From positions 1 to 27,692 of the IMG/VR virus record IMGVR_UViG_3300048800_000081: 27,692 bases of DNA, one strand, 5' to 3'. Below are positions 1 through 27,692 of the stretch, one piece after another. Position 1 is the first letter of the stretch; each line of letters opens with the position of its first letter. The notes beneath the pieces are model-generated. The model saw nothing but the letters and a program-made list of their open reading frames with translations. It ran no database searches and was not told the origin of the DNA. The position numbers and the translations under genes were made by a program. Source of the stretch: a virus.

Positions 1-1
1 C

Positions 2-30
2 TTTACAAGCATAGGTCGCGTCACTATAAT
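2..30 (+). promoter_or_regulatory. Promoter of the tRNA-Ala/tRNA-Glu operon
   Basis: A TTTACA -35 box (2-7) is followed after exactly 17 bp by a perfect TATAAT -10 box (25-30). The next bases (gcgcgc) form a GC-rich discriminator like those of growth-rate and stringently controlled stable-RNA promoters. It lies about 20 bp before the first tRNA and most likely drives both tRNA genes. This is host sequence outside the prophage. Confidence 0.75.
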
Positions 31-50
31 GCGCGCTCTTTCGAGGTACC

Positions 51-126
<76 letters not shown>

Positions 127-147
127 AAGAGCATTTTAAAAATCAAA

Positions 148-223
148 GTCCCCATCGTCTAGAGGCCTAGGACATCGCCCTTTCACGGCGGTAACACGAG
201 TTCGAATCTCGTTGGGGACGCCA
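148..223 (+). tRNA. tRNA-Glu (anticodon UUC), prophage attachment target
   Basis: The acceptor arm pairs GTCCCCA with TGGGGAC, followed by discriminator G and an encoded CCA (221-223). The anticodon stem is cgcc/ggcg around loop ctTTCac, giving anticodon UUC, and the T-loop ttcgaatc is canonical. The phage recombinase gene on the opposite strand reads into this gene and stops in its anticodon loop. The 3' half of the tRNA is therefore the likely integration (att) sequence, and the tRNA stays intact after integration. The other att copy is outside the window. Confidence 0.95.
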
Positions 224-1682
224 CCATTTTCCCTGTTTGGACTGGAATTTTGTAGTGGATACAGCAGTCCATGCTTGAGTAGTTAAACTCGATGCGGTCG
301 ATCAGGCCGCGGAGGATTTCTTTCAAATCGTCGCGATCCAGCTCGTCGAGGTTTTCGGCGATGCCGTTCAGGATCACTCTCACATCCTTTTCCTCGATCT
401 GTCGCAATGCGCGCGATTGCCGCGCGGCGGTCTCGGCCGCTTCCATGCGCCGCTGGATGTCGGCGCGTTCCTGTTCCATCGATTCGATTTTGCGCAGCAG
501 GGTGGTGGTGGCCGTCGTTTCTGCCAGCAGTCCGGACAGCCGATCGATCCGCGCATCGATGCGGTGGATCTCCTTTTGCGCCTGTTCCAGTTCTGCGCCA
601 TCATCGGTGCGCGCCGAAATTTTGCGCGCGGATTTGATCAGCGCTTTGGCGAAGGCATCCGATTTCAGATCGTCAGTTATCTGACGCAATACCGCGCCAT
701 CTACGCGCATCGATTTAACGCTCTTTTTGCCCATCCGGTAGTATTCCCCGTTGCCATGCCATGGCTGACCCTCGGCGTTGGATAATAGGCCGGTCAGGAG
801 ATGGGTGGCGCGCGTTTTGTAGGTCTTGGTGCGTCCCGCTTCGAGCCGCTGCAGGATGGCTTCGGCTTCGGCATCGGTGATCAGCGCTTGGTGGGTGTTG
901 CGCTGCATCAGCCATTCCGCGCGCGGGCGGCGCTTGATGCCGCCCTTGTAGCCGCCATCGGTCTTTTCGTTGTGGACGTTCCAGACGGTGTGCCCGGCGT
1001 AGCTGAGGGCGTTCCATTCGATGCCGTTGAGGCTGGTGCGGGCGAGTTCCATGCCGAGCTGCTCGGCCAGGTGTGTGCCCATCAAACCCTGTGCGCGACC
1101 CTTCAAATAAGTGGCGATCTTCGGCGCGTTGTCGTCGGTCACCAGCCTGGACTTGGTGACCGGCTCGCCTTCGCGGATCGCGCCGGTGGGGATGTATTCG
1201 AGCCGGTAACCGAACGGTGCGCGGCCGCCGGCGCGGTATCCTTGCCGCACGTTCTCGGCCATGCCGGCGAGACCTTTTTCGCGCGACATGAAACTGTGCA
1301 CTTGATCCATCGCGTGCAGCACCGCCGGCAGGATGATGCCGGTGACGCCGTCCAGCTCCGGGGTCTTGGCGAAGATAACGGAAATGTCCCTTTTCCGGCA
1401 CTCGTGCATGAAGCTGTGGGCGATGTACTGGTTGCGGGCGAGGCGCGAGGTGTCGACCATCAGGAGGACACTCCACGGGCGGGATTTGTTGTTGATCTGC
1501 CTGATCAGGCTCTGGAAGCCGGGACGGTTTGAGTCCTTACCACTTTCAACGGCGTCGTTGAACTCTTCAACTATGATCAGGTTGCGCGACTTGGCCAGCG
1601 CCTGCAGCTCGCGCCGCTGGGCGTCGATCGAGACGTCCGATCTATCATGACTTGATCTACAATAGATTGCTGCGCATTTCAT
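183..1682 (-). CDS. Large serine recombinase (prophage integrase)
   Basis: This 499-residue site-specific recombinase probably integrates and excises the phage at tRNA-Glu. The N-terminal resolvase domain (about 1-150) has the Y-x-R-x-S motif (IYCRSS, likely nucleophile Ser11), a D-A-Q segment near 20 and the arginine motif DTSRLARN (77-84). A 'recombinase' DNA-binding domain follows (VRQGYRAGGRAPFGYRLE, about 144-161). The usual zinc-ribbon region near LLTGLL lacks the paired cysteines. A long charged coiled coil spans about 365-425. The last 12 residues (ASPTRFELVLPP) are encoded by the complement of tRNA-Glu, and the TGA (183-185) overlaps the anticodon loop. I see no clear Shine-Dalgarno sequence upstream of the ATG at 1682. 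Tyrosine recombinases are the more usual tRNA-targeting enzymes, but serine recombinases at tRNA genes are known. Confidence 0.93.
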   Translation of the reverse strand: MKCAAIYCRSSHDRSDVSIDAQRRELQALAKSRNLIIVEEFNDAVESGKDSNRPGFQSLIRQINNKSRPWSVLLMVDTSRLARNQYIAHSFMHECRKRDISVIFAKTPELDGVTGIILPAVLHAMDQVHSFMSREKGLAGMAENVRQGYRAGGRAPFGYRLEYIPTGAIREGEPVTKSRLVTDDNAPKIATYLKGRAQGLMGTHLAEQLGMELARTSLNGIEWNALSYAGHTVWNVHNEKTDGGYKGGIKRRPRAEWLMQRNTHQALITDAEAEAILQRLEAGRTKTYKTRATHLLTGLLSNAEGQPWHGNGEYYRMGKKSVKSMRVDGAVLRQITDDLKSDAFAKALIKSARKISARTDDGAELEQAQKEIHRIDARIDRLSGLLAETTATTTLLRKIESMEQERADIQRRMEAAETAARQSRALRQIEEKDVRVILNGIAENLDELDRDDLKEILRGLIDRIEFNYSSMDCCIHYKIPVQTGKMVASPTRFELVLPP

Positions 1683-1721
1683 GCTGGTTGTTTTTTTACA
1701 CGGAAGAGTCTTTTAAGGTGT

Positions 1722-1973
1722 CTACTTCACATTAGGCGGTAGTATTAACTCAGTCTCAATAGGTGCATCAAACCCAATGTGTATATGTGGGCCGAACAAT
1801 TCCATTACTCTCCACAGTTGCATGTGATGGTATCCTTCCGCATCATTCGCCGGTGGAATGAACGGTTCCATCTTTGGGAATGTTTTACGCAAATCTTCAT
1901 GCTCATGTCGAAGAATCTCAAAACCTTTTGGCTTGATTTTCAGTTTTACTGTGTCATTCAAATTTAGTTTCAT
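1722..1973 (-). CDS. Small hypothetical phage protein (83 aa)
   Basis: I do not recognise a function. The protein is soluble and charged, starting MKLNLNDTVKLKIKPKGFEIL, with a histidine-rich middle (EGYHHMQLW). Its beta-strand-like opening resembles many short phage early proteins. The ATG (1971-1973) overlaps the TGA of the upstream gene in an ATGA junction, so translation is probably coupled. It is the last small gene of the leftward chain before the recombinase, 39 bp away. Being in a coupled operon is the main support for its reality. Confidence 0.7.
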   Translation of the reverse strand: MKLNLNDTVKLKIKPKGFEILRHEHEDLRKTFPKMEPFIPPANDAEGYHHMQLWRVMELFGPHIHIGFDAPIETELILPPNVK

Positions 1974-2164
1974 ACTTGCCTTTCTGCTCCTAACGCGGTG
2001 CTAAACGCGGATTGAATTGGTTTTTGCGCAGCCACAACGCGCAGCGCCGGACGTTTGGATTTATTTCGCTCATCGATTTTAATGAAAAGCAGGGCGAACA
2101 AATCCGCCGCTAAAGATGTATCCGGTAAACCTCGGGAGCGGACTGTAATCTTACGCGGCGGCAT
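1970..2164 (-). CDS. Small basic hypothetical protein (64 aa)
   Basis: The frame is open from a TTG at 2170, but the ATG at 2164 is the likelier start and gives 64 residues beginning MPPRKITVRSRG. It overlaps the end of the ASCH-like gene by 14 bp and ends in an ATGA overlap with the next gene. The protein is rich in Lys/Arg and has no recognisable domain or membrane segment. Its place in the coupled chain supports translation; the function is unknown. It could be a spurious frame, but then the ATGA coupling at its end would be a coincidence. Confidence 0.55.
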   Translation of the reverse strand: MPPRKITVRSRGLPDTSLAADLFALLFIKIDERNKSKRPALRVVAAQKPIQSAFSTALGAERQV

Positions 2165-2816
2165 GGTCAACCCGCTTGAATTCGATCACCCACACCCAAG
2201 GGTTTGCATCCCATGAGCCGGAGCCGTTGATGGATTCCCAAAGCAACCTATATTCATCAATGAATTGTCCAGCGGCATAAAGGCCGGTTTTAGTTGGATA
2301 CACACCTTCTGCCTTCGCGTCATCAGCGCTGATGTCCTGCAACCGCTCCACGCGCACGTTGACAATCTCCAGCGTGATGCGCGATGCCCATGAAGGCAAG
2401 AAGCGACCGACCTTCATTCTCCATCCCCACTTCCCATCAGGCGAGACTATAGTTGTTAATGGTTTATGCGGATGGTCTGCATGGTAATGAATTGGCGCTT
2501 TGCGCATAGGTTCATAACGAATCTTTATCTTTCCTGTTTTCGTTAGTCCATCCTGCTTTATTTCGCACCACATCCACGCATTTTCTTTTACTCGGAGCCG
2601 GTCGCCGGGCTGGCCGTATGGGCAAGGAAAGCCGTGTGCATAGGCTTTTTTGGTAAAGGTGGCGATGTCAGTTCGTTGTTCACCAAACCATGCAATCCAA
2701 CCAGATTCAGCGGCAGGACAAACCGCCCATGCGGTATCTTTTGCAACATTGTCATGTGCTTTCTTCACAATCCTGCGCGTCTGCGTCTTGCTGCCATCGA
2801 GCAGGGCGCGCACCAT
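2151..2816 (-). CDS. ASCH-like phage protein, start codon apparently mutated
   Basis: The sequence near the start (MVRALLDGSKTQTRRIVKK) and the later PYGQPGDRLRVKENAWM motif match the phage proteins usually annotated as ASCH-domain or morphogenetic proteins. ASCH folds are thought to bind RNA or modified nucleic acid. The first in-frame ATG (2816) gives 221 residues. However, the frame continues upstream as KERPILFSAP, which belongs to the conserved N-terminus of this family, with no ATG, GTG or TTG before a TAG. An ATT at 2847-2849, preceded by AGG at SD distance, would give 232 residues. A single base change (ATG to ATT) explains the missing start; see findings. The ATG at 2816 has no visible SD, so expression may be weak. 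Confidence 0.8.
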   Translation of the reverse strand: MVRALLDGSKTQTRRIVKKAHDNVAKDTAWAVCPAAESGWIAWFGEQRTDIATFTKKAYAHGFPCPYGQPGDRLRVKENAWMWCEIKQDGLTKTGKIKIRYEPMRKAPIHYHADHPHKPLTTIVSPDGKWGWRMKVGRFLPSWASRITLEIVNVRVERLQDISADDAKAEGVYPTKTGLYAAGQFIDEYRLLWESINGSGSWDANPWVWVIEFKRVDHAAA

Positions 2817-3112
2817 GGGCGCGCTGAATAAGATTGGACGCTCTTTAATGGCTTGCCTCGCTTGATGATCCTAGCCAAGTACGGATGAGCGCGCATCGCG
2901 GCGATGATGCCGAACGGGCCGCCGCACAGGTAGGCAGCGATATCTGTCCAGCCGGCGTTCGGGGCGAGCTTGTAGAGGACCATCTGCCCGGCGCCGATCA
3001 CGAAGCTGGTGAGCGCGGCGAGCAGGTAGTGGCCGTTGTTGACGTTCAACGATTGCAGCCCGAGCGCGAAGACCAGGATGAAGGTGCTGGCGAAGAGAGT
3101 GAGTGAGGTCAT
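2765..3112 (-). CDS. Small multi-pass membrane protein, probably with an abnormal C-terminal extension
   Basis: This 115-residue protein has three hydrophobic segments (about 4-20, 27-47 and 56-75) separated by short loops (LNVNNGHY, APNAGWTD), followed by a basic tail (RIIKRGKP). This is the shape of a small phage inner-membrane protein; it is not clearly a holin. Its ATG overlaps the TGA of the upstream gene (ATGA, 3109-3112). Residues 89-115 read across the start of the ASCH-like gene and look like out-of-frame sequence (many Arg and Cys). One base change at 2847 would restore a stop after residue 88, so the natural protein is probably 88 residues. The function is unknown. Confidence 0.7.
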   Translation of the reverse strand: MTSLTLFASTFILVFALGLQSLNVNNGHYLLAALTSFVIGAGQMVLYKLAPNAGWTDIAAYLCGGPFGIIAAMRAHPYLARIIKRGKPLKSVQSYSARPWCAPCSMAARRRRAGL

Positions 3113-3462
3113 GGTGTATTTCGATCGAGACGTTCAATCTCAGCAATGATTAAAGCTGCCGCCTTCACCATATCGCGCCGCGGTGTAGTTGGTTTCCACC
3201 ATGCTGGTTCTTTACCCCACATCGGACAATCACCTCTACCACCCGATATATCGGCATCGTCATACCATGGCCAAAACTCTGGCGGTTCTTCTAACTCTTG
3301 CTGCATGTACGGATTCAATTGGCAACCGGCGTTCAATGCATAAGCAGCCCCGGCGCAACATAGGTCCCCTGCATCGTGCTCATCATCATGCGCCTCCGTC
3401 CACCCTTCCTTGTTTATCTGGCGCAGACGCTCGGCGATGACATCTTCGATCGCTTGGCTCAT
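3109..3462 (-). CDS. Conserved phage protein of unknown function (117 aa)
   Basis: The layout ERLRQINKEGWTEAHDDEHD, then several tryptophans (EFWPWYDD, EPAWWKP), then RRDMVKAAALIIAEIERLDR is a pattern I recognise from many proteobacterial phages, where it has no assigned function. The acidic/histidine cluster near residues 22-31 could bind metal, by inference only. The protein is soluble and about the usual length. ATGA overlaps join it to both neighbours (3459-3462 and 3109-3112), which places it firmly in the leftward coupled operon. Confidence 0.82.
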   Translation of the reverse strand: MSQAIEDVIAERLRQINKEGWTEAHDDEHDAGDLCCAGAAYALNAGCQLNPYMQQELEEPPEFWPWYDDADISGGRGDCPMWGKEPAWWKPTTPRRDMVKAAALIIAEIERLDRNTP

Positions 3463-4250
3463 TTCGCCACCGCCTTCGCCTTCGGTTTTTTCATCTTGGC
3501 CTTTTCGGCAGCGGCATCAGTGGCCTGTTTGGCCTCTCCCACGATTTCCAGTTTGATCGCGGCGGCATCGATGCCTTCGATCGCGGCGATGCGCTCCATG
3601 GTTTCCGGCGGCAGGTGGTGGGCGAACGATTCCCACAGGCGCTCCCATCTTTCCTCGGCCAGCAGCAGCCACAGCCCCGGATTGATGGATGCATTCGGGC
3701 CCGAGAGGTTGGCGGCGATCTGCCGGTGCAGCGTGTCGAACAGTCTGGCGCGATAGAGGTTTTTGATGGCATGCGCGATCAGCACTTCGCTATCGATGCC
3801 GGGTTGTTCAGTGATCTTGTCGAAGATCACTTGATTCAGTTTGCTTGGCGTATTTCCTGCCATGATTTTCTCCTTGTGTGGTTGATCCGTAAAACTTTTG
3901 GACGGGCACCCGATTGAAGTATTTGGCTGCACTTTTGCAGTGGTTTCTAGCGGCGCACGCCACGGATGATGTTCTGCGAGTTTGCCAGTCGCTCCAATCG
4001 GTTTTGCGCCGGTGAGCCAGTAATGGCTAAATGGTTTGCCATTCGAATAGCCACTGACCTGGTTGATGGTGTGCACATTGAGCAGATCATCGAGCATGTC
4101 GTCGAGATCGTCGACATCCTTGCAATGCTTAGCTGTTGCATTGCGCAACGCATCGATGGTGAGCGGTTTGTCCTTGCTCGATCCGGCAAAGGCTTTAAGC
4201 ACTACATCGCGTAGGTCGGCCATGCCGGTGCCGGCATAAAAGTTTTTCAT
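3459..4250 (-). CDS. Hypothetical protein, possibly two proteins in one frame (263 aa)
   Basis: No function is recognised. Residues 1-125 contain a helical region (DVVLKAFAGSSKDKPLTIDALR) that could form a winged-helix-like domain, followed by a low-complexity linker. Residues 130-263 form a second helical domain (FDKITEQPGIDSEVLIAHAI, NPGLWLLLAEERWERLWE) ending in a Lys/Ala-rich tail (AKMKKPKAKAVAK) typical of nucleic-acid-contacting tails. Within the gene, AAGGAG lies 7 bases before the in-frame ATG at 3863. That is a much better ribosome site than anything before 4250, so a separate 134-residue product is likely. The end overlaps the next gene by ATGA. Confidence 0.72.
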   Translation of the reverse strand: MKNFYAGTGMADLRDVVLKAFAGSSKDKPLTIDALRNATAKHCKDVDDLDDMLDDLLNVHTINQVSGYSNGKPFSHYWLTGAKPIGATGKLAEHHPWRAPLETTAKVQPNTSIGCPSKSFTDQPHKEKIMAGNTPSKLNQVIFDKITEQPGIDSEVLIAHAIKNLYRARLFDTLHRQIAANLSGPNASINPGLWLLLAEERWERLWESFAHHLPPETMERIAAIEGIDAAAIKLEIVGEAKQATDAAAEKAKMKKPKAKAVAK

Positions 4251-4251
4251 G

Positions 4252-4386
4252 TTAATGGCACAGCCCGAAGCTGTTTATGTGAAGGATCACCCACCACGCG
4301 ATGACAATGCAGACGGTGGTCGCGGCGATCTTGAGCGCGATGGTGGATGCTGTGTGGGTATGGCGGAGGCTAGTAGCGAGATTCAT
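4252..4386 (-). CDS. Single-span small membrane protein (44 aa)
   Basis: The frame is open from 4434, but the ATG at 4386 is preceded by GGGAG at good distance and gives MNLATSLRHTHTASTIALKI and then a hydrophobic helix (IAATTVCIVIAWWVILHI). It begins just after the TAG of the upstream gene (4403-4405) and stops one base before the next gene. The function is unknown; by size and topology it resembles many tiny phage inner-membrane proteins. Confidence 0.6.
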   Translation of the reverse strand: MNLATSLRHTHTASTIALKIAATTVCIVIAWWVILHINSFGLCH

Positions 4387-4402
4387 GGTTTGATCTCCCG
4401 CT

Positions 4403-4699
4403 CTAGCGATAGCAGAAAGCGCGAGACTTATCACAAAAGCGTTTGCAAAACTGCTTGCCTCTGCTGTTCAATGCCGGCGTGGCAGATTCGTAACGTGTTC
4501 GGTAAGACGCCATGGCATTCCACTGGATGCCATAGGAGCGCGGCTGTCTGTACCGTGACCTCGTTGGCTCACGATAATCGCCTCTACCTATGAACTTCCG
4601 ATCACGCATATCCAGCATAGCCGGCCCGCGCCCGAAGAATCGCTCTGCTGATGCGCCAAGTAGTGCTGCCGCTAATGCTAAAATATTTATTTGTTTCAT
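4403..4699 (-). CDS. Small basic protein with a signal peptide (98 aa)
   Basis: The N-terminus MKQINILALAAALLGASA is a classical signal peptide, with likely cleavage after ASA near residue 18. The remainder is strongly basic and rich in Arg and Tyr (GDYREPTRSRYRQPRS), with two cysteines near the end. Export to the periplasm is inferred. GGAGA lies upstream at good distance and the ATG overlaps the previous TGA (ATGA, 4696-4699). No family is recognised. Confidence 0.65.
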   Translation of the reverse strand: MKQINILALAAALLGASAERFFGRGPAMLDMRDRKFIGRGDYREPTRSRYRQPRSYGIQWNAMASYRTRYESATPALNSRGKQFCKRFCDKSRAFCYR

Positions 4700-5085
4700 G
4701 TTGGTTTCTCCACTTCGGCCTTGGCTTCGTGTTCATCGTAGATCGTGAAGAGGCCGAAAACGCCCAGCGATAGTGCGATCACATAAGTCGCGCACCACCA
4801 CACGACGTTGTCGGCATCGGGTAGATAGACGTATAGCCCGATGAGCGCAATCACGCTGACCAATACGCACAGCAGACCGAGCAGCGAGTAGTGGATGCGG
4901 ATGGTGATTGGTCGGTTCACTAGATATTGGACCTTCTTCATACCTGCTTCGAAGTTAGAGATGTCCGCCTTTAGTTCAATAAAAAGTGCGCCGTTGGCAG
5001 TGGTGTTTTTTGCGAGAAAATGCGCACCGCGCAGCGGGTAGCCACGGCGGAGATACCGGCTCAGGTTTGCAAAATAGTCATTCAT
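4696..5085 (-). CDS. Two-span membrane protein with a coiled N-terminus (129 aa)
   Basis: The frame is open from a GTG at 5094, but the ATG at 5085 overlaps the TGA of the upstream small gene (ATGA, 5082-5085) and is preferred. A soluble N-terminal part of about 65 residues (KADISNFEAGMKKVQYLV) precedes two hydrophobic helices (SLLGLLCVLVSVIALIGLYV and WWCATYVIALSLGVFGLF). It ends in an acidic/Lys tail (EHEAKAEVEKPT). The function is unknown; a membrane-anchored early phage protein is the most one can say. Confidence 0.7.
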   Translation of the reverse strand: MNDYFANLSRYLRRGYPLRGAHFLAKNTTANGALFIELKADISNFEAGMKKVQYLVNRPITIRIHYSLLGLLCVLVSVIALIGLYVYLPDADNVVWWCATYVIALSLGVFGLFTIYDEHEAKAEVEKPT

Positions 5086-5246
5086 ATCTGCCACTCGTCC
5101 ATAAAAAGTTGGATTCTCACGCCCAATTGGAATAGGGCGTCCACGGCATCGTCTATGCTGCAGTCCGGATGCGTGGTGAGGTAGGCTTCGATCGCGCGAT
5201 CGGTCACTGTGGTGTGGTCTTGCGGGATGTTCACGGTGTAGGTCAT
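5082..5246 (-). CDS. Small hypothetical protein (54 aa)
   Basis: This gene is short but well supported. GGAGGAACC precedes the ATG at 5246, which overlaps the upstream TGA (ATGA, 5243-5246), and its own TGA overlaps the next ATG (5082-5085). The product starts MTYTVNIPQDHTTVTDRAIE, continues with a second helix (IDDAVDALFQLGVRIQLFM) and ends EWQI. It looks like a compact helical soluble protein. No family is recognised. Confidence 0.7.
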   Translation of the reverse strand: MTYTVNIPQDHTTVTDRAIEAYLTTHPDCSIDDAVDALFQLGVRIQLFMDEWQI

Positions 5247-5473
5247 GCTGGTTCCTCCTCTATCGCCGGTCCGTAAATTTCTAGCACTCGGCTGCCGGCA
5301 AGCAGCTTTGCGATGTCGTGCAGATTTTTGACTTGCTCTTTAACTATTGGATAAGCTGACGAAAGACAATCGAGAGACTCAGCCGTATTGGCGATCTGGA
5401 TGGCCAGTTCCATCCGGTGCCGGGGCAAAAGTTCTTCGCAGCGCTTGGGTTCGTCGAGGGTTAGGGCGGTCAT
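5243..5473 (-). CDS. Small helical hypothetical protein (76 aa)
   Basis: The product is mostly amphipathic helix (RMELAIQIANTAESLDCLSS, PIVKEQVKNLHDIAKLLAG) with an acidic end (AIEEEPA). No known domain is seen. The ATG (5471-5473) overlaps the upstream TGA and the end overlaps the next ATG, both as ATGA. Position and coupling are the evidence that it is a gene. Confidence 0.7.
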   Translation of the reverse strand: MTALTLDEPKRCEELLPRHRMELAIQIANTAESLDCLSSAYPIVKEQVKNLHDIAKLLAGSRVLEIYGPAIEEEPA

Positions 5474-5667
5474 AGCACCATTCCACCGGCGCGATTGAAT
5501 TCAGTTGCTGCCTTTTGCGCATCTATGACAGCGTAACGAGCGTATTTACAAAGCAACAGGCTGCCGCGATGCCACATTGAGTATTGAGGATTAAACATCC
5601 ACATTCTCATCTGGTCCGCGTAGAACTCTGCGACGTGACAGCAGTGTTGAGGTTGTTTATTTTTCAT
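5470..5667 (-). CDS. Small hypothetical protein (65 aa)
   Basis: The longer open frame starts at 5814, but that part lies inside the preceding gene and is Arg/His/Gln-rich shadow. The ATG at 5667 follows the upstream TGA by 8 bases and has AGGA at SD distance. The 65-residue product (MKNKQPQHCCHVAEFYADQM then CKYARYAVIDAQKAATEF) has a His/Cys-rich start that could bind metal. The function is unknown. It ends in an ATGA overlap with the next gene. Confidence 0.68.
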   Translation of the reverse strand: MKNKQPQHCCHVAEFYADQMRMWMFNPQYSMWHRGSLLLCKYARYAVIDAQKAATEFNRAGGMVL

Positions 5668-5675
5668 GGCATTCC

Positions 5676-5879
5676 TCAGATCAGCGCCTGCTGTCTCGGT
5701 GCAGGCTTGCCGTTTTGTTGCGCTGTGTTGCGAATGGCGCGGACGGTGTTGACCATGCCCGTGAGCACAGCATTGGTTTCGATCGCGCGCTGAAAAGTCC
5801 AGCCTCTGCGCCATAGTCCGCTGCGCTGGAATGCTTCGCGCAGTTCGCTTTCGGTGAAATTGTCATCAACCTGTGCCAT
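5676..5879 (-). CDS. Small hypothetical protein, first gene of the leftward operon (67 aa)
   Basis: A strong Shine-Dalgarno sequence (AAAGGAGG) precedes the ATG at 5879. The product begins MAQVDDNFTESELREAFQRS and contains a helical, charged middle (TFQRAIETNAVLTGMVNTV). It may be a helix-turn-helix or small regulatory protein, but nothing specific is recognised. It is the first gene transcribed from the leftward promoter at 6327-6355, after a leader of roughly 440 nt. Confidence 0.72.
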   Translation of the reverse strand: MAQVDDNFTESELREAFQRSGLWRRGWTFQRAIETNAVLTGMVNTVRAIRNTAQQNGKPAPRQQALI

Positions 5880-5904
5880 CGCTGCCTCCTTTTACATTTC
5901 CATC

Positions 5905-5932
5905 GTAGGGGCACGGCGCGCCGTGCCCCTAC
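5905..5932. repeat. 28-bp perfect palindrome
   Basis: GTAGGGGCACGGCG is followed immediately by its exact reverse complement. In RNA it would form a very stable hairpin ending about 25 nt before the first gene of the leftward operon. Such GC-rich palindromes are dispersed in many proteobacterial genomes. Here it could also modulate the leader of the PL transcript. There is no U tract next to it, so it is not a simple intrinsic terminator. Confidence 0.85.
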
Positions 5933-5985
5933 CTGTGAATTTGCGTGCGCGCCTGCCCGGTTAAGGTCAACATCGCGCACCGCAC

Positions 5986-6009
5986 CAAGGTGAAAAGCGG
6001 GTCACCTTG
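5986..6009. repeat. Short inverted repeat in the leftward leader
   Basis: CAAGGTGA (5986-5993) and TCACCTTG (6002-6009) are exact inverted repeats with an 8-base loop. It lies between the dispersed repeat at 6091-6184 and the 28-bp palindrome, in the untranslated leader of the leftward operon. The function is unknown; an RNA hairpin is possible. Confidence 0.5.
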
Positions 6010-6090
6010 ATGCCTTACATCCGCCATTCGCTCCACATTTTTTAACGATCCCGTTAAGAAAAAGCGAAAGGCGGGTGATTCGTATAGGTC

Positions 6091-6184
6091 TTTCGTCTTT
6101 CACGTTCGCTTCCTCTCCCACCGGGAGAGGATTGAGGTGAGGGAGTTCCCCCACCCTGCCCTCCCCCGGTGGGAGAGGGTTCTG
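6091..6184 (-). repeat. Dispersed GC-rich palindromic repeat, family A, copy 1
   Basis: Read on the minus strand this is the full repeat: AGAACCCTCTCCC, a GGGGGAGGG arm, GGGTGGGGGA, CTCCCTCACCTCAATCC, then GAGAGGAAGCGAACGTGAAA. The same unit recurs on the plus strand at 24265-24354 and 25792-25883, with shortened copies at 19966-20008, 26365-26422 and 27592-27630. It contains two palindromic cores and ends in a purine-rich SD-like stretch and GTG. Here it lies in the leader of the leftward operon. Its GTG opens a 33-codon frame (6103 down to 6002) that I regard as unproven. Confidence 0.85.
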
Positions 6185-6326
6185 TTCTGTGCTGCCATTA
6201 CGCTACGGTCTTATCCCGGTTAAGCCCTGTTCCGCTTACTTCCACACCGCTGCAATCTGACATGCCTCTCGTGGTTTCCGGTTTCTGAATGCCGTTTGTC
6301 AATCGCTTGAGTTGCGGCATGGATAG

Positions 6327-6367
6327 ACAATAGCAAATTGCTTTTCCCCTGTCAATAGCAAATTGCT
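6327..6367 (-). promoter_or_regulatory. Leftward early promoter PL with operators OL1 and OL2
   Basis: On the minus strand, TTGACA (6355-6350) and TATTGT (6332-6327) are separated by exactly 17 bp. The 11-bp near-palindrome AGCAAATTGCT occurs twice, at 6332-6342 (OL1, between the boxes and touching the -10) and 6357-6367 (OL2, one base upstream of the -35). Their centres are 25 bp apart. The same motif at the same positions marks the rightward promoter at 7450-7478. PL therefore should be shut by the phage repressor in the lysogen and should drive the genes at 5879-1722. The transcription start is expected near 6320. Confidence 0.88.
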
Positions 6368-6382
6368 AGTATTTTACACGGC

Positions 6383-6409
6383 AAAAACCGCAGGGGTGTC
6401 CTGCGGTTT
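6383..6409 (-). terminator. Intrinsic terminator of the repressor/zinc-ribbon transcript
   Basis: The arms AAACCGCAGG (6385-6394) and CCTGCGGTTT (6400-6409) are perfectly complementary around a 5-base loop. On the minus strand the stem is followed by TTTTT. It lies 25 bp beyond the stop of the zinc-ribbon gene and just before PL, so lysogenic transcription would end before entering the leftward early operon. Confidence 0.88.
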
Positions 6410-6433
6410 AATTAAGAGGTTGGGAGTACCTGT

Positions 6434-6964
6434 TTAGAGTATGCCTAGCGTTTTGATTAGATCAGCAATGTCAGTGCCACCACTGACGGTGCATTCTATG
6501 TTCCACAGAATAAAATTATCCCCATCGCGTTCTTTAAGAAAAAGTTTTCCATTGCCGGTCATGACGGCGCTGCTCGGTAAGATGGCTCCAAAACTATTTT
6601 TAGCGCGATATTCGTAGCAGGCGGTGCCGCTATCTTTGACGATTGCCGAGGTTAGGGTAAATGCTTCGGGGTCTTTCATGTCTTTTTTTAGTGCCTGTGC
6701 GCCCCGTGCAGCTAATTGCAATTGAGCATCTCTATATGCACTTGCAGCACGCTGTTCTGGTGTTTTTGCGGCTTCGACGTTGGCTTGATGTTGCGTTGCT
6801 TCTTCTTTGTCGCTGACGCATTTGAACATGAATGCCGATATAACAATGATGAAAATAATTTGTGTGATGCTGGTCGGTTTTTTAACCTTGGCTCCGCAAT
6901 TCGGGCAGGTTTTGGCATCAGTGCTTACTTGATGGTCGCATTCAGCACATTTGATAAGCGACAT
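6434..6964 (-). CDS. Zinc-ribbon single-span membrane protein in the 'rex' position
   Basis: The 176-residue protein opens with a zinc ribbon (CAECDHQVSTDAKTCPNCGAKV, cysteines in two CxxC pairs at residues 6-24). One transmembrane helix follows (SITQIIFIIVISAFMFKCV, about 32-50). A helical linker (QRAASAYRDAQLQLAARGAQ) and a soluble C-terminal domain end the protein (EAFTLTSAIVKDSGTACYEY). The C-terminal part is probably outside the cytoplasm. It lies 50 bp downstream of the repressor on the same strand and is followed by a terminator, so it should be expressed in the lysogen. In lambda this slot holds rexBA, phage-exclusion genes. A role in superinfection exclusion is inference from position, not from homology. 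Confidence 0.82.
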   Translation of the reverse strand: MSLIKCAECDHQVSTDAKTCPNCGAKVKKPTSITQIIFIIVISAFMFKCVSDKEEATQHQANVEAAKTPEQRAASAYRDAQLQLAARGAQALKKDMKDPEAFTLTSAIVKDSGTACYEYRAKNSFGAILPSSAVMTGNGKLFLKERDGDNFILWNIECTVSGGTDIADLIKTLGIL

Positions 6965-7014
6965 TTTGTTCCCCTTAGAAATTGAAGGCTAACTGGATCT
7001 GCAACTGTAGCACA

Positions 7015-7398
7015 TTATTTTTTCGATTCCTTGGCTTGCTCGATGAGTTGAGTTGTCGTATCAATTCCCCGTATATGATCGGCGACCACCTCATCAGGCG
7101 CATTTTGTGCCGCTCGGAGTAAATTCATATAAAGCGGTTTAGTGATATAAACCAATTCACCGCCATCTTCGGCGTGTAGTGTGTCCATCCATCCATTGGC
7201 TTTACCACATTTCTTTTCCATCGTGCGAGCGGTTTTACTGCCCATGCCGCGCGGAGTTTTATTGGCGCTGGGTGCTTGATTGAGCAACTGGCTTAGATAA
7301 GCGGCTGCGATGCCGGTATGCTCAGCCAGCGCGACAATAGTATTGAGCTCATCCAAGAGAATGAGTAGGTTTTTTCGGCGTATTTCTTTGTTTTCCAT
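7015..7398 (-). CDS. Short CI-like HTH repressor without a peptidase domain
   Basis: This 127-residue protein has an HTH-type N-terminal half: LLILLDELNTIVALAEHTGI, AAAYLSQLLNQ, and the conserved GMGSKTARTMEKKCGKANGWMD found in phage repressors of the LexA/S24 group. The C-terminal part (YITKPLYMNLLRAAQNAPDE) is helical and lacks the S24 Ser/Lys self-cleavage domain, so normal RecA-triggered autocleavage is not expected. It is divergent from the Cro-like gene, with three operators between them. It probably binds AGCAAATTGCT sites at OL and OR to keep lysogeny. No clear SD is seen upstream. Confidence 0.85.
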   Translation of the reverse strand: MENKEIRRKNLLILLDELNTIVALAEHTGIAAAYLSQLLNQAPSANKTPRGMGSKTARTMEKKCGKANGWMDTLHAEDGGELVYITKPLYMNLLRAAQNAPDEVVADHIRGIDTTTQLIEQAKESKK

Positions 7399-7413
7399 AG
7401 TGAATGATTAGAT

Positions 7414-7478
7414 AGCAAATTGCAAATTTGCGCGATGTGCAAAATGCTCTTGCATTACTGATAGCATTTTGCTATTAT
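7414..7478 (+). promoter_or_regulatory. Rightward early promoter PR with operators OR1-OR3
   Basis: TTGCAT (7450-7455) and TATTAT (7473-7478) are 17 bp apart. Three 11-bp sites related to AGCAAATTGCT are visible: OR1 AGCATTTTGCT (7463-7473), OR2 TGCAAAATGCT (7438-7448) and OR3 AGCAAATTGCA (7414-7424). Their centres are 25 and 24 bp apart. OR1 touches the -10 and OR2 ends one base before the -35, exactly as at PL. A perfect GCAAATTTGC palindrome (7422-7431) overlaps OR3. The divergent repressor promoter (PRM) is weak by sequence (TTGCAC at 7442-7437 with a poor -10), as for activator-dependent PRM promoters. Confidence 0.88.
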
Positions 7479-7485
7479 TTTGCGG

Positions 7486-7698
7486 ATGGATGCTAAAACT
7501 TATCTTGAAGAACGTGGCCGAGACAAGGCCAAAGAGGTTGCCGAAGCGGCAGGGACATCGTTCGAATATTTCGGACAGATCGCCAGCGGGCGCAGGCGTC
7601 CTTCTGTAAAGCTGGCTCTGAAACTGGTTGAGGCATCTGGCGGGGAGCTTGAATTTGTCGCGCTCCTGACTTCCAACCAGCAAACCGAGGCCGCATGA
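7486..7698 (+). CDS. Cro-like HTH regulator (70 aa)
   Basis: The small protein MDAKTYLEERGRDKAKEVAE, AAGTSFEYFGQIASGRRRPS, VKLALKLVEASGGELEF matches the Cro/YdaS-type helix-turn-helix proteins opposite phage repressors, with the recognition helix around FEYFGQIASGRRRPS. It probably competes for the OR/OL sites and permits lytic growth. An in-frame TTG at 7480 also exists, but ATG 7486 is preferred. PR's start point is predicted at about 7485-7486, so the mRNA may have essentially no leader. No SD is visible, which fits leaderless translation. Confidence 0.88.
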   Translation: MDAKTYLEERGRDKAKEVAEAAGTSFEYFGQIASGRRRPSVKLALKLVEASGGELEFVALLTSNQQTEAA

Positions 7699-7705
7699 TT
7701 TTCCC

Positions 7706-7744
7706 CCAACTGACATTAATAGGCTCCTCCCTCCCGTCAGTTGG
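7706..7744 (+). repeat. 9-bp perfect inverted repeat after the Cro-like gene
   Basis: CCAACTGAC (7706-7714) and GTCAGTTGG (7736-7744) can form a hairpin with a 21-base loop containing GGCTCCTCCCTCCC, a pyrimidine stretch resembling an anti-Shine-Dalgarno sequence. It sits just before the terminator at 7749-7774. Possible roles are part of the terminator, an antitermination (nut-like) structure, or control of the next gene. None is proven. Confidence 0.55.
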
Positions 7745-7748
7745 CTTT

Positions 7749-7774
7749 GCCCTGCGCTTGCGCGGGGCTTTTTT
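7749..7774 (+). terminator. Intrinsic terminator after the Cro-like gene (tR1-like)
   Basis: GCCCTGCGC (7749-7757) pairs with GCGCGGGGC (7760-7768) with one G-U pair, followed by six T residues (7769-7774). The loop is very short, so the top pair probably opens. Its place between cro and the early replication genes is that of tR1 in lambdoid phages, where it limits early rightward transcription. Confidence 0.8.
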
Positions 7775-7792
7775 ATTTCAGTGAGGTGATCC

Positions 7793-8020
7793 ATGGCGCA
7801 AGACGGCAAAAGCGAAGTACGGTTCGACATCCCCCTCGAAGACATGGCTGTGCTGGATGCATATTGCTTATGCAATGGCGGTTTGTCGAGAACGGCGGTC
7901 ATTTCAAAACTCCTGTTGGACTGGACGAAGGATAAACGTCATGAAGCCATGATGATCTGCCGCGTTGCCGGTATCAATCCGATCAGGTCGGAGTCCGACT
8001 CCGATCGCACTCCGGTCTGA
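7793..8020 (+). CDS. Small ribbon-helix-helix-like regulator (75 aa)
   Basis: The N-terminal strand KSEVRFDIPLEDM, then VLDAYCLCNGGLSRTAVISK and LLLDWTKDKRHEAMM, has the strand-helix-helix layout of CopG/Arc-type DNA-binding proteins. GAGGTGA lies before the ATG at 7793. It follows the terminator at 7749-7774 and is the first gene of the rightward early group. Its stop codon lies inside a palindromic element (7988-8037), and the last residues (RSESDSDRTPV) are encoded by that element, suggesting the native tail was altered. The regulatory role is inferred from fold pattern only. Confidence 0.72.
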   Translation: MAQDGKSEVRFDIPLEDMAVLDAYCLCNGGLSRTAVISKLLLDWTKDKRHEAMMICRVAGINPIRSESDSDRTPV

Positions 8021-8037
8021 CCGGAGTCGGACTCCGA
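7988..8037. repeat. Nested palindromic element across the end of the RHH-like gene
   Basis: A 16-bp perfect inverted repeat (7988-8003 with 8022-8037) encloses an 18-base loop. Each arm is itself a palindrome (GGAGTC-C-GACTCC and GGAGTC-G-GACTCC), and the loop holds a third one (ACTCCGGT-CTG-ACCGGAGT overlapping the right arm). The gene's TGA (8018-8020) lies in the loop. It may be a small dispersed repeat or an RNA structure between two early genes. There is no U tract, so a simple terminator is unlikely. Confidence 0.8.
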
Positions 8038-8048
8038 TCGGCGATCGC

Positions 8049-8252
8049 ATGACAAACGAAACCTCAACCGCAAGCGAACACCTGCAGATGATCGAGGATT
8101 GCGAGACACGCGAATCTCGACTCACCGAATGGGATGCGCAGTTCCTAGACTCTATCAAGAACCAGCTCGGCAAAGGACTCTTCCCATCGTTGACGTCCAA
8201 GCAAGCCGATAAACTGGATGAGATATGGGAGCGCGCCACGGCGCAAGGATAA
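8049..8252 (+). CDS. Conserved small phage protein (67 aa)
   Basis: The frame is open from 7965, but the part before 8049 is encoded by the palindromic element, so the ATG at 8049 is the natural start. The core (LQMIEDCETRESRLTEWDAQ, SLTSKQADKLDEIWERATAQ) is a pattern I know from replication-region genes of many proteobacterial phages, without an assigned function. The protein is helical and acidic. It is followed 4 bp later by the next gene, indicating an operon. Confidence 0.75.
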   Translation: MTNETSTASEHLQMIEDCETRESRLTEWDAQFLDSIKNQLGKGLFPSLTSKQADKLDEIWERATAQG

Positions 8253-8256
8253 AAAA

Positions 8257-8448
8257 ATGACCACCGGCCGCGAACAGCTTGAGCATGCCTTAAGAATGTT
8301 TCTCGATATTGATCCCACCTTCACGTCTGCTTCATTAAAAATTGTAAAAGAAATGGCAGCCGATCCCAAAAACAAGATGGCACGAGCAGTGCTGGCCGCA
8401 CGGCTTTCGTTGGGCGAAGAGCTTCCCTATGAAGGGCTGAACTCATGA
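8257..8448 (+). CDS. Small hypothetical protein (63 aa)
   Basis: The ATG at 8257 follows the preceding stop by 4 bp; the longer frame from 8218 overlaps the previous gene and is less likely. The product (MTTGREQLEHALRMFLDIDP, then LKIVKEMAADPKNKMARAVL) is a compact helical protein with no recognised family. It ends with an ATGA overlap with the next gene, supporting coupled translation in the early operon. Confidence 0.68.
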   Translation: MTTGREQLEHALRMFLDIDPTFTSASLKIVKEMAADPKNKMARAVLAARLSLGEELPYEGLNS

Positions 8449-8711
8449 GCGGCGATCTATTTTCTTCTGAGCCCGTCGCCAGCACATCCTTTTTTGATGG
8501 GACTTGCGATTTGTGCACCGCTGCTGCCGGCATTTACAACTGGGGAAACCTTTGTTGTCGTGCGCGTTTTGTGACCAGCTTGCCGGGCATCGATTTGCGG
8601 CGCGGCTGGATGGCGCGCTGGAAGTCGCGCGAGACGCCGAGTTTCTATGCGGCCATTGCGCGTGCGGTAAAAGCGCAATGGGAAATTAAAACGGGGGTGG
8701 CACATGGCTGA
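8445..8711 (+). CDS. Small Cys-rich early phage protein (88 aa)
   Basis: A putative zinc-binding motif (GTCDLCTAAAGIYNWGNLCC, residues 19-38) precedes a basic region (RRGWMARWKSRETPSFYAAI). The cysteine pattern and 'YNWG' spacing recur in small proteins upstream of VapE/primase genes in phages, with unknown function; a role in replication is inferred from context. The ATG overlaps the previous stop (ATGA), and its end overlaps the VapE-like ATG by 8 bp, so it is part of a coupled replication operon. Confidence 0.75.
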   Translation: MSGDLFSSEPVASTSFFDGTCDLCTAAAGIYNWGNLCCRARFVTSLPGIDLRRGWMARWKSRETPSFYAAIARAVKAQWEIKTGVAHG

Positions 8712-10746
8712 GAAACCGCGCTCGGTATGGATGCCGATCTTGCCGATACCGGACGATGCGCCGGTGGTGCGCGTGCGGCACCCGACTCGCGGCGAGCCGT
8801 TGCGGATTTTCTTTTATACCGATGCCGATGGGCGACCGCTCGGGCATGTATGCCGCTTCATGACTTCATCCGGCGAAGCGCTGCATCTGCCGCTCACCTG
8901 GTGCCAGGATCAAAACGGCGTCCGGGGTTGGCGCTGGATTCAGTTCCAGCGTTTACGCCCGCTGTTTGGCCTGGACAAGCTGGCCGCCGATCCGTTGGGG
9001 ATGGTTCTGGTCGTCTTCGACGAAAACGAAGCTGATGCGGCGAGGAAGCTGCTGCCGAATATCGGTTGCGTTGTCTCATGGCCGGGCGGATTGCGCAAAA
9101 TAGACGAGGTTGATTGGTCTTCATTGCGCGGCCACAAGATTGTGATCTGGCCGACGCTGACGATGGATCGATCCAAGGTCAAGCGTGGTGATGACAGCGG
9201 TGTAGTTCTGCCACGCGAGCGCCAGTCCGGTTGGCAGGCGGCGCTTAAGCTGGAAAAGATCGCGCTCGGCTATGGATGCCCAAGGGTGGACATCATCGAT
9301 CCGTTTGGCAGTGATCTGCCGGATGGCTTCGGGCCCTCAATGGTGGATTTACAGGGTTGGGATGAAAAGCAGGTGTGGGATTTCGTCTTTAAGCATGTCA
9401 AAAATGGTATCGGTTCCGATTTCGAACAGCGCGTGCGCAGGCTGCGTGGCGAGCGTTTGCCAGCCGAGCCGCCCGGCGCCGAAGTACAGCTCGCATCCGA
9501 TGATGAAAAATGGCATCTGCATCTGCTGACCAAACACGGCGACGTGCTTCCTTGCCTGGCGAACGTGCATGACATTCTTGCGAACGCTGAAGCGTGGCGC
9601 GGCGTGGTGGCATTCGACGAGTTCGCGCAGCGCGTGGTCAAACTCAAAGCACCGGTATATATCGGCGGGAAGATGGGCGAATGGGGTTCGACAGATGATT
9701 CCATGACCGCAATGATGCTCTCACGGTTATTTCAATTCACTCCTTCATCGTTAATAGTCGCCGAGGCCGTCGAAGTGATCGCGCGCGAGAACGGATTCCA
9801 CCCGGTGCGAATCTGGCTGCGCACACTCAAGTGGGATGGCGTGCCGCGTCTGGATGATTGGTTGTGCGATTTTATTGGTGTGGAAAAAACGGAATATTCA
9901 AGGCGCGTGGCGCGCTGGTTTTTGACCGGAATGGTGGCGCGCGTGATGAAGCCAGGCGTGAAATTCGATTATTGCCTTGTGCTGGAAGGGATTCAGGGGT
10001 TGCTGAAGAGCGGCATGTTTGAGGCGCTGGCGGGTGAGTGGTTCAGCGATGCTGACATCGATTTGAGCAACAAGGATTCAATGTCCGCTTTGCAAGGCGT
10101 TTGGTTGCATGAATTTGCGGAGCTGGGCTCATTAGCTCGGCATGAATCGTCCAGGCAAAAGAGTTTTATTTCTCGCAAGATAGACAGATACCGCCCCGTC
10201 TATGGCAGGCGCGAAATCAGCGTTCCTCGCCAGGTGGTTTTCGGTGGGTCGACGAATGAGACATGGGACTGGAATAAAGACCCGACAGGTGGGCGGAGAT
10301 TCTGGCCTGTCCTGGTTGTTAATGAAGTAAACATCGAAGGACTGAGACTCGCGCGCGAGCAATTGTTCGCCGAGGCCGTGGTGATGTTCGATAAGGGTGA
10401 GAAATTCTGGCCCACCTTGGCGGAGCAACGCGAGTTGTTCGACCCTGAGCAGCTCAAGCGCGAGCAACAAGATTCGCTAATCGATCTGCTGCACGATTGG
10501 GTTGCGAATCAGTATAAAGAATTTCCGCTGTCCGCCGCAGGAATAGATGGATTGAAGTTGGACGCGTCGAAGTTGACACGGGATTTACAAACGAGAATCG
10601 GCATTGCTTTGCGCAAGCTCGGCTGCACCAAAATTGAAAAACGTAACGGAATGACTCGCTATTGGTACAAGCCGCCAGAGAAAACGGCAAAGTCGATTGG
10701 CAGCATTCCGGTGCAATTATCGGGAGACGAACATGACGCGTTTTGA
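8704..10746 (+). CDS. VapE-type replication ATPase/primase-helicase
   Basis: This 680-residue protein has an N-terminal region of primase/TOPRIM-like character (PLGMVLVVFDENEADAARKL near 98-117). Its C-terminal ATPase domain belongs to the virulence-associated E (VapE/D5-like) family: YCLVLEGIQGLLKS (about 423-436, Walker A), WLHEFAEL (Walker B region), ISRKIDRYRPVYGRRE, GGSTNET and TGGRRFWPV (sensor and arginine motifs). It most likely initiates or drives phage DNA replication. The P-loop reads GIQGLLKS, with Leu where the classical P-loop has Gly. The start overlaps the upstream gene by 8 bp and has GGGTGG before it. The repeat array immediately downstream (10753-10988) is the probable site of action. 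Confidence 0.9.
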   Translation: MAEKPRSVWMPILPIPDDAPVVRVRHPTRGEPLRIFFYTDADGRPLGHVCRFMTSSGEALHLPLTWCQDQNGVRGWRWIQFQRLRPLFGLDKLAADPLGMVLVVFDENEADAARKLLPNIGCVVSWPGGLRKIDEVDWSSLRGHKIVIWPTLTMDRSKVKRGDDSGVVLPRERQSGWQAALKLEKIALGYGCPRVDIIDPFGSDLPDGFGPSMVDLQGWDEKQVWDFVFKHVKNGIGSDFEQRVRRLRGERLPAEPPGAEVQLASDDEKWHLHLLTKHGDVLPCLANVHDILANAEAWRGVVAFDEFAQRVVKLKAPVYIGGKMGEWGSTDDSMTAMMLSRLFQFTPSSLIVAEAVEVIARENGFHPVRIWLRTLKWDGVPRLDDWLCDFIGVEKTEYSRRVARWFLTGMVARVMKPGVKFDYCLVLEGIQGLLKSGMFEALAGEWFSDADIDLSNKDSMSALQGVWLHEFAELGSLARHESSRQKSFISRKIDRYRPVYGRREISVPRQVVFGGSTNETWDWNKDPTGGRRFWPVLVVNEVNIEGLRLAREQLFAEAVVMFDKGEKFWPTLAEQRELFDPEQLKREQQDSLIDLLHDWVANQYKEFPLSAAGIDGLKLDASKLTRDLQTRIGIALRKLGCTKIEKRNGMTRYWYKPPEKTAKSIGSIPVQLSGDEHDAF

Positions 10747-10752
10747 TCCCAA

Positions 10753-10988
10753 GGTTAGGAAGGTAGGGCAGAGGTTGGGAACCCTGCAAGCCTCGCCCAT
10801 GGCTGATGTTCCTAACCTTCCTAACCTTCCCTACCTGTCTCTCATGTGTGCGAGCATGCGCCCGCGCATATACGCGCGCGTGTACGTAACTCGTTTTACG
10901 TTGGGAAGGTTAGGAAGGTTAGGAAGATTGGCTTGTTTATTGGCTTGCAGGGTTCCCAACCTCGGCTTTAGGTTGGGAAGGTTGGGAA
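10753..10988. repeat. Origin-like array: 9-bp iterons and two nested perfect inverted repeats
   Basis: The 9-mer GGTT(A/G)GGAA occurs on the plus strand at 10753, 10773, 10908, 10917, 10971 and 10980, and inverted at 10809, 10818 and 10953, with degenerate copies at 10762, 10827 and 10899. Two perfect inverted repeats are nested: an outer 22-bp pair (10771-10792 with 10942-10963) and an inner 23-bp pair (10809-10831 with 10903-10925). The centre (10832-10902) holds alternating purine-pyrimidine sequence (gcgcatatacgcgcgcgtg) able to unwind or adopt unusual structure. Located directly after a VapE-type ATPase, this is a strong candidate replication origin. It fills the gap between vapE and the next gene. 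Confidence 0.8.
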
Positions 10989-11022
10989 GCTGCTTAAATT
11001 TACAAGGAGATTTGCGATAACC

Positions 11023-11190
11023 ATGAGCGTGATTCTGCCACAACGGTTCTATGGCGATCCAGCCGAATGCGTGGACGAGTTGCGCAAGATTCATGAACAG
11101 CAAAAGCGCAAGGCGGATCGCACCAGGATTTACAAGGGGCAGCGCATCCGTGCGCTGGTGAAGCAAGTGATGAAAGGGGTGCGGCGATGA
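11023..11190 (+). CDS. Small basic hypothetical protein (55 aa)
   Basis: MSVILPQRFYGDPAECVDEL is followed by a strongly basic helical region (RKIHEQQKRKADRTRIYKGQ) and a basic tail (KQVMKGVRR). An AAGGAGA motif lies somewhat far (about 12 nt) before the ATG at 11023. Its TGA overlaps the ATG of the Q-like gene (ATGA, 11187-11190). A DNA- or RNA-binding role is plausible by charge only. It probably belongs to the late-regulation unit. Confidence 0.65.
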   Translation: MSVILPQRFYGDPAECVDELRKIHEQQKRKADRTRIYKGQRIRALVKQVMKGVRR

Positions 11191-11630
11191 GAGTCGAGTT
11201 GGCTTGGGTGGATGCATTGCTGAGCCGTTGGGGACGTTGGGCGATCCGCTGCGAAAGCGGCGCGCTAGGGTTTGCGTCATCGTGCAGCATTGGCGGTGGT
11301 GATCTGCACACGAATGAGGATGGACACCATTCTGCTGAGCCGCGCGGACTGACAGATGATGATATGGAAGCAGTTGATGGAGCGGTGCGCAAGCTGCCAC
11401 CTATATTGAGAATAACAATTATTGAGGTATACCAGCACGGGCAAGGAAAGTCTGATCGCCAGCAGGCAGAGGCACTGGGTGTTGATCGCAAGACGCTATG
11501 CAAATACGTTCTTTTGGCACATCGCAAAATAGCGCTTGACATTTCAATTCAATGTCCCCAGAATCACGCCCAATCTGCTAATCGGGGAAGTTGTCTCGAA
11601 AGCAATCAACCCGTCACGGCCATCGCCTGA
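11187..11630 (+). CDS. Q-like antitermination protein
   Basis: The N-terminal LLSRWGRWAIR segment and the C-terminal helix-turn-helix (GKSDRQQAEALGVDRKTLCKY, about 87-107), preceded by AVRKLPPILRITIIEVY, match the phage antitermination Q family (PF06530-type, resembling sigma region 4). The protein would let RNA polymerase ignore terminators and so switch on late genes. It lies between replication and packaging genes, exactly where Q is expected, and a promoter and terminator follow (11536-11640). The last ~25 residues are encoded over the terminator region, and the TGA (11628-11630) lies in its stem. Confidence 0.8.
   Translation: MRVELAWVDALLSRWGRWAIRCESGALGFASSCSIGGGDLHTNEDGHHSAEPRGLTDDDMEAVDGAVRKLPPILRITIIEVYQHGQGKSDRQQAEALGVDRKTLCKYVLLAHRKIALDISIQCPQNHAQSANRGSCLESNQPVTAIA
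11536..11564 (+). promoter_or_regulatory. Candidate late promoter (pR'-like)
   Basis: TTGACA (11536-11541) and CAGAAT (11559-11564) are 17 bp apart, inside the 3' end of the Q-like gene. The start would be about 40 nt before the terminator at 11608. This promoter-then-terminator arrangement is that of lambdoid late promoters on which Q acts. The -35 is perfect; the -10 matches the consensus at 4 of 6 positions. Confidence 0.55.
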
Positions 11631-11640
11631 CGGGTTTTTT
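11608..11640 (+). terminator. Strong intrinsic terminator before the late genes (tR'-like)
   Basis: AACCCGTCA (11608-11616) pairs with TGACGGGTT (11628-11636), and GGC/GCC extend the stem inside. A run of T residues (11635-11640) follows. It separates the Q-like gene from the HNH, terminase and head genes, so late expression presumably needs antitermination. Confidence 0.88.
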
Positions 11641-11643
11641 ATT

Positions 11644-12045
11644 ATGCCAATTGCAGCACAGCGACCATGCAGCAAACCAGGTTGCGGCGTGCTAACTGAT
11701 GCTGGCCGATGCCCTGCACACCGTATCGAAGCAAGACAACAGCAAGATCAACAACGCGGTTCATCAACACAGCGTGGCTATGGTGCCAGATGGCAGAAGG
11801 CTAGCAAGGCATACTTGCGCGCACATCCACTGTGCCAATGCCCTGACTGCGACGAAGGCCGCAAGCTCATCACCGTAGCAACAGTCGTTGATCACATCAT
11901 CCCCCATCGTGGCGACATGAAACTGTTCTGGGATTCGAACAATTGGCAATCGATGAGCAAGCCCTGCCACGACCGCAAGACAGCGCATGAGGATGGTGGC
12001 TTCGGTCACCAGCTGTCGCACACAACACCCCGGGGGCGTGGGTAA
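11644..12045 (+). CDS. HNH endonuclease of the packaging module
   Basis: The frame is open from 11536, but the ATG at 11644, just past the terminator, gives a natural 133-residue protein (MPIAAQRPCSKPGCG). An N-terminal Cys/His cluster (C9, C14, C23, H26) may bind zinc. The HNH motif is clear: CQCPDC (64-69), VVDHIIPH (81-88), NNW (99-101), CHDRKT (108-113). In HK97-like phages an HNH nuclease encoded beside terminase is needed for genome packaging, and this gene lies in that place. No good SD is visible. Confidence 0.88.
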   Translation: MPIAAQRPCSKPGCGVLTDAGRCPAHRIEARQQQDQQRGSSTQRGYGARWQKASKAYLRAHPLCQCPDCDEGRKLITVATVVDHIIPHRGDMKLFWDSNNWQSMSKPCHDRKTAHEDGGFGHQLSHTTPRGRG

Positions 12046-12112
12046 ATTATTTTCGCCCGTCATTCTCTAGACCGTATGGGTAGTCAGATTTTTATGTGCG
12101 CGATATTGGGTA

Positions 12113-12120
12113 GGGGGGGG
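12113..12120. repeat. G8 homopolymer in the leader of the methyltransferase gene
   Basis: Eight consecutive G residues lie 25 bp before the ATG at 12146. A second, longer G tract (12729-12738) lies inside the gene. Such tracts slip during replication. The flanking sequence (12066-12145) contains no recognisable gene or strong promoter. Confidence 0.9.
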
Positions 12121-12145
12121 TTGTGGGTATTAGAAAGGGTGATGG

Positions 12146-13481
12146 ATGTTGATTGAATACCGGAGCGTTGAGGCGTTGGTGCCTTATGCTCGGAACAGCC
12201 GGACGCATAGTGATGCGCAGGTTGCGCAGATCATGGCGGCGATGGTTGAGTTTGGGTGGACGAATCCGGTGCTGGCGGATGGCGATGGGATTGTCGCGGG
12301 GCACGGGCGGGTGATGGCGGCGTCCAGGTTGTATGAGCAGGGCGAGACGATACGGTTGCCTGGTGGTGATGAGGTTCCTGACGGGATGGTGCCAGTGATC
12401 GATTGCACCGGATGGTCGGTAGTGCAGCGCAAGGCTTATATCATCGCGGACAATCGGCTGGCTGAAAATGCCGGATGGGATTCGGCGATGCTGGCGCTGG
12501 ATATCGGCGACCTGCGCGAGTGCGGGTTCGATGTCGGGTTGACCGGTTTCAACGATGCGGATCTGAATGCGCTGATCGCGCCGAAAGGAAATGCAGGGCT
12601 GACCGATCCGGACGACGTGCCGGAAGTACAGCCCGATCCGATCAGTAGGCTGGGCGACTTGTGGCTGATGGGCAAGCATCGGTTGATGTGTGGCAGCAGC
12701 ACCGAAGCTGAAACGGTAGAAAGGCTGCGGGGGGGGGGCGATACCAATCCTGATGGTGACCGACCCGCCTTACGGGGTGAGCTACGATGCAAGCTGGCGC
12801 CTTGCAGCGGGCATAAATAAATCATGGCAAACCCGCGCTGAGGGGAAGGTACTAAACGATGATCGGGTAGATTGGTCAGAGGCATGGGCATTATTTCCCG
12901 GCGATGTATTTTATTGCTGGCATGCCGACCGGCATGCCAGCGCGGTGCAAGCGTCGATGGAATCCGCTGGGTTTGAAATCCGCTCGCAAATCATATGGGC
13001 AAAAAATTCACTGGTAATGGGCCGAGGACATTATCACTGGCAACATGAGCCTTGCTGGTACGCCGTGAGGAAGTCCGCGACTGGGCATTGGGTCGGTGAC
13101 CGGAAGCAGTCAACACTTTGGCAAATCGCAAACATGCATCGAACACAAGGCGATGTGGACGACGGCAAGACTAGTCATTCCACGCAAAAGCCGATCGAGT
13201 GCATGAAACGCCCCATCGAAAACAACAGCAGTCCCGGCGATAGTGTTTACGACCCGTTCGTTGGCAGCGGCACCACGATCATCGCTGCCGAAATGATGGG
13301 GCGTTGTTGCTATGCCATCGAATTGAACCCAGCGTATGTGGATGTTTGCGTGCGCCGCTGGCAAAACTTCACCGGCCAGCAGGCCACGCTCGAATCTGAT
13401 GGGCGCACTTTTGATGAGATATCGGCAGAAAGGATTCAGGCAGCACGATGCGAGGCAGAACACCAACTCCAACCAAGCTGA
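12146..13481 (+). pseudogene. ParB-domain DNA methyltransferase, frameshifted at a G10 tract
   Basis: Two frames make one protein. Frame 1 (12146-12820) carries a ParB/sulfiredoxin-like domain (DGDGIVAGHGRVMAASRLYE) and the linker ISRLGDLWLMGKHRLMCGSS. Frame 2 (12753-13481) begins at MVTDPPYGV (motif IV, DPPY) and ends with DPFVGSGTTIIAAEMMGR (motif I, SAM binding). This is a beta-class N6-adenine or N4-cytosine methyltransferase. The break is at ten consecutive G residues (12729-12738); nine would restore one frame of 444 codons (LRGGAIPILMVTDPPYGV). It could be a phase-OFF state, ribosomal frameshifting, a fixed mutation or a sequencing error. The intact enzyme would probably modify phage or host DNA. 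Its end overlaps the small terminase gene by 34 bp. Confidence 0.88.
12729..12738. repeat. G10 homopolymer causing the methyltransferase frameshift
   Basis: Ten G residues follow gctgc. The upstream frame reads CTG CGG GGG GGG GGC GAT; the downstream frame required by the DPPY motif is one base on. Deleting one G joins them. Poly-G tracts of this length inside methyltransferase genes are a classical phase-variation switch in other bacteria. Confidence 0.92.
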
Positions 13482-13939
13482 AATTATTGACGGGCAATCC
13501 CGGCAAGCGGCCGATCAACCTGGACACGTTTTCGCCTGCGTCCGAGATTCCGCGCTGCCCGGCTTTGCTCAAGAGCGAGGCGCGGAAGGAATGGCGGCGC
13601 ATCACGCATGAGTTGCACCAGTACCACATGATCGCGGAAGTGGATCGCGGTTTGCTGGCGATGCTGTGCACGACCTGGGCGCGGTTTGTCGAGGCGGAGC
13701 AGATGATCGAGAAGGCATCGGCTGCAGGCGGCAGCGGGCTATTTGTGAAAACGCCGAATGGCTTCCCGGTGCAGTCGCCGTGGGTAGCAGTTTCCAACAA
13801 GGCGATCGAAACTTACAAATCATTATGCGCGGAATTCGGGTTGTCGCCATCGGCGCGGACGCGGGTGGCGCCGCAGACCACTCCGCAGATGGACTTGCCC
13901 GGGCTGGAGCTGGTTAAAAATTCATGGGATCAGGTATAG
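13448..13939 (+). CDS. Terminase small subunit (P27 family)
   Basis: The 163-residue protein begins MRGRTPTPTKLKLLTGNPGK, the highly typical N-terminus of P27-like small terminases. It continues with CPALLKSEARKEWRRITHEL and the C-terminal KSLCAEFGLSPSARTRV motif. The small subunit recognises phage DNA and guides the large subunit. The start overlaps the methyltransferase end, and the end overlaps the large terminase start by 16 bp. Confidence 0.93.
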   Translation: MRGRTPTPTKLKLLTGNPGKRPINLDTFSPASEIPRCPALLKSEARKEWRRITHELHQYHMIAEVDRGLLAMLCTTWARFVEAEQMIEKASAAGGSGLFVKTPNGFPVQSPWVAVSNKAIETYKSLCAEFGLSPSARTRVAPQTTPQMDLPGLELVKNSWDQV

Positions 13940-15666
13940 AGCAGAGCTTCGGCGAGATCGCAACCCAGTACGCGCAAGATGTTGTTGATGGCAAGTTGCC
14001 GGCGTGCAAGTGGACGCGGTTGGCTTGCGAGCGGCACTTGCGGGATTTGGCGCGGGCGGCGGCATGCGAAGTAGAAGGCTCCGAGGATAACTGGCCGTAC
14101 CGGTTTAATCCTGAACTGACCGACGTTGACAGCAAGGTGTACCGGCCGGCGGAGCGGGTGTGCCGGTTCGCGCAGCTGATGCCGCACATCAAGGGCGATT
14201 GGGCGGCGCGGCGCGAGCTGATTCATCTTGAGGCGTGGGAAGTATTCATCCTGGCATCGATCTTCGGCTGGGTGCATGTGGTCACCGGCAAGCGGCGCTT
14301 TCGCGTTGCGGATCTGTTTGTGCCGCGCAAGAATTCCAAGTCAACGCTGGGCGCGGTGATCGGCAATTACATGCTGGCGGTAGATGGCGAATTCGGCGCG
14401 GAGGTTTATTCCGGCGCCACTTCGGAAGATCAGGCGCTGGAAGTATTCCGCCCGGCGCGGCTGATGGCGCGTGCTACGCCGCAATACCTGGCGCGCTATG
14501 GCGTGATCGTCAACGTGTCCAACCTGTGCGTGGTGGACACCAACAGCAAATTTGAGCCGGTGATCGGCAACCCGGGTGATGGCGCGTCGCCTTCGTGCGC
14601 GATCGTGGATGAATATCACGAGCACAAGACGCCGCAGCTTTACGACACCATGAAGACCGGCATGGGCGCGCGGTCGCAGCCGCTGCTGCTGGTGATAACC
14701 ACCAGCGGTTCGGATATCGCGGGGCCGTGCTACCAGCACCAGGTGGAATTGCAGAAGGTGCTCGAAGGCGTGATCGAGGATGATCAGCGCTTCGGCATCA
14801 TCTACACCATCGATGATGAGGACGACTGGACCAGCGAAGCGGCGCTGATCAAGGCCAACCCGAATTTTGGTATCTCGGTCGATGCGGATTTTTTGCGCGG
14901 ACAACAGCGCGACGCGGTGGACAATCCGCGCAAGCAGAACATATTCAAGACCAAGCATCTGAACATCTGGGTGGGAGCGGCATCGCCCGCGTTCAACCTG
15001 CACAAGCTCAAGTTGCTCGGCGATGCGAATCTCAAGATTGAGCAGTTTATCGGCGAGACCTGCTGGGACGGACTGGATCTGGCGAGCAAGATCGACATTG
15101 CCTCGCGGGTGAAAGTATTCCGCCGCGAGATTGCCGGCAAGACGCACTACTACGCATTCTCGCGCAACTATGTGCCGCAGGCGCAGGTGGACAAGCCGGA
15201 GAACGCGCACTACCAGGGCTGGGTGCATCAGGGCTACCTGACCGCCACGGTCGGCAACATGATCAATCTCCGGCAGATCGAGGAAGAACTGGTGGAGGAT
15301 TCCGAAAAGTTTGTGCAATCAGAAATATCGATGGACGCATGGGGCGCGCGCGAAATGATGCCGTCGCTGGCGGAGCAGGGCTTCACCGTGGTGGACATCC
15401 CGATGCAGACCCGGCACTTGTCCGAGCCGATGAAAGAAATCGCCGCGCTGATCGAGGACGGGCGCTTTCACCACGACAACAACGAAGCGTTCGTGTGGAT
15501 GATGTCGAACGTCGAAGTGTATCCGGACCGCAACGGCAACATCTTCCCGCGCAAGCAGCGCGAAGAAAACAAGATCGATGCCGCGGTCGCACTGATTGTG
15601 TGCATGTCGAGAGCGATGGTGGCGGCGGTCAAGGAAGAAAAGAAATACCAGTTGATGTTTGTTTAG
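13924..15666 (+). CDS. Terminase large subunit
   Basis: The 580-residue packaging motor fits the HK97-like terminase group. The ATPase has Walker A FVPRKNSKSTLGAV (about 131-144, with Ser where many relatives have Gly), Walker B CAIVDEYHEH (about 225-234) and coupling motif LVITTSG (about 256-262). The nuclease half starts at CWDGLDLASKIDI (about 380-392) and includes later acidic residues (ISMDAWG, KIDAAVALIV). It translocates DNA into the prohead and cuts it. Length is typical. No strong SD is visible; translation is probably coupled to the small subunit. Confidence 0.95.
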   Translation: MGSGIEQSFGEIATQYAQDVVDGKLPACKWTRLACERHLRDLARAAACEVEGSEDNWPYRFNPELTDVDSKVYRPAERVCRFAQLMPHIKGDWAARRELIHLEAWEVFILASIFGWVHVVTGKRRFRVADLFVPRKNSKSTLGAVIGNYMLAVDGEFGAEVYSGATSEDQALEVFRPARLMARATPQYLARYGVIVNVSNLCVVDTNSKFEPVIGNPGDGASPSCAIVDEYHEHKTPQLYDTMKTGMGARSQPLLLVITTSGSDIAGPCYQHQVELQKVLEGVIEDDQRFGIIYTIDDEDDWTSEAALIKANPNFGISVDADFLRGQQRDAVDNPRKQNIFKTKHLNIWVGAASPAFNLHKLKLLGDANLKIEQFIGETCWDGLDLASKIDIASRVKVFRREIAGKTHYYAFSRNYVPQAQVDKPENAHYQGWVHQGYLTATVGNMINLRQIEEELVEDSEKFVQSEISMDAWGAREMMPSLAEQGFTVVDIPMQTRHLSEPMKEIAALIEDGRFHHDNNEAFVWMMSNVEVYPDRNGNIFPRKQREENKIDAAVALIVCMSRAMVAAVKEEKKYQLMFV

Positions 15667-15945
15667 ACGTCTGCACCGGACGTGGCCGCAGGTTGGGCAG
15701 GTGACGAAGGGCGGCACGAAGGTGATGCCGTGGAGTGGGATACTCAGAGAAGGCTAGTACACGCGGACCCGTGGCGTGTTAAGGGACTCGACGACAAGGA
15801 AGATAATGTTTACAATTTAGAGCTTAATTTACAAGCTCAGTATTGTGTGGGGTCTACGGACTGCCAAACCACTCCGGATGCACTACCCGGAAAAAATTTA
15901 TTAGTCCGCCAAAATTTGGCGGCCTTTTTTATTTCCGGAGATGCC
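15667..15945 (+). other. Gene-free stretch between terminase and protease
   Basis: No convincing gene is seen in these 279 bp. The protease frame stays open through it from 15682, but that part (WDTQRRLVHADPWRVKG) has no family resemblance and lacks an SD. An inverted repeat GAGCTT/AAGCTC lies near 15817-15837 and a terminator at 15906-15930. A gap this large is unusual in a late phage operon. I looked for tRNA, group I intron and Com-like gene signatures and found none clear. Confidence 0.6.
15906..15930 (+). terminator. Intrinsic terminator before the prohead protease
   Basis: CCGCCAAA (15906-15913) and TTTGGCGG (15915-15922) form a palindrome with a one-base centre (the top pairs must open), followed by TTTTTT (15925-15930). 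It lies 16 bp before the protease ATG. An antiterminated late transcript would pass it; an ordinary transcript would stop. Confidence 0.7.
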
Positions 15946-16608
15946 ATGAATCATAAAGCATACAGCCTGCTGACGATCAAGTCGGTGGACGAGCAGCGCC
16001 GCATCATTCGCGGCATCGCGAGCACGCCGACGGCAGATCGTATGGAAGATATCGTCGAGCCGATGGGTGCCCGGTTCAAGGTTCCAATGCCGTTGCTGCT
16101 ATATCACAACAGCCAAAAGCCTGTCGGATCGATGGATTTTGCGAAGCCAACAAAAGAAGGTATTCCGTTTGAAGCCAGTTTGCCGAATGTTGTTGAACCC
16201 GGCGTGGTTCAAGACCGCGTAAACGAAGCATTTCATTCGCTGAAATATAAATTGATTGGCGCCGTTTCAATCGGATTCCAGCCACTCAAGGATGGCGTTG
16301 AATTACTCAAAAGCGGCGGACTCCGTTTCATGCAATGGGAATGGCTGGAACTGTCACTCGTGACGATACCGGCGAATCCGGAGGCCGTCATTCAAAGTTT
16401 CAAATCAGCAGATGCTGCACAAATTCAGCGCAGCCTCGGACTCAACCCGAGCGATGAAGCTCGACAAGCCTTAATCAAAAGCATTGACCTCGCGTTGCTT
16501 GCCGCGTCCGGCAATCGGCCACGCCAGGTTGTGCATTTGAAAAACTCCCCCGGCGTTTCGGGAAAACCGCCTGCGCGCCGCGCCGGTGTTGTTTATTTGA
16601 AACCATAA
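15946..16608 (+). CDS. HK97-type prohead protease
   Basis: The ATG at 15946 has GGAG upstream and starts the family-typical MNHKAYSLLTIKSVDEQRRI, IRGIASTPTADRMEDIVEP. The U35 serine-protease residues are visible: His54 (LLYHNSQKPVG), Ser108 (GAVSIGF) and Glu near 132-135 (WEWLELSLVTIPANPEA). It cleaves scaffold/delta-domain sequences during capsid maturation. It is 220 residues, a usual length. The C-terminus is basic (KPPARRAGVVYLKP). The capsid gene follows 12 bp later. Confidence 0.93.
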   Translation: MNHKAYSLLTIKSVDEQRRIIRGIASTPTADRMEDIVEPMGARFKVPMPLLLYHNSQKPVGSMDFAKPTKEGIPFEASLPNVVEPGVVQDRVNEAFHSLKYKLIGAVSIGFQPLKDGVELLKSGGLRFMQWEWLELSLVTIPANPEAVIQSFKSADAAQIQRSLGLNPSDEARQALIKSIDLALLAASGNRPRQVVHLKNSPGVSGKPPARRAGVVYLKP

Positions 16609-16620
16609 AGGAAAAAAATC

Positions 16621-18183
16621 ATGCAATTATCCCGAAGCAAATTGATTCTGGGCGTGATCGTGGCAATGGGCATCTTTGTCGCCTTCACATTTTTTGGCCA
16701 TCCACAGCCATCGTTCGTCCCGCATGACATTTTTGGAACAATCAGCACCTTGGGTGTGATCCCGTTCGGATTTGGCCTCACCAAGAGCATCGCTGAGCAG
16801 ATTAGCTCTTTCGAAGCAAAAAGGGCGGCTTCTGCCGCGCGCATGTCCGAGATCATGGACAAGGCCGGCGAAGAAGGCCGCACCCTGAACGACACCGAAA
16901 CGCAGGAATACGACGGCCTGCAAACCGAAGTCAAGACCGTTGACGAACATTTGACCCGCATGAAGGCGCACGAAAAGCAAATCGTCGCTACCGCTACCGC
17001 AGTCAAAGGCGTAGTCGATGCGGAGTCCGCATCACAAGTGCGCGGCGGCGTTTCTCACGACAGCCCGATCGTGCTGCGGAACAACTGCGAAAAGGGTATC
17101 GGTTTCGCGCGGTATGTGAAAGCCATCGCCATGTCGCGCGGCAACATGACGCACGCCCTGGCAATCGCCGAGAACAACAAGCAGTGGCACGATCAAACTC
17201 CTGGTGTGGAACTGATGCTGAAGGCGGCGGTGGCCGGTGGCGATACCACCACGCCAGGCTGGGCGTCGGAACTTGTCTGGCCGGTGAACCTCATCAACGA
17301 ATTCATCGAAGTGCTGCGGCCGGCAACGGTTATCGGCAGGATTCCAGGCTTGACCAAAGTGCCTTTCAACGTGCGCATCGCCGGCGCGGATCAAGGCACG
17401 TCGGCGAACTGGGTTGGGCAAGGCAAGCCCGCTCCGGTGAGCAAAATGCACACCATGGCAATCACGCTGGGCATCGCGAAAGCGGCCGGCCTGGTGGTGC
17501 TCACGCAAGAACTGGTGCGCAGCTCCTCGCCTTCTGCCGAACTCATGGTCCGCAACGACCTGACCAAGGCGATCGCGCAGTTCCTCGACCAGCAATTCCT
17601 GTCGCCGGACTACGCAGCGGTGACGAACGTCTCGCCCGCGTCCATTACCAGCGGCGTCAATCCGCTTGCTGCTACCGGCACCACTGCGGCCACGCTGCGC
17701 GCGGACGTTCAAACGCTGTTCGGAGTGTGGATCGCTGCGAACCTCGACCCGACTGGCGGCGTCTGGGTTATGCCGGCAACCACAGCCCTCGCAATCAGCC
17801 TCATGCTGAACGCGCTGGGTCAGCCGGTCTTCCCCGGCATCAGCATGAACGGCGGCACGTTCTTCGGTCTCCCTGTCATCACCTCGCAGTCTGCGGTGAT
17901 GGTCGGCAGCCCGGTGAGCGGCGAGGGCAACATGATCATCCTGCTGAATGCGCCGGAGATCGTGCTGGCCGATGATGGCGAAGTCACCATCGACGCAAGC
18001 GCGGAGGCCTCAATCGAAATGCTGGACAACCCGACGAACAATGCGGCTGCCGGCACGCCGACCACCATGGTCTCGATGTTCCAGACCAACGCCGTCGCGT
18101 TGCGCGCCACTCGCTTCATCAACTGGGCCAAGAAACGCTCGACCGCAGTGCAGTACATCAAAGATGCGGCTTACGTGACCTGA
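16621..18183 (+). CDS. HK97-fold major capsid protein with an unusual hydrophobic N-terminus
   Basis: The 520-residue protein has a helical delta/scaffold domain (TKSIAEQISSFEAKRAASAA to about 140). The HK97-fold body begins around ELMLKAAVAGGDTTTPGWAS and includes WVGQGKPAPVSKM, LVVLTQELVRSSSP and an ending near ALRATRFINWAKKRS. The first ~50 residues are different: LILGVIVAMGIFVAFTFFG is a clear transmembrane-type helix and is unusual for a capsid precursor. No in-frame start lies just before the delta domain, so it appears part of the protein. It would be removed if the protease cleaves after the delta domain. Confidence 0.92.
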   Translation: MQLSRSKLILGVIVAMGIFVAFTFFGHPQPSFVPHDIFGTISTLGVIPFGFGLTKSIAEQISSFEAKRAASAARMSEIMDKAGEEGRTLNDTETQEYDGLQTEVKTVDEHLTRMKAHEKQIVATATAVKGVVDAESASQVRGGVSHDSPIVLRNNCEKGIGFARYVKAIAMSRGNMTHALAIAENNKQWHDQTPGVELMLKAAVAGGDTTTPGWASELVWPVNLINEFIEVLRPATVIGRIPGLTKVPFNVRIAGADQGTSANWVGQGKPAPVSKMHTMAITLGIAKAAGLVVLTQELVRSSSPSAELMVRNDLTKAIAQFLDQQFLSPDYAAVTNVSPASITSGVNPLAATGTTAATLRADVQTLFGVWIAANLDPTGGVWVMPATTALAISLMLNALGQPVFPGISMNGGTFFGLPVITSQSAVMVGSPVSGEGNMIILLNAPEIVLADDGEVTIDASAEASIEMLDNPTNNAAAGTPTTMVSMFQTNAVALRATRFINWAKKRSTAVQYIKDAAYVT

Positions 18184-18191
18184 TCAAGCTG

Positions 18192-18217
18192 GTAGCTTGT
18201 AGCCAGTAGCTTGTAGC
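18192..18217. repeat. Short tandem direct repeat (GTAGCTTGTAGC twice)
   Basis: GTAGCTTGTAGC occurs at 18192-18203 and 18206-18217, immediately after the capsid gene and before the palindromic repeat at 18225-18295. The function is unknown; it probably came with the neighbouring dispersed repeat. Confidence 0.7.
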
Positions 18218-18224
18218 AAACCCC

Positions 18225-18299
18225 AAATCCCCCTCCGCTACGCTCCTCCCCCTTTGCAAAAGGGGGAGAGCTTGCGAGGGGGCCGAGGGGGATTTGTTT
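18225..18299. repeat. Dispersed palindromic repeat, family B
   Basis: Outer arms AAATCCCCCT (18225-18234) and AGGGGGATTT (18286-18295) enclose a second pair of arms, CCCCCTTT and AAAGGGGG, around GCA near 18248-18267. A T-rich stretch follows, so it could also act as a terminator after the capsid gene. It is a different sequence family from the CCCTCTCCC-type repeats elsewhere in the window. Confidence 0.8.
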
Positions 18300-18312
18300 T
18301 TTGGAGAGAGAG

Positions 18313-18522
18313 ATGCCAGAACGTATCAGCAAGGTTGCCCATGAATATGCGGGGCGTCAGTTGTCCAAAGGAGACAAGTTCGAGTGTGAAGAACAGCATG
18401 TCAATCTATTGTTGGCCATAGGCCGTCTCGAGCCTGAAGAAGGCGAAGAAGGCTACCAGACGCGCGACATGCGCGCCGGCAAGGGCGGCGGATACAAGCG
18501 GAAGAACATGGAGGCGGCATAA
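18313..18522 (+). CDS. Small head-module protein (69 aa)
   Basis: The frame opens at a TTG (18301), but the ATG at 18313 follows GGAGAGAG and is preferred. The product starts MPERISKVAHEYAGRQLSKG, is acidic in the middle (EPEEGEEG) and ends in a Gly/Lys-rich tail. Its position between capsid and portal suggests a minor head or decoration role, but no family is recognised. The next gene's ATG follows its stop directly. Confidence 0.75.
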   Translation: MPERISKVAHEYAGRQLSKGDKFECEEQHVNLLLAIGRLEPEEGEEGYQTRDMRAGKGGGYKRKNMEAA

Positions 18523-18690
18523 ATGCTCCAGAAGCATGAAGTCATCGCCGTTGCAATTTTCCTCGCGGCACTGTGCCTGTTTATTGCCGGCATCGCGATA
18601 TTGTTTGGCGCCGGGTGGGCGATGCTGGCCGCCGCACTGTGCCTGCTGCTCGTTGCCATCGTGATCACAAGGGGAATGCCGCGTGGCTGA
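18523..18690 (+). CDS. Two-span small membrane protein between capsid and portal (55 aa)
   Basis: MLQKHEVIAVAIFLAALCLF is followed by a short turn (AGIAILFGAGW) and a second helix (AAALCLLLVAIVIT), then a short basic end. The ATG immediately follows the preceding TAA, and the TGA overlaps the portal GTG by 8 bp, so it is well embedded in the operon. A membrane protein inside the head module is unexpected. It might be a misplaced holin-like protein or help anchor assembly, but nothing specific is recognised. Confidence 0.68.
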   Translation: MLQKHEVIAVAIFLAALCLFIAGIAILFGAGWAMLAAALCLLLVAIVITRGMPRG

Positions 18691-20104
18691 TAATTCGCTG
18701 ACCAAGGTATTGTTCAACGGGCTGATGCGCGCCAAAAGTCAGACCCTCAACGCCGTGAATTCCGGCGGCGGCTGGTTCGGCATATTGCGCGAACCGTTCG
18801 GCGGCGCGTTCCAGGCGAACATCGCGATCGATGCGCCGCGCCGCATCCTGGCATTTTCCGGCGTCTTCAGTTGCGCCACCATCATCTCCACCGACATCGC
18901 CAAGATGGGCATCAACCTGACGCAGGAAGATTCAGTCGGGATACACACCAAAGTCAAGACCAATTCGCCGTTCCTCGGCGTGCTGAAAAAACCCAACCAT
19001 TACCAGACCTGGTACAAATTCATCGAGCAATGGATACTCTCCAAGCTGCTCACCGGCAACACCTATGCGCTCAAGTTGCGCGACGGGCGCGGCATCGTCA
19101 CCGACCTGTATATCCTCGACTCGCAGCGCGTCACACCGCTGGTGGCGGACAACGGCGACGTGTATTACAAGCTGTCGAAGGATTGCCTGTCCATCCTGCC
19201 CGAGCCGGTCACCGTGCCGGCCAGCGAGATCATCCACGACATGATGGTCAGCCTGTGGCATCCGCTGGTGGGCGTCACGCCGATCTATGCGTGCGGCGTT
19301 TCCGCCACAATGGGCAACCGCATCACCGCCAACAGCACCGCGTTTTTCGAGAACATGAGCCGCCCCTCCGGCAGCCTCACCGCGCCCGGCAACATCACGG
19401 ACGAAACGGCTACCCGGCTCAAGGCGACCTTTGAAGAAAATTTCAGCAACGGCAAGCTCGGGCGGCTGATGGTTGCAGGCGATGGGCTGGCATACCAACC
19501 GATGACCATCAACGCCATCGATGCACAACTCATCGAACAGTTGAAGTGGACCATCGAAGACGTGGCGCGCTGCTTCCATGTGCCCATGTACAAGCTGGGC
19601 GGACCGGAGCCGGTGCGCGTCAGCGTCGAATCGCTGAATCAGACCTACTATTCCGATTGCCTGCAAGGGCTGATCGAATCCGTAGAATCACTGCTGGACG
19701 ACGGGCTATCGCTGCCATCCGGATTCCATGCCGAATTCGACCTCGACAACCTGATGCGCATGGACAGCGCGACACGCCTCAAGACCAATGGACAAGCGGT
19801 GCGCGATGGCATCCTCGCGCCCAACGAAGCGCGCGCGGTCGAAGATTTGCAACCCGTCAAGGGAGGCGATTCTGTCTACATGCAGCAACAGAACTACTCG
19901 CTCGAAGCGCTGGCCAAGCGCGACGCGCTAGCCGATCCATTCGCCGGCAGCAACAAGGCGCCTGCAGAACCCTCTCCCGCCGGGGGAGGGCAGGGTGGGG
20001 GAGCGAACGATGCCACTGCGGCGAATGATGCCCAGGCAACGCAACAAGCTGCCGCACTCGCCGAGCTGATCATCAAGGGTTTGGCCGAACCCGCCATCGC
20101 CTGA
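18683..20104 (+). CDS. Portal protein (HK97 family)
   Basis: The 473-residue portal starts at GTG 18683 (AAGGGG upstream). Typical segments are SGVFSCATIISTDIAKM, LKKPNHYQTWYKFIEQWILS, LLTGNTYALKLRDGRG, SEIIHDMMVS, NSTAFFENMSRPSG and LKWTIEDVARCFHVPMYKLG. The dodecameric portal forms the DNA channel at one capsid vertex. Near the C-terminus, residues about 429-442 (EPSPAGGGQGGGAN) are encoded by a copy of the dispersed repeat (19966-20008), an in-frame insertion in the disordered tail. Unusually, the gene comes after protease and capsid. Confidence 0.94.
   Translation: MADNSLTKVLFNGLMRAKSQTLNAVNSGGGWFGILREPFGGAFQANIAIDAPRRILAFSGVFSCATIISTDIAKMGINLTQEDSVGIHTKVKTNSPFLGVLKKPNHYQTWYKFIEQWILSKLLTGNTYALKLRDGRGIVTDLYILDSQRVTPLVADNGDVYYKLSKDCLSILPEPVTVPASEIIHDMMVSLWHPLVGVTPIYACGVSATMGNRITANSTAFFENMSRPSGSLTAPGNITDETATRLKATFEENFSNGKLGRLMVAGDGLAYQPMTINAIDAQLIEQLKWTIEDVARCFHVPMYKLGGPEPVRVSVESLNQTYYSDCLQGLIESVESLLDDGLSLPSGFHAEFDLDNLMRMDSATRLKTNGQAVRDGILAPNEARAVEDLQPVKGGDSVYMQQQNYSLEALAKRDALADPFAGSNKAPAEPSPAGGGQGGGANDATAANDAQATQQAAALAELIIKGLAEPAIA
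19966..20008 (+). repeat. Dispersed palindromic repeat, family A, copy in the portal gene
   Basis: This shortened copy runs from AGAACCCTCTCCC to GGGGGAGCGAACG; the second palindromic core is missing. It is in frame within the portal C-terminal tail and adds Pro/Gly-rich residues. The remnant GAACG at its right edge corresponds to the end of full copies. Confidence 0.85.
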
Positions 20105-20115
20105 CAAGGAACAAC

Positions 20116-20976
20116 ATGAATCCACAAATCGAGGCACTCGCCAACAAGATGATCGAGGCCATCAAGGGCCATGTGGCGCGCGCCGCAGCCGTGCTGTCGG
20201 AACGGCTGACCGCGCTTGAAAAGCGCATCGGCGAGATCCCGGCAGGGCCGAAAGGCGAACCCGGACAGCATGGAGAAAAAGGCGCGGACGGGTTGCCCGG
20301 CAAAGATGGTATCGATGGCAAAGATGGATTGCCCGGTCAAGATGGAGAAAAAAGCGTGGATGGGTTGCCCGGCAAGGATGGGCTGAACGGTAAGGACGGC
20401 GAATCGGTGCATCCGGATACCGTCAAGGTATGGCTGTTCGAGATGGTCGACAAGGCTATCGCCGCATTGCCCAAGACCAAGGATGGCGAGAACGGCCGCG
20501 ACGCGCTGGCGCTGGATATTCTTCCGATGATCGACGAGACGAAAAGCTATCCGCGCGGCACGTTCGCAGAGCATCGCGGCGGCATCATCCGTGCGCTGCG
20601 CAACACCGATCCGGTGACCGATGGATTGGCCAAGGCTGGCTGGCTCGTCTGCATGAACGGCATCACCGCCGAGATCGAAGAAACGCTCGACGAAGGCCGC
20701 ACCATCAAGCGCACCACGCACTACACCGACGGGCGCGAACTGGTGCGCGAGATCAAGACCAGCGCGATATTGTATCGCGGCATCTGGCGCGAGGCTGCGT
20801 TCGACGCAGGCGACGTTACAACCTGGGGCGGCTCGGCCTGGCACTGTCAGGAGAAGACCAGCGACAAGCCGGGCACCTCGGCAGCATGGAAGCTCATGGT
20901 CAAAGAAGGCGCGCGCGGCAAGGATTTCAGGCCCAATGCCGAACCCGCCGTCGGCGCGCCGGTGCATCTGAAATGA
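20116..20976 (+). CDS. Collagen-like virion protein with a carbohydrate-binding-type C-terminus
   Basis: The 286-residue protein has an N-terminal helix with coiled-coil character (about 1-40), then Gly-X-Y repeats (GPKGEPGQHGEKGADGLPGK and onward, about 44-96) that form trimeric collagen-like fibres. A globular part follows. The end (YRGIWREAAFDAGDVTTWGG, AWHCQEKTSDKPG) resembles small CBM5/12-type chitin-binding modules: aromatic residues, 'aGDvvtw.G..w.c'. It may be a fibre or decoration protein binding surface sugars. AAGGAAC precedes the ATG. It ends in an ATGA overlap with the connector gene. Confidence 0.82.
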   Translation: MNPQIEALANKMIEAIKGHVARAAAVLSERLTALEKRIGEIPAGPKGEPGQHGEKGADGLPGKDGIDGKDGLPGQDGEKSVDGLPGKDGLNGKDGESVHPDTVKVWLFEMVDKAIAALPKTKDGENGRDALALDILPMIDETKSYPRGTFAEHRGGIIRALRNTDPVTDGLAKAGWLVCMNGITAEIEETLDEGRTIKRTTHYTDGRELVREIKTSAILYRGIWREAAFDAGDVTTWGGSAWHCQEKTSDKPGTSAAWKLMVKEGARGKDFRPNAEPAVGAPVHLK

Positions 20977-21650
20977 AATTTATACTGGAACGCACCGTCG
21001 ATCCTGACATTGAACCAATTTTATTGGCCGAGATGAAAGCACATCTCAGGGTCACCGATACCGACAACGATACCCTTATCACCGGGCTGATCACCGGCGC
21101 GCGCGAATGGGTTGAGGACTACACCGGCCGCGCGCTGATCGACCAGACCTGGCGGCTCACGCTGGCCGGCAAATATCACGGCTACATCGGCGGCGATAGC
21201 GTCGGCGGATACCGTCCGGGATATTACACCTACGGTGCCGGCACGCGCGACATGGAATACTGGATACGCGGCGGCGAGATACTGTTGCGCAAAGCGCCGG
21301 CGCTCTCGCTGATCTCGTTCAAGTCCGTGGACAACGCCGGGGTCGAGACCGCCATCGACGCGGCTTATTATCAATTGCGCGAGATCGATTCAAAATGGCC
21401 GCGCATCGTGCCGCTGAACGGCGCGACCTGGCCCGCCTGCAGCGACCTGCGCATCGTTTACCGCGCCGGCTTCGCCGACCGCGATTCCAGCCCGCAACAA
21501 GACGGGGCAGCCGTTCCGTTCAGGTTCAAGCAAGCGATGAAACTATGGGCCGAAGCGAACTACGATCGCGATGATAAAACCATGCAGCTTTACCTGGACA
21601 CCGCCGAACTGCTGATCAAATCGGAACGATCGGAAATGGGAATGGCTTGA
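20973..21650 (+). CDS. Head-tail connector protein (gp6-like)
   Basis: The frame is open from 20430, but the ATG at 20973 overlaps the upstream TGA (ATGA) and begins MKFILERTVDPDIEPILLAE. The sequence EMKAHLRVTDTDNDTLITGL, ITGAREWVEDYTGRALIDQT is the classical start of HK97 gp6-like/DNA-packaging connector proteins, and the C-terminal helix (FRFKQAMKLWAEANYDRDD) also fits. It joins the portal to the tail. At 225 residues it carries an extra central Gly/Tyr-rich loop (GGYRPGYYTYGAGTRDM). The -35 of a new promoter overlaps its stop. Confidence 0.88.
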   Translation: MKFILERTVDPDIEPILLAEMKAHLRVTDTDNDTLITGLITGAREWVEDYTGRALIDQTWRLTLAGKYHGYIGGDSVGGYRPGYYTYGAGTRDMEYWIRGGEILLRKAPALSLISFKSVDNAGVETAIDAAYYQLREIDSKWPRIVPLNGATWPACSDLRIVYRAGFADRDSSPQQDGAAVPFRFKQAMKLWAEANYDRDDKTMQLYLDTAELLIKSERSEMGMA

Positions 21651-21676
21651 CAACCTATCCCAAAATGGGATAGTAT
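21647..21676 (+). promoter_or_regulatory. Independent promoter with a perfect palindromic operator
   Basis: TTGACA (21647-21652) and TAGTAT (21671-21676) are 18 bp apart. Between and overlapping them lies a perfect operator, CTATCCCA (21655-21662), AAA, TGGGATAG (21666-21673). It is unrelated to the AGCAAATTGCT operators. It should drive the small genes at 21732-22656 and be repressed by a protein bound across the spacer; the mini-HTH protein at 22486-22656 is the obvious candidate. Confidence 0.85.
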
Positions 21677-21731
21677 CCTCCTTGAGCAATAGCATTGGGC
21701 TGTTGCAGTTCTGAAGAAGGATGGAAATTAA

Positions 21732-21911
21732 ATGTCAACTCAGAATGAAAAAATGAAAAATAATCTTCTGGATATCGCAGAAGCTATTGACAAATTATTT
21801 GATCAAAACTTCGATGAAATATTAATCAATGAATATGGTGAGATAGTTGATTATCTATTACTAACCGCAAATGCTATAGATCAAAAATTTGTTGTGGCTG
21901 CGGCGCGATGA
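21732..21911 (+). CDS. Small acidic hypothetical protein (59 aa)
   Basis: MSTQNEKMKNNLLDIAEAID, then KLFDQNFDEILINEYGEIVD, is a helical acidic protein with AT-rich codons unlike the neighbouring head genes, suggesting recent acquisition. It is the first gene after the promoter at 21647-21676 and ends in an ATGA overlap with the next gene. No family is recognised. Confidence 0.68.
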   Translation: MSTQNEKMKNNLLDIAEAIDKLFDQNFDEILINEYGEIVDYLLLTANAIDQKFVVAAAR

Positions 21912-22156
21912 ACACTGAAAATAAAACGAAGAATGATGAACCGCAGTCCCTCTCGACTGCTGAGTTGGACGCTGAGATTAAACACTATCAATGTTTAGTT
22001 GAATTTGCAGAGCGTGAAGTGAATGCGGGTAATGAAAGAATTAGAGCTTACCTTGAAAGCTATGCGAATCATCGTGACTCATTGCAAATACGGCGTAATG
22101 CAATGGTGGCTAACGTAGAGTTGAGCACCAGCCAACAGCGCGAGGAGAAACCATGA
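21908..22156 (+). CDS. Small coiled-coil hypothetical protein (82 aa)
   Basis: The middle (STAELDAEIKHYQCLVEFAE, REVNAGNERIRAYLESYANH) is a charged helix likely to form a coiled coil. No catalytic motif is seen. ATGA overlaps join it to both neighbours (21908-21911 and 22153-22156), so it is translated as part of the accessory operon. The function is unknown. Confidence 0.7.
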   Translation: MNTENKTKNDEPQSLSTAELDAEIKHYQCLVEFAEREVNAGNERIRAYLESYANHRDSLQIRRNAMVANVELSTSQQREEKP

Positions 22157-22476
22157 GTAAAACTAAAGAACCTATCACGCTGTTGGCTGTGCGCTCGAAC
22201 GCCGGGTTGGGCGAAGTTTATGCCATCCCCGACTTTTTACGCAACCCTGCAAACTTAGCAAAGGAAAGAAAAATGGAAAAAGCAGAACTGCAAGAATTAG
22301 TACATGCCGCCCTTGGGGAACTCATCGACAGAATTGAATTGTGTGGAGCATCTGAAAAACTTACCCACGCTGTGACGCTTGCCGCTGACCTACGGCAGGC
22401 TGTTGGCAACCAATGGAACACACCGGATGAGTATGCAAAGAAAAGAGTGCTGGCGGTGTTGCCCAACGTAAAGTAG
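22153..22476 (+). CDS. Hypothetical protein with a probable internal start (107 aa)
   Basis: The first 40 residues (MSKTKEPITLLAVRSNAGLG) start at an ATGA overlap. A second in-frame ATG at 22273 has AAAGGAAAG before it and would give a 67-residue helical protein (MEKAELQELVHAALGELIDR, then TLAADLRQAVGNQWN). The shorter form looks like a complete small protein, so either two genes are fused in frame or two products are made. No function is recognised. Confidence 0.65.
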   Translation: MSKTKEPITLLAVRSNAGLGEVYAIPDFLRNPANLAKERKMEKAELQELVHAALGELIDRIELCGASEKLTHAVTLAADLRQAVGNQWNTPDEYAKKRVLAVLPNVK

Positions 22477-22485
22477 ACCCCTGTA

Positions 22486-22656
22486 ATGGAAGGATCGGAA
22501 CTCAAAGCATTACGCAAAAAACTTAATCTGTCGCTCGCCCAGGCAAGCAGGCAGGTTGAGGTTTCCGTCTCGACTTGGTGCCGGTGGGAATCTGGCAAAC
22601 AGAAAATTCCAGAGGGTGCGATGAAACTATTTAAGCTGCTGAACAAAATCAAATAA
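22486..22656 (+). CDS. Mini HTH (XRE-type) regulator (56 aa)
   Basis: The whole protein is one helix-turn-helix: SELKALRKKLNLSLAQASRQ, VEVSVSTWCRWESGKQKIPE, then GAMKLFKLLNKIK. The recognition region is SVSTWCRWESGKQKIP. It is the last gene of the accessory operon, 9 bp after the previous stop and before a terminator. Autoregulation through the palindrome at 21655-21673 is inferred from proximity and operon structure. An SD is weak. Confidence 0.78.
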   Translation: MEGSELKALRKKLNLSLAQASRQVEVSVSTWCRWESGKQKIPEGAMKLFKLLNKIK

Positions 22657-22678
22657 CAACAGCAACACCACACACAAG

Positions 22679-22704
22679 GCCGTCCAGAATTGGGCGGCTT
22701 TTTT
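22679..22704 (+). terminator. Intrinsic terminator of the accessory operon
   Basis: GCCGTCC (22679-22685) pairs with GGGCGGC (22692-22698, one G-U pair) around AGAATT, followed by six T residues (22699-22704). It closes the unit that starts at the promoter 21647-21676. Confidence 0.88.
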
Positions 22705-22733
22705 ATTGGAGAAAATATTTGGGAATTATATAG

Positions 22734-23183
22734 ATGACTACCATAAGAGAACTAGAAGGGCAATTACTGCGATGCGCTAAAGAGACAACTCAGGAAAAGG
22801 ACGTGGATGGGAAATACGTGTTCAGAGATCCAGATGGCTCTATTCACATGTGGTCTAGTGAAGCAGAACATTGGGTATTTGAACGTGTTGATAAAGTTGC
22901 AGAATCGCACGGGATCAGCTTCTTGTGCCCCAAGGCATTCGCAAAGAATGGTGGGCCAAAGGGCACGCATTCCGTGTACGTGTTCTTCACAGGATCGCCC
23001 TACGCCGGCCACAATACTGCTGGGCAAGAGGTACGATGGCAGGTGGTCGGAGGTACGACGATTGACGATCTTGTATTAACGCCGTCAATTCAAGAACAAG
23101 ATGAAGAATTGCCGCCTGAGCATCGGTGCAGTTGGCATGGCTTCGTAGGCTCAAGCGGCGTACCGCCCGGTTCTGCGGCATAA
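22734..23183 (+). CDS. Conserved phage protein of unknown function (149 aa)
   Basis: The core FLCPKAFAKNGGPKGTHSVYVF, WQVVGGTTIDDLVLTPSIQ and CSWHGFVG is a set of motifs I recognise from phage structural-region proteins, usually unnamed. In relatives the first motif often has a second cysteine (C-P-x-C); here it reads CPKAF, so a metal site may be lost. The N-terminal extension (MTTIRELEGQLLRCAKETTQ) is helical. It follows the terminator at 22679-22704 and precedes the modification cassette. Confidence 0.75.
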   Translation: MTTIRELEGQLLRCAKETTQEKDVDGKYVFRDPDGSIHMWSSEAEHWVFERVDKVAESHGISFLCPKAFAKNGGPKGTHSVYVFFTGSPYAGHNTAGQEVRWQVVGGTTIDDLVLTPSIQEQDEELPPEHRCSWHGFVGSSGVPPGSAA

Positions 23184-23190
23184 GGTAGTT

Positions 23191-23937
23191 ATGTATATAA
23201 ATCCCAAATATTTGATCCTTCGGCGATTGCATGACCGCTTCAGCGAAGTCATCCCTGAATGGCAGGGCAAGACCGCCGTGCTGATCGGCGCCGGCGCCAG
23301 CCTCACCGCGATGCAGGTCGCCCAGGTGCATGCCGCGCATGTTGGCGGCAATGTCATGGCCGTCGCGATCAACGACTGTTATTTATGGTGTGACTGGGCG
23401 GACGTGCATTACGCGGCGGATGCCAAGTGGCACAAGTGGCACACCGAAGGACTGGACAAACCGCTGCTCAGGATGACCGCCGCGCAGGTGCGCGAAGCAT
23501 GGGCAACCTTCGCAGGGCAGAAATGCAGCATCCAGGACAGCATGGACGGCATCGCGGATGACACAGTGCACATCCTGCGCAACAAGAGCTATCCGAACCA
23601 CGCGCACGGACTATCGCGCGATCCGCAGGCATTGGGCACCGGCTGGCACAGCGGCTTCCAGGCGCTGAACCTCGCGATACTGGCAGGGGCGAAGACCATC
23701 ATCCTGCTGGGCTTCGATGGCAAGCCGTCGCAGGAAGGCCGCACGCATTTTTTCGGCGAGCACCCAAGCCCGACCAACCCGGCGGTCTTCGAACAGATCC
23801 GCCGTTCTTTTTCGGCGGCGGAAAACGAGATCAAGGAATTGGGCGTGCGCGTGATCAACTGCTCGCCGGGAAGTGCGATCGATTCGTTTGAGAAGATGGA
23901 ATTGGGTGAAGCGCTTAGAAGCAGACGTAAGACGTAA
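23191..23937 (+). CDS. DUF115/MptE-like or sialyltransferase-like protein (248 aa)
   Basis: The Rossmann-type opening WQGKTAVLIGAGASLTAMQV is followed by AVAINDCYLWCDWADVHYAA and, later, GWHSGFQALNLAILAGAKTI, ILLGFDGKP and FFGEHPSPTN. This layout occurs in the DUF115 (MptE-like) proteins and in CST-like bacterial sialyltransferases. Donor and acceptor cannot be told. TAAGGTAG lies before the ATG. It begins a run of sugar- and methyl-transfer genes in the virion region; virion or surface glycan modification is inferred. Confidence 0.75.
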   Translation: MYINPKYLILRRLHDRFSEVIPEWQGKTAVLIGAGASLTAMQVAQVHAAHVGGNVMAVAINDCYLWCDWADVHYAADAKWHKWHTEGLDKPLLRMTAAQVREAWATFAGQKCSIQDSMDGIADDTVHILRNKSYPNHAHGLSRDPQALGTGWHSGFQALNLAILAGAKTIILLGFDGKPSQEGRTHFFGEHPSPTNPAVFEQIRRSFSAAENEIKELGVRVINCSPGSAIDSFEKMELGEALRSRRKT

Positions 23938-23958
23938 GTTGTTAAAAGGAAGAAAATC

Positions 23959-24249
23959 ATGGCAGAGATTAAAAAAATAGACATCAAAGAATTTAGGGAA
24001 CTCGGATTTTTACAGGAAATAAACCGCCTTTTTCTTCACCCTTTGGGCATGGCGCTAGAGGTGATACTTGAAGATGATGGAACGGAAAAACTTGGTGGCA
24101 TTTGGGACTATCGAGACGACCCAGAAGGAATGATTTACGGAGAAATGGACGACACAAGTAAATCTAAAATTGCTTTCTTCAAAGAATTTGCCGAAAGAAA
24201 GCACGCGGAGAGATTAAAGCGGCTTGGGTACATCATTCAAGAACCATAA
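23959..24249 (+). CDS. Conserved small phage protein (96 aa)
   Basis: IDIKEFRELGFLQEINRLFL, HPLGMALEVILEDDGTEKLG and GIWDYRDDPEGMIYG are strongly patterned and recur in many phages as an unnamed protein. AAGGAAG precedes the ATG. It is soluble and acidic, with a helical end (FFKEFAERKHAERLKRLGYI). Codon use is more AT-rich than the flanking glycan genes. The function is unknown. Confidence 0.78.
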   Translation: MAEIKKIDIKEFRELGFLQEINRLFLHPLGMALEVILEDDGTEKLGGIWDYRDDPEGMIYGEMDDTSKSKIAFFKEFAERKHAERLKRLGYIIQEP

Positions 24250-24264
24250 TGACGCACGGGGAGC

Positions 24265-24354
24265 ACAACCCTCTCCCACCGGGGGAGGGCAGGGTAGGGG
24301 AGCGCTCCCTCACCTCAATCCTCTCCCGTAAGGAGAGGAAGCAAACGTGAAAGG
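24265..24354 (+). repeat. Dispersed palindromic repeat, family A, full copy before the GT9-like gene
   Basis: Full-length copy with both palindromic cores, ending in GAGAGGAAGCAAACGTGAAA. The terminal GTG (24347) opens a 6-codon frame whose TGA (24365-24367) overlaps the TTG start of the GT9-like gene (TTGA, 24364-24367). The repeat therefore provides the only visible ribosome-binding sequence for that gene. It fills the gap between 24250 and 24363. Confidence 0.88.
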
Positions 24355-24363
24355 CATCACAAG

Positions 24364-25140
24364 TTGACGAAACGAATACGCGGCGGCAGCGGGCTGGGCG
24401 ATTCGATCTACCTGCGCCCGCTGGTCGAGCAATTGATCGCGGACGGCGAACAGGTGACGGTCTGCTCCAATTATCCCGATGTGTTTATCGGCACCGGCGC
24501 GACGGTCGAGCCATTTGGGCGCAACAATATCCAGGTGCTGGCGCATTACACGGCAGGAAAGAGCGATCCGGCCACCAACCAGTGGCAGGACATCTGCCGC
24601 AGCGCGCGCATGACTGCCGAGCTGCGCTTCGCTTGGATCGTGCGCAACACCGCGTTGGCGGACAAACTGCGCACCCGCGCCTTCGGGCGCAAGATCATCC
24701 TGGTGCATGGCGGGCGCGCGCCGATGGGGCGCACTGACGGCTTCGGCGCGGAGTTGCTGCCGGACGCGCAGGCTTTTGACGCCGTGCTGCGCGAGTTGGG
24801 CGATTGCATGCTGGTGCGCATCGGCAATGGCGCGGAACTTTATCCGCTGCCCACCGAGATCAACCTGAACGGCAGCACCTCGGTATCCGACGTGCTCGAT
24901 GTAGGCAGGATCTGCGACGGCGTGGTCGCGCAATGCTCGTTCGCGATACCGCTGGCCGAAGCGTTCGACAAGCCGCTGCTGATCGTATGGGCCGCGCGCG
25001 GACTGGTTGCACGCGAAGCCTATGTCCGGCAGATCACCCCGCAAAAGGTATTGAGCAAGCCATCCTCGACGTTCGTGATGGATGACTGGCCGATGGAACA
25101 GATACAGGAGACAGCACGGCAATGGCATCCCGGTTTATAA
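24364..25140 (+). CDS. GT9-like glycosyltransferase (heptosyltransferase-like)
   Basis: The 258-residue protein begins at TTG 24364: MTKRIRGGSGLGDSIYLRPL then VEQLIADGEQVTVCSNYPDV, the typical first Rossmann motif of ADP-heptose:LPS heptosyltransferase-like (GT9) proteins. The second half (GRICDGVVAQCSFAIPLAEA, FDKPLLIVWAARG) has the donor-binding character of the GT-B fold. It is shorter than usual heptosyltransferases (about 340), so it may be a minimal form. Its start depends on the preceding repeat. It overlaps the GT29-like gene by 19 bp. Confidence 0.78.
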   Translation: MTKRIRGGSGLGDSIYLRPLVEQLIADGEQVTVCSNYPDVFIGTGATVEPFGRNNIQVLAHYTAGKSDPATNQWQDICRSARMTAELRFAWIVRNTALADKLRTRAFGRKIILVHGGRAPMGRTDGFGAELLPDAQAFDAVLRELGDCMLVRIGNGAELYPLPTEINLNGSTSVSDVLDVGRICDGVVAQCSFAIPLAEAFDKPLLIVWAARGLVAREAYVRQITPQKVLSKPSSTFVMDDWPMEQIQETARQWHPGL

Positions 25141-25877
25141 ATTTCGAACAAGCTGCTGAAAGCCTGCGCGGCAAGTCGATTGCTGTGGTCGGCAGCGCGC
25201 CGTCGGTGCTGGACAATGCGCCGGGCTTCATCGATTCCCACGACATCGTGGTGAGGGTGAACAACTACAAGACCGGCGCGGCGCAGGGCACGCTCTGCGA
25301 CGTACATTATAGTTTTTATGGTACGAGCATCCGCAAGCGCGCCGAAGACCTGCAAGCGGACGGCGTGCAACTGTGTATGTGCAAATGTCCGAACGCCAGG
25401 GCGCTGGAATCGGCATGGCATGAGGCCAACAACAAGATCAACGGCATCGACTTTCGCTACATCTACCACAACCGCAAGGACTGGTGGTTCACCGATACAT
25501 TTATCCCGTCAGTGGAGCATTTTCTGAGGGGATTCGAGCTGCTCGGCAAGCACATCCCGACCACCGGATTCTCCGCCATCCTCGACGTGCTGGCGTGCGA
25601 GCCCGGCAGCGTGTACCTGACCGGCTTCGATTTCTTCACCTCCGGGCTGCACAACGTGGATGAGGCATGGAAGCCGGGCAACCCGAACGACCCGATCTGC
25701 CACCGCCCGGATCTGGAGATGGCATGGCTGCGCAAGAATCTGCACAAACATCCTGTCTCGTTTGATAAAAAACTGGGCGATATGCTGGTGCAGAACCCTC
25801 TCCCACCGGGGGAGGGCAGGGTGGGGGAGCGCTCCCTCACCTCAATCCTCTCCCGAGGGGAGAGGAGGCAAACGTGA
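25122..25877 (+). CDS. GT29-like (sialyltransferase-type) glycosyltransferase with a repeat-encoded tail
   Basis: LRGKSIAVVGSAPSVLDNAP, FIDSHDIVVRVNNYKTG and GTLCDVHYSFYG match the sialyl motif-like core of GT29 and related bacterial transferases. Later GFSAILDVLACEPGSVYLTG and FDFFTSGLHN are equivalent to the C-terminal motif. The real donor sugar is unknown. The last ~27 residues (from NPLPPGEGRVGE) are translated from the dispersed repeat at 25792-25883. The stop is TGA at 25875-25877, overlapping the next gene's GTG. The tail is probably not needed for catalysis. Confidence 0.8.
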   Translation: MASRFINFEQAAESLRGKSIAVVGSAPSVLDNAPGFIDSHDIVVRVNNYKTGAAQGTLCDVHYSFYGTSIRKRAEDLQADGVQLCMCKCPNARALESAWHEANNKINGIDFRYIYHNRKDWWFTDTFIPSVEHFLRGFELLGKHIPTTGFSAILDVLACEPGSVYLTGFDFFTSGLHNVDEAWKPGNPNDPICHRPDLEMAWLRKNLHKHPVSFDKKLGDMLVQNPLPPGEGRVGERSLTSILSRGERRQT

Positions 25878-25883
25878 AAGACG
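25792..25883 (+). repeat. Dispersed palindromic repeat, family A, full copy at a gene junction
   Basis: Full copy with both cores and the end GAGAGGAGGCAAACGTGAAAG. It encodes the C-terminal tail and stop of the upstream gene and provides the SD-like AGGAGG plus the GTG start and first codons (V/M-K-D) of the downstream methyltransferase. Confidence 0.9.
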
Positions 25884-26428
25884 GAAACCCTTTATTTGAA
25901 TACCATGGCGAACTGTTTCCGGAATACCTGAAACACGGTAACGCGATGCAATTCATCGCACCGGCGGCTCTGCAATTCTGCAAGGGCAACGGCCTCGATG
26001 TCGGCTGCAGCCAATGGCCGTTGCCTGGCGCTGCCGGGCATGACCTGAAAAATGGTACCGATGCAACCAACCTGCCGCCGGGCGAATGGGACTACATCTT
26101 TAGCTCGCATTGCCTCGAGCATGTGCTCGACCCGGTCACGGTGCTGGAGCACTGGAAGACGCGGTTGGTCAAGGGCGGCACACTGTTCCTGTATTTGCCG
26201 CACCCGGACATGACCTACTGGCGGCCGCAGCATTGCCGCAAGCATTTGCACCTGTTCTGGCCCGATGATGTCGCCGAGATGCTGCGCGCCCTCGGATTTG
26301 TAAACATCATCCACAGCGAGCGCGATCTCGCGTGGAGTTTTGCTGTCGTCGCGTTCAATGGAGCAGAACCCTCTCCCACCGGGGGAGGGCAGGGTGGGGG
26401 AGCAAACGTGAAAGACGAAAAACAATGA
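25874..26428 (+). CDS. SAM-dependent methyltransferase, start and tail from repeats (184 aa)
   Basis: A class I methyltransferase pattern is visible: GNGLDVGCSQWPLPGAAGHD (motif I), WDYIFSSHCLEHVLDPVTVL (motif IV), and HWKTRLVKGGTLFLYLPHPD. It probably methylates a sugar or other small acceptor of the cassette. The GTG at 25874, its AGGAGG site and codons 1-3 come from the repeat 25792-25883. The last ~20 residues (EPSPTGGGQGGGAN then VKDEKQ) come from the next repeat, and its TGA overlaps the next ATG (ATGA). The core is somewhat short for the family. Confidence 0.8.
   Translation: MKDGNPLFEYHGELFPEYLKHGNAMQFIAPAALQFCKGNGLDVGCSQWPLPGAAGHDLKNGTDATNLPPGEWDYIFSSHCLEHVLDPVTVLEHWKTRLVKGGTLFLYLPHPDMTYWRPQHCRKHLHLFWPDDVAEMLRALGFVNIIHSERDLAWSFAVVAFNGAEPSPTGGGQGGGANVKDEKQ
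26365..26422 (+). repeat. Dispersed palindromic repeat, family A, shortened copy at a gene junction
   Basis: First core present, second core deleted, right end GAGCAAACGTGAAAGACGAAA kept apart from the core only by GGGGGA. It is in frame with the upstream methyltransferase and forms its tail. The next ATG (26425) lies just beyond it. Confidence 0.88.
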
Positions 26429-26979
26429 CGAACATGCACGACAAGATCGTCGCGCAGCACGGCCAGAAAATGCTGCGCAAGAGCGCAATGAATATTCGCG
26501 GTGGTGCTGGCGTATTCGAGCGCGTGCTGTCCGGCAAAGGGTATCGCACCGCACTGGAGATCGGCACCTATCGCGGCGTCTCTGCCGCAGAGATGTCGCA
26601 ATACGTCGAGCGCGTGATCACCATCGACCTGCGCTACGGCAAGCTGGAATCGAATGGCGACAGCTTCGATCGCGCCATCTTCTGGTACGAACTGGACGCG
26701 AACAACATCGAATTGCAACTGGTGGACGACGACATCGAAAAGAAAGCGCTGATCGATGTGCTGGACTTCGATTTCGCCTTCATCGACGGCGCGCATACCG
26801 GCGGCGCTATTGTGCGGGATTTCGAGATGGTGAAGCGCTGCGGAACGGTTCTGATTCACGACTACGACGACAACGGGCGCGGTCGGTTATTCAATGAGGC
26901 TTTCGATTTCGTCAACTCACTCCCGAAGGAACAAGTGCAAATATTCGATATCTTCGCGCTCTGGACAGCGCCATGCTGA
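26425..26979 (+). CDS. SAM-dependent methyltransferase (Methyltransf_24 type), first paralogue
   Basis: The frame is open from 26332, but the ATG at 26425 overlaps the upstream TGA (ATGA) and excludes repeat sequence. Motifs are YRTALEIGTYRGVSAAEMSQ (motif I), RVITIDL (end of strand 2) and DFDFAFIDGAHTGGAIVRDF with CGTVLIHDYDDNG (motif IV and post). This family often methylates sugars or small molecules. The 184-residue length is usual. The next gene overlaps by 7 bp and encodes a related enzyme. Confidence 0.82.
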   Translation: MTNMHDKIVAQHGQKMLRKSAMNIRGGAGVFERVLSGKGYRTALEIGTYRGVSAAEMSQYVERVITIDLRYGKLESNGDSFDRAIFWYELDANNIELQLVDDDIEKKALIDVLDFDFAFIDGAHTGGAIVRDFEMVKRCGTVLIHDYDDNGRGRLFNEAFDFVNSLPKEQVQIFDIFALWTAPC

Positions 26980-27650
26980 ACGAGCGCATCCGGGCGAACG
27001 GCGATGAGGAGGCCATTGTCGGCGAGATCACCTTCGGGCCGTTTTCCAGCCCGCTGATGAAGGCGATCTTCAAGCGCTTCGGCAAGAAAGCGTTCGGGCG
27101 GTCGAGCGCGTGCGCTGAGTTCGAGAGCTTTCTTCACGCCATCGCTGACGAGCGAAGCGCGGAATTCGTCATGAAACGAGTGGGCAAGAAACCTCTCGGA
27201 GATTGCTGCCTTGAGATCGGCACCTTCCACGGTATCACCGCGATCATCCTGTCGCAGTTTTTCGACAAGGTGATCTGCGTCAGCGTTGACGAAATGCCGG
27301 TGATGAAGCGCGAGATTGTGGATTATCTCGGCATCAAGAATATCGCGTTCTACGATGCGAAGGACAACAAGGACAAGGCCGCGTTCATCAACGCCGCGAA
27401 GTTCGATTTCTGCTATCAGGACGGCGACCACACGCACGATACTTATAGCGATTTCGATCTGGTGAAGCGCTGCGGGCGCGTGCTGTTCCACGAATTTTGG
27501 CCGCTGCAAGCGCCGGTCTGGAACCTGGTCAACAGCCTGCCGCAGGACGAAGTTATTCATGCGCAATTCGATTGCCTCGCCTATTGGGAGAAGAACCCTC
27601 TCCCATCGGGGGAGGGCAGGGTGGGGGAGATAGGGTCGATCAATGGATAG
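26973..27650 (+). CDS. SAM-dependent methyltransferase (Methyltransf_24 type), second paralogue
   Basis: The C-terminal two thirds parallel the preceding gene: CCLEIGTFHGITAIILSQFF, DKVICVSVDE, KFDFCYQDGDHTHDTYSDFD and LVKRCGRVLFHEFWPL. An extra N-terminal ~70 residues (EITFGPFSSPLMKAIFKRFG) have no recognised domain. The pair probably arose by duplication or joint capture. The C-terminus (NPLPSGEGRVGEIGSING) is repeat-encoded, ending at TAG 27648-27650, which overlaps the next ATG. The substrate is unknown. Confidence 0.82.
   Translation: MLNERIRANGDEEAIVGEITFGPFSSPLMKAIFKRFGKKAFGRSSACAEFESFLHAIADERSAEFVMKRVGKKPLGDCCLEIGTFHGITAIILSQFFDKVICVSVDEMPVMKREIVDYLGIKNIAFYDAKDNKDKAAFINAAKFDFCYQDGDHTHDTYSDFDLVKRCGRVLFHEFWPLQAPVWNLVNSLPQDEVIHAQFDCLAYWEKNPLPSGEGRVGEIGSING
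27592..27630 (+). repeat. Dispersed palindromic repeat, family A, shortened copy
   Basis: AGAACCCTCTCCCATCGGG through GGGTGGGGGAGA, first core only. It is in frame at the end of the second methyltransferase and adds Pro/Gly-rich residues. It is the last copy in the window and repeats the gene-end position seen at 25792 and 26365. Confidence 0.88.
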
Positions 27651-27692
27651 GCTGATCAAGCGCCTAGACGCAACGCCTGACGCCGACCTGAT
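27643..27692 (+). CDS. Start of a further gene, cut by the window edge
   Basis: ATG 27643 overlaps the upstream TAG and opens MDRLIKRLDATPDADL, still open at the end. Too little is visible to assign a family. The overlapping start suggests it continues the same operon. Confidence 0.5.
   Translation, partial: MDRLIKRLDATPDADL

What the first reader, a model, noticed from the sequence alone, without database searches (positions are those of the whole stretch)
10753..10988. Nested inverted repeats plus 9-bp iterons: likely replication origin of a new type
At least nine exact GGTT(A/G)GGAA copies in both orientations are organised into a 22-bp outer and a 23-bp inner perfect inverted repeat around an alternating purine/pyrimidine centre. 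It lies just after the VapE-type ATPase gene and before the late regulator. The order suggests initiator binding (iterons), strand opening at the centre, and possible cruciform extrusion. I know no named phage origin with this exact geometry.
Basis: partly seen in the sequence, partly recalled or inferred. Interest (0 to 1): 0.8.

Follow-up and report, generated by a model that had tools for sequence, protein, structure and literature searches.

The report
VapE-type phage replication origin
The repeats form a replication start site that recurs directly behind one phage helicase gene in dozens of bacterial viruses; a helicase of the same family as those of staphylococcal pathogenicity islands probably reads them with its tail-end DNA-binding domain, and the middle of the site is, unusually, DNA able to turn left-handed.

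Summary
In detail: nine exact GGTTRGGAA copies (0.4 expected), a 23-bp inner and a 22-bp outer perfect inverted repeat, and an alternating purine/pyrimidine centre, in the 276-bp gap directly 3' of vapE. It is almost certainly the phage's replication origin, but not of a wholly new type: the VapE helicase half is homologous to SaPI1 Rep (PDB 7PDS), and SaPI/PICI origins likewise lie 3' of rep with two opposed iteron sets.

New is a strict grammar recovered from 197 VapE loci: outer iteron, 27-bp spacer with a TGAAA(G/C)CC box, three 9-bp iterons, ~60-100 bp core, then the mirror image. Iteron sequence changes completely between phages; the grammar stays. One VapE residue, 653 in the C-terminal winged helix, predicts the iteron class perfectly in 64 non-redundant loci (Y/R: GGTTR, F/S: GGTAT; 0 of 400 tree-based simulations reach this). 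The core is alternating purine/pyrimidine (Z-DNA-prone) in 73 of 77 origins although its sequence is not conserved. Cruciform extrusion has little support. Replication, binding and Z-DNA were not tested experimentally.

The parts
8704..10746 (+). vapE: degenerate TOPRIM-type primase half plus self-loading helicase (SaPI1 Rep homologue) plus C-terminal winged helix
   Evidence: PF05272 E=2e-68; 7pds SaPI1 Rep E=4e-89 by profile, Z 33.8 over 387 residues
10462..10683 (+). codons for the VapE C-terminal winged-helix domain (residues 587-660), the proposed iteron reader
   Evidence: AlphaFold2 winged-helix pattern; residue 653 tracks iteron class
10660..10662 (+). codon of Tyr653, the proposed specificity residue
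   Evidence: perfect partition of 64 loci; 0 of 400 simulations
10747..11022 (.). whole intergenic replication origin
   Evidence: position, array and grammar conserved in other loci
10753..10761 (+). outer-left iteron GGTTAGGAA
10773..10781 (+). outer-left iteron GGTTGGGAA, exactly 36 bp before the inner triplet
10782..10808 (+). 27-bp left spacer with box B (here TGCAAGCC; consensus TGAAA(G/C)CC)
10809..10835 (-). inner-left iteron triplet (TTCCTAACC TTCCTAACC TTCCCTACC)
10836..10898 (.). core: 63-bp alternating purine/pyrimidine (Z-DNA-prone) tract ending in an AT-rich patch (CGTTTTA), the proposed opening region
10899..10925 (+). inner-right iteron triplet (CGTTGGGAA GGTTAGGAA GGTTAGGAA)
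10926..10952 (-). 27-bp right spacer with inverted box B
10953..10961 (-). outer-right iteron, 36 bp after the last inner iteron
10971..10988 (+). two outermost-right iterons GGTTGGGAA

Best explanation
This is the phage's origin of replication, a VapE-ori module that works like the SaPI/PICI rep-ori. VapE is a self-loading hexameric helicase whose C-terminal winged-helix domain binds the 9-bp iterons, residue 653 in the wing reading the variable iteron bases. The two inverted iteron groups place two hexamers head to head around the core. Strands separate in the core, most likely at the AT-rich patch next to the Z-DNA-prone tract. The helicases then thread onto single strands and recruit the host replisome. 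Shown here (by sequence analysis): the anatomy, its conservation behind vapE, the co-variation of iteron and residue 653, and the homology to SaPI1 Rep. Inferred: binding, double-hexamer assembly, where the strands open, Z-DNA formation, and replication itself.
For: The array starts 0-101 bp after the vapE stop in all 37 loci (the window included) where vapE was recognised beside the array. A search with no assumed iteron sequence finds opposed 9-bp triplets behind 109 of 197 vapE genes (72 of 153 loci fetched by protein alone; 52 of 62 at 43% or more identity), with none in coding controls or shuffles at that threshold. The outer iteron lies at exactly -36 (55/78) and +36 (46/78), or at 35, even when the iteron is unrelated, e.g. 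GGGGTGACC in Marinobacter phage PS3. Iteron class switches at least 8 times on the ATPase tree, and residue 653 partitions it perfectly (Y/R vs F/S); R653 goes with TG in 60/60 units. The helicase half matches SaPI1 Rep (7pds) with profile E=4e-89 and Z 33.8. [quoted passage not shown] a Gram-negative PICI rep-ori of this organisation was tested for plasmid maintenance (PMC6092414).
Against: No binding or replication experiment exists for this element. GC skew shows no inflection at the site. Most of the more distant VapE loci do not show the triplet grammar in the first 430 bp; some have a gene between vapE and an array, others no detectable array. Among closer relatives (at least 43% identity), 10 of 62 missed the threshold, several of them because of irregular spacing.
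Confidence: 0.88

Rival explanations
1. A regulatory operator or transcription element: the repeats are bound by VapE or another protein to control transcription into the late-regulator genes.
For: It lies between vapE and the Q-like gene in one direction of transcription; a bound array there could block read-through.
Against: Promoter-type operators do not explain a ~240-bp mirrored array with a 60-100 bp alternating core; the array stays tied to the vapE stop codon; the iteron tracks the VapE C-terminal domain. A dual role is not excluded.
Confidence: 0.06
2. A structured RNA or cruciform element, in which the inverted repeats act by folding back.
For: Perfect 22- and 23-bp inverted repeats; full shuffles give a mean hairpin z of -3.5 for the core.
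Against: Against shuffles that keep the purine/pyrimidine pattern, z is only -0.9 and 18% of loci are below -2. Rfam matches are far below gathering scores. Arms are made of protein-sized 9-bp units whose outer number and order vary between loci.
Confidence: 0.03
3. A packaging, recombination or partition site placed near vapE by gene order.
For: Terminase genes lie about 2.5 kb downstream and a ParB/methyltransferase-like gene 1.2 kb downstream.
Against: Position is tied to the vapE stop codon, not to terminase or integrase, and the iteron co-varies with VapE residue 653.
Confidence: 0.03

Closest known systems
SaPI / PICI rep-ori (SaPI1 Rep, PDB 7PDS; E. coli PICI origins, PMC6092414)
   Same: Homologous helicase; origin directly 3' of the initiator gene; two opposed iteron sets around a core; C-terminal domain as the reported DNA reader (PMC7581432).
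   Different: Carried by a phage with its own terminase, head and portal genes, not a satellite; strict 9-bp triplets with 36-bp outer spacing; a constant box B; the core is alternating purine/pyrimidine and G+C-rich with an AT patch mainly at one side, where the PICI core is described as AT-rich; primase half of several swapped types.
SCCmec Cch2 and its putative origin (PMC7581432)
   Same: Self-loading helicase whose isolated C-terminal domain binds short direct repeats directly downstream of its gene.
   Different: D5-type rather than VapE-type helicase; only three 5-nt iterons; no mirrored array.
SV40 T-antigen origin and the DNA-shearing model (PMC9894130)
   Same: Opposed recognition repeats load two head-to-head hexamers, a parallel those authors drew themselves for SaPI origins.
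   Different: T-antigen recognises DNA with an N-terminal-side domain; its origin is not built of 9-bp triplets around a Z-prone core (own knowledge).
Phage P4 alpha protein with ori/crr
   Same: Primase-helicase initiator with iterons in two regions (own knowledge).
   Different: ori and crr are separate regions rather than one mirrored array behind the gene; no sequence relationship was tested.

Membership tests
SaPI/PICI-type rep-ori replicon | initiator is a self-loading helicase of the SaPI Rep family | tested here: met
   profile E=4e-89 and phmmer E=2e-45 to 7pds (SaPI1 Rep); Foldseek rank 1; Z 33.8 over residues 268-660. Self-loading activity itself not testable here.
SaPI/PICI-type rep-ori replicon | origin immediately 3' of the initiator gene | tested here: met
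   first iteron 6 bp after the stop codon; same in relatives
SaPI/PICI-type rep-ori replicon | two sets of iterons flanking the core | tested here: met
   opposed triplets plus outer copies
SaPI/PICI-type rep-ori replicon | core is an AT-rich melting region | tested here: not met
   middle of the core 65-73% G+C and alternating purine/pyrimidine; the last tenth is AT-rich (26% G+C), the first tenth 41%
SaPI/PICI-type rep-ori replicon | C-terminal domain of the initiator recognises the iterons | tested here: inconclusive
   residue 653 co-variation and winged-helix model support it; no binding assay
SaPI/PICI-type rep-ori replicon | drives autonomous replication with its initiator | not testable with these tools
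   needs a plasmid maintenance assay
PICI (the mobile element itself) | satellite relying on a helper phage for its particles | tested here: not met
   window carries terminase large subunit, head, portal and connector genes
Z-DNA-forming sequence | long alternating purine/pyrimidine run rich in CG and CA/TG steps | tested here: met
   73 of 77 cores exceed shuffles at p<=0.01; window core 76% alternating
Z-DNA-forming sequence | left-handed conformation under natural supercoiling | not testable with these tools
   needs chemical probing or antibody binding
known structured RNA (Rfam) | match to a curated RNA family at its gathering score | tested here: not met
   no match reaches a gathering score

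The most novel reading that the evidence does not exclude
A class of phage replication origins whose core is under selection to form left-handed Z-DNA, so that a B-Z junction beside the AT patch, rather than a plain AT-rich element, is the opening signal between two VapE hexamers, with iteron choice set by one wing residue.
Probability: 0.35. Interest if true: 0.85.

Novelty: new variant of a known kind. Interest (0 to 1): 0.64.

Why it matters
[quoted passage not shown] It offers a ready test system: one residue proposed to set the iteron sequence, a strict spacing rule for loading two opposed helicases, and a conserved Z-prone core that would give Z-DNA a defined job at an origin. It also allows origins to be found by computation behind vapE genes whatever their iteron sequence.

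Tried and rejected
(1) 'New type of origin': dropped as stated after the SaPI1 Rep homology and PICI ori organisation were found. (2) VapE N-terminal region as iteron reader: rejected because TOPRIM, Toprim_3 and PriCT_2 halves are swapped without change of iteron. (3) Cruciform centre: mostly explained by alternation. (4) Dispersed repeat: all 19 clusters in 18 host genomes lie behind vapE. (5) RNA element: only chance Rfam matches. (6) GC-skew inflection: none; uninformative. (7) DNA similarity to known phages or plasmids: no meaningful blastn match, with the low-complexity filter on. (9) Foldseek with the C-terminal domain alone gave no E<=0.001, though many of the weak top matches are winged helices. 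(10) Ubeda 2007 and 2012 and Qiao 2022 are not held, so SaPI details come from papers citing them. (11) Of the 50 pattern hits, the seven with no array of this motif (L021, L030-L032, L045, L053, L054), three short tandem runs (L014, L026, L050) and one odd array (L013) were left out; L012 is cut by its contig end; L045 has a VapE of 33% identity with its own different iteron.

Full report
Observation. The region holds nine exact GGTTRGGAA copies where 0.41 are expected, a 23-nt inner and a 22-nt outer perfect inverted repeat and an alternating purine/pyrimidine centre. It fills the gap between the stop of vapE (10746) and an ORF starting at 11023. The window is a virus record of 27.7 kb with a serine integrase, a repressor-like gene, vapE, a weak Q-antiterminator, HNH, both terminase subunits, head and portal genes, so it is a temperate phage and not a satellite.

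Relatives. A scan of IMG/VR with GGTTRGGAAGGTTRGGAAG gave 50 stretches. In all 37 loci (the window included) where VapE was recognised beside the array, the array starts 0-101 bp after its stop; two more have VapE just outside the fetched piece. To avoid circularity, 159 further loci were fetched by VapE protein alone from IMG/VR and GTDB genomes. The closer ones are mostly prophages of Betaproteobacteria (Nitrosomonas, Nitrosospira, Thauera, Methylovorus, Rhodocyclaceae), with Gammaproteobacteria, Alphaproteobacteria and Acidobacteria further out.

Grammar without assumed sequence. For each of 197 loci I looked in the 430 bp after the stop for two opposed blocks of three 9-bp units, scoring only agreement among the six units. 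109 loci reach 42 of 54; coding controls and shuffles never exceed 40. Among loci fetched by protein alone the figure is 72 of 153, and 52 of 62 at 43% or more identity. The iterons differ: GGTTRGGAA, GGTATGGAA, GGGGTGACC (Marinobacter phage PS3), ACTGGGACA, CCATGACCA, ACCCGGACC and others. In 78 non-redundant origins an outer copy lies at exactly -36 in 55 and +36 in 46, with 35 next. Loci with R653 use 35 on both sides, Y653 loci use 36. The exact 36-bp outer copy was seen with GGTTRGGAA, GGTATGGAA and GGGGTGACC; for several of the rarest iterons it was not. The triplet grammar is therefore kept while the recognised sequence changes.

Box B. The 27-bp spacer between outer and inner iterons carries TGAAA(G/C)CC at a fixed position, once per half and inverted. 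It is found also in loci with unrelated iterons. The outer 22-bp inverted repeat in the window is essentially one outer iteron plus this box (here TGCAAGCC). Its binder is unknown.

Core. In 73 of 77 origins the core contains an alternating purine/pyrimidine run beyond shuffles at p<=0.01; alternation is 0.79-0.87 through the middle (0.5 expected at random), and G+C falls to 0.26 in the last tenth, on the side away from vapE. Sequences themselves are not conserved (median 5% shared 8-mers), and hairpin energy against pattern-preserving shuffles averages only z -0.9. What is conserved is alternation, the property that favours Z-DNA, rather than a cruciform. Step preferences within the run are close to expectation (AT steps 0.84 of expected), so a role of flexible pyrimidine-purine steps rather than Z-DNA proper remains possible. 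No held paper contains both 'Z-DNA' and 'iterons'.

Which protein reads the iterons. VapE has a primase half that is swapped between TOPRIM, Toprim_3 and PriCT_2 types while iterons stay the same. Within the GGTTRGGAA and GGTATGGAA classes (64 non-redundant loci) the class changes 8 times on the ATPase tree. Of all VapE columns, residue 653 stands alone: Y or R with GGTTR in 40 of 40, F or S with GGTAT in 24 of 24, and R with TG at iteron positions 4-5 in 60 of 60 units. It explains all the class entropy, the next column 0.61, and none of 400 traits simulated on the tree reaches it with any column. Independent pairs agree 4 of 4 on supported branches, too few for a sign test. In the AlphaFold2 model residue 653 starts the second wing strand of a C-terminal helix-helix-helix-wing fold; arginine reading guanine fits common chemistry (own knowledge).

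Homology and mechanism. The helicase half is homologous to SaPI1 Rep: profile E=4e-89, Foldseek rank 1, Z 33.8 over 387 residues. That 7PDS, titled PriRep1 and 'similar to D. nodosus vapE', is the SaPI1 protein rests on my own knowledge. SaPI Rep is reported to use its C-terminal domain to recognise an iteron origin directly downstream (PMC7581432), PICI origins always have two iteron sets around an AT-rich region and one was tested for plasmid replication with its initiator (PMC6092414), and opposed hexamers with strand shearing have been proposed for SaPI origins by analogy with SV40 (PMC9894130). The best reading is the same mechanism here, with a different core. Binding, loading, opening and Z-DNA formation are inferred.

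Limits. 58 of the 78 non-redundant origins came from the protein scans, the rest from the motif scan, the phage collection or the window itself. The distant VapE loci mostly lack a detectable triplet array in the tested stretch. Alternation was tested against mononucleotide shuffles and coding windows. The two iteron classes were defined by me before the column scan, but the scan itself covers all columns, which the simulation allows for. No experiment was possible.

Noticed in passing
window 8704-10746, TOPRIM motifs near residues 104-111 and 149-156: VapE of the window and of L018 has lost the TOPRIM catalytic motifs (VEGEKCAD to VFDENEAD, WADCDAKR to WPTLTMDR) and the ~120-residue N-terminal domain, so its primase half looks inactive.
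   Followed up: partly
VapE C-terminus, window codons up to 10743; 78 loci: After a disordered linker VapE ends in an SSB-like tail (acidic, then P-F/I/L): 45 of 78 VapE versus 0 of 587 other ORFs; 56 of 78 end in F. It may recruit host proteins that bind SSB tails.
   Followed up: partly
window 10782-10808 and 10926-10952; many loci: Box B TGAAA(G/C)CC at a fixed place in both spacers, independent of the iteron sequence; binder unknown.
   Followed up: partly
L058 4236-4510 (Marinobacter phage PS3): Same origin grammar with a wholly different iteron GGGGTGACC.
   Followed up: yes
L059 about 4580-4860 (Pseudomonas phage vB_Pae_U5), and several of L110-L142: In many Pseudomonas-type loci a small gene lies between vapE and a TGTCCCAC-type iteron array, in U5 with an alternating core.
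   Followed up: no
window 12146-13481: Two overlapping ORFs match successive parts (33-221 and 226-451) of one DNA methyltransferase family, phrog_498, suggesting a split or frameshifted gene.
   Followed up: no
window 23191-23937: ORF matching a PHROG annotated as alpha-2,3-sialyltransferase in a phage (E=1e-32).
   Followed up: no

Follow-up and report, generated by a model that had tools for sequence, protein, structure and literature searches.

A cassette of glycosyltransferases and methyltransferases built into the head-tail-junction genes of uncultured siphophages probably decorates the phage's own particles with a small methylated glycan

Why would a phage keep a row of glycosyltransferase and methyltransferase genes among the genes for its own particle, and what would such enzymes modify? 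The question is raised by a virus record from IMG/VR of 27,692 bases (hereafter the window, meaning the whole stretch of DNA that was analysed), in which six enzyme ORFs occupy positions 23191-27650, all on the + strand, as part of a cassette that is cut by the window's right edge. An earlier note on this DNA had described six enzymes in a row, three of them methyltransferases. All six are present (Table 1), with a small gene (PHROG 3954) and a repeat element placed between the first and the second, and the three methyltransferases of this interval are joined by a fourth, MT4, whose full extent is seen in a longer, near-identical contig (L001) that continues past the window's edge. There, MT3 is followed by MT4, a head completion gene (Pfam Phage_HCP), an HK97-gp10-like gene and tail-completion genes, and it is this gene order that places the cassette between the gp6-like connector and the head-completion gene. 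MT1, MT2 and MT4 score above their Pfam cut-offs and MT3 below; the start of MT2 is most likely the one listed (ATGA overlap), rather than an upstream GTG. The window phage carries an integrase and, judged from its genes, looks temperate.

Table 1. Genes of the cassette and upstream virion genes, in window coordinates
Feature	Coordinates	Strand	Evidence and remarks
Collagen-like fibre protein, conserved C-terminal domain	20116..20976	+	Pfam Collagen E 6.7e-9; PHROG 1289 and tail-fibre families; upstream virion gene
gp6-like head-tail connector, bordering the island on its left	21084..21650	+	PHROG 442 head-tail adaptor E 7e-11
DUF115 / GT42-like sialyltransferase-superfamily protein	23191..23937	+	PHROG 4603 'alpha-2,3-sialyltransferase' E 1.3e-32
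Small protein, function not assigned, between DUF115 and GT9-like genes	23959..24249	+	PHROG 3954 E 6.5e-15
GT9-like glycosyltransferase, invariant GxGD motif	24364..25140	+	AF2 model; family alignment
GT29/GT42-like glycosyltransferase; final ~25 aa derived from repeat element	25122..25877	+	Pfam GT29 E 0.002 (below cut-off); AF2 model
MT1, class I SAM methyltransferase	25874..26428	+	Pfam Methyltransf_23 38.5 bits, above cut-off; alignment
MT2, Methyltransf_24 (O-methyltransferase type)	26425..26979	+	Pfam 31.8 bits, above cut-off
MT3, MT2 paralogue	26973..27650	+	Pfam Methyltransf_24 21.0 bits, below cut-off; alignment
MT4 start; 414-aa double methyltransferase running past the window edge	27643..27692	+	L001:11280-12524, Pfam Methyltransf_23 E 3.9e-23, two stretches

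AlphaFold2 (AF2) models were built from alignments of relatives for two of the proteins, the GT29-like and the GT9-like. For the latter a fold model was needed because its family sequence profile found no match among solved structures; Pfam GT9 likewise gave no match for the window protein and matched 2 of 31 relatives, at a best E of 3.5e-4. The model (pLDDT 96.1) adopts a GT9 fold and scores highest against a Veillonella GT9 (Z 15.3) and E. coli heptosyltransferase II (Z 15.0, both by VIA-align), followed by TibC (Z 13.4), three plant NDH-complex chains (Z 12.4-12.6), and GT-B enzymes including UDP-GlcNAc epimerases (Z 9.8 and below), so that the LPS heptosyltransferases WaaF and WaaC are included among the best matches. 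With the GT9 heptosyltransferases (WaaC, WaaF, TibC) it shares both the fold and a GxGD motif, the site of the catalytic aspartate in WaaC, but it is roughly 80-100 residues shorter. The GT29-like model (pLDDT 95.4) has a sialyltransferase fold by structure comparison, resembling the mammalian GT29 enzyme ST3Gal1 (Z 13.2, rmsd 2.6, 161 residues aligned) and C. jejuni CstII of GT42 (Z about 10.9), whereas in sequence the window protein falls below the Pfam GT29 cut-off (18.0 bits against the curated 23 of PF00777); Pfam GT29 matches 23 of 32 family members. Candidates for the catalytic histidine in the family alignment are H165, which is invariant, and H182, which at least 90% of members keep. 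CstII is also matched by the profile of the DUF115 family (E 4e-5), in an alignment that stops at CstII residue 171, and hhalign shows DUF115 to be related to the GT29-like family (96%, E 4e-9). The MT2/MT3 profile matches solved O-methyltransferases. The identities first proposed (DUF115/sialyltransferase-like, GT9-like, GT29-like) are thus borne out by PHROG 4603, the AF2 folds and the sub-threshold Pfam GT29 match; we call the two modelled window proteins 'GT9-like' and 'GT29-like' only, as they are placed by predicted fold and do not reach the curated Pfam score.

Whether such a set belongs to the phage can be judged from its recurrence. Gene junctions in the window lineage carry repeats that resemble bacterial REP elements, which would suit a fragment of host glycan genes acquired by chance and without a phage role. 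Against this stands the distribution of the cassette in loci gathered by IMG/VR scans with the GT9-like and GT29-like profiles, a GTDB genome scan, a portal-anchored scan and an MT1-anchored scan; cassette and virion genes were assigned in all of them by iterated HMMs, and duplicates were then removed (many of these loci are contig fragments). A GT9-like gene followed in the same order by a GT29-like gene occurs in 58 non-redundant loci, accompanied by at least one cassette methyltransferase in 56, an identifiable virion gene no farther than 6.5 kb away in 52, DUF115 in 49 and a connector-type gene in 47, and the order kept across loci is DUF115-GT9-GT29-MT(s)-MT4. When MT1 was the only anchor, most of its closest relatives proved to sit in the same cassette. 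An AT-rich, unrelated phage (L002) carries GT9-GT29 and then three Methyltransf_24-type genes, directly before a putative large terminase ORF. Pairwise dN/dS of the cassette genes is mostly 0.01-0.2, the mark of purifying selection, and in alignments each enzyme family retains its conserved motifs. In relatives that lack the window's insertions the genes overlap, reading gp6 (-4) DUF115 (-4) GT9 (-20) GT29 (-4 or -11) MT .. MT4 (-4 to -11) HCP, where negative figures are overlaps; the cassette is therefore probably one transcript with the late structural genes. The repeat was found neither in the other fetched cassette loci nor in the 3 Betaproteobacteria genomes bearing related prophages, and among 300 genomes of the order of one prophage host (that of L075), the GT29-like gene was found only in L075's own genome. 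Recurrence, purifying selection and operon coupling lead us to reject a chance host fragment, to which we allow hardly any probability. The earlier proposal that the cassette is phage-encoded and lies within the virion gene region is upheld by these loci.

The GTDB scan also recovered prophage-like copies of the cassette in MAGs of Betaproteobacteria (three) and Anaerolineaceae (one), the former fitting a putative betaproteobacterial host for the window; the DUF115 protein, used by itself to scan genomes, gave no match. Among 50,697 cultured-phage records, tblastn found no match to the GT9-like or GT29-like protein, and the MT2 protein likewise had none among cultured phages. The earlier remark that a GT29-type fold in a phage is notable accordingly holds for cultured phages, but the protein is common in the uncultured siphophage lineage to which the window belongs.

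A second sample, anchored on the portal gene and picked regardless of the cassette, provided 28 loci readable from portal to gp10/gp17, with DUF115 present in 14 and absent in 14. The distance from portal to gp10/gp17 spans 1.9-8.6 kb in the loci with DUF115, against 1.2-2.1 kb (one 4.4 kb) in those without. Island ORFs of the former match GT2, GT8, GT9, GT-D, Glyco_trans_1_2, FkbM, TylF methyltransferases, pyruvyl transferase and one radical SAM family, whereas the control ORFs of the latter match Phage_connect_1 (13), tail tube (2), one HCP and one GT2. From these varying, glycosyltransferase-rich ORFs it follows that the locus is a variable glycan island of which the window carries one allele. 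Comparison of the loci indicates that the island is swapped between related phages with differing glycosyltransferase sets, as expected for a fast-changing surface trait.

The cassette is wired into the head-tail-junction genes, and its gene content and setting make it probable that the phage adds a small methylated sugar chain to its own particles. More specifically, we favour, at somewhat better than even confidence, a phage-owned, late-expressed cytoplasmic pathway by which a virion protein receives a methylated glycan. The glycosyltransferases (GT42/DUF115-like, GT9-like and GT29-like), as soluble enzymes working in the cytoplasm while particles assemble, would use host nucleotide-sugars to build a short glycan on a virion protein, and up to four SAM methyltransferases would cap the glycan or methylate its sugars. 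Late expression is what the gene position would predict. As to which sugars are involved, one doubtful but specific version has the particle carrying an LPS-core-like methylated glycan made from inner-core donors of nearly every Gram-negative cell, with ADP-heptose used by the GT9-like enzyme and CMP-Kdo or another CMP-nonulosonate by the two sialyltransferase-fold enzymes; on that version the host would supply the donors and the phage would therefore need no nucleotide-sugar genes of its own.

Which virion protein would be the acceptor was approached through the portal-anchored loci. The collagen-like fibre, offered in the earlier note as an example, belongs to a family that follows the portal in 10 of 14 loci with the island and in 13 of 14 without it, and several of its members have almost no Gly-X-Y repeat. 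The fibre is not a cassette-specific acceptor, because its family is equally common where the island is missing; we rejected it as the dedicated acceptor, and by its distribution it is no better a candidate than other virion proteins. The same comparison found no virion gene outside the island that is specific to DUF115-bearing phages.

The cassette might instead act on the host surface: late in infection, or in the lysogen, its enzymes would change the LPS core or some other glycan of the cell surface and so block re-adsorption or superinfection. WaaF and WaaC are among the best fold matches of the GT9-like protein, and it is because GT9 and sialyltransferase folds serve LPS synthesis too that we keep this explanation at a real, if clearly minor, probability. 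Sialyltransferase-fold enzymes use CMP-sugars, and CMP-Kdo is made by Gram-negative hosts, which would match. The temperate appearance of the window phage points the same way. In the window's own locus a 1.5-kb moron parts gp6 from DUF115, the small gene and repeat element part DUF115 from the GT9-like gene, and repeat copies lengthen the 3' ends of the GT29-like, MT1 and MT3 genes. A promoter-like site, an inverted repeat and a terminator-like site lie between gp6 and the cassette; because they cut it off from gp6, its expression in the window may differ from that in relatives, and the promoter-like site could permit expression apart from the late genes. An acr-aca2-like operon also lies between connector and cassette in the window. 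Against a host-surface role, the cassette overlaps virion genes in most relatives, which suggests late expression and hence silence in the lysogen; a Kyte-Doolittle scan found no strongly hydrophobic stretch in any cassette enzyme, and therefore no flippase-like or other membrane protein; and TibC, a protein-glycosylating GT9 enzyme, is a nearly equal fold match. We favour modification of the virion over lysogenic surface conversion because in relatives the cassette sits in the head-tail operon with overlapping start and stop codons.

Virion glycosylation would also have to be set against targets of other kinds. A tRNA methyltransferase is also among the matches of the Methyltransf_24 profile, and the DUF115 homologue of Pseudomonas phage PAJU2, ORF010, was deposited as a 'structural protein', a label that may not rest on experiment; in the stretches examined, the only other products so named are the capsid, the major tail protein and ORF023. 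The cassette might on these grounds act on DNA, RNA or a small molecule, or DUF115-type members might be structural parts that no longer catalyse. We consider this improbable: no DNA-methyltransferase or base-hypermodification family appears among the Pfam matches of the cassette proteins, the sugar-transfer folds are clear and the motifs of each family are kept, and the alternative islands are also rich in glycosyltransferases.

Cultured phages that bear on particle decoration are D3 and PAJU2 of Pseudomonas, which hold a DUF115 homologue, a GT9-like protein and an MT4 homologue in the same head-tail region; they differ from the window in having no GT29-like protein and one methyltransferase only, and in D3 the DUF115-type orf7 precedes the connector. 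Their GT9-like protein (PAJU2 ORF011 / D3 orf12, PHROG 6804) is encoded just before the methyltransferase gene (orf13 in D3) and aligns with the GT9-like profile over 200 columns (hhalign 96%, E 4.8e-9), and its homologues have been annotated as GT9 by other depositors. We found no functional study of the D3/PAJU2 DUF115, orf12 or orf13 proteins in the literature; the presence of this reduced cassette in cultured phages leaves the question open to direct laboratory test.

Among known phage systems, gtrABC-type O-antigen conversion cassettes combine prophage-borne glycosyltransferases with membrane flippase and transferase proteins. The present cassette differs from these in having no membrane flippase, in the enzyme families it uses and in its placement among virion genes. 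Glycosylation of virions by phage enzymes is itself known; this enzyme set and this locus in Gram-negative siphophages were not found in the literature searched, and no paper was found on phage cassettes joining a heptosyltransferase with a sialyltransferase. In the literature found, virion glycosylation of tailed phages is documented mainly for mycobacteriophages. If our reading is true, it would suggest that particle glycosylation is widespread and varies like a surface antigen, with enzyme families not previously tied to virions. The closest precedent, according to PMC11600133 (citing Freeman 2023), comes from cluster O mycobacteriophages, in which tandem glycosyltransferases adjoining an O-methyltransferase modify the capsid and the tail tube; PMC13313380, which also cites this virion glycosylation (Freeman et al. 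2023), and PMC11256854 bear on the same precedent. The window's enzymes differ from those of the mycobacteriophages and occur in Gram-negative siphophages at a fixed head-tail-junction locus, whereas the plan is alike: phage-encoded glycosyltransferases lie within the phage's own gene order and adjoin methyltransferase genes, a linkage kept in 56 of the 58 loci.

Between the gp6-like head-tail connector gene and the cassette of glycosyltransferase and methyltransferase genes, we identified an arrangement whose layout resembles that of an anti-CRISPR operon. It opens with a promoter-like site accompanied by an exact 8-bp inverted repeat, CTATCCCA-AAA-TGGGATAG (chance of occurrence within the window 0.03), continues with three small orphan ORFs, which are putative anti-CRISPRs, and closes with the gene of a helix-turn-helix (HTH) protein, scoring 31.2 bits against the Pfam Aca2_YdiL cut-off of 23.8, and a terminator-like site. 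In phage P7869, a gene annotated as anti-CRISPR adjoins the GT9 gene.

Coordinates of the features discussed (window positions unless stated)
Feature	Position	Strand	Remark
tRNA-Ala(GGC), tRNA-Glu(TTC)	51-223		window edge
Integrase	183-1682		PHROG 95 / DNA invertase type; adjoins tRNA genes
ORF pair	12146-13481		PHROG 498
Acr-aca2-like arrangement	21647-22701		
Promoter-like site	start of arrangement		TTGACA-16-GATAGT
Inverted repeat	21655-21673		
Small ORFs	21732-21911, 21908-22156, 22153-22476		
HTH protein	22486-22656		56 aa
Terminator-like site	22676-22701		3' of HTH gene
REP-like copies	19964, 24267, 25791, 26365, 27593	+	
REP-like copy	6083-6184	-	
MT4	L001:11280-12524		
PAJU2 ORF010	L239:5781-6350		DUF115 homologue

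A REP-like palindromic element, AACCCTCTCCCRYCGGGGGAGGGCAGGGTRGGGGAG, occurs six times in the window; its long form adds a second hairpin. All six copies match the direction of transcription, several are translated in frame at the 3' ends of genes, and four are followed by AACGTGAAAG, which behind one copy provides the GTG start of the methyltransferase gene MT1 (at 25874). Among the fetched loci, the element was absent from every other phage lineage. Within the coding sequence of MT4, a double methyltransferase on a longer, near-identical contig (L001), the in-frame sequence PLSPPLEKGESLRGGQRSGGG has the appearance of another, distinct repeat element.

At the left edge, the arrangement of tRNA genes and integrase suggests a prophage boundary located at a tRNA gene. 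Elsewhere, two successive, overlapping ORFs cover consecutive parts (about 33-221, then 226-451) of PHROG 498, annotated as DNA methyltransferase (633 aa), and are possibly one split or frameshifted gene; the first also matches ParB-like families.

In Pseudomonas phage PAJU2, whose cassette is reduced, the DUF115 homologue was deposited as 'structural protein', a hint that it may be carried along in the virion.
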